A stretch of 51,231 nt of DNA from an uncultured SAR86 cluster bacterium (GTDB lineage Bacteria; Pseudomonadota; Gammaproteobacteria; Magnimaribacterales; D2472): NCBI GenBank assembly GCA_902627055.1, contig CACOHS010000008.1:1-51231 (forward strand), read 5' to 3'. A model generated the notes under the pieces. That model did not search any database. It was not told the DNA's origin and saw nothing but the letters and a program-made list of their open reading frames with translations. Shown here piece after piece: positions 1-51,231 of this stretch. Within the stretch, counting starts at the first letter, position 1; every line of letters starts with the position of its first letter. The translations under genes and the position numbers were made by a program.

Positions 1-1413
1 TACTCCCACAACCAAACAGTCAAAAACATTTGGATGTGCCTTTAGTGCAATCTCAACTTCTTCTGGAAATATTTTTTCACCCCCTGAATTAATTGAGACA
101 CTCCCTCTGCCAAGAAGAGTCATCTGACCATCTTCCTCATATTTTGCCATATCTCCAGGTATTGAATACCTCTCACCATTGACCTCAATAAAAGTTTTTT
201 TAGATTTTTCCTCATCTTTGTAATAGGCTATTGGAACATGACCTTTTCTTGCTAGATAACCAATAGTATCTGTGTCATCTGGTTGAATTATTTCTAGTGT
301 ATCGAGATTTAAAATTTCACTAAAATTTGGTTTAGTGAATTTGGGTCCACCACCAGAATCTTTTAATTTTCCGTCTTTAGTATGAATATTTACACCCGTG
401 GCTCCGGTCTCAGAAGAACCTACTGCGTCAATTAAAAATAAGTTGGGTAGATATTCCAAAATGGTATCTTTGATAGAGGGACTGAAGACAGAAGCTGTAC
501 TTGAGAAAACAAACAATGATGAGAGATCTAAGCCTTTTTTTAATGCGCTAGGAAGGGCATCACAAAGTGGACGTCCCATTGCATCTCCCATGATGGTAAG
601 GTTCATTACTTTCTCTTTAGCAACAATTTCCCAAATATAATCTGCGTCAAATGAAGCTTGGTCATTAATTACTAATTTCCAGCCTGAAAAGAATGAATTA
701 AAAGACTGCCATTGAGCTCCTCCATGCATGAAAGGGGCTAATGCAAGAGCTACGGTTTGATCTTGTAAGCATTTATCTGCGAATGCTTCAGGTGTTGGGT
801 ATCTCTCACCAGTCACAGCATCAATTCCTCCACCAAGAGTCATTAATACGTCCTCCATGCGCCACACAACTCCTTTTGGCATTCCTGTGGTTCCACCTGT
901 ATAAAGTATGTATTGGTCATCACCAGATCGTTCGACCATCAATCTTGATTCACTTTCATTTGCAATCAAGCCCTCGAAATCTAGGTTATTTTCGACAATA
1001 TCGCTACTGTCAGTTCCATCATTTATAGAGACAAAGTCTTTCAATAATGGTAAATCATTTTTAATATTATTGAGTTTTCTAGAAAATTGTTTCTGATAAA
1101 AAATAGCTTCTATATCTGCATTATCAATTAAATACTTTAGTTCTTCTTCAACATACCGATAATTTATATTTATTGGAATTGCACATAGCTTATATGCACC
1201 AAGCATAATTTCTAGCCACTCAATGCAATTAAAAGCATATATCCCAATATGACTTCCTTTTTTTATGCCAAGTTTTTTTAGAGCATTTGCAGCCTTATTG
1301 CTACGAGCATCTAATTCTTTGTAAGTTAACCGAGTAGAACCATAAACAACCGCTTCTCTATCAGGAACTCTATCAACTACTCCCTCAAATATGTCGGCCG
1401 CGTTAAATTCCAT
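1..1413 (-). CDS. Acyl-CoA synthetase, FadD19-like (3' end cut by window edge)
   Basis: ATP-dependent acyl-CoA ligase of the AMP-binding family; 471 codons are open to the left edge, so about 60-70 C-terminal residues are missing. The protein begins MEFNAADIFEGVVDRVPDRE. The adenylate-binding loop reads YTGGTTGMPKGVVWRMEDV (around bases 850-910), the form typical of FadD19-type ligases that activate steroid side-chain or branched acids; near the edge GGEKIFPEEVE is the A8 hinge region. The ATG (1413-1411) shares one base with the stop of the upstream gene (TAATG), so the two are probably translated together. The exact substrate cannot be read from sequence; the FadD19 resemblance is from the loop and N-terminus only. 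Confidence 0.88.
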   Translation of the reverse strand, partial: MEFNAADIFEGVVDRVPDREAVVYGSTRLTYKELDARSNKAANALKKLGIKKGSHIGIYAFNCIEWLEIMLGAYKLCAIPININYRYVEEELKYLIDNADIEAIFYQKQFSRKLNNIKNDLPLLKDFVSINDGTDSSDIVENNLDFEGLIANESESRLMVERSGDDQYILYTGGTTGMPKGVVWRMEDVLMTLGGGIDAVTGERYPTPEAFADKCLQDQTVALALAPFMHGGAQWQSFNSFFSGWKLVINDQASFDADYIWEIVAKEKVMNLTIMGDAMGRPLCDALPSALKKGLDLSSLFVFSSTASVFSPSIKDTILEYLPNLFLIDAVGSSETGATGVNIHTKDGKLKDSGGGPKFTKPNFSEILNLDTLEIIQPDDTDTIGYLARKGHVPIAYYKDEEKSKKTFIEVNGERYSIPGDMAKYEEDGQMTLLGRGSVSINSGGEKIFPEEVEIALKAHPNVFDCLVVGV

Positions 1414-2987
1414 TAGACTTGTGTTGATTGATTTTCCCAGTAAGGATCTCTAAGTCTTCTTTTATACAACTTACCGTTTTCATCTCTTGGTAGTTTTTCG
1501 ATAAAATCTATACTTCTAGGTAATTTCATTTTTGCAAGATTTTCTTGAGCAAAACTCATCAACTCTCCAAGCAGCTCATCTGAGGATTTATGATCTGAAT
1601 TTAGCTCTATAACTGCTTTTACCTCTTCACCCCATTCTTCATTAGGTATTCCAAAAACAGCCACGTCAGCGACTGCAGGATGCATTAAAAATGTACTTTC
1701 AATTTCTGCAGGATAGATATTTGCTCCTCCAGAAATTATCATATCTATTTTTCTATCGCACAAAAATAAATAACCTTCATCATTTAAATACCCTATGTCA
1801 CCTACAGTAAAATAAACTTGTTCATCAATAACTAGTCTTTCTTTTTTAGTTTTTTCTTGATCTCCTTTATATTCAAATTTAGTGGCTTCACCTAATTTCA
1901 TATAGACTGTACCTTGATTATCAGTATCCGCTTCACTTCCGTCATCATTGATAATTTTTATTTCAGCTCCCGGCCAAGCTTTACCAACAGTGCCAGGAAA
2001 TTTTGACCAAGATTCTGCGTCTACAACTGTGCCACCGCCCTCAGTTGCTGCATAATATTCCCAGATAGAATTTCCCCACCATTCGATCATTGCTTGTTTC
2101 GTGTGAATAGGACAAGGCGCAGCCGCATGAATCATTGCCCTGGTTGAGGAGCAGTCATATTTATTTTTAATTGCATCAGGAAGCTGTAGCAATCTATGAA
2201 ATTGAGTTGGAACCATATGACTGGTAGTAACTTTATATTTATCAATTAAATAGAGCATTTGCTCAGCATTGAATTTTTCCATTAAAACCACTGAATGCCC
2301 ATAATGCAAAGCTGCTGAGGAATGAACCAGTACAGCAGTGTGATATAAAGGAGAACCTACAATATGTACATTATCTTCCTTGGGTTGAATTTCAAAAAAG
2401 CTTAAAATCATTGCAAACATACTTAAAATATCATCAGGATCACCTGGAACCAAAGCTCTCTTGACTCCTTTAGGTTTCCCAGTTGTGCCAGAAGTGTAAT
2501 TCATTACTTGACCGGCAGTTCTATCAACTGGATTGCTTGTTGGATGCGGAGCAACAAAATCATCTAAATGAATAAATCCATCCATATCTGTAGTACTTAT
2601 AGAACCTTCTCTAGGAAAATCAATTGCCGCAACTGCTTTTTTACATGCTTCCTCCATTGCTGGCACTTCACCTGAGGCAATAAAGGCCTTTGCCCCTGAA
2701 TCTTCAAGTATATAAGCTATTTCTGGTCCAGCTAAATGCCAATTTATTGGCACCATATAAAATCCAGACTGAGCGCACGCAAGATATGCTATGTAGTACT
2801 CAACAGAATTTGGTAAAACTGTTGCAACTACATCGCCAGTTTCCACTCCAAAATCTTTTAATGCATGCGTTAACTGATTGGTTTTAGCTAACAGTTCTCC
2901 TCTTGTCCAAATTTTTTCGGATGGCTCAACAATAGCAATTTCATCTGGTTGAGCATTAGCAAATCTATAAAAACCGAGATCACTCAT
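1413..2987 (-). CDS. Acyl-CoA synthetase (AMP-binding, FadD4-like)
   Basis: A complete 524-residue acyl-CoA ligase. Visible core motifs: adenylate loop NYTSGTTGKPKGVKR (about residues 163-177), EYYAATEGGGT (about 310-320), the GDIGYLNDEGYLFLCDRK hinge region followed by GGANIYPAEIE, and NGKLYKRRLRD near the C-terminus, which carries the acyl-adenylation lysine. It first makes acyl-AMP and then the CoA thioester of a carboxylic acid. No signal peptide, so cytosolic. It is the first gene of a minus-strand pair with a second ligase from a different subfamily, suggesting catabolism of one complex lipid or terpenoid-like acid. Substrate unknown. Confidence 0.9.
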   Translation of the reverse strand: MSDLGFYRFANAQPDEIAIVEPSEKIWTRGELLAKTNQLTHALKDFGVETGDVVATVLPNSVEYYIAYLACAQSGFYMVPINWHLAGPEIAYILEDSGAKAFIASGEVPAMEEACKKAVAAIDFPREGSISTTDMDGFIHLDDFVAPHPTSNPVDRTAGQVMNYTSGTTGKPKGVKRALVPGDPDDILSMFAMILSFFEIQPKEDNVHIVGSPLYHTAVLVHSSAALHYGHSVVLMEKFNAEQMLYLIDKYKVTTSHMVPTQFHRLLQLPDAIKNKYDCSSTRAMIHAAAPCPIHTKQAMIEWWGNSIWEYYAATEGGGTVVDAESWSKFPGTVGKAWPGAEIKIINDDGSEADTDNQGTVYMKLGEATKFEYKGDQEKTKKERLVIDEQVYFTVGDIGYLNDEGYLFLCDRKIDMIISGGANIYPAEIESTFLMHPAVADVAVFGIPNEEWGEEVKAVIELNSDHKSSDELLGELMSFAQENLAKMKLPRSIDFIEKLPRDENGKLYKRRLRDPYWENQSTQV

Positions 2988-3088
2988 ATTTTTTTTCCAA
3001 TTTATTTATTTCTTATAAATAATTCTAACTTTGGTTAACCATTAATGTAACCTAAAAATTAAATTTTCTATGTAATAATAACGCCCAA

Positions 3089-3811
3089 ATGGATTCCCTC
3101 TTATCAAATTTAAATCAAGAAACTTTATGGCTTTTAGTTGTTCTTTACGATTTGTCATTAGCAATCTTTCTTTACAGATTTTTTGGAAAATATGGTCTGT
3201 ATTGCGCTGTAATACTTGGAATAGTGCTTGGAAACTTGCAAGGCGGGAAGGTAAGCGAATTCACTATTTTAGGTATGCAGTTTAATGTAAGCATGGGAGC
3301 CATTTTATATTCAGGCATATACTTTGCTACCGATCTCCTTAATGAAAAATTTGGAAAAGATGAAGCTAATAGAGCAGTCATGCTTGGATTTGTGGCAAAC
3401 ATTGCTGTCATGCTAACACTGGTTCTAAGCACTAAGTTCTTACCATCAGAATTAACAGGTTCCGCAGCCGAGGTTCATGAGGCTATATCTGTTTTAGCAT
3501 TTTATTCACCAATTTTTATTGTTGGCTCACTGACTGCATATATTGTTAGTCAAAGGTTTGATGTATGGTTTTTTCACTATCTTAAAAATCTTACCAATGG
3601 AAAAAAATTATGGTTAAGAAATAATCTTTCAACTATGGCTTCTCAACTAATTGATACCCTCATCTATCAATTTACATGGGTGCTTGCAACAGATCTAACA
3701 TTTACTCAGGCTTTTGCTATTTCTCTCGCAAAGTATGTTCTAAAAGTTTTTATTGCGCTTATAGATACAGTTTTTATTTATTGGGTAAGAAATTGGGAAA
3801 TTAAAACATAG
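3089..3811 (+). CDS. yhhQ: Queuosine precursor transporter (YhhQ/VUT family)
   Basis: 240-residue inner-membrane protein with about six hydrophobic segments. Family signatures are the stretch IYFATDLLNEKFGKDEANRA (about residues 77-96) and LRNNLSTMASQLIDTLIY (about 176-193), which match the VUT family that imports queuosine precursors (preQ0/preQ1) for tRNA modification. It stands alone, divergent from the acyl-CoA ligases across a 101-base gap; I looked for a preQ1-type leader there and saw none. A streamlined cell may depend on uptake of precursor rather than making it, but this window alone cannot show that. Confidence 0.85.
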   Translation: MDSLLSNLNQETLWLLVVLYDLSLAIFLYRFFGKYGLYCAVILGIVLGNLQGGKVSEFTILGMQFNVSMGAILYSGIYFATDLLNEKFGKDEANRAVMLGFVANIAVMLTLVLSTKFLPSELTGSAAEVHEAISVLAFYSPIFIVGSLTAYIVSQRFDVWFFHYLKNLTNGKKLWLRNNLSTMASQLIDTLIYQFTWVLATDLTFTQAFAISLAKYVLKVFIALIDTVFIYWVRNWEIKT

Positions 3812-3859
3812 CCTTGATAGACACTCTATAGACTATAATGTTAAGAAAATATATTAACC

Positions 3860-4258
3860 ATGGCTAACAAATCTAAAGAAGACTTAAAAAAGGAACTTTC
3901 CAGCGAGTCATACTATGTGACTCAGGAGAGTGGAACGGAGCGACCATTTACTGGAGAATTTTGGGATCATTTTGAAAATGGGACATACACCTGCATATGT
4001 TGTGGAGAAACATTATTTGAATCTGATACTAAATTCGATGCAGGTTGCGGTTGGCCAAGTTTTTATCAAGCCGCTGAGAGTCAAAATATTAAAGAGCTAG
4101 ATGATTATTCTCTCTCAAGAGTAAGAACTGAAATTCGATGCGCAAAGTGTGACGCTCATTTAGGCCATGTATTTACTGACGGACCTCAGCCAACAGGCCT
4201 AAGATACTGTGTAAATTCAGTTGCTTTAGAATTTGAAAAAGAAATTTCTTCTGAATAA
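3860..4258 (+). CDS. msrB: Peptide-methionine (R)-S-oxide reductase MsrB
   Basis: Reduces the R form of methionine sulfoxide in oxidised proteins. The 132-residue chain is the usual length for a stand-alone MsrB. Two CxxC pairs, C45/C48 and C94/C97, form the structural zinc site; the catalytic cysteine is C117 in LRYCVNSVAL; GCGWPSFYQA and HLGHVFTDGP are family hallmarks. No signal peptide, so cytosolic. The stop codon is followed at once by the GTG start of murJ, making it the first gene of a tight run reaching ispH. In many gammaproteobacteria rpsT occupies a place near here instead. Confidence 0.96.
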   Translation: MANKSKEDLKKELSSESYYVTQESGTERPFTGEFWDHFENGTYTCICCGETLFESDTKFDAGCGWPSFYQAAESQNIKELDDYSLSRVRTEIRCAKCDAHLGHVFTDGPQPTGLRYCVNSVALEFEKEISSE

Positions 4259-5806
4259 GTGACAAATAAAACTCTCTCTCAGTCAAATTTTTTTTCTACT
4301 GTAAAAGTGGGTGGATGGACTTTAGTTTCCAGGATCGCTGGCTTAATAAGGGATATATTTACTACAAATCTTCTGGGAGCAAGTTTCTTTCATGATATTT
4401 TTGTCGTTGTACTTAAGATTCCAAATGTTTTTAGAAAATTTTTTGCGGAGGGGGCATTTAGCCAAGCCTTTATTCCAATTTATTCTGAATATATTGGAAA
4501 AAATGATGAAAAAGGAGGACAAGAATTTTTGAATTCTTTGTTGGGGATTTTACTGACAGCTTTATTCATTTTTACGTCATTAGCATTATTATTTGCTCCA
4601 ATTTTCATTTTGATATTTGCCCCTGGTTTCTATTTTGATTCTCAAAAACAAGATTTAGCAGTCAGCCTTCTAAGAATTATGTTTCCATATCTTGCATTGA
4701 TTTCTCTTGTTGCTTTTGCAGCTGGTATTCAGAACTCTCATAATAAATTTTCTATTCCTGCAATAACACCATTAATATTTAACTTGTGTTTAATTGGTTC
4801 GGCTTGGCTAATTGCTCCAAATGTTGAAATACCAGTTATAGCATTAGCTTGGGGAGTATTACTAGCTGGTGTTTTACAACTCATTTTTCAGCTTGCGCCT
4901 CTTGCAGCTATAAAAAAAATACCTTTACCAGAGATTAATTTCAAAAATCCCGGAGTCAAGAAATTTTTTATCTTAATTCTTCCTGCGCTCATTGCTGGAG
5001 GTATAGCTCAGATAAATCTATTAGTAGACACGATATTTGCTTCATTATTAGTTACAGGTAGTCCTACTTGGTTATACGTATCTGATCGCTTGATACAGTT
5101 TCCTATGGGAATTTTTGCTATTGCAATTGGTACAGTTCTTTTGCCTAGTCTCTCAAAAGCACATAGTCAAAAAAATACTGAAAATTTTATTTCACAGCTT
5201 CAATATGCATTTAAATTAATATTTTTTTTAGCCGTTCCTTCAGTCATTGGTCTCACTTTGTTTTCATCTCCGCTTCTTTCAACTATTTTTCAAAGAGGAG
5301 CTTTTTTATGGGTTGACGTTCAACAAGCTAGTTTTAGCTTAATAGGATTTGCTTTTGGATTACCTTTTTTTATGGCAATGAAAGTTTTAGTTCCTGCATT
5401 TTTCTCCCGCCAAAATACCAAAACACCAATGATAGTAGCGATAATAAGTTTATTACTAAACATAGCCCTTAATTACTTGCTAGCATTTTTTTATGGATTT
5501 GGGCATGTAGGATTGGCCATAGCAAGTTCAATTTCAGCCCTTGTAAGCGTTTGTATTCTTACTTTTTTACTTTGGAAGGAGAGTTTGATTTCTTTACAAA
5601 ATGTCCTAAGCTTTTTTACTTTAAAAGTATTTATCGCGAGTTATGCATTAATAGGTTTTTTAGTAATTTTTAATCAATATTTTGATTTTGAAATGTTTTC
5701 AGAATTTCAGCGATTGCTTCACCTTTCAGGAGCTATTATTGGTTCATTATTTATTTATTTTGGAGTAAGTTTTATTTTAGGTATTCGAGCATCAGATTTT
5801 AGATAA
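4259..5806 (+). CDS. murJ: Lipid II flippase MurJ
   Basis: 515-residue integral membrane protein of the MOP superfamily (MviN/MurJ), with about 13-14 hydrophobic segments along its length. It flips lipid II across the inner membrane during peptidoglycan synthesis. Recognisable MurJ segments include SRIAGLIRD near residues 24-32 and KIPNVFRKFFAEGAFSQAF near 57-75. The start is a GTG directly after the msrB TAA with no gap; the stop shares one base with the ribF ATG (TAATG). murJ-ribF-ileS-lspA is a widely conserved gammaproteobacterial order. Confidence 0.95.
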   Translation: MTNKTLSQSNFFSTVKVGGWTLVSRIAGLIRDIFTTNLLGASFFHDIFVVVLKIPNVFRKFFAEGAFSQAFIPIYSEYIGKNDEKGGQEFLNSLLGILLTALFIFTSLALLFAPIFILIFAPGFYFDSQKQDLAVSLLRIMFPYLALISLVAFAAGIQNSHNKFSIPAITPLIFNLCLIGSAWLIAPNVEIPVIALAWGVLLAGVLQLIFQLAPLAAIKKIPLPEINFKNPGVKKFFILILPALIAGGIAQINLLVDTIFASLLVTGSPTWLYVSDRLIQFPMGIFAIAIGTVLLPSLSKAHSQKNTENFISQLQYAFKLIFFLAVPSVIGLTLFSSPLLSTIFQRGAFLWVDVQQASFSLIGFAFGLPFFMAMKVLVPAFFSRQNTKTPMIVAIISLLLNIALNYLLAFFYGFGHVGLAIASSISALVSVCILTFLLWKESLISLQNVLSFFTLKVFIASYALIGFLVIFNQYFDFEMFSEFQRLLHLSGAIIGSLFIYFGVSFILGIRASDFR

Positions 5807-6750
5807 TGTATTTAATAAGAGGAATAGGTAATTTAGAAACTTTTCATAAAAAGTTTCCAAATCAATCAATGAGCGGAACCATTGGTAATTTTGACGGCCT
5901 TCATCTTGGGCATCAAGCAATTCTGAATCAGGTAATTGAAAAAGCTAATGAAAGCTCAAGTGCGTCTTTGGTATTTTTTACAGAGCCTCACGCATCTGAG
6001 TACTTTGCTTCAAAGGATGAAAACTCTGTGCCACCGCCAAGAATTTGTCCTTGGAGAGAAAAAGTTAAACTTTTAAAAAACTTTGGGATTGATTTTGCAT
6101 TCTTTCTTCAATTTAATAAATCCTTAAAAACTATGACTCCAGAAAGCTTTCTTGATGATATTTTGGCACAACTTCACTTAAAGCACTTAATTATTGGAGA
6201 TGACTTTCGTTTTGGCGCTCGAAGGGCTGGCGACTTTGAATTGCTTAAAAATTGGGGAAGAAATTCTGGTACCAATGTTATTGCTCATGAGACAGTTTCT
6301 AATAATGGGGAAAGAATAAGTTCAACTAGAATTAGACAAGCATTACTTAATGATGATTTTGATTTGGCAGAAAAATTGCTTGGGCGACCATACACTTTTT
6401 CTGGAAAAGTTGTCTTTGGTCAAAGACTGGGTAGAACGATAGGTGTACCAACTGCAAACTTGTGGATCCCCAAACAAAGGCTGCCCATTGCAGGTGTTTA
6501 TGCCGTAAAGTGCTTTTTGGCAGGAAAGCCATACAATGGAATAGCCAATATGGGAACAAGACCAACTGTTGATGGATCGAAGCCAGTGCTTGAGATTCAT
6601 ATTTTTAATTTTAATGAAAATATATATGGACAAAGATTGACTGTAGAATTTATAAATAAACTTCGAGAAGAGAAGAAATTTGATAATATTGATTTATTAA
6701 AAGAACAAATTCTACAAGACATATCTCAAGCTAAAAAAATACTGGAATAA
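5806..6750 (+). CDS. ribF: Bifunctional riboflavin kinase / FAD synthetase RibF
   Basis: Makes FMN from riboflavin and then FAD. 314 residues, the normal length. The N-terminal FAD synthetase (adenylyltransferase) half has TIGNFDGLHLGHQAI (about residues 25-39) and RISSTRIRQAL; the C-terminal kinase half has GRTIGVPTANL and GIANMGTRPT, where the PTAN motif binds metal and nucleotide. Starts by a one-base overlap with murJ and ends six bases before ileS. Nothing unusual seen. Confidence 0.96.
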   Translation: MYLIRGIGNLETFHKKFPNQSMSGTIGNFDGLHLGHQAILNQVIEKANESSSASLVFFTEPHASEYFASKDENSVPPPRICPWREKVKLLKNFGIDFAFFLQFNKSLKTMTPESFLDDILAQLHLKHLIIGDDFRFGARRAGDFELLKNWGRNSGTNVIAHETVSNNGERISSTRIRQALLNDDFDLAEKLLGRPYTFSGKVVFGQRLGRTIGVPTANLWIPKQRLPIAGVYAVKCFLAGKPYNGIANMGTRPTVDGSKPVLEIHIFNFNENIYGQRLTVEFINKLREEKKFDNIDLLKEQILQDISQAKKILE

Positions 6751-6756
6751 TTCTCA

Positions 6757-9528
6757 ATGAGTAATGAATATCGGGATACTTTAAATCTCCCCCAAACAGA
6801 TTTATCAATGAAGGCTGGTCTACCAAAAAAAGAGCCAGAAATTCTTGCATTTTGGGACTCAATTAACCTCTATCATAAAATCAGAGAACAAAATCAAGGC
6901 AAAGAGCGCTTCATTCTTCATGATGGGCCTCCATATGCAAATGGAGACATTCATTTAGGCCATGCTGTCAACAAGACGCTCAAGGATATAACAATAAAAT
7001 TTCAAAGCATGCTAGGAAAAGACGCGCCTTATGTTCCAGGCTGGGATTGTCATGGTTTGCCCATTGAATTGAATATTGAAAAAAAGCACGGCAAGACAAG
7101 TGATCTTGTCAGAAATAAGCAATCATTCATTAAAGCTTGTAGGGAATATGCACAGTCCCAGGTCAATAAGCAAAAAAAAGATTTTATTCGCTTAGGTGTT
7201 CTTGGTGATTGGGAGAATCCTTATTTATCACTGAATAAATCTTTTGAAGCAGATACTGTTCGAGCACTTGGAAGAATTATTGCAAATGGCCATCTAGAAA
7301 AAGGTGAGAAACCTGTTCACTTTTGCATGGATTGTGGATCAGCTTTAGCAGAAGCTGAGGTTGAGTACAAAGATAAAAAGTCCCATTCAATTGATGTTAA
7401 ATTTGAAGTAAAACCTGAGTCTATTAAATCTCTTTGCGATGCATTCAAAACAAAAAAAATTAAAGATGCCTTCTTCGTTATATGGACAACAACACCTTGG
7501 ACAATCCCATCCAATGTAGCTGTGTGTATTAATGGAAGCATTGACTACATTCTTGTAAAAAGTGCAAATGAACATTTTGTTATTGCAAAAGATTTGATGG
7601 ATGCATGTTCTGAGCGCTGGAATTTGGAGCTAGAGGTCATTGGATCAGTTCAAGGCAAAGACATAGAAAATATTTCTATGTTTCATCCTCTTTATGATAG
7701 AGAATCAAGATTGCTTCACGCAGACCATGTCACAACTGAGAGTGGGACAGGATGTGTTCATACTGCTCCAGCGCATGGCTTGGATGACTACTTTATCTGT
7801 ATTAAGAATGGCCTAGAGTTTGTAAAGGCTCTAGACAATCGAGGACTTTTTAAAGAGGAGTATGGACCCTTAACTGGACTAAGTACAAAAAAAGGAGATC
7901 CAGTCGTAATAGAGCTATTGAATGAAAAAAATGCTTTGATGGCTAATAATCAATATGATCATTCTTACCCTCATTGCTGGAGACATAAGTCACCAGTAAT
8001 TTTTATGTCAACACCTCAGTGGTTTATTTCAATGAAAAAATCAGGCTTGATTGACGGAGCAGTTAATGCAGTTGGAAATGTAGACTGGGAGCCAAGCTGG
8101 GGGGAGGAAAGAATACTTGCAATGCTTGAAGATCGACCGGATTGGTGCATTTCGAGACAAAGAAATTGGGGAGTTCCAATCCCATTAATTATTCATAACG
8201 AAACTGGTGAAATTCATCCAAAACAAAATCAACTTTTTAATGTTATTGCTGAAATGATTGAAAAGGAAGGTATAGAGGGGTGGGATAATTTAAACCTAGA
8301 TGAATTGATTGATGATCATGAATCTTATTCAAAAGTTCATGACACATTAGATGTTTGGTTTGATTCAGGCGTTACTCATATGTGTGTCTTGGATAGACTT
8401 TATGGCGCAGATGTTGTTGCTGACTTATATTTAGAAGGATCCGATCAACATAGAGGATGGTTTCAGTCTTCGCTTTTAACTGGAATAGCAACGAATGGAA
8501 TGGCACCTTACAGATCAGTTTTAACACATGGATTTGTGGTTGATGAGGAGGGAAGGAAACAATCAAAATCTCTAGGCAATACAATATCTCCTCAAAAAAT
8601 TTGGGATACATTGGGAGCTGATATTCTTCGATTATGGATTGCCTCAACTGATTTTAGAAGCGAAATGGTTGCATCTGATGAAATCTTTAAGAGGGTTTCA
8701 GATCAATACAGAAGAATTAGAAACACCTTTAGATTTTTATTAGGAAACATCAATGACTTTGATGAAAAAAATGATTCTGTAGATCTTAATAATTTACTTG
8801 CTCTTGATAAATGGATTCTATCAGAACTTGTAATATTGCAGGCTGATCTTATAGAGCTTTACAAGTCTTACTCTTTTCATCATGCCATTCAGCGTATTCA
8901 CAATTTTTGCGTCAATCAGCTAGGTGGAATTTATCTTGATATCATCAAAGATAGACAATATACAACTCAACAAGATTCTGAAATAAGACGCTCTGCTCAG
9001 ACGGTTATGTCAATTATTCTTGAGCAGTTAGTTATTCTTGTTTCACCAGTTTTATCATTTACTGCTGAGGAAATTTGGCAAGGCAATAACTTTCTTAAAA
9101 CTAAAGCTAAATCAGTATTTCTTGCTTCTTTAAGTGATCTTGAGAATTTTGAGAGAGATTTATCTAAAGAAAATTGGAGCAGACTAATAGAGATTAAAGA
9201 AGAAGTTAATCAAAGCATTGAAACCTCAAGAAGTCAGGGAGATATTAAGGGCTCATTAGATGCATCAATAAATTTATGTCTCAATTCTGAGGACTTTAAA
9301 CTTGTTAACAAATTTGCTTCAGAAATACACTTCTTTTTCATAGTCTCAGAATGCGTCATTTCAGAAGGTAATACTTTAAAAATTTCTGTCACAAAATCTG
9401 AAGCAGATAAATGTGTAAGATGTTGGCATAGAAATAAATCAGTGGGAGCGAGCAAGGATCATCCCGAGTTATGCCATCGATGTGTGATAAATATAGATGG
9501 TCCTGGAGAGGACAGAAAATTTGCTTAG
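6757..9528 (+). CDS. ileS: Isoleucyl-tRNA synthetase
   Basis: Class I aminoacyl-tRNA synthetase of 923 residues, the bacterial type. PYANGDIHLGHAVNK carries the HIGH signature; the second ATP signature is KQSKSLGN where the family consensus is KMSKS; the editing domain includes FVIWTTTPWTIPSN. A C-terminal zinc finger is present (CVRCWHRN followed by CHRC). The last 32 bases overlap the annotated start of lspA in another frame. ileS-lspA adjacency is typical of gammaproteobacteria. Confidence 0.97.
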   Translation: MSNEYRDTLNLPQTDLSMKAGLPKKEPEILAFWDSINLYHKIREQNQGKERFILHDGPPYANGDIHLGHAVNKTLKDITIKFQSMLGKDAPYVPGWDCHGLPIELNIEKKHGKTSDLVRNKQSFIKACREYAQSQVNKQKKDFIRLGVLGDWENPYLSLNKSFEADTVRALGRIIANGHLEKGEKPVHFCMDCGSALAEAEVEYKDKKSHSIDVKFEVKPESIKSLCDAFKTKKIKDAFFVIWTTTPWTIPSNVAVCINGSIDYILVKSANEHFVIAKDLMDACSERWNLELEVIGSVQGKDIENISMFHPLYDRESRLLHADHVTTESGTGCVHTAPAHGLDDYFICIKNGLEFVKALDNRGLFKEEYGPLTGLSTKKGDPVVIELLNEKNALMANNQYDHSYPHCWRHKSPVIFMSTPQWFISMKKSGLIDGAVNAVGNVDWEPSWGEERILAMLEDRPDWCISRQRNWGVPIPLIIHNETGEIHPKQNQLFNVIAEMIEKEGIEGWDNLNLDELIDDHESYSKVHDTLDVWFDSGVTHMCVLDRLYGADVVADLYLEGSDQHRGWFQSSLLTGIATNGMAPYRSVLTHGFVVDEEGRKQSKSLGNTISPQKIWDTLGADILRLWIASTDFRSEMVASDEIFKRVSDQYRRIRNTFRFLLGNINDFDEKNDSVDLNNLLALDKWILSELVILQADLIELYKSYSFHHAIQRIHNFCVNQLGGIYLDIIKDRQYTTQQDSEIRRSAQTVMSIILEQLVILVSPVLSFTAEEIWQGNNFLKTKAKSVFLASLSDLENFERDLSKENWSRLIEIKEEVNQSIETSRSQGDIKGSLDASINLCLNSEDFKLVNKFASEIHFFFIVSECVISEGNTLKISVTKSEADKCVRCWHRNKSVGASKDHPELCHRCVINIDGPGEDRKFA

Positions 9529-9997
9529 TGTTAAAAAAGGCTATTTTTTTATACTCCTTTTAATCACCCTTGATTTGATATCAAAATTGATGGCAGAGCA
9601 ATATTTAGAGTTTGGTCAATCAGTGCCCTTGATCCCCATTTTAGACTTTTTCTTGGTTTATAACTCTGGAATAGCTTTCAGTATTTTGGATATAAATAAT
9701 AAGCTGCTCAGTTTTGGACTATCTATTCTTGGACTTTTGATAGTAGGCTATCTTAATGCATTGTATAGAGTTCAAGAGTCATCAATTTATCAAGTTACTT
9801 TCATATTGATTATCTCTGGTGCAATGGGCAACATATTAGATAGGTTAGTGGATGGAGTAGTTACAGATTTTTTATATTTGCATATTGGAAGCACCTCATT
9901 TTTTGTTTTTAATTTAGCAGATGCATTTATATCCATTGGAGCAGCTTTATTTTTCATTATGGAATTTAAAAAATATCTCTATAATAGCGAACCATGA
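9497..9997 (+). CDS. lspA: Lipoprotein signal peptidase LspA
   Basis: Inner-membrane aspartyl protease that cleaves prolipoprotein signal peptides. Four hydrophobic segments; the catalytic aspartates are D124 in VVTDF and D142 in FNLADAF, with GNILDRL and the YNSGIAFS loop also conserved. The start is uncertain: ATG 9497 gives 166 residues but has no ribosome binding site; TTG 9521 gives 158 residues and has GGAGAGGA (9505-9512) eight bases upstream. Either way the start lies inside the end of ileS. The stop overlaps the ispH start by four bases (ATGA). The fkpB gene often found between lspA and ispH is absent. Confidence 0.94.
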   Translation: MVLERTENLLSVKKGYFFILLLITLDLISKLMAEQYLEFGQSVPLIPILDFFLVYNSGIAFSILDINNKLLSFGLSILGLLIVGYLNALYRVQESSIYQVTFILIISGAMGNILDRLVDGVVTDFLYLHIGSTSFFVFNLADAFISIGAALFFIMEFKKYLYNSEP

Positions 9998-10935
9998 AAA
10001 CAAAAATCCTTCTCGCCAATCCAAGAGGCTTCTGTGCGGGCGTAGATCGAGCGATTGATATAGTTAATCAGGCTCTTGTAAAATTTGGCCCACCTATTTA
10101 TGTACGCCATGAAGTTGTTCACAATAAAACTGTAGTAGAGGAACTAAAATCTAAGGGTGTAATTTTTGTTGATGATCTAAGTAAAGTACCAGAATCTTCT
10201 TATGTTATTTTTAGCGCTCATGGAGTTTCAGAAAAAGTTGAAAAAGAACCAGAGATATATAATTTGGTTTCTTTTGATGCAACTTGTCCTTTAGTTACAA
10301 AGGTTCATAATGAAGTTAAGCGACATGTTAGGGCCGGAAGAGATATTGTTTTAATTGGTCATGAAGGTCATCCAGAAGTTGAGGGAACCTTAGGAAGACA
10401 TAACCCAGTTAATTCAAAAAGTAACATCTATCTTGTTCAGGATGATAAAGAGGCTGAATTACTTGAAGTTTCTCAACCAGAAAATCTTACTTATGTAACT
10501 CAAACTACACTTAGTCTAGACGACACTATATCCATTATTGAAGTATTATGTCAAAAATTTCCTAAGATACTCAAACCCAAAAGTGACGATATATGCTACG
10601 CAACTCAAAATAGACAAGATGCAGTGAAACAACTTGCCTTAGAAAGTGAATTTATTATTGTTATTGGTTCAAGAAACAGTTCTAATTCAAATCGTCTTAA
10701 AGAATTAGCTGAAAAATGTGGTGCAACTTCAATTTTAATTGATGGAGCTGATGAGATAGATTTCAATGAGCTTTCTCAATTCAAGAGCATTGGAATTACA
10801 GCGGGAGCATCTGCTCCAGAGTCAATCGTTCAAAATGTTGTGAAAGTTGTCAGCAATAAATTCAATGCGACTCCTGAAGAGCTTGGAGAAAATAAAGAAA
10901 ATATTTATTTCAGATTACCTCCCGAACTTAGATGA
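9994..10935 (+). CDS. ispH: 4-hydroxy-3-methylbut-2-enyl diphosphate reductase IspH
   Basis: Last enzyme of the MEP isoprenoid pathway, making IPP and DMAPP with an iron-sulfur cluster. The three cluster cysteines are visible at C14 (NPRGFCAGVDRA), C98 (FDATCPLVTKVH) and C201 (DDICYATQNRQ). Substrate residues include H43 in RHEVVHN, H76 in SAHGVS, and H126/E128 in HEGHPEVEG. 313 residues is the normal length. Translationally coupled to lspA by ATGA; a 64-base gap follows before ampD. Confidence 0.97.
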   Translation: MKTKILLANPRGFCAGVDRAIDIVNQALVKFGPPIYVRHEVVHNKTVVEELKSKGVIFVDDLSKVPESSYVIFSAHGVSEKVEKEPEIYNLVSFDATCPLVTKVHNEVKRHVRAGRDIVLIGHEGHPEVEGTLGRHNPVNSKSNIYLVQDDKEAELLEVSQPENLTYVTQTTLSLDDTISIIEVLCQKFPKILKPKSDDICYATQNRQDAVKQLALESEFIIVIGSRNSSNSNRLKELAEKCGATSILIDGADEIDFNELSQFKSIGITAGASAPESIVQNVVKVVSNKFNATPEELGENKENIYFRLPPELR

Positions 10936-10999
10936 TTCTTAGACCGAAAGATTTTATGTGAAAAATTCATCTATTACACTACATGTTTAGAAAAAGAAT

Positions 11000-11536
11000 A
11001 TGAAAACTATAGATGGTATTATTGTCGAAGCAGAATTTTGCCCATCACCAAACTTTGATGATAGATCAAAAAATGTAAACATTAATTTGTTTGTTATTCA
11101 CGCAATTAGCTTGCCAGAAGGTAATTACAATACTCAACTTATAAAAGATTTATTCTTAAATAATCTTTGCCCCGGCAATGATAAATTTTTGCAATCTATT
11201 GAGAATCTTAGAGTTTCATCACATTTTTTAATCACCCGTTTTGGAAGTTTAATTCAATTTGTTCCGATACATAAAAGAGCATGGCATGCTGGAAAATCAA
11301 ATTATCAAGGTCGTGAGAACTGCAATGACTTTTCAATTGGGATTGAATTAGAAGGATGTGATACTGATGAATTTACTTCTGCTCAATATAAATCTTTGTC
11401 TAATTTAATCAGTCACATATCAACTGATTTGAAAATTAACAAGAAAAATATTGTTGGCCATAATGAGATAGCTCCAGGAAGAAAAACAGACCCTGGACCA
11501 TTTTTTGATTGGGATTTATTAAAATCAATGTTATGA
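11000..11536 (+). CDS. ampD: 1,6-anhydro-N-acetylmuramyl-L-alanine amidase AmpD
   Basis: Cytosolic zinc amidase that removes the peptide from anhydro-muropeptides during cell-wall recycling. 178 residues. Zinc ligands H34 (FVIHAISLPEG), H154 (VGHNEIAPGRKTDPGP) and D164, and the catalytic E116 (GIELEG), all fall at the positions known for E. coli AmpD. The next gene starts within its stop codon and encodes the AmpG permease, so the uptake and processing steps of muropeptide recycling are co-translated. No ampR or beta-lactamase gene is nearby. Confidence 0.95.
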   Translation: MKTIDGIIVEAEFCPSPNFDDRSKNVNINLFVIHAISLPEGNYNTQLIKDLFLNNLCPGNDKFLQSIENLRVSSHFLITRFGSLIQFVPIHKRAWHAGKSNYQGRENCNDFSIGIELEGCDTDEFTSAQYKSLSNLISHISTDLKINKKNIVGHNEIAPGRKTDPGPFFDWDLLKSML

Positions 11537-12777
11537 ACAAAAAGATATTTGGAATTTTACTGCTTGGCTTTGCCTCGGGACTTCCATATATGCTTGTTTT
11601 TTCAACATTGAGTGCATGGCTAAGAGATGTTGGTGTTTCACTGACTGAGATTGGCTTTTTTGCCTGGTTGGTTTTGACATACTCATTAAAGTTTTTGTGG
11701 GCACCATTTGTTGATAGATACTCAGTGATTGGTTTTAGAATTTTTGGCAAAAGAAGAGGTTGGATACTTTTTTCTCAATTTATGATCTTTTTGTCACTCA
11801 TAGGTATGAGTTTGATTGACCCATTACAAAATCTAAAAATTTTAGCATTGGCGGCATTTTTTGCAGCTTTCTTTGGCTCAATTCAAGATATCGCCATTGA
11901 TGCTTTGAGAATTGAAATTGGCGATGCAAAAGAGCAAGGAAATTTAGCAGCTAGTTATCAATTTGGATACAGAATTGCAATTCTTGCAGCTACATCCATG
12001 GCATTAATTTTTGCAGATTTCAAAGATTGGTCATATGTCTATCAATTAATGGGATTATTAATGTTAATTGGAGCTGCTGGAGCCATAATTTGTAATGAAC
12101 CACATAATGATGAGATAGTTATCTTGAGATTTGATACTGCTCTTATTGAGTCGATAAAAGACTTCTTTAGCCGTTTTGGGCTATGGGCCTCAGCTTTATT
12201 ATTATTAATAATATCTACATACAGACTGACTGACATTGTCATGGGTCCTATGGCAATGCCTTTTTATATAGATTTAGGCTTTTCTAAAACAGAGATCGGA
12301 GCACTAGTAAAAACAATTGCTCTTTTCGGATCCATTGTTGGTTTTTTCATTGGAGGACTTTTAATTAAAAAAATATCTTTATTTAACGCACTTTTAGTTG
12401 GAGGTATAAGCGTATTGATTACAAATTTATTTTTTGCGTTTGTGGCTAGTTCGGATCCAAACTTATCTTTATTATCAGTCATAGTTGGCTTGGATAGTTT
12501 TGCTGCTGGTTTGGTTGGAACAGTTAACATTGCATTTTTAACAAGTTTGGTTTCAAAAAAATTCACCGCTGTTCAATATGCTTTATTGACATCTTTTATG
12601 ATGCTTCCAGGAAAATTTTTTAGTGGTTTTTCGGGATTTTTGGCCGACTATTTTATCTCATTAACCTCGCTTCAAACTGGATGGACATATTTTTTCTTCT
12701 TAACTACAGCAATTTCTATTCCGGCATTGCTGTTGATAATTATTTATAAAAAGACCTATTCAGACCATGCAGTTTAG
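11533..12777 (+). CDS. ampG: Muropeptide permease AmpG (MFS)
   Basis: Major facilitator permease importing anhydro-muropeptides from the periplasm. I take the ATG at 11533 (414 residues) because it overlaps the ampD stop as ATGA and gives MNKKIFGILLLGFASGLP; an in-frame ATG at 11509 would add eight residues. About 12 membrane segments. KFLWAPFVDRY (about residues 56-66) is the AmpG form of the first cytoplasmic loop, and RRGWILFSQ follows. The ampD neighbour supports the substrate call. Confidence 0.9.
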   Translation: MNKKIFGILLLGFASGLPYMLVFSTLSAWLRDVGVSLTEIGFFAWLVLTYSLKFLWAPFVDRYSVIGFRIFGKRRGWILFSQFMIFLSLIGMSLIDPLQNLKILALAAFFAAFFGSIQDIAIDALRIEIGDAKEQGNLAASYQFGYRIAILAATSMALIFADFKDWSYVYQLMGLLMLIGAAGAIICNEPHNDEIVILRFDTALIESIKDFFSRFGLWASALLLLIISTYRLTDIVMGPMAMPFYIDLGFSKTEIGALVKTIALFGSIVGFFIGGLLIKKISLFNALLVGGISVLITNLFFAFVASSDPNLSLLSVIVGLDSFAAGLVGTVNIAFLTSLVSKKFTAVQYALLTSFMMLPGKFFSGFSGFLADYFISLTSLQTGWTYFFFLTTAISIPALLLIIIYKKTYSDHAV

Positions 12778-13108
12778 TTTTAGAATCATACTTGCAATAT
12801 CAGTTTTCATAATCACCATTCTTTCTATTCAAGAAGTTGATATTGAATCCTCATTAAAATTTTTAGATAAAGCACTGCATTTTCTTTGTTTCAGCTACCT
12901 AACTTTTATTACATGGCTTAGTAGAATTTTAAACAAGGATTTGCATGTTTATGTTATAGTCCTCGCCTACGGGATTTTGATAGAGATAGTTCAAAGGTTT
13001 TTACCATATCGATCCTTTGAATATCTTGATATTTTTGCTGATTTCGTAGGAATAATAGGGGGATTAATAATTATTAAAATTTTTAAGAATTTATATCCTA
13101 AGTATTGA
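12767..13108 (+). CDS. VanZ-like small membrane protein
   Basis: 113 residues with about four hydrophobic segments. The pair of motifs DKALHFLCFSYL (about residues 35-46) and EIVQRFLPYRSFEYLDIFAD (about 78-97) is the pattern of the VanZ-like family, whose role is mostly unknown outside teicoplanin resistance. The ATG lies 11 bases inside the end of ampG, so it is probably co-expressed with the muropeptide recycling genes. Function not established. Confidence 0.75.
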   Translation: MQFSFRIILAISVFIITILSIQEVDIESSLKFLDKALHFLCFSYLTFITWLSRILNKDLHVYVIVLAYGILIEIVQRFLPYRSFEYLDIFADFVGIIGGLIIIKIFKNLYPKY

Positions 13109-13120
13109 ATTAGGATTTTT
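13095..13120 (+). terminator. Weak stem-loop plus T-run at the end of the ampG/VanZ run
   Basis: ATCCTAA (13095-13101) and TTAGGAT (13110-13116) form a perfect seven-base stem with an eight-base loop, followed by a short T-run. The stem is AT-rich and spans the stop codon of the VanZ-like gene, so any termination would be weak. It could equally be an accident of composition. Confidence 0.3.
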
Positions 13121-13132
13121 AAACCATAAATA
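13105..13132 (+). promoter_or_regulatory. Possible heat-shock (sigma-32-like) promoter for groES-groEL
   Basis: TTGAA (13105-13109), 12 bases, then AACCATAAAT (13122-13131) resembles the sigma-32 pattern CTTGAA / CCCCATnT, with the -10 C-tract only partly kept. It overlaps the end of the VanZ-like gene. No CIRCE element (TTAGCACTC inverted repeat) is present, which fits sigma-factor rather than HrcA control. Inferred from pattern only. Confidence 0.35.
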
Positions 13133-13138
13133 GTTCAT

Positions 13139-13157
13139 ATCCTTAAATAATAAGGAT
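13139..13157. repeat. Perfect inverted repeat in the groES leader
   Basis: ATCCTTA (13139-13145), five bases, then TAAGGAT (13151-13157). It sits 28 bases before the groES ATG and just upstream of the ribosome binding site AAGGAG. It could be an operator or a small RNA hairpin in the leader; no known binding motif is recognised. Confidence 0.45.
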
Positions 13158-13185
13158 TATTGTTATTTTAAGAAGGAGAAATACA

Positions 13186-13473
13186 ATGAAATTGAAACCT
13201 TTACACGATAAAGTTTTAGTTAAAAGAACAGATGAAGAGCAGACTACTCCCGGAGGAATTGTTCTGCCTGGCTCTGCCACTGAAAAACCTTCTCAAGGTG
13301 AAGTGGTTGCTGTTGGTCCTGGAAAAAGACAGGATAACGGAGATGTTGTACCAATGGGGGTCAAAGTTGGCGACTTAGTAATATTTGGCCAATACGGCGG
13401 AAATGAAATAAAAATTGATGGCGATGAATATCTTATTCTTAGTGAGAGCGATATTTACGGTATTTTCAGTTAA
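13186..13473 (+). CDS. groES: Co-chaperonin GroES
   Basis: 95-residue heptameric lid of the GroEL chaperonin. It has [14 protein letters not shown] at the start, the mobile-loop region [15 protein letters not shown] (about residues 17-31) and [10 protein letters not shown] at the end. A strong ribosome binding site, AAGGAGAA, lies ahead of the ATG, unusual in this window where most sites are weak, and fits high expression. Followed after 31 bases by groEL. Confidence 0.98.
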
Positions 13474-13492
13474 ACATTCAATAAATTATTAG

Positions 13493-15154
<1,662 letters not shown>

Positions 15155-15172
15155 GTTGAAATAATAATTATT

Positions 15173-15200
15173 AAAAACGGGGTATATCCCCGTTTTTTTT
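15173..15200 (+). terminator. Rho-independent terminator of groES-groEL
   Basis: AAAAACGGGG (15173-15182), loop TATAT, then CCCCGTTTTT (15188-15197) running on into three more T. A perfect 10-base stem with a T-tract, 18 bases after the groEL stop. The best terminator in the window. Confidence 0.95.
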
Positions 15201-15226
15201 GATCAATATTAACTTTTTATCCATTT

Positions 15227-15268
15227 ATCAATGTTTGTATTGATTCTTATTTCAAACTTCTTGATAAT
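15227..15268 (+). promoter_or_regulatory. Sigma-70 promoter of the nickel-SOD cassette with an operator-like inverted repeat
   Basis: TTGATT (15240-15245), 17 bases, GATAAT (15263-15268) is a good sigma-70 promoter 33 bases ahead of the first cassette gene. An inverted repeat ATCAAT (15227-15232), six bases, ATTGAT (15239-15244) overlaps the -35 box, where a repressor could block polymerase. A nickel- or iron-responsive regulator (Nur or Fur type) would make biological sense, but the repeat is not a recognised box of either. Confidence 0.55.
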
Positions 15269-15301
15269 TAATTTAACTAAACAATACAACTTTAAAAAAT
15301 T

Positions 15302-15490
15302 ATGCATAAAACATTTACCTTATTCATTTTTGGGCTGCCCTTATTAGTTTCACCAAATCTTTTTGCTCATGCCGGAGATCTGCATTTTCACAATATAGAT
15401 TTAATAGCTTTTTGCTTAATATTTTTGGGACTAATATCGTCAGCATTCATTTCAAAAAAAACTATCAACCTTAAAACTGGAGACAAATAA
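15302..15490 (+). CDS. Small His-rich membrane protein before Ni-SOD
   Basis: 62 residues. An N-terminal signal-like hydrophobic stretch (about residues 4-22) ends in FAHAGDLHFHN, with three His in eight residues where a mature N-terminus would begin, followed by a second hydrophobic segment (about 33-50) and a lysine-containing tail. The stop is directly followed by the sodN ATG with no gap, so it is almost certainly co-translated with sodN. His-rich N-termini after a signal peptide occur in nickel-handling proteins of the HupE/UreJ type, but this is far shorter. I do not recognise a family; a role in nickel delivery is inferred from context. Confidence 0.65.
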   Translation: MHKTFTLFIFGLPLLVSPNLFAHAGDLHFHNIDLIAFCLIFLGLISSAFISKKTINLKTGDK

Positions 15491-15949
15491 ATGATAACAA
15501 TAAAAGACACATATGCTCATTGTGATATACCTTGTGCTGTTTATGATCCTTATACTGCCCAATTTGCCGCATTAAGCATTGTTCGAATTTTAGATCTCAT
15601 AGAAGAGATGGATGACAATCCTTCTTCAAAAGCTGACTTAACTAGGCTGGCAAGACTAGTTTCTCAAAAGGAGGAACATGCATCTGAAGTTAAGGAGGCA
15701 ATTAGAGTAATTTGGGGCGATTATTTTAAGGAGCCACAAATTGAAAAATTTCCTGAAATTCATGATTTAACTCATTCAATTATGATGACAGCATCAAAAT
15801 GTAAACAAGAGCTAAGCAGAGAAAACGGTGTAAATCTTCTCGAAAAAGTGAATAGATTTGCTGAAATTTTCTGGGCAACCAAAGATGTTGAAACTCAAGC
15901 AAAGAAAGCTTTAAATCCACCGAATTTGGACATTATTTCTCCAACTTAA
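15491..15949 (+). CDS. sodN: Nickel superoxide dismutase
   Basis: Converts superoxide to oxygen and hydrogen peroxide using nickel. 152 residues. The nickel hook HCDIPCAVYDP begins at H10; after removal of a nine-residue propeptide this His becomes the N-terminal ligand, with C11 and C15 as the thiolates. The family pattern is HCDxPCGxYDP; here the Gly after the second Cys is Ala16. The rest is predicted helical. It is followed by the maturation protease sodX, the standard arrangement in marine bacteria, where Ni-SOD can replace iron enzymes. Confidence 0.95.
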   Translation: MITIKDTYAHCDIPCAVYDPYTAQFAALSIVRILDLIEEMDDNPSSKADLTRLARLVSQKEEHASEVKEAIRVIWGDYFKEPQIEKFPEIHDLTHSIMMTASKCKQELSRENGVNLLEKVNRFAEIFWATKDVETQAKKALNPPNLDIISPT

Positions 15950-15950
15950 G

Positions 15951-16226
15951 TTGATTAATATTTTCAAGGTTAAAGGAGTAAGCATGCTCCCTGCTTTTTC
16001 AAATAATGACTATGTTATGACAAGACGCACAAATTACATTAAAAAAAATGATGTAGTTGTTATTAACGCAGAAAAAAATACTCCGATCATTAAAAGAATT
16101 GATTCTTTATTTGACGGAGGGTTCCAAGTCTCAAGTGATAACAAAGCTTATGAATCAGAGATTTGTAATAAGAAATATAGTTGCGATGATATTTTAGGAA
16201 AGGTTATTTTTAAATTTTCATTTTAA
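15951..16226 (+). CDS. sodX: Nickel-type SOD maturation protease SodX
   Basis: 91-residue S24/S26-like peptidase that would trim the SodN propeptide to expose the His ligand. The nucleophile is S11 in VKGVSMLPAF and the general base K48 in PIIKRID, as in signal-peptidase-like enzymes. It starts with TTG one base after the sodN stop; there is no in-frame ATG before the catalytic serine, so the TTG is well supported. No membrane anchor is seen, so it acts in the cytosol. Confidence 0.88.
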   Translation: MINIFKVKGVSMLPAFSNNDYVMTRRTNYIKKNDVVVINAEKNTPIIKRIDSLFDGGFQVSSDNKAYESEICNKKYSCDDILGKVIFKFSF

Positions 16227-16233
16227 GGGGAGT

Positions 16234-16623
16234 ATGGAAAAATTACATTTTCAATTTTTAGGTCTTACAGTTGAAAAAATTTCCATATTTTATGGAATTT
16301 TTTTAATAATTTTTGGAATTTTTATATCTATAGTATCAAATAGCAATTCTCTTACTTCATATATACCAACTTTTTTTGGTATCCCAATATTTGCATTCGG
16401 TTATCTTTCGATACGTTATCCTGAAAAAAAGAAATTATTTATGCACATCATTGTTTTGATTGGCTTAATAATTTTTTTAGGCGGCCTAGATTTCCTAAGA
16501 AGTTATCCTAATTTCTTTGAAAATCTTTGGGCAGATATATCCAAGCTCTCATTGCTGATTTCTGGACTAATATTTACATATATAAATATTCAATCATTTA
16601 TTTTCATAAGAAAAAATAAATAA
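16234..16623 (+). CDS. Hypothetical four-helix membrane protein
   Basis: 129 residues, not recognised. Four hydrophobic segments at about 17-36, 42-61, 70-88 and 102-124, with a basic loop RYPEKKK between the second and third. It has the clear ribosome binding site AAGGGGAG (16225-16232) and starts seven bases after sodX, so it may be the last gene of the nickel-SOD cassette. It meets corB tail to tail with a two-base gap. Function unknown. Confidence 0.75.
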   Translation: MEKLHFQFLGLTVEKISIFYGIFLIIFGIFISIVSNSNSLTSYIPTFFGIPIFAFGYLSIRYPEKKKLFMHIIVLIGLIIFLGGLDFLRSYPNFFENLWADISKLSLLISGLIFTYINIQSFIFIRKNK

Positions 16624-16625
16624 AA

Positions 16626-17873
16626 TTATTTCCTATGGATCTTAGCTTTTGAAATAAAGTTATCTTCTATTTTTAATATTTCTATCCTGTAATTACCAAT
16701 TTCTAAACAAACATTTTCTTGAGGAATTTGATCAAGAAAATCAGTTATTGCTCCATTAATAGTCTTTGATCCATCCTCGTCAATATCCCAGTCCATAAAA
16801 TTATTTAATTCTCTTATCCTTGAATTACCGTCAGCAATTACAGACCCATCTTTTTTCTTTAGGAACTCCTTTTCTAATTCAGCTCTAGCTGCACCAAACT
16901 TTCCAACTATTTCGGTAAAGATATCCTCCAGGGTAAGAAGACCTTGTATTTCACCATATTCATCAACTACTAGTGAGAGGTTATTATCCTGTTGTTGGAA
17001 TTTGTTAAGCTGTGTCGATATAGTAGTGCTCTGAGATATGAATGTGGTTTCAGAGAGCAGATCTTTAATATTGGTTTCTTCTTCAAGCGCCTCTATGAAT
17101 TGGTGCGATTCTTTAAGGTGAAGCACTCCAATCACACTGTCAATAGACCCTTTAAAAACAGGAAGCCTGCTGTAATATGATGATTTAATAATTTCTTGAG
17201 CAGCCTCTATGCTATCAGTGATATCTATTCCAATAATCTCAGCATGAGGAGTCATAATATCCTCAACGGTTAATTCTTCCATGCCTAAGATAGATGAAAG
17301 CATCTCCCTAGATTGATTAGGTATTAGATCACCATGCTCATCTAAGAGCGTTCTTAATTCTTCTGTATTTAAATCATCGTTTGAAGCTGATCCCAGAGGA
17401 TCAACATTGAAGATCTTAAGAATTCTTGAGCTAACAATATTTGTTAACCACACCAAAGGCTTAAAAATAATTACCAATAACTTTAAAAGCCAAGAGGATT
17501 TAGTAGCAAAATTTTCTGGATAAACACTCGCAATTGTTTTTGGAGTAATTTCTGAGAAGACTAATATAACTAATGTGAGAATAATTGATCCAAGTAAAAC
17601 GTTTCCACCAAAATAATCAATCATTATTATTGTAACTATTGCTGAAGCAAGAATGTTTGCGAAGTTATTTCCGATCAATATAGATGAGAGCAGAATATCT
17701 GGTCTTTGAAGTAATTTTAAAGCTCTTTTTGCGCCTTTTGTTCCTTTAGACAAATTACGTAATTTAACTTTATTGGATGCCATCATTCCTGTTTCAGATC
17801 CTGATGAAAAGGCAGAAAAAATTAAAAGCACAAAAAGCGCAAGAAATAAAAAAGATAGAGAGTTAGTGCCCAA
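16626..17873 (-). CDS. corB: CorB/CorC-family membrane protein (DUF21-CBS-CorC_HlyC), YfjD-like
   Basis: 415 residues: DUF21 membrane domain (about 1-180, with FSSGSETGMMASNKVKLRN and VFSEITPKTIASVYPE), a CBS pair (about 195-315, with VEDIMTPHAEIIGID and LVVDEYGEIQGLLTLEDI) and a C-terminal CorC_HlyC domain (about 330-410). The CNNM/CorB family is linked to magnesium export and resistance to cobalt. Pairing with ypjD on the same strand matches the E. coli ypjD-yfjD locus. Confidence 0.9.
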   Translation of the reverse strand: MGTNSLSFLFLALFVLLIFSAFSSGSETGMMASNKVKLRNLSKGTKGAKRALKLLQRPDILLSSILIGNNFANILASAIVTIIMIDYFGGNVLLGSIILTLVILVFSEITPKTIASVYPENFATKSSWLLKLLVIIFKPLVWLTNIVSSRILKIFNVDPLGSASNDDLNTEELRTLLDEHGDLIPNQSREMLSSILGMEELTVEDIMTPHAEIIGIDITDSIEAAQEIIKSSYYSRLPVFKGSIDSVIGVLHLKESHQFIEALEEETNIKDLLSETTFISQSTTISTQLNKFQQQDNNLSLVVDEYGEIQGLLTLEDIFTEIVGKFGAARAELEKEFLKKKDGSVIADGNSRIRELNNFMDWDIDEDGSKTINGAITDFLDQIPQENVCLEIGNYRIEILKIEDNFISKAKIHRK

Positions 17874-17879
17874 GGAAAT

Positions 17880-18443
17880 CTATATGTAGTTAATTAATAT
17901 AATTGAATTGCCAAAATAAGCTAAGAGAACCATTGCAAAAGAAAGAATTGTACCTCTTACAGCGTATCTTACTTTTAAATTAGCGTATTTTACTCCTAAA
18001 AATGTTAGCAAATAAACAATTAATGCAAATGAAGTAAAAATAATTTTAAAAATTAGTTCTATATTCACTTCTCCAATTACCATAAAGCCTGAGATAAGAG
18101 AGAGAATTAAACCTAAAAGCCCACTACCAATCAACAAAAATATTTCATTATATTCTCTTTCAACAGATTTAGTATTTGAACCAATTGTTCCTTTTTTGAT
18201 CATTGTTATGTGTCTCTCTAAAAGAGTCGTTTCAAAGAATGTAACTATTAATATAACAATACTGAAGCTTGTTGCCGAAAGATGAGCTGAGCGGAGAGAC
18301 ATACCTTCTGTATAAAGCATTATCGCAAGAATCAGAATTAAAGCCAGAAATAAACCTGCATAGACCTGTTTTGAGGAACTTAGAGCAATTCTAGATAAAA
18401 AGTATGCAAAAAGAGCGGTTAATGTTGTAAAAGGGAATGACAT
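17880..18443 (-). CDS. ypjD: YpjD-like cytochrome c assembly family membrane protein (short)
   Basis: 187-residue membrane protein with about six hydrophobic segments. The C-terminal half aligns by eye to E. coli YpjD: VEREYNEIFLLIGSGLLG and a final ILSFAMVLLAYFGNSI where YpjD has an equivalent LAYFGSRIV end. YpjD is normally about 260 residues, so the N-terminal part is shortened by roughly 75. Six bases upstream of corB on the same strand. In E. coli this gene diverges from ffh and the rpsP operon; here it diverges straight from rpsP, with no ffh between. Confidence 0.75.
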   Translation of the reverse strand: MSFPFTTLTALFAYFLSRIALSSSKQVYAGLFLALILILAIMLYTEGMSLRSAHLSATSFSIVILIVTFFETTLLERHITMIKKGTIGSNTKSVEREYNEIFLLIGSGLLGLILSLISGFMVIGEVNIELIFKIIFTSFALIVYLLTFLGVKYANLKVRYAVRGTILSFAMVLLAYFGNSIILINYI

Positions 18444-18545
18444 TGTTAAATTTTTTTTTGTAATCTTTATATATTAACACTATCAAATTCTTCAAGGTTA
18501 ACCTAAAATACAGACTTTTTTAAAGATACAGATTTCAATTTTTAT

Positions 18546-19151
18546 ATGGTAGTAGTAAGACTTGCAAAAAGCGGAGCTAAGAAAAACCCTTATTATTTTA
18601 TAACGGTTGCCGACTCTAGAAAACCTAGAGACGGAGCATTTATAGAGCGCCTTGGTTTTTTTAATCCTTCTGCAAAAGGATCTGAAGAAAGAATGAGATT
18701 CAATATTGAACGTTTAGATCACTGGATTGCTCAAGGAGCTCAACTCTCCGATAAGGTCAAAGAATTAGCTAAAGACGCAAGACTTTCTTCAGATGAGTTG
18801 CAACAAAAACTAGAAAGAAAAAAAGATAAAAGAGATAAAAAGAAGGAAGCAATTAAGGCAAAGAAAGTTGCAGAGTTAGAAGCCAAGGCTAAAGAGTCTG
18901 AAGAAGCAGAATTAGAAGAAGCTCCAGCAGAAGAAGCTGCAACCGAGGAAGCCTCAGCAGAAGAAACTGTAACCGAGGAAGCTTCAGCAGAAGAAGCTAC
19001 AACCGAGGAAGCTCCAGCAGAAGAAGCTACAACCGAGGAAGCTCCAGCAGAAGAAACTGTAACCGAGGAAGCTCCAGCAGAAGAAGCTACAACCGAGGAA
19101 GCCCCAGCAGAAGAATCTGAAGAAGAGTCTTCAGATGATGAAAAAAAATAG
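18546..19151 (+). CDS. rpsP: Ribosomal protein bS16 with a long acidic repeat tail
   Basis: Residues 1-82 are a normal bS16 ([20 protein letters not shown], then [12 protein letters not shown]), a small-subunit assembly protein. Ordinary bS16 stops near residue 82-90; here the chain runs to 201. Residues 83-120 are Lys/Arg-rich and probably helical ([17 protein letters not shown]), then residues 128-187 are six tandem copies of the 10-residue unit [10 protein letters not shown], ending in [12 protein letters not shown]. The tail is open through the same frame, with no internal stop, and leads into rimM by a 17-base overlap. First gene of rpsP-rimM-trmD-rplS. Confidence 0.95.
18927..19106 (+). 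repeat. Six tandem 30-bp repeats in rpsP
   Basis: Copies at 18927, 18957, 18987, 19017, 19047 and 19077, each 30 bases and coding for a variant of [10 protein letters not shown] (also [10 protein letters not shown] and [10 protein letters not shown]). The copies are nearly identical in DNA, with changes at a few positions, which indicates recent expansion or homogenisation by slippage or recombination while the frame was kept. Confidence 0.95.
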
Positions 19152-19665
19152 CTCGGTAGATACATCACTATTTGTTCTAATTGCTAAAATAGGTAAGACA
19201 AAAGGCCTAAAAGGTGAATTTTTTTTAAGGTCATTTGCTGAAAAATCAGAAACCCTTAGATCATTTGATAAGTTCTTTTGTATGAAATCTAGCTCAATGG
19301 AAGAGATCAGCTTCGAGTATATTAAAGAAAGTAATAATAATATCATCGCCAAGTTTCAATCTATTGATGATATCGACGACATCAAATCTTTTGGTCAAAA
19401 AGATATATATATCCTTAAATCAGAACTTCCTTTGTTAGACAAAAATGAAGCTTATTGGTTTGAGCTTGAAAAAATGCAGGTTATTAATTTAGAGGGTCAA
19501 AATCTTGGCAATGTTAAATCAGTAAATAATTTTGGAGCTAATGATGTTCTTGAAGTTAATAAAAAAAATAAAACTCTATTAATCCCATTTATAAAAAATA
19601 GGGTCATCATATCAATTAATAAGACGGAAAATTCTATTCTTGTAGACTGGCAAGAAGACTATTAG
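19135..19665 (+). CDS. rimM: Ribosome maturation factor RimM
   Basis: 176-residue factor for maturation of the 30S head. The N-terminal RimM domain contains [20 protein letters not shown] (about residues 14-33) and the C-terminal PRC-barrel contains [20 protein letters not shown] and [10 protein letters not shown]. The start overlaps the end of rpsP: ATG 19135 and ATG 19138 are both in frame, followed by an eight-A run (19141-19148) that also ends rpsP. Followed four bases later by trmD. Confidence 0.93.
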
Positions 19666-19669
19666 ATTT

Positions 19670-20401
19670 ATGAACATTAATGTAATTACTTTGTTTCCAG
19701 AAATTTTTGATTCCCTAAATTATGGTTTGCTTGGGAAAGCATTAGATAGAGAGGATATTAAAATTAACATATTCAATTTACGAGACCACCAATTGAACAA
19801 GCATGGCCAGATTGATGATAAGCCATATGGAGGAGGCGAGGGAATGGTTTTAATGGCAGAACCACTGGAAAATGCTATTAAAAATATACCTAGTGATAAC
19901 TTAGGGATAGTCATAAATTTATCACCACAAGGCAGAATTTTTAGTCAGAAAAAGGCAAAAGAATTATCAACGCTTAAAAACATAACAATTATATGTGGGA
20001 GGTATGAGGGAATAGATGAAAGATTGATTTCTCAATATGTTGATGATGAAATTTCTATTGGAGATTATGTGTTAAGTGGTGGTGAATTTGCTGCACTGAC
20101 CATTATCGATTCATTATCAAGATTTATTCCAGGTGTTATAGGTAATCAAAAATCAGTAGAACAAGATTCATTCAGTCATGGACTCTTGAAAGGACCAGTG
20201 TATACAAGACCTGAAACTTTTAATTCTGATGATATACCAGAAGTTCTAATATCTGGCGATCACAATAAAATAAAAGAGTGGAGAGATAATCAATCGCTTA
20301 TTAGAACTTTTGAAAGAAGGCCTGATCTTTTAAAGAATGCAAAATTAACAAAAAAACAAAAAAAACTCTTGGAAGAATTGTCATCTAAGGCTATCCTGTA
20401 G
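19670..20401 (+). CDS. trmD: tRNA (guanine-N1)-methyltransferase TrmD
   Basis: Methylates G37 of tRNAs using S-adenosylmethionine and so prevents +1 frameshifting. 243 residues with the SPOUT trefoil-knot motifs CGRYEGIDERLI and ISIGDYVLSGGEFA, plus DKPYGGGEGMVLMAEP near the N-terminus. Normal length and position in the operon between rimM and rplS. Confidence 0.97.
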   Translation: MNINVITLFPEIFDSLNYGLLGKALDREDIKINIFNLRDHQLNKHGQIDDKPYGGGEGMVLMAEPLENAIKNIPSDNLGIVINLSPQGRIFSQKKAKELSTLKNITIICGRYEGIDERLISQYVDDEISIGDYVLSGGEFAALTIIDSLSRFIPGVIGNQKSVEQDSFSHGLLKGPVYTRPETFNSDDIPEVLISGDHNKIKEWRDNQSLIRTFERRPDLLKNAKLTKKQKKLLEELSSKAIL

Positions 20402-20421
20402 CTCATTTTAGGCATTAAGTT

Positions 20422-21405
20422 ATGAGCGATACAAAAGAAACAAAGAAAAAAGGCTTTTTTTCTAAATTACTTGGCAGATCAGATGCTGTTGATGCTAACG
20501 CAGAACCAGAAAAACCTGAGGACTTAAAAGGATCTGCACCTATATCAGATAATGATTCTGAAACATCATCAGCAAAATCAAATACAGGACTAAAAAGCGC
20601 ATTATCTAAATCCGTGCTTGCCAAAATGAAAAAAGCAGATATCGTTGCTGCAGCAGCAGAATTAGGCATTGATCTAGATATAAAGCTTACTAAAGATAAA
20701 TTATTAGCTGCTTGGGATGCTCATTTTAATCAAGAGAGCATATCAGAGGAACCAATTGCAGAAGAAGCCCTAGAAGAGCCTATGGCGGAGGAAGTTACTG
20801 AAGAGCCAATTGCAGAAGAAGCCGTCGAAGAGCCTATGGTGGAGGAAGTTACTGAAGAGCCAATTGCAGAAGAAGCCGTTGAAGAGCCTGTGGCGGAGGA
20901 AGTTACTGAAGAGCCAATTGCAGAAGAAGCCGTCGAAGAGCCTGTGGTGGAGGAAGTTACTGAAGAGCCAATTGCAGAATCTTTGTCAGATTCTAATGAT
21001 CCATCTGAAGAAGAGTCTGATTCAGAAGCTGTTCCTGTTTCAGTGGACGAAAAATCTCCTGCAGAAATAATTAAAACCTTTGAGTCCAATCAATTAAGAG
21101 ACGACATACCATCATTTAGACCTGGAGACACTGTTGTAGTCTCTGTCAAAGTCAAAGAGGGTGAAAGAACCAGACTTCAAGCTTTTGAAGGAGTGGTAAT
21201 GAACATTAAGAATAGAGGTTTAAACTCAGCCTTTATTGTGAGAAAAATATCCAGTGGAATTGGAGTTGAAAGAACATTCCAATTACATAGCCCAATGATT
21301 GATTCTATAAAGGTTAAAAGAAAGGGCGATGTGAGGCAGGCTAAACTCTATTATTTACGCGAAAGATCTGGAAGATCTGCAAGAATAAAAGAAAGACTAG
21401 ACTAA
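20422..21405 (+). CDS. rplS: Ribosomal protein bL19 with a 213-residue N-terminal extension
   Basis: The last 114 residues (214-327, bases 21061-21402) are a complete bL19 ([50 protein letters not shown]). Ordinary bL19 is about 115 residues; here 213 residues precede it. These are: residues 1-20, basic then hydrophobic ([15 protein letters not shown]), like the N-terminus of the SRP receptor FtsY; an acidic/Ser-rich linker; a helix-loop-helix segment at 64-101 ([18 protein letters not shown], then [14 protein letters not shown]) of the Rho_N/SAP type; and Glu-rich repeats at 109-187. No ATG lies near residue 214, so the extension belongs to the gene unless it is removed after translation. 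Confidence 0.94.
20788..20982 (+). repeat. Tandem 54-bp repeats in rplS
   Basis: Three full copies at 20788, 20842 and 20896 and a partial copy at 20950. Each codes for the 18-residue unit [18 protein letters not shown] or a close variant, preceded by a diverged partial unit from 20746. The copies differ at few bases. The unit differs in length and sequence from the rpsP repeat, so the two tracts arose separately. Confidence 0.93.
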
Positions 21406-21409
21406 TCCT

Positions 21410-22312
21410 ATGTCATCTGATTTAGAAAAGGATCAGCTCATAGATTCTTTTTTATCTAATCTTCGCCTTGAAAAAGGCTTATCCGCAAATACAATTAAAG
21501 CTTACTCAGCTGACTGTCACTCTTTTAGCAATTGGCTTTTGGTCAAAAGAGCCTCAGTTATACAAAAAACAGATGAAAGAGATATTAAGCTTTATCTTAA
21601 AAGTCTTCATGGCCTAAATTTATCGCACACAACTATAAATAGAAAGCTCTCATCGCTTAAGCATTTTTTTATTTTTCTAAACAAAAAAAGATATGTTCAA
21701 CATAATCCAGTGATAAATTTCTCTGGATTAAAAAATATGAAACCTTTACCAAAGTCTTTATCAATAACAGATGTAAATATGCTGTTAAATGCTCCAGACA
21801 GCTCAAATTTTATAGGATTACGAGACAAAGCCATGCTCGAGCTTATGTATGCTACAGGCGTCAGAATTAGTGAGTTAATAAATTTGCAATATACGAATAT
21901 CGACTTAACTAGATCTTTAATTAAGGTAATGGGAAAGGGTGGTAAAGAAAGAATGATTCCCTTTGGAGACAATGCATTATCTTGGCTTGCTGAATACATA
22001 GAATATAGAAGAACAAATAATCTATCTCTTAAATCAAGAGATTTTTTTGTAAGCCAACAAGGTAAGAAAATTACTCGACAAGCATTTTGGCACAGAGTAA
22101 AACAATATCTTGCAATATCAGGGCTTTCTGCAGATGTTTCTCCTCATACTCTGAGACATGCATTTGCAACACACTTGCTAAATAATGGAGCAGATCTCAG
22201 ATCAGTTCAAATGCTTTTAGGTCATAGTGATCTCTCTACCACTCAGATATATACTCATATTGCGAAACAAAGATTGAGTGATATGGTTAAAGAGCACCAT
22301 CCTAGAGGTTAA
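21410..22312 (+). CDS. xerD: Tyrosine recombinase XerD
   Basis: 300-residue site-specific recombinase resolving chromosome dimers at dif. N-terminal SAM-like domain (1-105), then catalytic domain with R152 (ATGVRISEL), K176 (MGKGGKERMIP), H246/R249 (SPHTLRHAFATHLL), H272 (LLGHSDLSTTQIYTH) and the nucleophile Y281. The ending KEHHPRG matches XerD rather than XerC. dsbC follows directly, as in E. coli, which supports XerD. Confidence 0.93.
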   Translation: MSSDLEKDQLIDSFLSNLRLEKGLSANTIKAYSADCHSFSNWLLVKRASVIQKTDERDIKLYLKSLHGLNLSHTTINRKLSSLKHFFIFLNKKRYVQHNPVINFSGLKNMKPLPKSLSITDVNMLLNAPDSSNFIGLRDKAMLELMYATGVRISELINLQYTNIDLTRSLIKVMGKGGKERMIPFGDNALSWLAEYIEYRRTNNLSLKSRDFFVSQQGKKITRQAFWHRVKQYLAISGLSADVSPHTLRHAFATHLLNNGADLRSVQMLLGHSDLSTTQIYTHIAKQRLSDMVKEHHPRG

Positions 22313-22317
22313 ATTTT

Positions 22318-23028
22318 ATGAAATTATTATTTTTTATTTTTCTACTTATTTATTCTTTTGAGTTGCAATCCGATGAATCACAAATTATCTCTAGCCTCAA
22401 AAAAGTTCTCCCCGAGGGTATGTCAGTGCAAAGCATAAAGAAATCTCAAATTGAAAATTTATACATCGTTGATATTGGCGATTTGCAGCCTCTATATGTC
22501 TCTAAAGATGGAGAATTCTTTTTTTACGGAGAGTTATATGCGATCAATGGTAACCAACTAGAAAACACTACAAAAGAAGAGATTAATTTAAAACGAAAAA
22601 AGATTCTTGATGATGAATTAGGCGGAGATGATTTTATAAGTTTTAAGTCTGACAATGAAAAATTTCAAGTTGTCATATTTACTGACGTAGATTGTGGTTA
22701 TTGTAGGAAGTTTCATAATGAGATGGAAGACTTTAATAACCTCGGAATTACTGTAAATTATGTCGCTTTTCCAAGATCTGGATTGGATTCTAATTCATAT
22801 AACAAAATTGTTACTGCTTGGTGTTCATCATATCCAAAAGAAACGATGACTCAAATGAAACTAGGTCAAGAAGTAGCAATATCTTTATGCAAAAACCATC
22901 CAGTCAAAAAGCATTATTTGCTTGGTCAAAAGATTGGCATTACAGGTACTCCAGCTATAATTAAGCCAAGCGGAGAACTGCTTCCTGGATATCTATCTCC
23001 TGAGGAGCTTTTAAGTAGATTAAATTAA
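22318..23028 (+). CDS. dsbC: Thiol:disulfide interchange protein DsbC
   Basis: Periplasmic disulfide isomerase. 236 residues: a signal peptide (about 1-17), the N-terminal dimerisation domain, then a thioredoxin fold with the active site C126-G-Y-C129 (DVDCGYCRKFHNEM) and the cis-proline loop GITGTPAII. Sits between xerD and hom, with five bases before and two bases after it. The xerD-dsbC-hom-thrC order is the one found in many gammaproteobacteria. Confidence 0.93.
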   Translation: MKLLFFIFLLIYSFELQSDESQIISSLKKVLPEGMSVQSIKKSQIENLYIVDIGDLQPLYVSKDGEFFFYGELYAINGNQLENTTKEEINLKRKKILDDELGGDDFISFKSDNEKFQVVIFTDVDCGYCRKFHNEMEDFNNLGITVNYVAFPRSGLDSNSYNKIVTAWCSSYPKETMTQMKLGQEVAISLCKNHPVKKHYLLGQKIGITGTPAIIKPSGELLPGYLSPEELLSRLN

Positions 23029-23030
23029 CT

Positions 23031-24284
23031 ATGGCTAAACTAAAAATAGGCATCTGTGGCTGGGGTAATGTTGCAACAGGTTTATATGAGCAACTAATAA
23101 ATGGCAACGAATTTTATTCTGATTGGGAAATATCATGTATTGGAGCACGACGTGATAATTCCCGTTGCAATCCTGGATCAACAAAAATCATTAGGGATAT
23201 TTTTGATGTAGTAAAAGAAGATATAGATGTTCTTGTTGAATTAATTGGAGGAGTTGAAACCGCAAGAGATTTAATCACTGAAGCTCTTAATTCGGGTAAG
23301 CATGTTGTTACTGCCAATAAAGCTGTTATTTTTGAGCATGGCGAGGAGCTTATTAACCTAGCAATTAAAAATAATGTGAGATTATTGTTTGAGTCCGCGG
23401 TCTGTGCTGGTACTCCGACAATAAAAATATTATCAAATGATTTGAGTGCCAACAAAATATCAAAAGTTGCAGGTATGCTTAACGGCACAACAAACTTCAT
23501 TCTTTCTAAAATGGAAGAAGGAGCTTCTTATGCAGATGTCTTAAAAGAAGCTCAAGATAATGGTTATGCTGAACCTGATCCCAGCCTAGATGTAAATGGA
23601 ACTGATGCAGCTCATAAAATTGGAATTCTTTCAGCCTTGGCCTTTAACAGCGGTCTTCCTGCTCCAGATTTCTATATTGAGGGCATAGAAGATATTCAAC
23701 CTCATGATTTTATATATGCTGAAGATTTTGACTTTACTATTAAGCACCTAGCAGTAGCTAAGCTTTCAGCAGGTGGTATTGAGCTGCGGAGTCATCCCGT
23801 AATGCTTAACAAAAATTCAAGCTTAGCCGGATTGAAGGGCGTAAGAAATGGTATTCAATTTGATACTGATCTTTTAGGAGCATTTCATGTTGCTGGCTCT
23901 GGTGCTGGAAGAGAATCAACTGCATCTGGTTTAATTTCTGATTTACATGCACTGTCAAAGTCTCCTGAAATTTTACCTATAAATTATCCTGATTTTTCAA
24001 ATAAGCCAAATATTTTAAATTTTAATGATCTTATTTTTAAATTTTATGTTTATTTAGAGGTCAAAGACGAAGCTGGAGTGCTTGCTCTAATTAGCAAAAT
24101 CTTTGCAGATCACAGTATAAGCTTTGATAAAGTTATTCAAAAAGATCAGCTAGAAAATAGCAATGTACCAGTTGTTATATTTACTGATCCAATAATTGAA
24201 AGTGAGATGCAGATCGCTCTAGAGGATTTAACGAATCATCCTGAAATTTTCAATTTCAAAATCATTAGAATTGAGGATCTATAA
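23031..24284 (+). CDS. hom: Homoserine dehydrogenase
   Basis: NAD(P)H-dependent reduction of aspartate semialdehyde to homoserine, toward threonine and methionine. 417 residues: Rossmann start KIGICGWGNVATGL, catalytic region with VTANKAVI and MLNGTTNFILSKM, and a C-terminal ACT domain (about 340-415, EVKDEAGVLALISKIFADH) that usually gives feedback inhibition by threonine. Monofunctional, not fused to an aspartokinase. The stop overlaps the thrC start (TAATG). Confidence 0.96.
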   Translation: MAKLKIGICGWGNVATGLYEQLINGNEFYSDWEISCIGARRDNSRCNPGSTKIIRDIFDVVKEDIDVLVELIGGVETARDLITEALNSGKHVVTANKAVIFEHGEELINLAIKNNVRLLFESAVCAGTPTIKILSNDLSANKISKVAGMLNGTTNFILSKMEEGASYADVLKEAQDNGYAEPDPSLDVNGTDAAHKIGILSALAFNSGLPAPDFYIEGIEDIQPHDFIYAEDFDFTIKHLAVAKLSAGGIELRSHPVMLNKNSSLAGLKGVRNGIQFDTDLLGAFHVAGSGAGRESTASGLISDLHALSKSPEILPINYPDFSNKPNILNFNDLIFKFYVYLEVKDEAGVLALISKIFADHSISFDKVIQKDQLENSNVPVVIFTDPIIESEMQIALEDLTNHPEIFNFKIIRIEDL

Positions 24285-25660
24285 TGCTTTTTCATTCAAC
24301 AAGAGGAAAAGATAAAGATAAAGATTTTTCTTCTATATTAATGCAAGGATTGGCTGATGATGGCGGTCTTTTTATGCCTGACTACTGGCCACAAGTCGAT
24401 TTAGATGAAATTCAATCTCAGCAGTCCTTCGTTGGAGTGGCAAAATGTATAGTCCCATTGTTCACATCCTCATCATTTTCTCATCAGGAAACATTAAATA
24501 TTGTTGAGTCTACATGGCATGATTTTGAGCATAAAGATCTTGTTGGCATTAAAAAAATACATAATGTTTCCGTCTTAGAACTTTTTCATGGCCCCACAGC
24601 AGCCTTTAAAGATTTTGGCCTTCAGTTGGCAGCTGCCTTTTTTAATAAGGTATTAGAATCTGAAAATAAAACTGCAATTGTTTTAGGAGCAACATCAGGT
24701 GATACAGGATCAGCAGCAATTGATGCATGCAAAAACTATGATCGTATCAAGAGTTTCATAATGCTTCCAAATGGAAATATGTCTGAGGTTCAGCAAAGAC
24801 AAATGAGCACTATTAAATCCTCAAATATCTTTGCCTTAAAAATAAATGGTACATTTGATGATTGTCAAGACTTAGTCAAACAAGCTTTTCAAAAAAGAGA
24901 TTTTTTGAGTACCAATCAATACTTATTAGCAGTTAATTCAATTAATTGGACTAGAATCATAGGTCAAATTTGTTATTACTTTTATGCCTATAATCAATTG
25001 TATAAAAAAGGAAATTTGAATTTCTCAATTCCAACAGGAAACTTTGGTAATGTATTTGCTTGTTACTCAGCACACAAAATGGGTTTACCAGTCGATAAAA
25101 TTTCTGTAGCCGTAAATAACAATGATATTTTGCACCGCTTCTTTAATGAAAATGATTATTCACAGCGATCAGTTTGCGAAACCATCTCTCCAAGTATGGA
25201 TATAAGCGTAGCTAGTAATTTTGAAAGACTTGTATATGATCTTTTCTTAGACAGAGATGCTTCTCAATGTGCAGAAATGTTTGAAAATTTTCCAATCAAA
25301 CCTATAGAGTTGGATATACCTACATGGAATAAGAAAAAAAATCTTTTTTCATCGTGCATGGTAAACGACCTTGATACAGAGAATATGATTAAAAGAACCT
25401 ATCAATCAGACAGCTATCTCTTAGACCCCCATACAGCTGTTGCGGCTTTTGAAGCTTTTAGCAAGAGTGATAAAAACAATCATTATGTCTTATTATCTAC
25501 AGCGCATCCTGCAAAATTCCCAAAAGTTTATGAAAAATTAAATATAAAAATAAATTCAACACCCACTTCTTTAAAAGACTTGTTTAAAAAAGATGAATAT
25601 CTTCATACTCTCGATGCTGATTACAACAAAATTACTAATTTTATTAAACTTAACAACTGA
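24284..25660 (+). CDS. thrC: Threonine synthase
   Basis: PLP enzyme converting O-phosphohomoserine to threonine. 458 residues. The PLP lysine is K109 in HGPTAAFKDFGLQL; the phosphate-binding loop is GATSGDTGSAAIDA; IPTGNFGNVFA is a further family motif. Translationally coupled to hom. No thrB is in the window, so homoserine kinase must be elsewhere. Confidence 0.96.
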   Translation: MLFHSTRGKDKDKDFSSILMQGLADDGGLFMPDYWPQVDLDEIQSQQSFVGVAKCIVPLFTSSSFSHQETLNIVESTWHDFEHKDLVGIKKIHNVSVLELFHGPTAAFKDFGLQLAAAFFNKVLESENKTAIVLGATSGDTGSAAIDACKNYDRIKSFIMLPNGNMSEVQQRQMSTIKSSNIFALKINGTFDDCQDLVKQAFQKRDFLSTNQYLLAVNSINWTRIIGQICYYFYAYNQLYKKGNLNFSIPTGNFGNVFACYSAHKMGLPVDKISVAVNNNDILHRFFNENDYSQRSVCETISPSMDISVASNFERLVYDLFLDRDASQCAEMFENFPIKPIELDIPTWNKKKNLFSSCMVNDLDTENMIKRTYQSDSYLLDPHTAVAAFEAFSKSDKNNHYVLLSTAHPAKFPKVYEKLNIKINSTPTSLKDLFKKDEYLHTLDADYNKITNFIKLNN

Positions 25661-25671
25661 ATTTTATATTT

Positions 25672-26253
25672 ATGAACATACCTAAAATAATTAAAACATC
25701 TACTGCAAATTTAGAGCAAGTTAAAGGAGTTCTTACTTTAGGCTTTTCATCGGACGCTTTATTGAGATGGGTCTTCCCTGATGCATCTTCTTATCTTAAA
25801 TGCTTTGATATTTGGATGGAGCAGTTTTCAAAAATATCTTTTGAACATAACATTGTTTTTTCAGAAGAAAATTTTCATGGATCATCTCTTTGGCATCCTC
25901 CCGGAGTTCAGTTTGATAATTCAGCCCTTGGGCCTACTTTTGAATATATTCCTGCTGAAAGAATAGAAGTTGTTATTAAATTCTTTGAGGAATTTGAAAA
26001 ATATCATCCAGATGACGCGTGGTATTTACCATTCATTGCTGTCGATCCTTCTCAACAGAGACAAGGTATAGGATCCTTTTTGTTGAAAGAAGCACTCCAA
26101 ATGATAGATCAAAAAGGAGATAGAGCATATTTAGAGGCATCCAATGAAATGAATAAAGCTTTGTATGAAAGACATGGTTTTGTAGAAATTGGAAGAGTGC
26201 AATTTGGAGACTCACCGCCTGCATTTCCTATGATTCGAGAATCTAGTATCTAA
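25672..26253 (+). CDS. GNAT-family N-acetyltransferase
   Basis: 193 residues. The acetyl-CoA-binding motif A is clear: FIAVDPSQQRQGIGSFLLKE (about 121-140, with the QRQGIG pyrophosphate loop), followed by YLEASNEMNKALYERHGF, typical of the C-terminal half of the fold. N-terminal part resembles uncharacterised GNAT proteins with an SLWHPPG loop. Substrate unknown. Starts 11 bases after thrC. Confidence 0.85.
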   Translation: MNIPKIIKTSTANLEQVKGVLTLGFSSDALLRWVFPDASSYLKCFDIWMEQFSKISFEHNIVFSEENFHGSSLWHPPGVQFDNSALGPTFEYIPAERIEVVIKFFEEFEKYHPDDAWYLPFIAVDPSQQRQGIGSFLLKEALQMIDQKGDRAYLEASNEMNKALYERHGFVEIGRVQFGDSPPAFPMIRESSI

Positions 26254-26295
26254 TTTTTCTTTCACAGACTTGGTAAAGCGATTAAAATGTAATTC

Positions 26296-27391
26296 ATGGA
26301 AACAGGCGAACTAAAATCTATCCTTAGTAATCTTAGAGATCGCATGATTGATCTCCGGGGGCATCTTTGACGTTGCCCATAAAGAAAATTTATTAATTGA
26401 TATAAATAATAAATTATCTGATGAGTCAACTTGGTCTAATTTAGACTTATCACAGTCTTTAAATAAAGAAAAAGCAGATCTAGAAAAATTTTTAAATTCT
26501 TTTCTTTCAGTGGATGAGACAATAAATGATAATCTTGATTTATTAGAAATAGCGATTGAAGAATCTGATGAAACCTCTATCAATGAAATAAATGTAGAAA
26601 CTCAATCTTTAGTTTTGCATGTGGAAGACCTAGAGTTTAATAGAATGTTCTCAAATAAAATGGATCCTAATTCAGCATTCATTGATATTCAATCTGGCTC
26701 TGGTGGAACAGAGGCTCAAGATTGGGCTGATATGTTGCTAAGAATGTATACAAGATGGGCAGAAAAGCATGAATTTACAGTTTCCGTGATTGATCATTCT
26801 CCGGGAGAAGTTGCTGGCATAAAATCAGCTTCATTATTAATAAAAGGAAGCTACGCTTATGGGTGGCTTAGAACGGAAACAGGAGTTCATAGATTGGTTA
26901 GAAAATCTCCCTTTGATTCTGGCAGCAGAAGACATACATCATTTGCATCTGTTTTCATTTCTCCTGAAATAGATGAATCAATTGAGGTGGAACTCAATTC
27001 TGCGGATGTAAGAATTGATACATATAGAGCATCCGGAGCGGGAGGTCAGCACGTTAATAAAACAGACTCAGCAGTTCGATTAACTCACGTTCCAACTGGT
27101 ACGGTGGTTCAGTGTCAAAATGATAGGTCTCAACATAAAAATAAAGATAATGCGTTTAAACAGCTTAAATCTAAGCTCTATGAACTAGAATTACAAAAAC
27201 AGAAAGATGAACAACAATTATTAGAAGATAGTAAATCTGATATTGGATGGGGAAGTCAAATTAGATCATATGTTTTAGATCAATCTCGCATCAAAGACTT
27301 AAGAACAAACGTTGAAAGTGGTAATATCTCATCAATTCTAGACGGCGACATAGATATTTTTATCAAAGCCAGTCTAACCCAAGGAGTATAA
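26296..27391 (+). CDS. prfB: Peptide chain release factor 2 (programmed +1 frameshift)
   Basis: The gene is read as 26296-26367 joined to 26369-27391, giving about 364 residues, the normal RF2 length. The first 24 codons (METGELKSILSNLRDRM, then IDLRGHL) end at an in-frame TGA (26368-26370); a +1 slip at CTT continues as DVAHKENL. RF2 marks are the anticodon-mimic SPF in VRKSPFDSGSRRH and the catalytic GGQ in SGAGGQHVNKTDSA. The lysS ATG follows the stop directly, as in E. coli prfB-lysS. Confidence 0.97.
26357..26371 (+). promoter_or_regulatory. prfB: prfB programmed frameshift site
   Basis: GGGGG (26357-26361) acts as an internal Shine-Dalgarno, followed by three bases and CTT TGA C (26365-26371). 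Spacing and slippery codon match the E. coli site, where low RF2 lets the ribosome slip +1 past the TGA, so RF2 controls its own level. Confidence 0.97.
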
Positions 27392-28882
27392 ATGAGTGAT
27401 TCAAATTTAGGTGGCGAGGCCTCTATCTTAGAAGAAAGACGAAAAAAGCTTGAAGAGCTTAGAGAGCAAAATATTGCATACATTAATGACTATGTTCCAA
27501 CTCATCATTCTAAGGATTTGCATGATTCTTATGATCATATAAGCAAAGAGGAGCTAGAGACAAAAAAAATTAATAATCTATCACTTGCTGGAAGAATTGT
27601 TCTAAAAAGAGTGATGGGTAATGCAAGCTTTGTCACCATTAGGGATGGATCAGGCGATATTCAAGCTTATATAACGAAAAATAATATAGACCCTGACTTA
27701 TATAAAAATTTCAAAACTTGGGACCTTGGAGATATTATTGGTATTGGAGGCAATTTATTTAAAACCAAAACAGATGAGTTAACAGTTGAAGCTCAGTCAA
27801 TTACTCTAATAACCAAATCCTTAAGACCAATGCCTGAAAAGCATAAAGGTCTTGTTGACATTGAAATTAAATATCGTCAAAGATATTTAGACCTGATGAG
27901 CAGCCCAGAATCAAAATTAATTTTTGAAAAAAGATCACAAATCATTTCATCTATCAGAGCAACTATGCTTGATGATGGCTTTCTGGAGGTTGAGACGCCA
28001 ATGATGCATTCAATTCCTGGAGGAGCTGTTGCCAGACCATTTGTCACCCAACATAACGCACTTGATAGAGAGCTTTTTTTAAGAATAGCTCCTGAACTTC
28101 ATCTAAAAAGACTTTTGGTTGGCGGTTTTGAGAAGGTATTCGAGATAAATAGAAGTTTTAGAAACGAAGGCTTATCAACTAAACATAACCCAGAATTTAC
28201 GATGTTGGAGTTTTATGCAGCTTTTGCAACTTTTAATGAAACATTAGCTTTTACACAAAATATCATTCAAAGCGCCTCTGAGGCTATTGGTAACAAAAAA
28301 GAAATTGAGTGGGATGGAGAAAAAATAGATTTATCTAATTTTTCAACCAAAAGCTTGAGTGATTTGGTTTTAGAGCATAACCCTAAATTGACTAAAGTTG
28401 ATTTAACTAATTTAGATAACCTTCGAGCTTTTGCAGAATCTATTAAGATTTCAGTCAAAGAAGAATGGAGAGAAGGAAAAATTTTATTAGAAATCTTTGA
28501 AAAAACAGTTGAGGAGAAACTCATTCAACCAACATTTGTTATTCAATATCCTATTGAAGTTTCTCCTTTATCAAGAAGAAATAATGATAATCCATCTATA
28601 GCAGACAGGTTTGAATTATTTATTGCAGGTAAAGAGTTAGCTAATGGTTTTTGTGAGTTAAATGATCCTGATGATCAGGCTCAAAGATTTCGTGAGCAGG
28701 TTAAGGCTAAAGCTGATGGTGATGATGAGGCAATGGGATTTGATGAGGATTATATAACTGCGCTAGAACACGGCATGCCGCCTGCCGTAGGAGTTGGCTT
28801 GGGCATAGATAGATTGGTGATGATGTTAACTAATCAAAGCTCAATCAGAGATGTTATATTGTTTCCTCAGCTGAAATCTTAA
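27392..28882 (+). CDS. lysS: Lysyl-tRNA synthetase (class II)
   Basis: 496 residues. N-terminal OB-fold anticodon domain (about 55-150, with LAGRIVLKRVMGNASFVTIR) and the class II catalytic core: motif 2 EINRSFRNEGLSTKHNPEF and motif 3 GVGLGIDRLVMM. The ribosome binding site AAGGAG lies inside the end of prfB, directly before the ATG. Meets a minus-strand gene tail to tail after five bases. Confidence 0.97.
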   Translation: MSDSNLGGEASILEERRKKLEELREQNIAYINDYVPTHHSKDLHDSYDHISKEELETKKINNLSLAGRIVLKRVMGNASFVTIRDGSGDIQAYITKNNIDPDLYKNFKTWDLGDIIGIGGNLFKTKTDELTVEAQSITLITKSLRPMPEKHKGLVDIEIKYRQRYLDLMSSPESKLIFEKRSQIISSIRATMLDDGFLEVETPMMHSIPGGAVARPFVTQHNALDRELFLRIAPELHLKRLLVGGFEKVFEINRSFRNEGLSTKHNPEFTMLEFYAAFATFNETLAFTQNIIQSASEAIGNKKEIEWDGEKIDLSNFSTKSLSDLVLEHNPKLTKVDLTNLDNLRAFAESIKISVKEEWREGKILLEIFEKTVEEKLIQPTFVIQYPIEVSPLSRRNNDNPSIADRFELFIAGKELANGFCELNDPDDQAQRFREQVKAKADGDDEAMGFDEDYITALEHGMPPAVGVGLGIDRLVMMLTNQSSIRDVILFPQLKS

Positions 28883-28887
28883 AAAAA

Positions 28888-29331
28888 TTACCATCTATAC
28901 TTTTCAAAATTTTCTGGATTAGCCCAACCCTCTGAATTATTCCAACCTCTCTTATTGTTATAAGTTTTTAGATTGTATGAATATATTTTTGCCGCTATGA
29001 TTTCTGCGCTATGAGTAAAGCCTAATTCTAAAAATTTTTTATCAATATTTGAATTTTTTTGAATGACTAAAATTTTTTGTGCCAGAGTGTTCTTAATTAA
29101 CCCAACCTGTGTTTTTGAAATGGGCATATCATCAAAAACTATACATAAATCATTTGGTTCAACTTCATTATTATCAAGATCTTCAAGATTTAAAATAGAT
29201 AAGCTTTGAAGGCTATCCTCACAAATCTCTGCGAAGGAACTTAAATCTTTTTGAGTGATGGCTAAAACAGTTTTTATTTCTTCACGATTGATAATTTCAA
29301 GAAGAAAGTTATTTAAACCACTTTTACTCAT
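28888..29331 (-). CDS. DUF6231-like hypothetical protein
   Basis: 147 residues. The C-terminus GWANPENFEKYRW, with aromatic and Trp residues, resembles the end of gammaproteobacterial DUF6231 proteins, and the central part (NDLCIVFDDMPIS, later LELGFTHSAEI) looks like a small alpha/beta domain. No signal peptide or membrane segment. Its ATG follows the mdh stop directly, so it is expressed with mdh. Function unknown; family call from memory of the C-terminal pattern. Confidence 0.65.
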   Translation of the reverse strand: MSKSGLNNFLLEIINREEIKTVLAITQKDLSSFAEICEDSLQSLSILNLEDLDNNEVEPNDLCIVFDDMPISKTQVGLIKNTLAQKILVIQKNSNIDKKFLELGFTHSAEIIAAKIYSYNLKTYNNKRGWNNSEGWANPENFEKYRW

Positions 29332-30330
29332 TTATTTTAATAGATCTTCAACAGCAGTTCTCTCTTCAATCAATTCATTCGTTGAAATTTTTATTTTTTC
29401 TTTTGCAAAATCAGATAAAACAATATCTCTAACAATTTCTACATTACCATCTGATGTTGTCATCAATGGCATTCCACAAATTATCCCATCAGGAAGATCA
29501 TAGCTTCCATCTGTAATTACAGCTGCGCTGAAGCAATCTCCTGACTTGGTTGGATTTTCGCAAGCAACAATTGTATCAAGAGCAGCTTTGGCTGCTGAGG
29601 TAGCAGAAGAAGCGCCTCGTGAATCAATCACAGCCTTGCCTCTTTGTTGAACAATTGGCAAAAACTCATTATTAACCCAATTCATATCATTTATAAGATT
29701 TTTACCTAATTCTCCGTCAGAAACGATATTTTCAAAATCAGGATACATGGTTGGGCTATGATTACCCCATATGATCATTTTACAGATATCTTCAATTCCC
29801 ACATTAAGCTTTTTTGATAACACGGACCTTGCTCTACTTGAATCAAGCATTGTCATAGCCATCCACAGTTGAGAATCATTACCGGCTGCATGTCTTCCAA
29901 TTAATGCATTAGTGTTTGCAGGATTGCCTACGACCAAGATTTTGGCATTTGATTTACCATATTTACCAATTGCTTGCCCTTGCCCAACAAAAATTCCACC
30001 ATTTATTTGCAATAGATCAGATCGTTCCTCAATTTTTTTTCCATTAAAAACAATCCCCCTTGGGATACTTCCAACTAAGAGAAACCAATCAGCATCCTTA
30101 GCTGCTGAATCAAAATCAGAAGTGCAATTTACATTCCCCATATTTGGAAAATTAGAATCTTCAAGCTCCATAATAAGACCCTTTAATTTGTCAACTACCT
30201 GGGGTATTTCTACTAACTCTAAATCAACAATTTTTTCCCCGAAGGTATGCCCATCAACTAATCTGGGAATAAGTGAGTAGCTTATTTGACCGGCAGCACC
30301 AGTAACTACAACCTTGATTCTATCTTTCAT
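29332..30330 (-). CDS. mdh: Malate dehydrogenase-like, with enlarged substrate loop
   Basis: 332-residue NAD-dependent 2-hydroxyacid dehydrogenase of the cytosolic-type malate dehydrogenase group. NAD fold TGAAGQISYSLIPRL, catalytic H191 (IIWGNHSPTMYP), D163 and R166 (MLDSSRARS), and NPANTN are present. The substrate loop between the two arginines, R91 (SIPRG) and R103 (EERSDLL), holds 11 residues; in typical malate dehydrogenases the two are separated by five (PR-GPGME-R). Oxaloacetate/malate is the expected substrate, but this insertion could change specificity. Second gene of alkB-like, mdh, DUF6231. Confidence 0.88.
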   Translation of the reverse strand: MKDRIKVVVTGAAGQISYSLIPRLVDGHTFGEKIVDLELVEIPQVVDKLKGLIMELEDSNFPNMGNVNCTSDFDSAAKDADWFLLVGSIPRGIVFNGKKIEERSDLLQINGGIFVGQGQAIGKYGKSNAKILVVGNPANTNALIGRHAAGNDSQLWMAMTMLDSSRARSVLSKKLNVGIEDICKMIIWGNHSPTMYPDFENIVSDGELGKNLINDMNWVNNEFLPIVQQRGKAVIDSRGASSATSAAKAALDTIVACENPTKSGDCFSAAVITDGSYDLPDGIICGMPLMTTSDGNVEIVRDIVLSDFAKEKIKISTNELIEERTAVEDLLK

Positions 30331-30350
30331 AAAAATCCTTAATATTTAAT

Positions 30351-30935
30351 TCAGGCTATTATATTCCTAAACGTTAGATTAATTCGTGGACCAATGATTT
30401 TTTGTGTCTTTTTTATTGAATGTTGCCAATTTTTTTGTGTTTTACCGTCAATTACTATCAAACATCCATGAGCTTGAGGGATTGATATTGTTTCTTTAGT
30501 AATTTTATTTCTGAAATATATATTTCTTTCGCTACCAAATGAAATCGAGGCTATTGTTGGATTAGGGCCTAGTTCTTTTTCATCATCTGAATGCCATCCC
30601 ATTGAGTCTTTGCCGTCACGATAATAATTTGCAAGCACTGAATTAAAATCGATTTTTAATTCTTTAAAAATTTTTTTTCGAATAAGTATTAATTCTTCAT
30701 TCCAGTCATGTCGGTTAAGCTTTTTACCAGAATACTTATAATCGCACCCCTCATCACCAACCCAACACTGTAATCTAGGTATCTTTAAATCCTTACCAAA
30801 CATTTTAATCATCATGGATTCCCATGAAAGATTTTTTATAAGTTTGTTAAGGAATTCATCAGATTCGTTAGAATTAAAAAAATTATTTTCTATTCGAATT
30901 TTTAGATCGTTGTGAGCTACAATTTCATTATTCAT
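30351..30935 (-). CDS. AlkB-like 2-oxoglutarate/Fe(II) dioxygenase
   Basis: 194 residues, close to the ALKBH2/3-type AlkB proteins that oxidatively remove alkyl groups from DNA or RNA. Iron ligands H115 and D117 (SMGWHSDDEKELG) and H172 (NWQHSIKKT), 2-oxoglutarate arginines R184 and R190 (GPRINLTFRN), and the substrate loop PRLQCWVGDEGCDYKYSG. First gene of a minus-strand set with mdh; divergent from the flavoprotein gene. Nucleic-acid repair is the family role; the exact lesion is not readable. Confidence 0.88.
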   Translation of the reverse strand: MNNEIVAHNDLKIRIENNFFNSNESDEFLNKLIKNLSWESMMIKMFGKDLKIPRLQCWVGDEGCDYKYSGKKLNRHDWNEELILIRKKIFKELKIDFNSVLANYYRDGKDSMGWHSDDEKELGPNPTIASISFGSERNIYFRNKITKETISIPQAHGCLIVIDGKTQKNWQHSIKKTQKIIGPRINLTFRNIIA

Positions 30936-30984
30936 AAAAGAGTAAGTATAAATATGTTTTCATATATTCCAATCGGTACATTCA

Positions 30985-32208
30985 ATGACTAAGGTGATAA
31001 TTATTGGAGGAGGTCATGCTGGTGCAAATACAGCTTTCGCCCTAAGAAAAGATGGATTTGATGGAGATATAAATATTTTATGTGATGAGAGCTATTTGCC
31101 CTATCATAGACCACCATTATCAAAAGATTTTTTAAAGCAGAAGGTTGGAGAGGACAAGCTGAGTTTTAAGTCACCAGAATTTTATAATGATCAAAACATC
31201 TCAGTGCATCTTAATACACGAGTAAATTCAATTGATCTTGAATCAAATAAAGTTGGCTCAGATGATGATTCATTTGATTTTGATTATCTGGTTTTTGCAA
31301 CTGGAGCGACACCAAGATTATTACCTATGGAAAATGCGGATGCTGAAAATTTATTCTATTTAAGAGATATTTCAGATGTTTTGTCCTTGCAAAAACTTAT
31401 TACTTCTGGAAAAAAAATAGTTTTAATTGGAGGTGGCTATATCGGCTTGGAAGTTGCGTCTGCAATGATTGAGATGGGATTAGAGGTTACAATTTTGGAG
31501 GCAGAGGACAGAATTCTCAAGAGAGTTACAAGCCCAGAGCTTTCTGAATTTTATGATGACTATCACTCAAAGATGGGTGTAGAAATTATCTGTGACGCAA
31601 AGGTGAGCGAATTGATTGCTGATAGTCAAAGTATTAATTCTGTTGGTCTAGAATCTGGAGAAAAGATTGTTGCTGATATCATTTTAGTCGGAATTGGAGC
31701 AATCCCAAACATTCAACTCGCCGAATCAATTGGTCTCGAATGTGAAAATGGCATTAAAACTGATCAATTTTGTAGAACCTCTATTCCAAACATTCTTGCA
31801 GTTGGTGATTGTACATCCTCATTCAATACCCTTTTAAATAAAGAGCTCAGATTAGAGAGCGTTCCAAACGCACTATCTCAATCAAAAGTTGCATCATCAT
31901 CAATAATCGGAAATGAGCTTTTTAACAATGAGATGCCATGGTTTTGGTCCGATCAATATGATTTAAAGCTGCAAATGGCAGGCATATCAAATGGCTATGA
32001 CGAATGTCATATTCTTGGAAGTATTTCCTCTGCAGAATTTATTGCTTGCTATGGAAAAGATGGTTACCTAATTGCAGTAGATAGTGTCAACCAATCTAAG
32101 CAATTTATGCTTTTTAAAAGAGCTCTAGGAAATGGCTTTAAATTAGAGATGGAGCTTATTAAGAATGATAATTTTCAACCTGAATCAATTTTTTCAGGTT
32201 CAAATTAG
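30985..32208 (+). CDS. FAD-dependent ferredoxin/rubredoxin reductase-like flavoprotein
   Basis: 407 residues. FAD-binding IIIGGGHAGANTAFALRK at the start, LPYHRPPLSKDFL typical of the ferredoxin reductases that serve P450 and Rieske oxygenases, an NAD-binding fold IVLIGGGYIGLEVASAM (about 149-165) and the second FAD motif ILAVGDCTSSFN. It probably moves electrons from NAD(P)H to a ferredoxin; no ferredoxin or oxygenase is adjacent. Confidence 0.85.
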   Translation: MTKVIIIGGGHAGANTAFALRKDGFDGDINILCDESYLPYHRPPLSKDFLKQKVGEDKLSFKSPEFYNDQNISVHLNTRVNSIDLESNKVGSDDDSFDFDYLVFATGATPRLLPMENADAENLFYLRDISDVLSLQKLITSGKKIVLIGGGYIGLEVASAMIEMGLEVTILEAEDRILKRVTSPELSEFYDDYHSKMGVEIICDAKVSELIADSQSINSVGLESGEKIVADIILVGIGAIPNIQLAESIGLECENGIKTDQFCRTSIPNILAVGDCTSSFNTLLNKELRLESVPNALSQSKVASSSIIGNELFNNEMPWFWSDQYDLKLQMAGISNGYDECHILGSISSAEFIACYGKDGYLIAVDSVNQSKQFMLFKRALGNGFKLEMELIKNDNFQPESIFSGSN

Positions 32209-32239
32209 TTAAAATAAATCTAATTACACGGAGATAATT

Positions 32240-33145
32240 ATGAGCATTAGATTTGACGATAAGGTAGTAATTGTAACTGGTGCAGGAGGAGGCTTAGGAA
32301 AGCAACATGCACTTGAGTTTGCAAGAAGAGGGGCAAAAGTTGTTGTCAATGATCTAGGTAGTGCTGTCGATGGCTCGGGTGGTTCAAGTGACGCAGCCAA
32401 TGCAGTCGTTGAGGAAATTAAAGCAGAAGGTGGTGATGCTATGGCAAATGGCTCAAGCGTTGCAGATCAAGAAGGCGTATCAAAAATGATTGCTGAAACC
32501 ATGGATAAATGGGGTCGAATAGATATTTTAGTCAACAACGCAGGAATCTTAAGAGATAAAAGTTTTCATAAAGTTACCATCGAAGAATTCAACCAGGTCA
32601 TGGATGTTCACTTTCAGGGAAGTTTTTATACCTCTCATGCCGTTTATCCAATCATGCGAGAGCAAAATTTTGGCAGAATAATTTTTACCACTTCATCAGG
32701 CGGACTCGTTGGTAGCTTTGGTCAAACAAATTATGGTGCAGCAAAAATGGCAATGATCGGTTTGATGAATTGTTTAAAGATAGAGGGCCAAAAATACAAT
32801 GTTTTCTCAAGTGCTGTTTCTCCAGTCGCATTATCGAGAATGACAGAATCTCTGATGCCTGATGGATTGGGAGAGAGATTTTTGCCTGAGTATGTGACTC
32901 CTGCTGTAATCTATCTTGCTAGTGAAGAAAGCCAAAATGGAGCTATTATCGGAGCAGGTGCTGGAGTTTTTACAAGGTTTAGAATTCTTGAAACAATGGG
33001 CCTTGCTTTAGGAACTGGTGACGAGATGACACCAGAAAATATTGCAGCTGGTTGGGATTCGGTTTCTGATCTGGATGATGCGAGAGAATTATTTAGTGGT
33101 CCTGAACAAACCATTAAAATTCTTGAACAGGCAGATAAATCCTAA
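32240..33145 (+). CDS. Short-chain dehydrogenase, multifunctional-enzyme-2 type
   Basis: 301 residues. NAD-binding VTGAGGGLGKQHALEFARRG (12-31), NNAG (99-102), and the catalytic set S152 or S153, Y165 and K169 (TNYGAAKM). VVNDLGSAVDGSGGSSDAA is characteristic of the (3R)-hydroxyacyl-CoA dehydrogenase domain of peroxisomal multifunctional enzyme 2, so a beta-oxidation-like role is likely. GGAG lies ahead of the ATG. It overlaps the GST gene tail to tail by four bases. Confidence 0.87.
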   Translation: MSIRFDDKVVIVTGAGGGLGKQHALEFARRGAKVVVNDLGSAVDGSGGSSDAANAVVEEIKAEGGDAMANGSSVADQEGVSKMIAETMDKWGRIDILVNNAGILRDKSFHKVTIEEFNQVMDVHFQGSFYTSHAVYPIMREQNFGRIIFTTSSGGLVGSFGQTNYGAAKMAMIGLMNCLKIEGQKYNVFSSAVSPVALSRMTESLMPDGLGERFLPEYVTPAVIYLASEESQNGAIIGAGAGVFTRFRILETMGLALGTGDEMTPENIAAGWDSVSDLDDARELFSGPEQTIKILEQADKS

Positions 33146-33753
33146 GCTGAGAAACTTGATCTTTCAGACATTAATTTAAAATGTCTTTTTATTTCTGGAT
33201 AATCTTCCATGGCTAATCGGTTCAAACTAATAAAAAAATCAGTGGTTGTTATCAATTGAATATCTGCAAAGGTGTATCTATCACCTGCAACAAATTCTGA
33301 CTCAGAAAGCACTGTATCAAAATATTTTAGTGATTTTACTCCGACATTCTTTTGCATTTCACCATAGTCTTTATTTTGTATTTCCATTTTAGACATTCCA
33401 GGATGAAGATGTCTAAATGCCATTGCTAATGGAATCATTAACTCGTTATAGATTCGTGCTTGCCACATTTCAATTGATGCAATTTCTATGGCGCTTTCTC
33501 CAAAGAGATTGGGCGCTGGATACAAAGATTCAAGATACCGACAGATAGCCGTTGATTCCATAATCACGGTTCCATCATCCAGTTCTAAAGCTGGAATCCT
33601 TGCATTTGGTGCAATTGATCTATATTCAGGTGTTTTATGCTCACCTGACATCAGATCTATATTGATTATCTCAATATCAGAAATATTTTTCTCAGCTATA
33701 AACATTCTTACTTTTCTGGGGCTATTAGCCATTTCATTGTTATACAATTTCAT
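33142..33753 (-). CDS. Glutathione S-transferase family protein
   Basis: 203 residues. N-terminal thioredoxin-like domain with MKLYNNEMANSPRKVRMF, the cis-Pro region ARIPALELDDG and the glutathione-binding ESTAICRYLESLYP; helical C-terminal domain with FVAGDRYTFADIQLI. The likely catalytic residue is Ser11. Follows the small membrane protein gene by one base at the end of an MFS transporter set. Substrate unknown. Confidence 0.88.
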   Translation of the reverse strand: MKLYNNEMANSPRKVRMFIAEKNISDIEIINIDLMSGEHKTPEYRSIAPNARIPALELDDGTVIMESTAICRYLESLYPAPNLFGESAIEIASIEMWQARIYNELMIPLAMAFRHLHPGMSKMEIQNKDYGEMQKNVGVKSLKYFDTVLSESEFVAGDRYTFADIQLITTTDFFISLNRLAMEDYPEIKRHFKLMSERSSFSA

Positions 33754-33754
33754 T

Positions 33755-34003
33755 TTATTCCTCGCCAGCTTTTTTATTATTTATATAACCCTTAAAGGCA
33801 ATATATGTTTGAATGAGATTTGCAATTACAAATGCGGGCAAATCAACAAAAACAAAAACCAATGCTCCTGCGAATCTGCTTATACCGGTTAAAATATAAC
33901 CATTAAGCCTTGTTTCATGCTTAACAGAACTAACCAGACTAAGGCTAAGTATGCTCAGAAATAAAATAACCCATTGGCCATACTGTAAAAAATTTTCAAT
34001 CAT
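33755..34003 (-). CDS. Small hypothetical membrane protein
   Basis: 82 residues, not recognised. Hydrophobic segments at about 8-25, 35-52 and 53-70, and a charged C-terminus (NNKKAGEE). Its ATG overlaps the stop of the upstream MFS transporter (ATGA type), and its stop is one base from the GST start, so the three genes form a translationally coupled set. It might assist the transporter, but that is only a context inference. Confidence 0.7.
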   Translation of the reverse strand: MIENFLQYGQWVILFLSILSLSLVSSVKHETRLNGYILTGISRFAGALVFVFVDLPAFVIANLIQTYIAFKGYINNKKAGEE

Positions 34004-35328
34004 GATGGTTTAGCTCTTGTTAATTCAATATTATTTTTTTCAGCTTGCTCCCAGTCTTTTGGTAATCTGCGTGCAACTATTAAAAAACTAATAATTGATG
34101 GCATAAATACACAAGAGATAACAGTCATGGCATACCTCATTGAATCAACCTCTCCGTAATTAGTTTTAAAAACATCTATCAACCAACCCGAAATAGTTGG
34201 TCCGAGGCCTAAGCCAATCATGTTTAAAATAAAAAAGAATAGGGCGGTAGACATTGCTCGCATATGGATTGGCGCAAGAGTTTGTGCGATTGCAAAACAA
34301 GGCCCAAGATAAATGCCCATAAAAACCAAGAACAATGATGTAAATACAAGGTTTATTTCAACTGATGGAGCCCACCAAGCTGTTATACCAATTGGCAAAC
34401 AAAGTGCAATTGATATAGCTGGTAGCCACCCATAAGCCCTAATATCTCTTCTGCCCCATTTATCTGCAAGTCTTGCTCCAAAAAAAGCTCCACCTGCATA
34501 AGTAATGCCATTAATTATGCCAAGAATAATTACAAGCGTCTTAAAATCAAAGCTTGGATCTAAGGTAACAAGAAATTTTGTATGAAATGCCGATTTTGAA
34601 TAGGAAACAAAAGATCCGAAAGCGATACCCAAACACATCGCCCACCATGCAGGTATCTGAAGTAGGGTTTTAAGAGATTCTAAGAATGGAGGCTTATCAA
34701 TCTCTTCTTTTTGACCAAACTCCATTGCGCCACGAACAGGTTCGCGTATTGTTAATTTGACAACTACTGCTAAGAGAATACCTGTTATCCCAAGAAAAAT
34801 AAAAATCTGTCTCCAGTTAACTTCTTCGCCAGATGCTCCAATCAAAGAGGCAGTGACAAAATAAGCCGCCATGATGCCTAGTGGAATTCCCATAGAGTAA
34901 ACACCCAGTGCACTTGCGCGCTCTTCTTTGGGATACATATCTGAGATAATCGAGTGAGAAGGTGGGCTTCCACCAGCTTCTCCAATACCTACTCCCATTC
35001 TTGCAAGACCTATTTGGATAAAATTAGTTGCTAGGCCTGTCAGCGCAGTGAAGCCACTCCAGGTAGCTAAAGCTATGGAAAGGATATTAACTCTGTTATA
35101 TCTATCGGCTAACCATGCTATTGGGATAGCCACAGTTGTATAAAAAACTGCGAATGCTAGTCCAATCAGCAAGCCCAATTCTGTATTTGTAAGATTTAAA
35201 TCAGCTTGTATAAATGGAGCTAAAATACCTACAATCTGCCTATCAATAAAATTAAATCCGTAGACAATTGTTAGTAATATTAGAACAAAATTCCTATAGC
35301 CATTGTTTGGCTGCATATTACTATTCAC
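34000..35328 (-). CDS. MFS transporter, spinster-like
   Basis: 442 residues with about 12 membrane segments. FNFIDRQIVGILAPFIQADL near the N-terminus, AWLADRYNRVNILS as the first cytoplasmic loop and GIGEAGGSPPSHSIISDMYP are typical of the spinster-like family often seen beside lipid- or aromatic-compound catabolic genes. Substrate unknown. On the minus strand a perfect TATAAT (35361-35356) lies 28 bases ahead of the start, without a convincing -35 box. Confidence 0.85.
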   Translation of the reverse strand: MNSNMQPNNGYRNFVLILLTIVYGFNFIDRQIVGILAPFIQADLNLTNTELGLLIGLAFAVFYTTVAIPIAWLADRYNRVNILSIALATWSGFTALTGLATNFIQIGLARMGVGIGEAGGSPPSHSIISDMYPKEERASALGVYSMGIPLGIMAAYFVTASLIGASGEEVNWRQIFIFLGITGILLAVVVKLTIREPVRGAMEFGQKEEIDKPPFLESLKTLLQIPAWWAMCLGIAFGSFVSYSKSAFHTKFLVTLDPSFDFKTLVIILGIINGITYAGGAFFGARLADKWGRRDIRAYGWLPAISIALCLPIGITAWWAPSVEINLVFTSLFLVFMGIYLGPCFAIAQTLAPIHMRAMSTALFFFILNMIGLGLGPTISGWLIDVFKTNYGEVDSMRYAMTVISCVFMPSIISFLIVARRLPKDWEQAEKNNIELTRAKPS

Positions 35329-35386
35329 AAGAATACCCCTAGTTTTAGATGCTTAATTATAGCCTAGAGATTAAATTTTTCTTATG

Positions 35387-36637
35387 TTACTCCCAGTTTA
35401 GAGCACCACCTGTTTGATATTCGATAACTCTGGTTTCAAAGAAATTCTTTTCTTTTCTTAGATCCATGATCTCTGACATCCAAGGAAATGGGTTGGTTGC
35501 TCCTTTGAACTCTTCTTCTAGACCTATTTGTGTAAGTCTTCTATTTGCAATGAATTGTAGATACTCTTCCATCATAGAAGCATTCATTCCGAGGACACCT
35601 CTTGGCATAGTAGCTCTTGCATACATGACTTCAAGCTCTGTTCCTTCAAGAATCATTTGAGCTGCCTCATTTTTCATTTGCTCATCCCATAGATGAGGAT
35701 TTTCAATTTTAATTTGATTAATGACATCAATTCCAAAATTAACATGCATAGACTCATCTCTGAGGATATATTGGAACTGCTCAGCTGTTCCAGTCATCTT
35801 GTTTCGTCGTCCCATTGATAGGATTTGAGTAAATCCACAATAGAAGAAAATTCCCTCTAGCACACAATAAAAGGCAATTAGGTTTCTCAGCAGCTGCTTA
35901 TCTGTTTCTTCAGTCCCTGTTTGAAAAGTTGGATCTGAGATTTGTTGAGTATATTTCAAGCCCCAAGCTGCTTTTTTTGCAACACTTGGTATTTCTCTAT
36001 ACATATTAAATATTTCACCTTCATCCATACCTAGAGACTCTATACAATATTGATAAGCATGTGTGTGAATAGCTTCCTCAAGACTTTGTCTCAGAATATA
36101 TTGTCTGCACTCAGGGTTAGTCACTAGTCTGTAGAGAGCAAGCACTAGGTTATTAGCAACTAATGAGTCAGCAGTAGAAAAGAAACCAAGATTCCTTTTA
36201 ACAATAGTTCTTTCATCTTCAGTAAGGCCGTCTTCAGATTTCCACAGAGCGATGTCTGCTGTCATATTAACTTCTTGAGGCATCCAGTGATTGGCACTGC
36301 CGTCAAGATATTTTTGCCACGCCCAATCATATTTAAATGGAACCAACTGATTTAAATCAGCCTTACAATTAATCATGGCCTTGTCATCGACTTGAACTCT
36401 ACCAGCCATGCCTTGCATTTCATCGAGTTCTTTAATGCCTTCTGATTCATCAAAGTTTTCTATAGCTTTTCTTGCAATTTCAGCTCTCGAACCTTCTTCG
36501 ACAGAAGCTCCTTCTGTTTTTGAAGACGCTTCTTGTGTTATTACTTGTTCAGTTGGCTTAATTTCCTTTGGCGTAGTATTTTTGATTTCAGGAGCTACTT
36601 GAGCTTCCTCGTTATTGTATTCATCCCAATTTAACAT
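35387..36637 (-). CDS. nrdB: Ribonucleotide reductase small subunit NrdB (class I)
   Basis: 416-residue radical subunit. Residues E188, H191 and Y195 in [11 protein letters not shown] match E115, H118 and the radical Tyr122 of E. coli NrdB; further ligands sit in [11 protein letters not shown] and [14 protein letters not shown]. The overall sequence is very like Pseudomonas NrdB and, more distantly, the tyrosine-less chlamydial type, but here the tyrosine is present. The C-terminus ([10 protein letters not shown]) docks on NrdA. Residues 1-75 are an acidic, poorly conserved N-terminal region. Nineteen bases downstream of nrdA. Confidence 0.96.
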
Positions 36638-36656
36638 TTTCCTCTCCTTTTATTTT

Positions 36657-39551
36657 TTATTGACAGGCTTCGCAGTCAGGGTCATCTAACGAGCATGCTT
36701 CGGGCACAGGTGCTGGAGCACCAAGTTCTTGGGGAACTTCTGGCACTGTTTCAGCCTGAGCACTTACAGCATTTAAGCTGCCTTGATTAATAGTAGATTT
36801 TTCAGTCGTTGTTGCCGCTATAGACCTTAAATAGTATGTTGTTTTTAAACCTGAGTACCAAGCCATTCTATAGGTTAGGTCGAGCTTTTTACCATTAGCA
36901 TTTCCAATATATAGATTGAGTGATTGAGCCTGATCAATCCACTTTTGTCTTCTGCTGGCTGACTCAACAATATATTTTGGCTCTACTTCAAATGCTGTTG
37001 AAAAAAGTTTTTTAATATCATCAGGAATTCTAGATATTTCGCTTAAGCTACCCTCAAAGTACTTTAAGTCATTAATCATAACGTCATCCCATAAGTCCAA
37101 TGCTTTTAATTTTCTTACCAAATGAGGGTTAACGATTGTGAACTCCCCCGATAAATTCGATTTCACATATAAATTTTGGTAGGTTGGTTCAATAGACTGA
37201 GTAACTCCTGTGATATTTGAGATTGTTGCAGTGGGTGCTATGGCCATGACATTCGAGTTTCTCATACCATCTTTCTTTACTTTTGCTTTTAACTTTTCCC
37301 AATCCAAGGTTTCTGACCTATCAACCTTTATATATTCGCTGCCTCTATTTTTTTCTAGGATATCGATTGAGTCTTTTGGAAATATTCCCTGACTCCAAAG
37401 AGATCCTTCATAAGATGGATATGTTCCTCTTTCCCTTGCTAGTTCACTGGATGCATGAATAGCATAGTAGCTTATTATTTCCATGCTTTGATCAGCAAAT
37501 TCAATTGCAGCTTCAGAACAATAAGGAGCATCCTGCATATACAGTGCATCTTGGAACCCCATGAGGCCCATACCAACTGGACGATGTTTTAAGTTTGAAT
37601 TTTTTGCTGTATCTACAGAGTAATAATTGATATCAATAACATTATCAAGCATCCTTAAAGCAGTTGTAACAGTTTGCTTTATTTTTTCTTGATCTAGAAC
37701 ACCATCTTTCATGTGTTGCGGAAGATTGACTGAACCTAAATTACATACTGCTATTTCGTCATTGCTTGTATTTAGCGTTATTTCAGTACATAGATTCGAT
37801 GAATGGATCACTCCGATGTGCTGCTGAGGCGAACGCAAATTACATGAATCTTTAAAAGTAATCCAGGGGTGACCAGTTTCAAACAACATAGTAAGCATCT
37901 TCCTCCATAGGTCTTTTGCAGGAATTGTTTTATGCTGATCCATTTTTCCTTCAGCTGCTAATGCTTCATATTCTTCATATCTTTTTTCAAATGCCAGACC
38001 GGTAAGATCATGTAAATCAGGTGTTTCACCTGGAGAAAACAAGGTCCAATTAGCATCGGATTCAACCCTTTTCATAAAAAGATCTGGGACCCAGTTTGCT
38101 GTATTCATATCATGTGTTCTTCTTCTATCATCCCCGGTGTTTTTTCTAAGATCGAGAAATTCTTCAATGTCTAAATGCCATGTTTCAAGATAGGCACACA
38201 TTGCTCCTTTTCTCTTACCGCCTTGATTGACAGCAACTGCAGTATCATTCGCAACTTTTAAGAAAGGAACTACGCCTTGGCTCTTTCCATTTGTTCCTTT
38301 GATGTAAGAACCTAAAGCCCTGACTGGTGACCAATCATTCCCTAGTCCTCCTGCCCATTTGGAAAGTAAAGCATTATCTTTCATGGCACCAAAAATTCCG
38401 TCTAGGTCGTCCGGAATAGTTGTTAAGTAGCATGATGACAATTGGGGACGCAACGTACCAGAGTTAAATAAAGTAGGAGTTGAGCTCATATAGTCAAAAC
38501 TTGACAGCAGTTTGTAGAACTCAATAGCTCGTTCTTCTTTGTTTTTTTCTTCCATTGCAAGACCCATTGCAACTCTCATAAAAAAGATTTGCGGCAGTTC
38601 GTATCTTGTATCCTGATAGTGAATGAAGTATCTGTCGTAAAGAGTCTGAAGTCCTAGATAGGTGAATTGATAATCCCTATCATGATCAATTGCTTTACCA
38701 AGTTTCTTAAGATCGAATTCTTTTAGTTGAGGATCTAGCATTTGCAATTCAATGCCTTTTTCTATGTATGCTTGGAACGCATTTGGATAATATTTCTCCA
38801 TTTCTGGGTGAGAGCTTTCTTCAGCAATGTTTAAAAACGTCAACGCTTCACTTCTAAGTTCATCTAAAAGAATTCTTGCTGTAACGAAACTGTAATTTGG
38901 CTCTTGTTCAACCTTTGTTCTTGCTGACATGACAAGAGATGATTTCATATCACTCACTGAAACTCCGTCATAGAGATTTTTCAAGGATTCCTCAAGAATC
39001 AAGTCTGCGCTAACATCTTCTAGTCCGTCGCATGCATGATTTACAACAGCTGCTAATCTATTGATATCTAATGGAACTTGAGTACCGTCTTTTTTTGTTA
39101 CTGATATCGCTGGGGCATTTATTGTATTTTTTTGAGGAGCTTCTTTTGTTCTTTCAGTGGCTCTTTCTTCTCTGTATAGAATGTATTTTCTTGCAACTGC
39201 ATATTCTTCATTACGCATAAGCTGCAGCTCTACCTGATCTTGGATTTCCTCAATATGAAGAGTGCCTCCTGACGGCATTCTTCTTTTAAAGACTTCTTCG
39301 ACATCTGCCGAAATTTCCTCAACTTTTCTGTGTATTCTTTCGCTAGCAGCTGCATTACCTGACTCGTTTGCTAGGAAGGCTTTAGTTACAGCAACTTTTA
39401 TTTTATCTTCTTCAAATGGAACCACCTTTCCATTTCTTTTTATTACTCTCATCTTTCCTGGAGCCGTAATATTTATATCATCAGATGCCAGCGCCCCCGC
39501 AGCTCCTTGAACAGCAGCTTCTTGAGTTTTATTTAACTCTTGTATTGTCAT
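36657..39551 (-). CDS. nrdA: Ribonucleotide reductase large subunit NrdA, two ATP-cones
   Basis: I start at ATG 39551 (964 residues, MTIQELNKTQEAAVQGAAG) because AGAGGAAA (39563-39556) lies four bases upstream; an upstream in-frame start at 39617 would add 22 unlikely residues. Two ATP-cone domains follow (about 35-130, with KMRVIKRNGKVVPFEEDKI, and about 145-235), as in Pseudomonas NrdA. Catalytic core: SSCYLTTIPDD, NLCTEITLNTSNDEIAVCNL with the active cysteine and glutamate. The tail CSLDDPDCEACQ carries redox cysteines reduced by thioredoxin or glutaredoxin. NrdR boxes lie upstream. Confidence 0.96.
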   Translation of the reverse strand: MTIQELNKTQEAAVQGAAGALASDDINITAPGKMRVIKRNGKVVPFEEDKIKVAVTKAFLANESGNAAASERIHRKVEEISADVEEVFKRRMPSGGTLHIEEIQDQVELQLMRNEEYAVARKYILYREERATERTKEAPQKNTINAPAISVTKKDGTQVPLDINRLAAVVNHACDGLEDVSADLILEESLKNLYDGVSVSDMKSSLVMSARTKVEQEPNYSFVTARILLDELRSEALTFLNIAEESSHPEMEKYYPNAFQAYIEKGIELQMLDPQLKEFDLKKLGKAIDHDRDYQFTYLGLQTLYDRYFIHYQDTRYELPQIFFMRVAMGLAMEEKNKEERAIEFYKLLSSFDYMSSTPTLFNSGTLRPQLSSCYLTTIPDDLDGIFGAMKDNALLSKWAGGLGNDWSPVRALGSYIKGTNGKSQGVVPFLKVANDTAVAVNQGGKRKGAMCAYLETWHLDIEEFLDLRKNTGDDRRRTHDMNTANWVPDLFMKRVESDANWTLFSPGETPDLHDLTGLAFEKRYEEYEALAAEGKMDQHKTIPAKDLWRKMLTMLFETGHPWITFKDSCNLRSPQQHIGVIHSSNLCTEITLNTSNDEIAVCNLGSVNLPQHMKDGVLDQEKIKQTVTTALRMLDNVIDINYYSVDTAKNSNLKHRPVGMGLMGFQDALYMQDAPYCSEAAIEFADQSMEIISYYAIHASSELARERGTYPSYEGSLWSQGIFPKDSIDILEKNRGSEYIKVDRSETLDWEKLKAKVKKDGMRNSNVMAIAPTATISNITGVTQSIEPTYQNLYVKSNLSGEFTIVNPHLVRKLKALDLWDDVMINDLKYFEGSLSEISRIPDDIKKLFSTAFEVEPKYIVESASRRQKWIDQAQSLNLYIGNANGKKLDLTYRMAWYSGLKTTYYLRSIAATTTEKSTINQGSLNAVSAQAETVPEVPQELGAPAPVPEACSLDDPDCEACQ

Positions 39552-39647
39552 TTTATTTCCTCTAAATTTTTCTTTCGTTGGTAAAACTATCGGAGATTTA
39601 CCAATGGGTGGGGTCAAAAATGTTTTTTTGATATTTTTTTAACCAAA

Positions 39648-39667
39648 CACAATGTTCTTACATTGTG
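39648..39667. repeat. 20-bp palindrome upstream of nrdA
   Basis: CACAATG (39648-39654), six bases, CATTGTG (39661-39667): a perfect seven-base inverted repeat about 100 bases ahead of nrdA and 40 bases from the nearer NrdR box. It shares the CACAAT...ATTGTG ends with the NrdR boxes but has a longer centre, so it may be a third degenerate box or a separate operator. Confidence 0.55.
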
Positions 39668-39687
39668 AATAAATAATCAAGTGAAAA

Positions 39688-39734
39688 ACACAATATATTG
39701 TGAATTCTTTTAATTTTTACACAATATACTGTAT
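39688..39734. promoter_or_regulatory. Pair of NrdR boxes
   Basis: ACACAATATATTGTGA (39688-39703) and ACACAATATACTGTAT (39719-39734) match the NrdR consensus (acaCwATATATwGtgt) and lie 31 bases apart, three helical turns, the spacing known for NrdR pairs. NrdR, an ATP-cone repressor, turns down ribonucleotide reductase when dATP is high. The nrdR gene is not in this window. Confidence 0.88.
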
Positions 39735-39773
39735 AAATGATGTTTATTGATTGTTATAAAAAAGTGGGTAAAT

Positions 39774-39782
39774 TGTGGATAA
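39774..39782 (-). promoter_or_regulatory. Perfect DnaA box between nrdA and glpK
   Basis: TGTGGATAA on the plus strand, i.e. TTATCCACA on the minus strand, 22 bases before the glpK ATG. DnaA is known to bind boxes at the E. coli nrdAB promoter and tie dNTP supply to replication; this copy lies on the far side of the NrdR pair from nrdA. Confidence 0.6.
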
Positions 39783-39803
39783 ATTTGAAATAAGGGGGCC
39801 AAT

Positions 39804-41264
39804 ATGTCGTTATTAGTTGCAATTGATCAAGGAACAACAAGCACAAGAACTGTTGCTTTTGATCGAGATTTAAATGTTGTACATTCCAAACAAAAGGAAT
39901 ATTCGTTAGAGTATCCCAATGATGGCTGGGTCGAGATCGAGCCTCACGAGCTAATGGCTTCAGTTCATAATACTCTTGATCCAGTTCTTGAGGCTTGCTC
40001 TGATATTGTTGCTCTTGGAATTACCAATCAAAGAGAAACAACTTTGGTTTGGGACGCCTCGACTGGAAAACCAATTTATAACGCAATTGTCTGGCAGGAT
40101 CGAAGAACTGCCGAAGATTGCATGAGATTAAAAAAAGAAGGCTATGAAAAAATAATAAGAGAGAAGACGGGCCTTTTGCTTGATCCATATTTTTCAGCAA
40201 CAAAAATTTCTTGGATTCTAGATAACGTAGACGGAGCAAGACAGAAGGCTGCAAATGGTGAACTAAGGTTTGGAACAGTCGATACCTATTTGTTATGGCA
40301 ATTGTCAGAGGGAGTAATATATAAAACTGATGTAACAAATGCATCAAGAACCAACTTATTTAATATTCATTCAAAATTGTGGGATCAAGAGTTGCTCGAT
40401 ATTTTTAATATTCCATCCTCAATGCTTCCAGAAGTTCATTCATCTGACGCTAATTTTGGAGATATCTCTTGGAAGAATAGAAAAATAAATATTTCAGGTG
40501 TTATTGGAGACCAACAAAGCGCTATGGTTGGACAAAGATGTTTTGAGTCAGGTCAAATGAAAGCGACTTTTGGAACGGGCTGTTTTTTAATGGTTAATAC
40601 CGGTGACCAATCTAATTTATCTACCTCGGGCTTACTGAATACCATAGGATATGGCATTTCAAATCAGATACCATATGCTTTAGAAGGAAGTATTTTTTCG
40701 GCGGGAACTATCATCCAATGGTTAAGAGACGAAATGAAATTTTTTTCTGATTCATCAAAAAGCATTGATTATCTATGCAAAAGGGGTGACTCAAAAGACA
40801 TTTTTTTTATACCAGGCTTTACAGGAATTGGAGCACCGCACTGGAATTCAGAGATTAGAGCTGCTTTCTATGGAATAACCAGGGACACATCTCAGAAAGA
40901 TATTACTACCGCAGCATTCAAAGCTTTAATTTATCAAGTTATTGATATTAAAGACGCTCTTAAAAACGACAGTATTGAAATTAAAAACTTATCTATTGAT
41001 GGTGGGATGGCATCAAATGAAATGTTTTGCCAGTTGCTTTCAGATTATCTTAATCAAGAAGTTAATGTTCCTTCTAGCCTTGAGTCCACTGCAATTGGGG
41101 CAGCAATAACTGCTGGGTTAGGAGCAAATTATTTTTCAATTAAAGAGCTGCAGGAAAGTGAGGGAAATTTTAAAGTTTTTAAACCTCGAGAAGATATTTT
41201 CGATGCTGAAGATTTAGAAAAATGGAGAAAATTTCTCGGCGTTCTCTTGGAGGCATACAATTAA
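39804..41264 (+). CDS. glpK: Glycerol kinase
   Basis: Phosphorylates glycerol to glycerol-3-phosphate with ATP. 486 residues, slightly shorter than the 500-residue norm. FGGY-kinase motifs: LLVAIDQGTTSTRTVAFDRD at the start, GITNQRETTLVWD, IVWQDRRT, and GVIGDQQSAMVGQRC with the ATP-site aspartate, then FGTGCFLMVNTG. GGGGG lies ahead of the ATG. It stands alone, with no glpF or glpD next to it. Confidence 0.95.
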   Translation: MSLLVAIDQGTTSTRTVAFDRDLNVVHSKQKEYSLEYPNDGWVEIEPHELMASVHNTLDPVLEACSDIVALGITNQRETTLVWDASTGKPIYNAIVWQDRRTAEDCMRLKKEGYEKIIREKTGLLLDPYFSATKISWILDNVDGARQKAANGELRFGTVDTYLLWQLSEGVIYKTDVTNASRTNLFNIHSKLWDQELLDIFNIPSSMLPEVHSSDANFGDISWKNRKINISGVIGDQQSAMVGQRCFESGQMKATFGTGCFLMVNTGDQSNLSTSGLLNTIGYGISNQIPYALEGSIFSAGTIIQWLRDEMKFFSDSSKSIDYLCKRGDSKDIFFIPGFTGIGAPHWNSEIRAAFYGITRDTSQKDITTAAFKALIYQVIDIKDALKNDSIEIKNLSIDGGMASNEMFCQLLSDYLNQEVNVPSSLESTAIGAAITAGLGANYFSIKELQESEGNFKVFKPREDIFDAEDLEKWRKFLGVLLEAYN

Positions 41265-41289
41265 ATAGGGGAAAAGTATATTTGAGTTA

Positions 41290-41432
41290 AAAAAATCTCC
41301 CCAGCAAGCTTTCAGTGTCTCCTATGGAAGAAATTTTTTGGCATCATTGCAAAAAAATAATCGAATAGTTGTGAGCTCTTTTGTTTATTATTTAATGTAA
41401 TAAGATATCCTTACTTTTTTAAAAAATCTCCC
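41290..41432 (+). repeat. 12-bp direct repeat in the serA upstream region
   Basis: AAAAAATCTCCC occurs at 41290-41301 and again at 41421-41432, flanking 119 non-coding bases between glpK and serA. The inner ends do not form inverted repeats, so there is no sign of a small transposable element. The 181-base gap otherwise holds only AT-rich sequence and no plausible gene. Confidence 0.5.
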
Positions 41433-41445
41433 TCTATGAAAAAAA

Positions 41446-42624
41446 ATGTTTAGTTTTAAAATTTTTAATAATATTGCAGAAGATGGCCTGAATATTTTAG
41501 GCGAAAATGATTTTAAAGAAGTCTCTGATAATCCCGATGGTTTATTGTTAAGAAGCTTTGCACTTACAAAAGAAGATTTTGGAGATAATCTAAAATGTGT
41601 AGCTCGGGCTGGGGCCGGAACGAACAATATCCCCATCGATGAGGCAACTAAAAAAGGAATAGTTGTATTTAACACTCCCGGTGCAAATGCTAATGCTGTA
41701 AAAGAATTAGTCATATGCGGCATGTTGCTTTCATCGCGAGGCATAATTGATGGTATTGAGTTTGCAAAAACACTTGATATCAAAGATTCCGAAGGACTTA
41801 ATAAAGCAATGGAGGCACAAAAGAAGACGTTTGCAGGCAATGAGCTTGATGGAAAAACACTTGGCATTATTGGATTAGGGTCAATTGGATCAATGCTTGC
41901 CCAAGCAGCTCAAACACTTGGAATGAAGTTGATAGGCTATGACCCATATATATCAATTGAGGGAGCATGGAGGTTGTCTCGTGAAGTCAAGAAATCGGAA
42001 ACAATGGAAGAGCTATTACAACAATCAGACTATGTATCTCTGCATGTTCCTCTTGTGGAGGAAACAAAAAACTTGATTAATAAATTAAATCTCAAAAATT
42101 TTAAAAAAGGAGCAAGACTGATTAACCTTTCAAGAGGTGGAATTGTAAACACTACTGATGTAATTGATGAGCTTGAAACTGGTAATTTAGGGAGATTTGT
42201 TACTGATTTTCCAACACCTGAATTAATAAAGCGCTCAGCTGCAAATAATGATGTAGTACTTTTACCTCACTTAGGGGCAAGCACAAAAGAAGCTGAAGTA
42301 AATTGCGCCGTTATGGCTGCAAATCAAATGGTCAACTATCTTCGACACGGAACAATCATAAATTCGGTTAATTTTCCAAGAATTTCTTTATCAAGAGGCA
42401 CACATCATCGCTTGGTAATAATTAATCAAAATGAACCAGGGATGATTAGTAAAATTACTGATTCCATAGCGGCATGTAATATCAACATCGCTGAAATGAC
42501 CAATAAGAGCAAGGATAAGATTGCTATCAATTTGATTGATCTAGAATGTGAGCCCAGTCCAGAGCTTATCAAACAACTCGAATCCGTGAAACATGTATTG
42601 AGCGTTAGAGCACTAAGTATATAA
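41446..42624 (+). CDS. serA: D-3-phosphoglycerate dehydrogenase
   Basis: First step of serine synthesis. 392 residues: catalytic domain with VARAGAGTNNIPIDEA, a Rossmann fold GKTLGIIGLGSIGSMLAQAA (about 136-155), INLSRGGIVNTTD with the catalytic Arg region, HLGASTKEAE with the active His, and a C-terminal ACT domain (about 320-392, IINQNEPGMISKITDSIA). This is the shorter form lacking the extra intervening domain, similar in layout to SerA of clostridia and many marine bacteria. Confidence 0.9.
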   Translation: MFSFKIFNNIAEDGLNILGENDFKEVSDNPDGLLLRSFALTKEDFGDNLKCVARAGAGTNNIPIDEATKKGIVVFNTPGANANAVKELVICGMLLSSRGIIDGIEFAKTLDIKDSEGLNKAMEAQKKTFAGNELDGKTLGIIGLGSIGSMLAQAAQTLGMKLIGYDPYISIEGAWRLSREVKKSETMEELLQQSDYVSLHVPLVEETKNLINKLNLKNFKKGARLINLSRGGIVNTTDVIDELETGNLGRFVTDFPTPELIKRSAANNDVVLLPHLGASTKEAEVNCAVMAANQMVNYLRHGTIINSVNFPRISLSRGTHHRLVIINQNEPGMISKITDSIAACNINIAEMTNKSKDKIAINLIDLECEPSPELIKQLESVKHVLSVRALSI

Positions 42625-42634
42625 GGTTTAGAAA

Positions 42635-43741
42635 TTAGACGTAATTTTCAACAAAACTCTTATCAAATGGAACAATTTGTTCTTCTAACCCATCCTGAAC
42701 TTTATTCGCCCAATCTGGATCGGATAAAAGGGCTCTTCCAACCGCAATAAGATCAAATTCTGATTTATTTAATTTTTCGTGAAGAATTTTAAGATCAACT
42801 GTTTGTGTTTGATGATCACCAGCATAAAGTTTTATAAAATCTTTATCCAAACCAACACTGCCTACGCTTATAGTTGGTAGACCTGTAGCCTTTTTTGCAA
42901 TTCCTGCCAAGTTAAGACCATTTGGCTTAAATTCCCCCTCCCAAAAACGCCGGTTACTGCAATGTACAAAATCAGCGCCAGCACTTTTCAAAATTTGAAA
43001 AAATTGATTTAGCTCAGTTAGCTCAGATGTTATTTTGGCATCATAATCTTGTTGCTTCCATTGAGACACTCTAATGCCAACTTTAAAATTTTCTGATGTA
43101 TTTTTTTTTGATGCTTGAAGGATTTCTGTAGCAAATCTCGATCTATTTTTGATAGAGCCACCATAATCGTCGTCTCTTAGATTTATTTGATCCCAAAAAA
43201 ATTGATCTATTAGATACCCATGTGCTCCATGAATTTCGACCCCATCAAATCCAAGTTGCTCACAAGTTTTTGCATCCTCGGAATAAATATTTATCAATTC
43301 TTGAATTTCATCATAAGACATTTCATGAGCAACTTTTTTTCCTGGACGCACATAACCAGATGGAGTAAATCCTGGAACTTCTGGAACAGGAGGCATTCCA
43401 GGTTTTCTTATTCCACCGACATGCCACAATTGGCAGAAGATAGACGAATTATTTTTGTGGACTTTATTTACAACTTTTTCCCACATTTTTTTTGCTTCAT
43501 CAGATTCTAAGTTTGGGCAATTTGGATAGCCGCTGGCAGCTGGATGACTAACTTCAACTCCCTCTGTGATGATTAATCCTACTCCTCCTTGAGCTCGACG
43601 AGCATAGTAGGTTGGAGCGTAATCTTTTGGTATCCCATTAGGCGATAAATTTCTTGTCATTGGAGCCATTACGACTCTATTTCTTAACTTTAAACCACCC
43701 ATATCGTATTCCGAAAAAAGTGTGTTTTTTTGGTCGTTCAT
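42635..43741 (-). CDS. NADH:flavin oxidoreductase / old yellow enzyme family
   Basis: 368-residue FMN-dependent TIM-barrel ene-reductase. VVMAPMTRNLSPNGIP near residues 23-38, GVGLIITEGVEVSHP, and the active-site stretch VEIHGAHGYLIDQFFW, then GGSIKNRSRF, are the hallmarks of the family that reduces activated alkenes. No iron-sulfur domain follows, so it is the single-domain form. Substrate unknown. It meets serA tail to tail after 10 bases. Confidence 0.92.
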   Translation of the reverse strand: MNDQKNTLFSEYDMGGLKLRNRVVMAPMTRNLSPNGIPKDYAPTYYARRAQGGVGLIITEGVEVSHPAASGYPNCPNLESDEAKKMWEKVVNKVHKNNSSIFCQLWHVGGIRKPGMPPVPEVPGFTPSGYVRPGKKVAHEMSYDEIQELINIYSEDAKTCEQLGFDGVEIHGAHGYLIDQFFWDQINLRDDDYGGSIKNRSRFATEILQASKKNTSENFKVGIRVSQWKQQDYDAKITSELTELNQFFQILKSAGADFVHCSNRRFWEGEFKPNGLNLAGIAKKATGLPTISVGSVGLDKDFIKLYAGDHQTQTVDLKILHEKLNKSEFDLIAVGRALLSDPDWANKVQDGLEEQIVPFDKSFVENYV

Positions 43742-44047
43742 ACAAATAATTTATGGTGAATATAAGTGGGATCTATTCTAATTTATTTTTTTTTAAAAAA
43801 ATACTTGCCCACAGAATAAAATAGTGTTATTGAAACCCCTTTAACTCAAGTGGATAAATTAGTATGTGAAGAACATTTTTTACATAAGTAACTGATATAA
43901 GGTTATTTTATTATTAATTGGTTAGTTTTTGATCAATTTTCATGAAACCTTTATAAATCAGTCTAAAATATAGGAAAAGTAAGTTATCCCAAGCTTTATC
44001 CACAGTTTCTGTGGATAAAATTTAAGCAGTTTTTTTGAGTAATTTTT
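43742..44047. other. Non-coding region with DnaA boxes and an origin-like AT-rich element
   Basis: 306 bases without a gene between the divergent oxidoreductase and udg genes. GATCTATTCTAAT (43770-43782) resembles the 13-mers of the E. coli oriC unwinding element and is followed by a 20-base A/T tract. One-mismatch DnaA box AGTGGATAA lies at 43849-43857, a weaker TTATCCCAA at 43984-43992, and two perfect boxes at 43996-44018. Against an origin: groEL and the ribosomal operon to the left are transcribed toward it. Dispersed DnaA-binding element or udg control are alternatives. Confidence 0.5.
43995..44019. promoter_or_regulatory. Two perfect DnaA boxes in inverted orientation
   Basis: TTATCCACA (43996-44004), five bases, TGTGGATAA (44010-44018); with flanks this is a near-perfect 25-base palindrome ending 29 bases before the udg start. 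Two facing consensus boxes this close would bind DnaA strongly or, read as RNA, form an 11-base stem. Confidence 0.8.
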
Positions 44048-44725
44048 TTGAATATTTTTAGTTTTCCTGATGCTTGGTTAGAGCCTATTGGTAGAGGATT
44101 TTGTGAAGATTTTTTAGGAAATATACGATCTAAATTAATACAAAATCAAGATGAAAGTGTTGTCATATTTCCACCAAGCAATTTCATTTTTCGTGCTTTA
44201 GATTTAGTAAGATTTGAAGATGCAAAAGTATTAATTTTAGGACAAGACCCTTACCATGGATTCGGTCAGGCAAACGGACTATCCTTCTCTGTAAAAAGAG
44301 ACATAACAATTCCTCCATCCCTAAGAAATATTTTTCTTGAACTCAAAAATGATCTAAGTATACCTATTTCAAGTCATGGTGATTTGACCTATTGGGCTGA
44401 ACAAAATGTCTTGCTATTAAATTCAGTTTTAACAGTTGAGAGCGGAAAACCAAATTCGCATGAAAAAATGGGTTGGGAAAAGTTAACAGACAAAATTATT
44501 GATCAGTTGAGTAAGAGGGGAAATATGATTTTTGTTTTATGGGGCAAATCTGCTCAAAAAAAATATACTTTAATCGATCAAAAGCATAATAAAATTTTAA
44601 AAGCTTCTCATCCATCTCCTCTATCAGCCCATAGAGGATTTTTTGGCTGTAAGCATTTTTCTAAAATTAATAAAATTTTGAGTCAGGAAGGCGCTACTGA
44701 AATTGATTGGCAATTAAAGCAGTAA
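44048..44725 (+). CDS. udg: Uracil-DNA glycosylase
   Basis: Family 1 enzyme (Ung) removing uracil from DNA. 225 residues. The catalytic D67 and H70 in LILGQDPYHGFGQANGLSFS, and H188 in KASHPSPLSAHRGFFGCKHF, are intact. It begins with TTG at 44048; the frame is closed by TGA at 44036 and offers no ATG earlier, so the TTG is likely the true start. It meets ygfZ tail to tail after four bases. Confidence 0.95.
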   Translation: MNIFSFPDAWLEPIGRGFCEDFLGNIRSKLIQNQDESVVIFPPSNFIFRALDLVRFEDAKVLILGQDPYHGFGQANGLSFSVKRDITIPPSLRNIFLELKNDLSIPISSHGDLTYWAEQNVLLLNSVLTVESGKPNSHEKMGWEKLTDKIIDQLSKRGNMIFVLWGKSAQKKYTLIDQKHNKILKASHPSPLSAHRGFFGCKHFSKINKILSQEGATEIDWQLKQ

Positions 44726-44729
44726 ATGA

Positions 44730-45482
44730 TTACGAGAAGCTATCTATATTTCCAAGACACGATGAAAAGAAACGATCTTTAACCTGATATGTATGACCAA
44801 CGATTTTATATTTTGACACTTCTTCTTTGTCTGAATAAACAATCAATCTTGTTTCTTTTTTTAACTTGCCAAGATATTCCATGCGAGCAATTATCTCTTG
44901 ACCCTTAAAACAACCCTTATTAAAACTAACTCTAGTAATATGCTGACCCAATTCATGAGGTCTATATTTTCCTTTTTCTTCAAAATTAATTTGATGATCT
45001 CCTAAAAATTTTCTGTTAAATGCCCAATCACTCATCTTAAGTTTATTGTTAATTTGTTTTTTATTTTTTATGATCAAAGTTAATAAAGCTTCATCTGATT
45101 GAAGGATAACGTGCTCGTCTGAGTATAAATCTTCATTTATTTTTCTAGTTACTCCTGTAACCTGGCAATTGAGAAGCTCAGCTGAAACCTTATAAAATGG
45201 CAAAAATTTACTCATTTCGTCTAAAAAGATATCTTTTGAGGATTCCTCGATAATGATTAGCCATTTATTATTGTCGAAAATAATTTCAAAATTACATAAA
45301 ACAAATCCTTTTTCGTCGCATAATGACGAAATCTGGCCAAGTTGTTCAGATATATGGCTGCAATCAGATGTTACTTGTCCTTGTAAAAGATTTAAGACAG
45401 AGTCAAAATCACCGTTTAAATGTATAACAACGGTATTATCAAGAATAATGGTTCCGAATTTTAATTGCTCAGAATTTATCAA
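44730..45482 (-). CDS. ygfZ: YgfZ/GcvT-like folate-binding protein
   Basis: 250 residues, somewhat shorter than the 325 of E. coli YgfZ. The signature KGCFKGQEIIARMEYLGK with C191 is present, along with NLLQGQVTSD near residues 31-40 and YRPHELGQHI. YgfZ uses tetrahydrofolate to help repair or build certain iron-sulfur enzymes. It diverges from sdhE across 50 bases, as ygfZ does from sdhE in E. coli. Confidence 0.87.
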   Translation of the reverse strand: MINSEQLKFGTIILDNTVVIHLNGDFDSVLNLLQGQVTSDCSHISEQLGQISSLCDEKGFVLCNFEIIFDNNKWLIIIEESSKDIFLDEMSKFLPFYKVSAELLNCQVTGVTRKINEDLYSDEHVILQSDEALLTLIIKNKKQINNKLKMSDWAFNRKFLGDHQINFEEKGKYRPHELGQHITRVSFNKGCFKGQEIIARMEYLGKLKKETRLIVYSDKEEVSKYKIVGHTYQVKDRFFSSCLGNIDSFS

Positions 45483-45532
45483 CTAGTTTAATTATAAAAA
45501 TTTCCAATAAAGTTATTATATTAGCTTAGAAA

Positions 45533-45781
45533 ATGAATACAGACATCAATAAAACAAAATGGAAGTGCAGAAGAGGGCTTAGAGAGCTAGATCTTTTGTT
45601 CAGGCGATATAGTGAAGATAACTTGGAATCTCTCTCAAAAGAGGACTTTGAGATGTTTAATAGTATCTTAGATCTTGATGACCAGCCTCTCTATGATTTT
45701 ATTTTTAAAAATCAGCCTTTGAATAGCCCTGAAAAAGAAAAGTTCATCTTAAACAATTTAAAAAACTTCATAGGCAAGTGA
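45533..45781 (+). CDS. sdhE: FAD assembly factor SdhE
   Basis: 82-residue helical protein that promotes attachment of FAD to succinate dehydrogenase and fumarate reductase. The family motif RGxxE is G15 to E18 in WKCRRGLRELDLLF; LSKEDFEMFNSILDLDDQPL follows. Lies 42 bases ahead of rpoE. Confidence 0.88.
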   Translation: MNTDINKTKWKCRRGLRELDLLFRRYSEDNLESLSKEDFEMFNSILDLDDQPLYDFIFKNQPLNSPEKEKFILNNLKNFIGK

Positions 45782-45823
45782 AACTATTTGATCTTGTAAT
45801 TGTCAAAGCGCATGAGGAAATTT

Positions 45824-46393
45824 ATGGGAATTAGCAAAGGAGATGAAATGTTAATTGCTGAGATTAAAGCTGATAATGAAATGGCATTTGAGGCCATGAT
45901 ACTTAAATATAGACCAAAGCTCATGTCAGTTCTGATTGGATACACTAAGTCTAGAGATCATGCGGAAGAATTATGCCAAAAAACATTTATTAAAGTTTGG
46001 CAGAAAATTGATACTTTCAAAGGCGAAAGCTCTCTTTTTACATGGATTTACAGAATAGGCATTAACTTAGCAAAGAATGATTTTGCTAGCAGTTCTTCTA
46101 AAAATTCGAAAATTACTGAAAGTTTAGAGCAAGATCAACATGACGTTCCTGAATATCGATCTCCCGAGACAGAACTAATTGCAGTTGAATCTGAACAAAA
46201 AATTATGAAATTTATTCAAAATTTAGATGCAGATACAAAAACTGCTTTCACATTAAGAGAGACTGAGGGAAGAACATATGATGAAATAGCCGAGATACTT
46301 GATTGTCCAATTGGCACAGTAAGATCAAGAATTTTTAGAGCTAGACAACTAATTTTAGAATTTATGAATCAGGAGAATATTTTAAATGGATAA
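45824..46393 (+). CDS. rpoE: ECF sigma factor RpoE (sigma-E)
   Basis: Directs the envelope-stress response. Region 2 (EMAFEAMILKYRPKLMSVLI, then FKGESSLFTWIYRIGINLAK) and region 4 (FTLRETEGRTYDEIAEILDC, then PIGTVRSRIFRAR) match RpoE/AlgU closely. Start choice: ATG 45824 gives 189 residues, has GAGGAAA (45814-45820) upstream and best fits the E. coli N-terminus; ATG 45848 has AGGAG five bases upstream and gives 181; a TTG at 45800 is the longest option. The end overlaps the next gene by eight bases, coupling it to its anti-sigma factor. Confidence 0.92.
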   Translation: MGISKGDEMLIAEIKADNEMAFEAMILKYRPKLMSVLIGYTKSRDHAEELCQKTFIKVWQKIDTFKGESSLFTWIYRIGINLAKNDFASSSSKNSKITESLEQDQHDVPEYRSPETELIAVESEQKIMKFIQNLDADTKTAFTLRETEGRTYDEIAEILDCPIGTVRSRIFRARQLILEFMNQENILNG

Positions 46394-47078
46394 AGACTTA
46401 GAAAAACTTTCTGCATTTTATGATGGCGAGTTGTCTCGTGTTGAAATGCAAGAAATTATCAAGGAGATGGATTCAGACGAGAAATTAAAAAATACTTTTC
46501 ATAGATATGGTGTAATTTCTGAATTAATACAAAGGCACTCTGAAAAACAAACTTCAAAAATTACACATTTTCAAAATTATTACAGAAAAATTAATCCAGT
46601 AATTACAAATATAGCTACTGCAGCTGCAACAGTTTTGCTTACCTTAATTGTTTTATATCAACTAGATGAAGATAGGTTTCAAGTTAATAAAGAGACTTCA
46701 TTGCAACTCTCTTCAGCAATATCCAGTGATCAAGCTAAACTTCAATTACTCAACGCAGACCAAAATATAATGGAGCATATGATTCAAATAATGCAATCGA
46801 ATCAATCTAATAATTCTCAAAAGGTTTCAAAAAATTGGATTCCTGTTGGCTTTTCTGTCAATCCAAATAATCCTAATCAATATTCAAATGGAAGAAATAA
46901 TTTATTCTTTCATCTTGAAAATAAACAACTTGGTATTAAACAAGTAAAATACTTCAAAGCGAAAAATAATTGGATATATTTAATACCATTAAAAGATGGA
47001 AGGCTCTTAACTGCATATGGTGATATCCCTCCATCAATAGCGGATCAGATGATCCAATCAATTTACCAAAGGAATTAA
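46386..47078 (+). CDS. rseA: Anti-sigma-E factor: RseA fused to an RseB-like C-terminal domain
   Basis: 230 residues. The cytosolic N-terminus (KLSAFYDGELSRVEMQEI, residues 8-25) is the RseA sigma-binding domain; one membrane helix at about 72-91; a Gln/Asn-rich stretch at about 115-145. The periplasmic end (150-228: NWIPVGF, QYSNGRNNLFF, AYGDIPPSIADQMIQSI) aligns by eye to the C-terminal domain of RseB/MucB (WLPAGF, LYSDG, VGELPPQTAKRIAENI). No separate rseB follows; the next gene is the DegP-type protease. The fusion reading is mine. Confidence 0.85.
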   Translation: MDKDLEKLSAFYDGELSRVEMQEIIKEMDSDEKLKNTFHRYGVISELIQRHSEKQTSKITHFQNYYRKINPVITNIATAAATVLLTLIVLYQLDEDRFQVNKETSLQLSSAISSDQAKLQLLNADQNIMEHMIQIMQSNQSNNSQKVSKNWIPVGFSVNPNNPNQYSNGRNNLFFHLENKQLGIKQVKYFKAKNNWIYLIPLKDGRLLTAYGDIPPSIADQMIQSIYQRN

Positions 47079-47079
47079 T

Positions 47080-48477
47080 ATGAATTTATTTCATCAAAGG
47101 TTTGTTCTTACACTTATTATAGGATTATCATCCATAGCTAGCGCTGCATTGCCTTCTAATATCTCAGATCTGGTTGAAACATCAGCACCTGCTGTTGTCA
47201 ACATTACTTCTCGCAAAGAGGTCAAAATGCAAAATTCTTTTAGAGGTTTTGACGAATTCGAAAGATTCTTTGGTATACCAAGAGGTAGAGGTTTCCCAGA
47301 GCAACAACAGCCTCAGACAAGAGAAGCTGTTGCCTATGGTTCCGGATTTATTTTTAAGGGTGGATATGTCCTGACAAACTTTCATGTCATAGACGAAGCT
47401 GAAGAAATCACTGTCTCTTTGAACGATAGAAGAGAGTTTTCTGCAGAAGTTGTTGGTATAGATCCTCTATCAGATTTAGCAGTTTTAAAAATTGATGGCA
47501 AAAATCTACCAAAGGTGTCTATAGGTAAAAGTGAGAGCTTAAAGGTGGGAGACTGGGTTGTTGCAATTGGTTCGCCATTTTCATTTGATTTTTCAGTAAC
47601 TGCAGGAATCGTTAGCGCAAAAGGTAGGAGCATACAAAATCAAAATATTGGAAACTATGTTCCATTCATTCAAACTGATGTTGCAATAAATCCTGGTAAT
47701 TCTGGAGGACCATTGTTTGATTTAAATGGAAAAGTTGTAGGAATTAATTCACAAATTTACTCAAGAAGCGGTGGTTATCAAGGCTTAGCTTTTGCAATAC
47801 CCATAGATGTCGCTATGGAAGTGGCTAGCCAAATTATTGACGATGGAAGTGTTGCCAGAGGATATCTTGGTGTAAGAGTTGGTGAGGTTGATAATGATCT
47901 TGCTGAAGCTTTAAGCATGGAAAAACCCTATGGCGCGCTAATCACTGATGTTGAGAAAGGTGAGTCTGGAGATGACGCAGGTCTGCAAGCTGGAGATGTA
48001 ATTATTGAATTTAATGGAAAAGAAATTAAATTCGGCTCTGATTTACCTCACGTTGTTGGAAGAATCCAACCAGAAACAAAAGCAAATGCAAAAATAATTC
48101 GTGATGGAAAAAATGTAAATTTAAAATTTATCTTAGGTGAGCTGCCTGCTGATGAAAGAACATTTATTCCAGCAAAAACTGAAATTTCATCTGATCCACT
48201 TGGTTTAAAAATCGAAGATCTCTCTGAAGAAAATTCTCGACCAAATGATCCTGAAAGTGGCGTATTAGTTCTAAGAGTTAATAATGGATCTCCTGCCTAT
48301 GGAAAGTTGACAAGAGGAGACATCATCACTGAAGTTATTTCTCAAGGGAAGAGATACACAATTGAAGATGCCGAATCATTTGAGGACCTTGTAAAAGAAT
48401 TTGAGGAAGGCGATAAATTAGCAATTGTTGGACGCAGAAACAATAATAGATTCTTTGTTGCCGTAACTGTAGATTAA
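47080..48477 (+). CDS. degP: Periplasmic serine protease of the Do family (DegP/MucD)
   Basis: 465 residues: signal peptide (about 1-22, cleavage after ASA), trypsin-like domain with H102 (LTNFHVIDEAEE), D132 (PLSDLAVLKIDG) and S208 (INPGNSGGPLFDL), then two PDZ domains (about 260-350 and 370-460). It degrades misfolded envelope proteins. Starts one base after the anti-sigma gene, the position of mucD in Pseudomonas, and is closed by a hairpin. It has two PDZ domains and a cleaved signal rather than a DegS-type anchor. Confidence 0.94.
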   Translation: MNLFHQRFVLTLIIGLSSIASAALPSNISDLVETSAPAVVNITSRKEVKMQNSFRGFDEFERFFGIPRGRGFPEQQQPQTREAVAYGSGFIFKGGYVLTNFHVIDEAEEITVSLNDRREFSAEVVGIDPLSDLAVLKIDGKNLPKVSIGKSESLKVGDWVVAIGSPFSFDFSVTAGIVSAKGRSIQNQNIGNYVPFIQTDVAINPGNSGGPLFDLNGKVVGINSQIYSRSGGYQGLAFAIPIDVAMEVASQIIDDGSVARGYLGVRVGEVDNDLAEALSMEKPYGALITDVEKGESGDDAGLQAGDVIIEFNGKEIKFGSDLPHVVGRIQPETKANAKIIRDGKNVNLKFILGELPADERTFIPAKTEISSDPLGLKIEDLSEENSRPNDPESGVLVLRVNNGSPAYGKLTRGDIITEVISQGKRYTIEDAESFEDLVKEFEEGDKLAIVGRRNNNRFFVAVTVD

Positions 48478-48495
48478 ATTCATCTTAAATGCATC

Positions 48496-48524
48496 AGAAA
48501 AGCTGATAAGCGATCAGCTTTTCT
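48496..48524 (+). terminator. Hairpin terminator after degP
   Basis: AGAAAAGCTGAT (48496-48507), loop AAGCG, ATCAGCTTTTCT (48513-48524): a perfect 12-base stem whose descending arm ends in a T-rich stretch. It separates the sigma-E operon from lepA-lepB. Confidence 0.85.
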
Positions 48525-48552
48525 TATAGAATAGTCATGCATTACAGATAAG

Positions 48553-50343
48553 ATGAATAATATTAGAAATTTTTCAATCATTGCCCACATCGATCACGGG
48601 AAATCGACTCTGTCTGATCGATTGATAGAATATTGTGGTGGACTTTCACAAAGAGAAATGTCTGAGCAAATTCTTGATTCCATGGATATAGAAAGAGAGC
48701 GCGGTATTACAATCAAAGCTCAAGCTGTAACTCTAGATTTCAAGAGAGATGGACAAACTTATCAATTAAATTTTATTGATACGCCAGGTCATGTAGATTT
48801 TTCGTATGAAGTTTCTCGTTCATTATCTGCATGCGAAGGAGCTTTGCTGGTTGTTGACGGATCGCAAGGAGTTGAAGCGCAAACACTAGCAAATTGCTAT
48901 ACAGCAGTAGATCAAAACCTTGAGGTTTTGGCGGTCATAAATAAGATTGATTTACCTCAGTCAGAGCCAGAAAGAGTCAAGCAAGAAATTGAGGACATGA
49001 TTGGGATTGATGCAACCTCAGCGCCTTTAGTAAGTGCAAAAACCGGTAAAGGCGTTAAAGAGCTTCTAAATCTTTTGGTAGACAAGATACCGCCACCTGA
49101 GGGCAATCCTGATGGAGATCTTGAAGCTTTGATTATTGACTCATGGTTTGATGCATACCTTGGAGTAGTTTCTCTAATCAAAGTAATAAATGGTTCTATC
49201 AAAGAAGGACAAAAAATAAAAGTATATTCAACACAGCAATCATACTTAGCTGATCAAGTTGGCATTTTTTCTCCAAAAAAGATTGCTAAAAAAGAATTAA
49301 ACGTTGGCCAAGTTGGTTATATGGTAGCTGGCATAAAAAATATTCAAGGAGCTCCTGTTGGAGATACAATTTTAGATTCAAAAAATGATGCATCTAGTCC
49401 ATTGCCCGGTTTTCAAAAAGTTATGCCGAAAGTTTTTGCCTCATTGTTTACTGTTGACTCAGATGAGTATGAAAAGTTTCGAGATGCTTTGTCTAAATTA
49501 GTTTTAAATGATTCTGCTTTAATTTATGAGCCTGAGGTTTCCGATGCATTAGGTTTTGGATTTAGATGTGGCTTTTTAGGAACATTGCATTTGGAAGTAG
49601 TGCGCGAGCGTCTTGAAAGAGAATACGATCTTAGCTTGATTTCTTCTGCACCTTCAGTTCAGTATCAAGTTTTAAAAACAGATGGCGAGCTTATTGATTG
49701 TGATAGCCCATCACAGCTACCACCTATGAGCAACGTAGATGAAATAAGAGAGCCTTTTGTAATTGCAACAATCTTAACGCCGAAAGATTTTGTTGGAAAC
49801 GTAATTACTCTTTGTACTCAAAAAAGAGGCATGCAAAAAGAAATGACATATTTTGGCAATCAAGTATCCATTGTTTTTGAAATACCTCTTGCTGAGGTAA
49901 TTATAGATTTTTTTGATCGCTTGAAATCTACGACCAAAGGTTACGCATCAATTGAGTACAATATATCAGAATTTAAAAAATCAGATCTTATAAAACTAGA
50001 TGTTCTTTTAAATAACGACATTGTAGATGCTTTATCAATGATTATTCATAAAGATTTTGCTATGAGTAGAGGAAGACAAGTTGCTAAAAATTTACAAAAA
50101 TTAATTCCACGTCAAATGTTTGATGTACCCATTCAGGTTGCTATAGGTTCAAAGATTATTTCTAGAGAAACGGTAAAAGCTTTCAGAAAAAATGTGACTG
50201 CAAAGTTATATGGTGGAGATGTAACGCGTAAGAAGAAACTACTTGAGAAACAAAAAGAAGGGAAGAAGAAAATGAAACAGTTTGGAAGGGTATCGATACC
50301 TCAAGAAGCATTTTTAAATTATTTTAGCTCGGGAGATAAATAA
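48553..50343 (+). CDS. lepA: Elongation factor 4 (LepA)
   Basis: Ribosome-associated GTPase that acts in back-translocation or initiation under stress. 596 residues. G1 [21 protein letters not shown]3 [17 protein letters not shown]4 NKIDLP, G5 SAKTGKG, and the LepA-specific C-terminal domain with a Lys-rich tail ([16 protein letters not shown]). Starts 28 bases after the degP hairpin; its stop overlaps the lepB start (TAATG), the conserved lepA-lepB pair. Confidence 0.97.
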
Positions 50344-51218
50344 TGTTTGCAGATCCAATTTTTCTATTATCACTGGCAGTTCTGTTTTTCCTTTTAGGGC
50401 TATGGATTTACATGGTTTTAAAGGAAACATTAACTGATCATAATCAACAATTAATCTATATTTCTGGTCTATCGGTATCTTTGATAGGGATTTATAGAAT
50501 TTTTATTAATGCTGGAGACCTTGGATCAGTTCTACTGATCGGCTCAGTCATTTGTTTAATTATTTATTTCATTGGTATCCTTAGTAAAAATAATTTACTT
50601 AAAACAACTGGGCGGGGATGGTTTATCCCTGTCTTTTTAATATTTGTTCTTCGCACGTTTGCCTATGAGCCATATCAGATTCCCTCTGGATCAATGATTC
50701 CAGGACTTAAAGTAGGAGATTTCATTTTGGTAAATAAACACAGTTATGGTCTCAAAATTAATAGAATAGGCAATGCATTTGCTTTGTCTAAAGACCCTGA
50801 ATACGGGGACGTAGTTGTCTTCATTCCACCTCATGTAAATGTTCCATATATTAAGCGTCTGATTGGAAAGCCTGGAGATACAATCGGATACTTAAATAAA
50901 AAGATTTACGTTAATGGCCAGCCTATTGATCAGGAGTTAATTTCAACTAATGCTGAAGAAACGCTTTTGAAGGAGACTTTTGAGAATTCAGAGAGGATTA
51001 TAAGAATTGTAGGGGGTAGCGCCTCTTATCCTGAAGAATTTGAAGTTCCAAAAAATCATTATTTCGTAATGGGAGATAATAGAGATAATTCAAGTGATTC
51101 TAGGTATTTTGGATTCGTTCCAAGAAAAAATTTTATGGGTACTGGTCAATTAATATGGATGACATGGGAGTGTTGGACGTGTCTGCCTTCATTTGAAAGA
51201 GCTGGTTTTATTAAATAA
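50343..51218 (+). CDS. lepB: Signal peptidase I (LepB)
   Basis: 291-residue inner-membrane protease that removes Sec and Tat signal peptides. Serine S117 (QIPSGSMIPGLKVGD) and lysine K171 (YIKRLIGKPGD) form the catalytic dyad; MGDNRDNSSDSRYFGFVP is the last conserved box. Hydrophobic stretches near 5-24, 37-53, 60-79 and 93-108 suggest more membrane segments than the two of E. coli LepB. The gene ends 13 bases before the window edge. Confidence 0.96.
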   Translation: MFADPIFLLSLAVLFFLLGLWIYMVLKETLTDHNQQLIYISGLSVSLIGIYRIFINAGDLGSVLLIGSVICLIIYFIGILSKNNLLKTTGRGWFIPVFLIFVLRTFAYEPYQIPSGSMIPGLKVGDFILVNKHSYGLKINRIGNAFALSKDPEYGDVVVFIPPHVNVPYIKRLIGKPGDTIGYLNKKIYVNGQPIDQELISTNAEETLLKETFENSERIIRIVGGSASYPEEFEVPKNHYFVMGDNRDNSSDSRYFGFVPRKNFMGTGQLIWMTWECWTCLPSFERAGFIK

Positions 51219-51231
51219 ATGCAATGAAAAA

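Follow-up and report, generated by a model that had tools for sequence, protein, structure and literature searches.

Ribosomal protein bL19 lies at the subunit interface, remote from the exit tunnel, and the locus described here raises the question of why a SAR86 cluster bacterium should place about 214 additional residues in front of it. The initial annotation noted that these residues begin like the SRP receptor FtsY and proposed that they might tether ribosomes to the membrane. We examined this proposal in the window, by which we mean the whole stretch of 51,231 nucleotides analysed, and in related genomes.

A bL19 gene with a long N-terminal extension

In the window, rplS is a single open reading frame (20422..21405, forward strand) encoding a 327-residue protein in which the extension precedes a complete bL19. 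The Pfam profile Ribosomal_L19 (PF01245) matches residues 216-325 with an E value of 2.1e-47 over profile positions 2-111 of 111, which places the bL19 core at 21067..21396, and TIGR01024 matches residues 215-325 over profile positions 2-113 of 114; the domain is full-length by both profiles. The ATG start lies 20 bases past the stop codon of trmD (an open reading frame at 19670..20401, forward strand), and the rpsP-rimM-trmD-rplS gene order typical of bL19 is present; as in E. coli, ypjD lies upstream in divergent orientation.

The extension comprises two conserved islands, a variable linker and Glu-rich repeats. Along the forward strand these are a KKKGFFS[RK]L[LF] motif (residues 8-19, 20443..20478), which is a putative membrane-targeting sequence of the MinD/FtsY type, the linker (20479..20604), a SAP/HeH-like helix-loop-helix (residues 62-107, 20605..20742) and tandem repeats of a 54-base unit in 4.2 copies, located with Tandem Repeats Finder (20752..20979). 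A 213-residue extension with an N-terminal motif, an acidic linker, a helix-loop-helix and Glu-rich repeats is what the initial annotation had described, and both its extent and its layout were borne out. No other copy of the module formed by the two islands was found in the same genome at E <= 10, and scans of the extension with Pfam and NCBIfam gave chance-level matches only, such as SAP30_Sin3_bdg at E = 0.23. Translation of a separate, plain bL19 from an internal start seems unlikely: in 6 of 27 fused genes, codons -45 to -6 relative to the core motif contain no in-frame ATG, GTG or TTG, and among all candidate starts of the remaining 21 genes just one has a Shine-Dalgarno-like sequence.

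Seventeen positions are invariant in the 27 aligned modules (M1, K9, F12, K68, M69, K70, K71, A72, I74, V75, A78, L85, L89, T90, K91, L94 and F102), and most of them fall inside the two islands. Among the 27 genes (351 pairs), pN/pS is 0.16 for the motif, 0.26 for the SAP-like domain, 0.25 for the leader, 0.97 for the linker and 0.12 for the core, ratios that are rough, with pS at 0.5-0.7 and near saturation. Constraint on the motif nearly equals that on the ribosomal core, and both islands are under purifying selection. An AlphaFold2 model based on 27 sequences (overall pLDDT 65.7, pTM 0.40) predicts helices at residues 63-68, 71-80 and 91-107, with a mean pLDDT of 87-92 over residues 61-100 and of 63 over residues 101-109, and predicts disorder (pLDDT <50) for residues 21-57. 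For the first 24 residues the model has a pLDDT of about 60 and three helical residues only. The helical moment of these 24 residues is 0.48, a value equalled or exceeded by 37.5% of 2,000 shuffles; the amphipathic character for which the initial annotation had proposed a check did not emerge, and by this measure the motif does not behave as a MinD/FtsY-type membrane-targeting sequence.

Likenesses of the two conserved islands

A profile of 25 N-termini, compared with 177,635 distinct PDB sequences, matched 11 of them at E <= 10, mostly weakly, and reversed and permuted control profiles matched none in either case. The best match was BamC (0.00057), whose segment KPGFFSRLFGG (PDB 9pxg chain C) closely resembles the motif and has, to our knowledge, no membrane role. 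It was followed by a Heimdallarchaeota gelsolin-domain protein (0.064), whose tail KKKGFFGRLFGR (PDB 7whf chain G) is also closely similar, by MinD (6riq, KKGFLQRLFGG, 0.47), by five alpha-SNAP sequences or fusions (SFFSGLFGGSS, a loop of that protein, 0.6-1), by Fusexin1 (3.3) and by two FtsY sequences (5.5 and 5.7). We give weight to the likeness of the motif because the MinD, FtsY and alpha-SNAP matches are membrane-binding elements and because the control profiles were empty.

The same profile was ranked over 1,993 distinct non-bL19 open reading frames of the collected loci, 39 of them FtsY or MinD, in a set purposely enriched for FtsY. The top five consisted of E. coli MinD and four FtsY sequences, of which one is archaeal, and eight of the top 10 were FtsY or MinD; with the reversed and permuted profiles (1,907 and 1,793 open reading frames scored) neither protein appeared in the top 20. 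The sequence match to a MinD/FtsY-type membrane-targeting sequence is above control, and on sequence the motif also qualifies as alphaA1-like, after the N-terminal motif of FtsY. E. coli MinD outscored E. coli FtsY in both the PDB search and the rank test. Its C-terminal membrane-targeting sequence, KKGFLKRLFGG, is identical at 9 of 11 residues to the consensus of the relatives, KKGFFSRLFGG, and both are short basic-hydrophobic stretches at a chain end, but the MinD element is C-terminal on an ATPase and gated by dimerisation, whereas the motif here is N-terminal on a ribosomal protein. PMC6158289 reports that the FtsY helix on mCherry binds membranes and that the E. coli MinD sequence is weak alone and strong in two copies: a single copy on mCherry gave no detectable membrane binding.

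For E. coli FtsY, PMC5533587 describes the first 14 residues as the alphaA1 lipid-binding motif, with both alphaA1 and alphaN1 binding lipid. The bL19 extension shares with this A domain a KxGFFSxL sequence followed by an acidic stretch and, if it does bind membrane, a route from ribosome to membrane. It differs in being fused to bL19, in having a SAP-like domain in place of the NG GTPase domain, and in belonging to an order in which SRP was not found. Pfam and NCBIfam scans of the window protein detected no NG domain, and its genome also lacks FtsY. Homology to FtsY over the entire extension was rejected, the likeness stopping after about 15 residues. Judged on these comparisons, the motif is a likeness of a membrane-binding motif and not FtsY homology, because E. 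coli MinD scores better, the resemblance is limited to some 15 residues, the second island looks like a SAP/HeH domain and the genome has no FtsY. The statement that the extension begins like FtsY accordingly holds for the first 12-15 residues, on the rank test and its controls, and fails as a statement of homology. As for the acidic region, which had been read as another FtsY-like sign, the tract is present and is weak evidence, because bS16 and most of the examined uS2 proteins of families f1 to f3 of the order carry acidic tails as well. In the window, the last 90 or so residues of bS16 (18546-19151) form an acidic repeat tail, encoded by repeats of 30, 60 and 90 bases.

The second island is modelled confidently by AlphaFold2, yet none of its fold matches falls below E 0.5 and its match to Ku70 is weak. 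Against the Ku70 SAP chain 1jjr the profile gave a whole-sequence E value of 0.011 summed over two copies, the best single copy being 3.7, and Foldseek returned 91 matches, all at E 0.5 or more, which include Rho N-termini, the SAP domain 1h1j (TM by target 0.57) and Tho1. None of the 27 module members matched the SAP, HeH or Rho_N families of Pfam at E <= 5. The island resembles the SAP/HeH domains of Ku70, Tho1 and the Rho N-terminus in being a helix-loop-helix of about 45 residues, and differs from them in lacking a curated profile match and in being carried by a ribosomal protein. We know of no such helix-loop-helix from FtsY. Among the f4 loci (L212 of G038, L150 and L151), uS2 of two genomes terminates in a SAP-like domain; in certain other f4 genomes this end carries basic repeats of the KPAAKKAT type.

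Distribution of the module and the SRP pathway in the order

The module alignment, run against 84,980 species genomes, returned at least 590 pattern matches and at least 31 loci. The 31 loci listed are all SAR86 by title; the frame runs into bL19 at 26 of them and is stopped by a contig end at five. No relative was present among 388 stretches of viral contigs that fit a pattern. Within the order, 44 of 203 genomes match the module, 42 of them in family f1 and two in f4, and the two f4 matches are weak (E 1.8e-5 and 2.4e-5) and correspond to the SAP-like C-termini of uS2. The f1 modules lie in open frames of at least 238 residues in 33 genomes and in short ones, about 100 bases or less from where a contig ends, in nine; fusion to bL19 was read directly at part of the loci and elsewhere from frame length only.

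The share of module carriers is given per genus for g1 only. Among its 26 genomes, nine have the motif and the SAP-like domain (G013 being cut), 12 have an acidic N-terminus only, two are cut by contig ends and three have no bL19 match; the 12 acidic-only genomes contain no copy of the motif or the SAP-like domain elsewhere. At the g1 loci L009-L025, motif-bearing and acidic-only forms are interleaved among close relatives. Families f2 to f4 have bL19 in 23 of 24 genomes, with frames of 116-138 residues in 22, and G038 is reported with an internal TGA. Relatives without the extension, which the initial annotation had held would refute its proposal, exist in part: 12 g1 genomes retain just an acidic N-terminus, and the sister families have plain bL19. 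On a tree of TrmD, the bL19 core and Xer, seven switches to or from the module-bearing form are required, at least four of them forced by starred branches; its 70 rows include near-duplicate genomes and loci chosen for carrying the module, whose share is thus overstated. This distribution suggests that f1 acquired the module early and then lost it several times, or else that the 5′ end of rplS has been exchanged. Given the seven changes and the 12 acidic-only genomes, the module is dispensable.

SRP is commonly described as universal among bacteria. In the genome of the window, TIGR00064 (FtsY) found no match, although all 14 control genomes were positive, and PF00448, which covers Ffh, FtsY and FlhF, gave no full match there or in 60 relatives, four of which had partial matches of 18-23 bits. 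Across the 203 genomes of the order, 14 have any PF00448 match: 13 are partial, at 18-25 bits, five of these exceeding the cut-off, and one is full (240 bits, G353). Four of the 13 partial matches were identified, as ABC (two), CobW and ParA-type ATPases. A full Ffh or FtsY match is missing from 202 of the 203 genomes. The exception, G353, was rejected as an SRP-bearing member, its FtsY (TIGR00064) lying on an 8.9-kb contig that we take to be contamination because genes beside it score above the curated thresholds of prefoldin alpha and of archaeal RecJ. This archaeal-looking FtsY (L114, 3719-5356) carries KKKGFF[AG][KR][LI] twice in its acidic A domain. With no more than 16 candidates scored in any genome, PF00448 matched 172 of 185 Gammaproteobacteria that are at least 85% complete, some of them as small as 0.4 and 1.0 Mb. 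The 13 without an SRP54-family match comprise three from this order and ten from outside it (G062, G064, G094, G101, G166, G190, G209, G212, G216 and G227), in which SRP loss is possible.

Searches for SRP RNA (RF00169, small form, stricter filters) were negative in all 60 genomes and positive in 11 of 14 controls. E. coli carries ffh between ypjD and rpsP; the corresponding gap in the window is 102 bases long (18444..18545) and has no ffh, the gene is missing from this position in the 24 of the 31 module loci that span both genes, and at five loci of f2 to f4 corC adjoins rpsP and ffh is absent. From these searches, the SRP pathway (ffh, ftsY and SRP RNA) seems to be absent from the whole order. 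YidC was present in 12 of 12 genomes, and a YidC tail serving as a substitute tether was rejected, the chains in these genomes ending without a long tail. FtsX exceeded the cut-off in none of 12 genomes, a weak result considering that it did so in 1 of 14 controls only; ftsEX may have been lost along with ftsY. Our literature search turned up no published statement that SRP is missing from SAR86. The report of the first SAR86 isolate, which has a closed genome (HIMB1674), notes that 28 of 280 marker genes are missing, 27 of them order-wide (PMC11582366); the main text contains none of the terms 'signal recognition', 'SRP', 'ffh' and 'ftsY', and the marker list in its supplement may tabulate the loss. 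The cultured Magnimaribacter probably has a plain bL19.

Possible roles of the extension

The reading that we favour, at slightly less than even confidence, is that the motif is a weak accessory tether of ribosomes, or polysomes, to the inner membrane. A long, flexible, acidic stretch would carry the N-terminus of bL19 away from the ribosome, with a short MinD/FtsY-type membrane-targeting sequence and a small SAP/HeH-like binding domain at its end. A lone copy of the motif would hold weakly to the inner membrane and the many copies presented by a polysome would hold better, which might raise the chance that translating polysomes lie near the membrane, while the SAP-like domain could contact a nucleic acid or protein partner. 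We propose action through many ribosomes because the MinD sequence binds in two copies and not detectably in one. In an SRP-less cell, such a tether would give SecYEG/YidC some additional assistance in inserting membrane proteins and would not be an obligatory replacement. Mitochondria likewise hold ribosomes at a membrane without SRP, by means of the Oxa1 C-tail, Mba1, Mdm38 and Mrx15 (PMC8321541), but those tethers are separate membrane-associated proteins that bind ribosomes, whereas here the element is an extension of a conserved ribosomal protein.

This accessory tether is based on the single open frame, conservation, selection on both islands, a likeness to membrane elements above control and the seeming absence of SRP, a loss that makes the idea more interesting. 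Several observations argue against it: the module is confined to one family while SRP is missing throughout the order, the motif is weakly predicted and has a helical moment not above shuffles, its best PDB match is BamC, bL19 sits at the subunit interface, and a single MinD sequence on mCherry did not detectably bind (PMC6158289). An essential tether is further opposed by the plain bL19 of the sister families and the acidic-only forms of g1, and the distribution of the module speaks against the tether as a general answer to SRP loss. Nor does life without SRP require one, since E. coli can bypass SRP through mRNA targeting (PMC10066597) or slowed translation (PMC7844537, PMC8299109). We consider membrane binding by the motif in some assay to be probable, by a modest degree; tethering of ribosomes or polysomes inside the cell to be nearly an even question, leaning towards doubt; and genuine compensation for the missing SRP to be unlikely. 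Each estimate was lowered a little, from fairly probable, evenly balanced and unlikely, respectively, because a single MinD sequence does not bind detectably (PMC6158289).

The main competing explanations concern acidity and nucleic acids. The extension might serve mainly to shield the basic bL19 by acidity within the same molecule or to keep it soluble, perhaps being removed after assembly, with the islands serving assembly. Its net charge is -10 to -47 in the 27 genes, against +8 to +14 for the core, the acidic tails of bS16 and uS2 fit the same pattern, and 12 of 26 g1 genomes have an acidic-only bL19; the conserved islands, however, are not acidic (the motif region is +1 to +4) and are nevertheless kept by selection, and we regard this explanation as rather unlikely. 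A less likely alternative makes the SAP-like domain the main functional part, linking ribosomes to mRNA, the nucleoid or transcription, with the motif as a secondary contact. The Ku70 match, the Foldseek matches to Rho N-termini, 1h1j and Tho1, and the two f4 genomes whose uS2 ends in a SAP-like domain point in this direction, but no module member matches the curated families, and SAP/HeH-type folds bind proteins too.

Two further explanations address the motif itself. A lysine-rich start could resemble a membrane-targeting sequence by chance, as the shortness of the motif, its unexceptional helical moment and the BamC match would allow; constraint close to that of the core and the empty reversed and permuted controls make such a coincidence improbable. 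Finally, an FtsY A domain could have been fused to bL19 upon loss of ftsY, which would explain why FtsY is among the N-terminal likenesses and why full-length FtsY is missing from this genome and nearly all of the order. This relic is the least credible of the explanations and is very improbable: the likeness ends early, E. coli MinD fits better than E. coli FtsY, 36 of 45 FtsY rows (some of them duplicates) have fewer than 80 residues ahead of the NG domain, and SRP loss probably preceded the fusion, because families with plain bL19 share it.

In a narrow literature search we found no earlier report of a membrane-targeting sequence on a ribosomal protein. The fullest form of the accessory tether is that an order of abundant, free-living marine bacteria lost the whole SRP pathway and that one family re-invented ribosome delivery on a ribosomal protein, its polysomes collecting at the membrane through many weak copies of the sequence; we consider this unlikely, although, if true, the bL19 tail would be one family's answer to the loss, anchoring the ribosome rather than the nascent chain. 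More generally, searches of this free-living order detected neither Ffh and FtsY nor SRP RNA, and one of its members has been cultured (PMC11582366), which makes membrane-protein synthesis without SRP directly testable.
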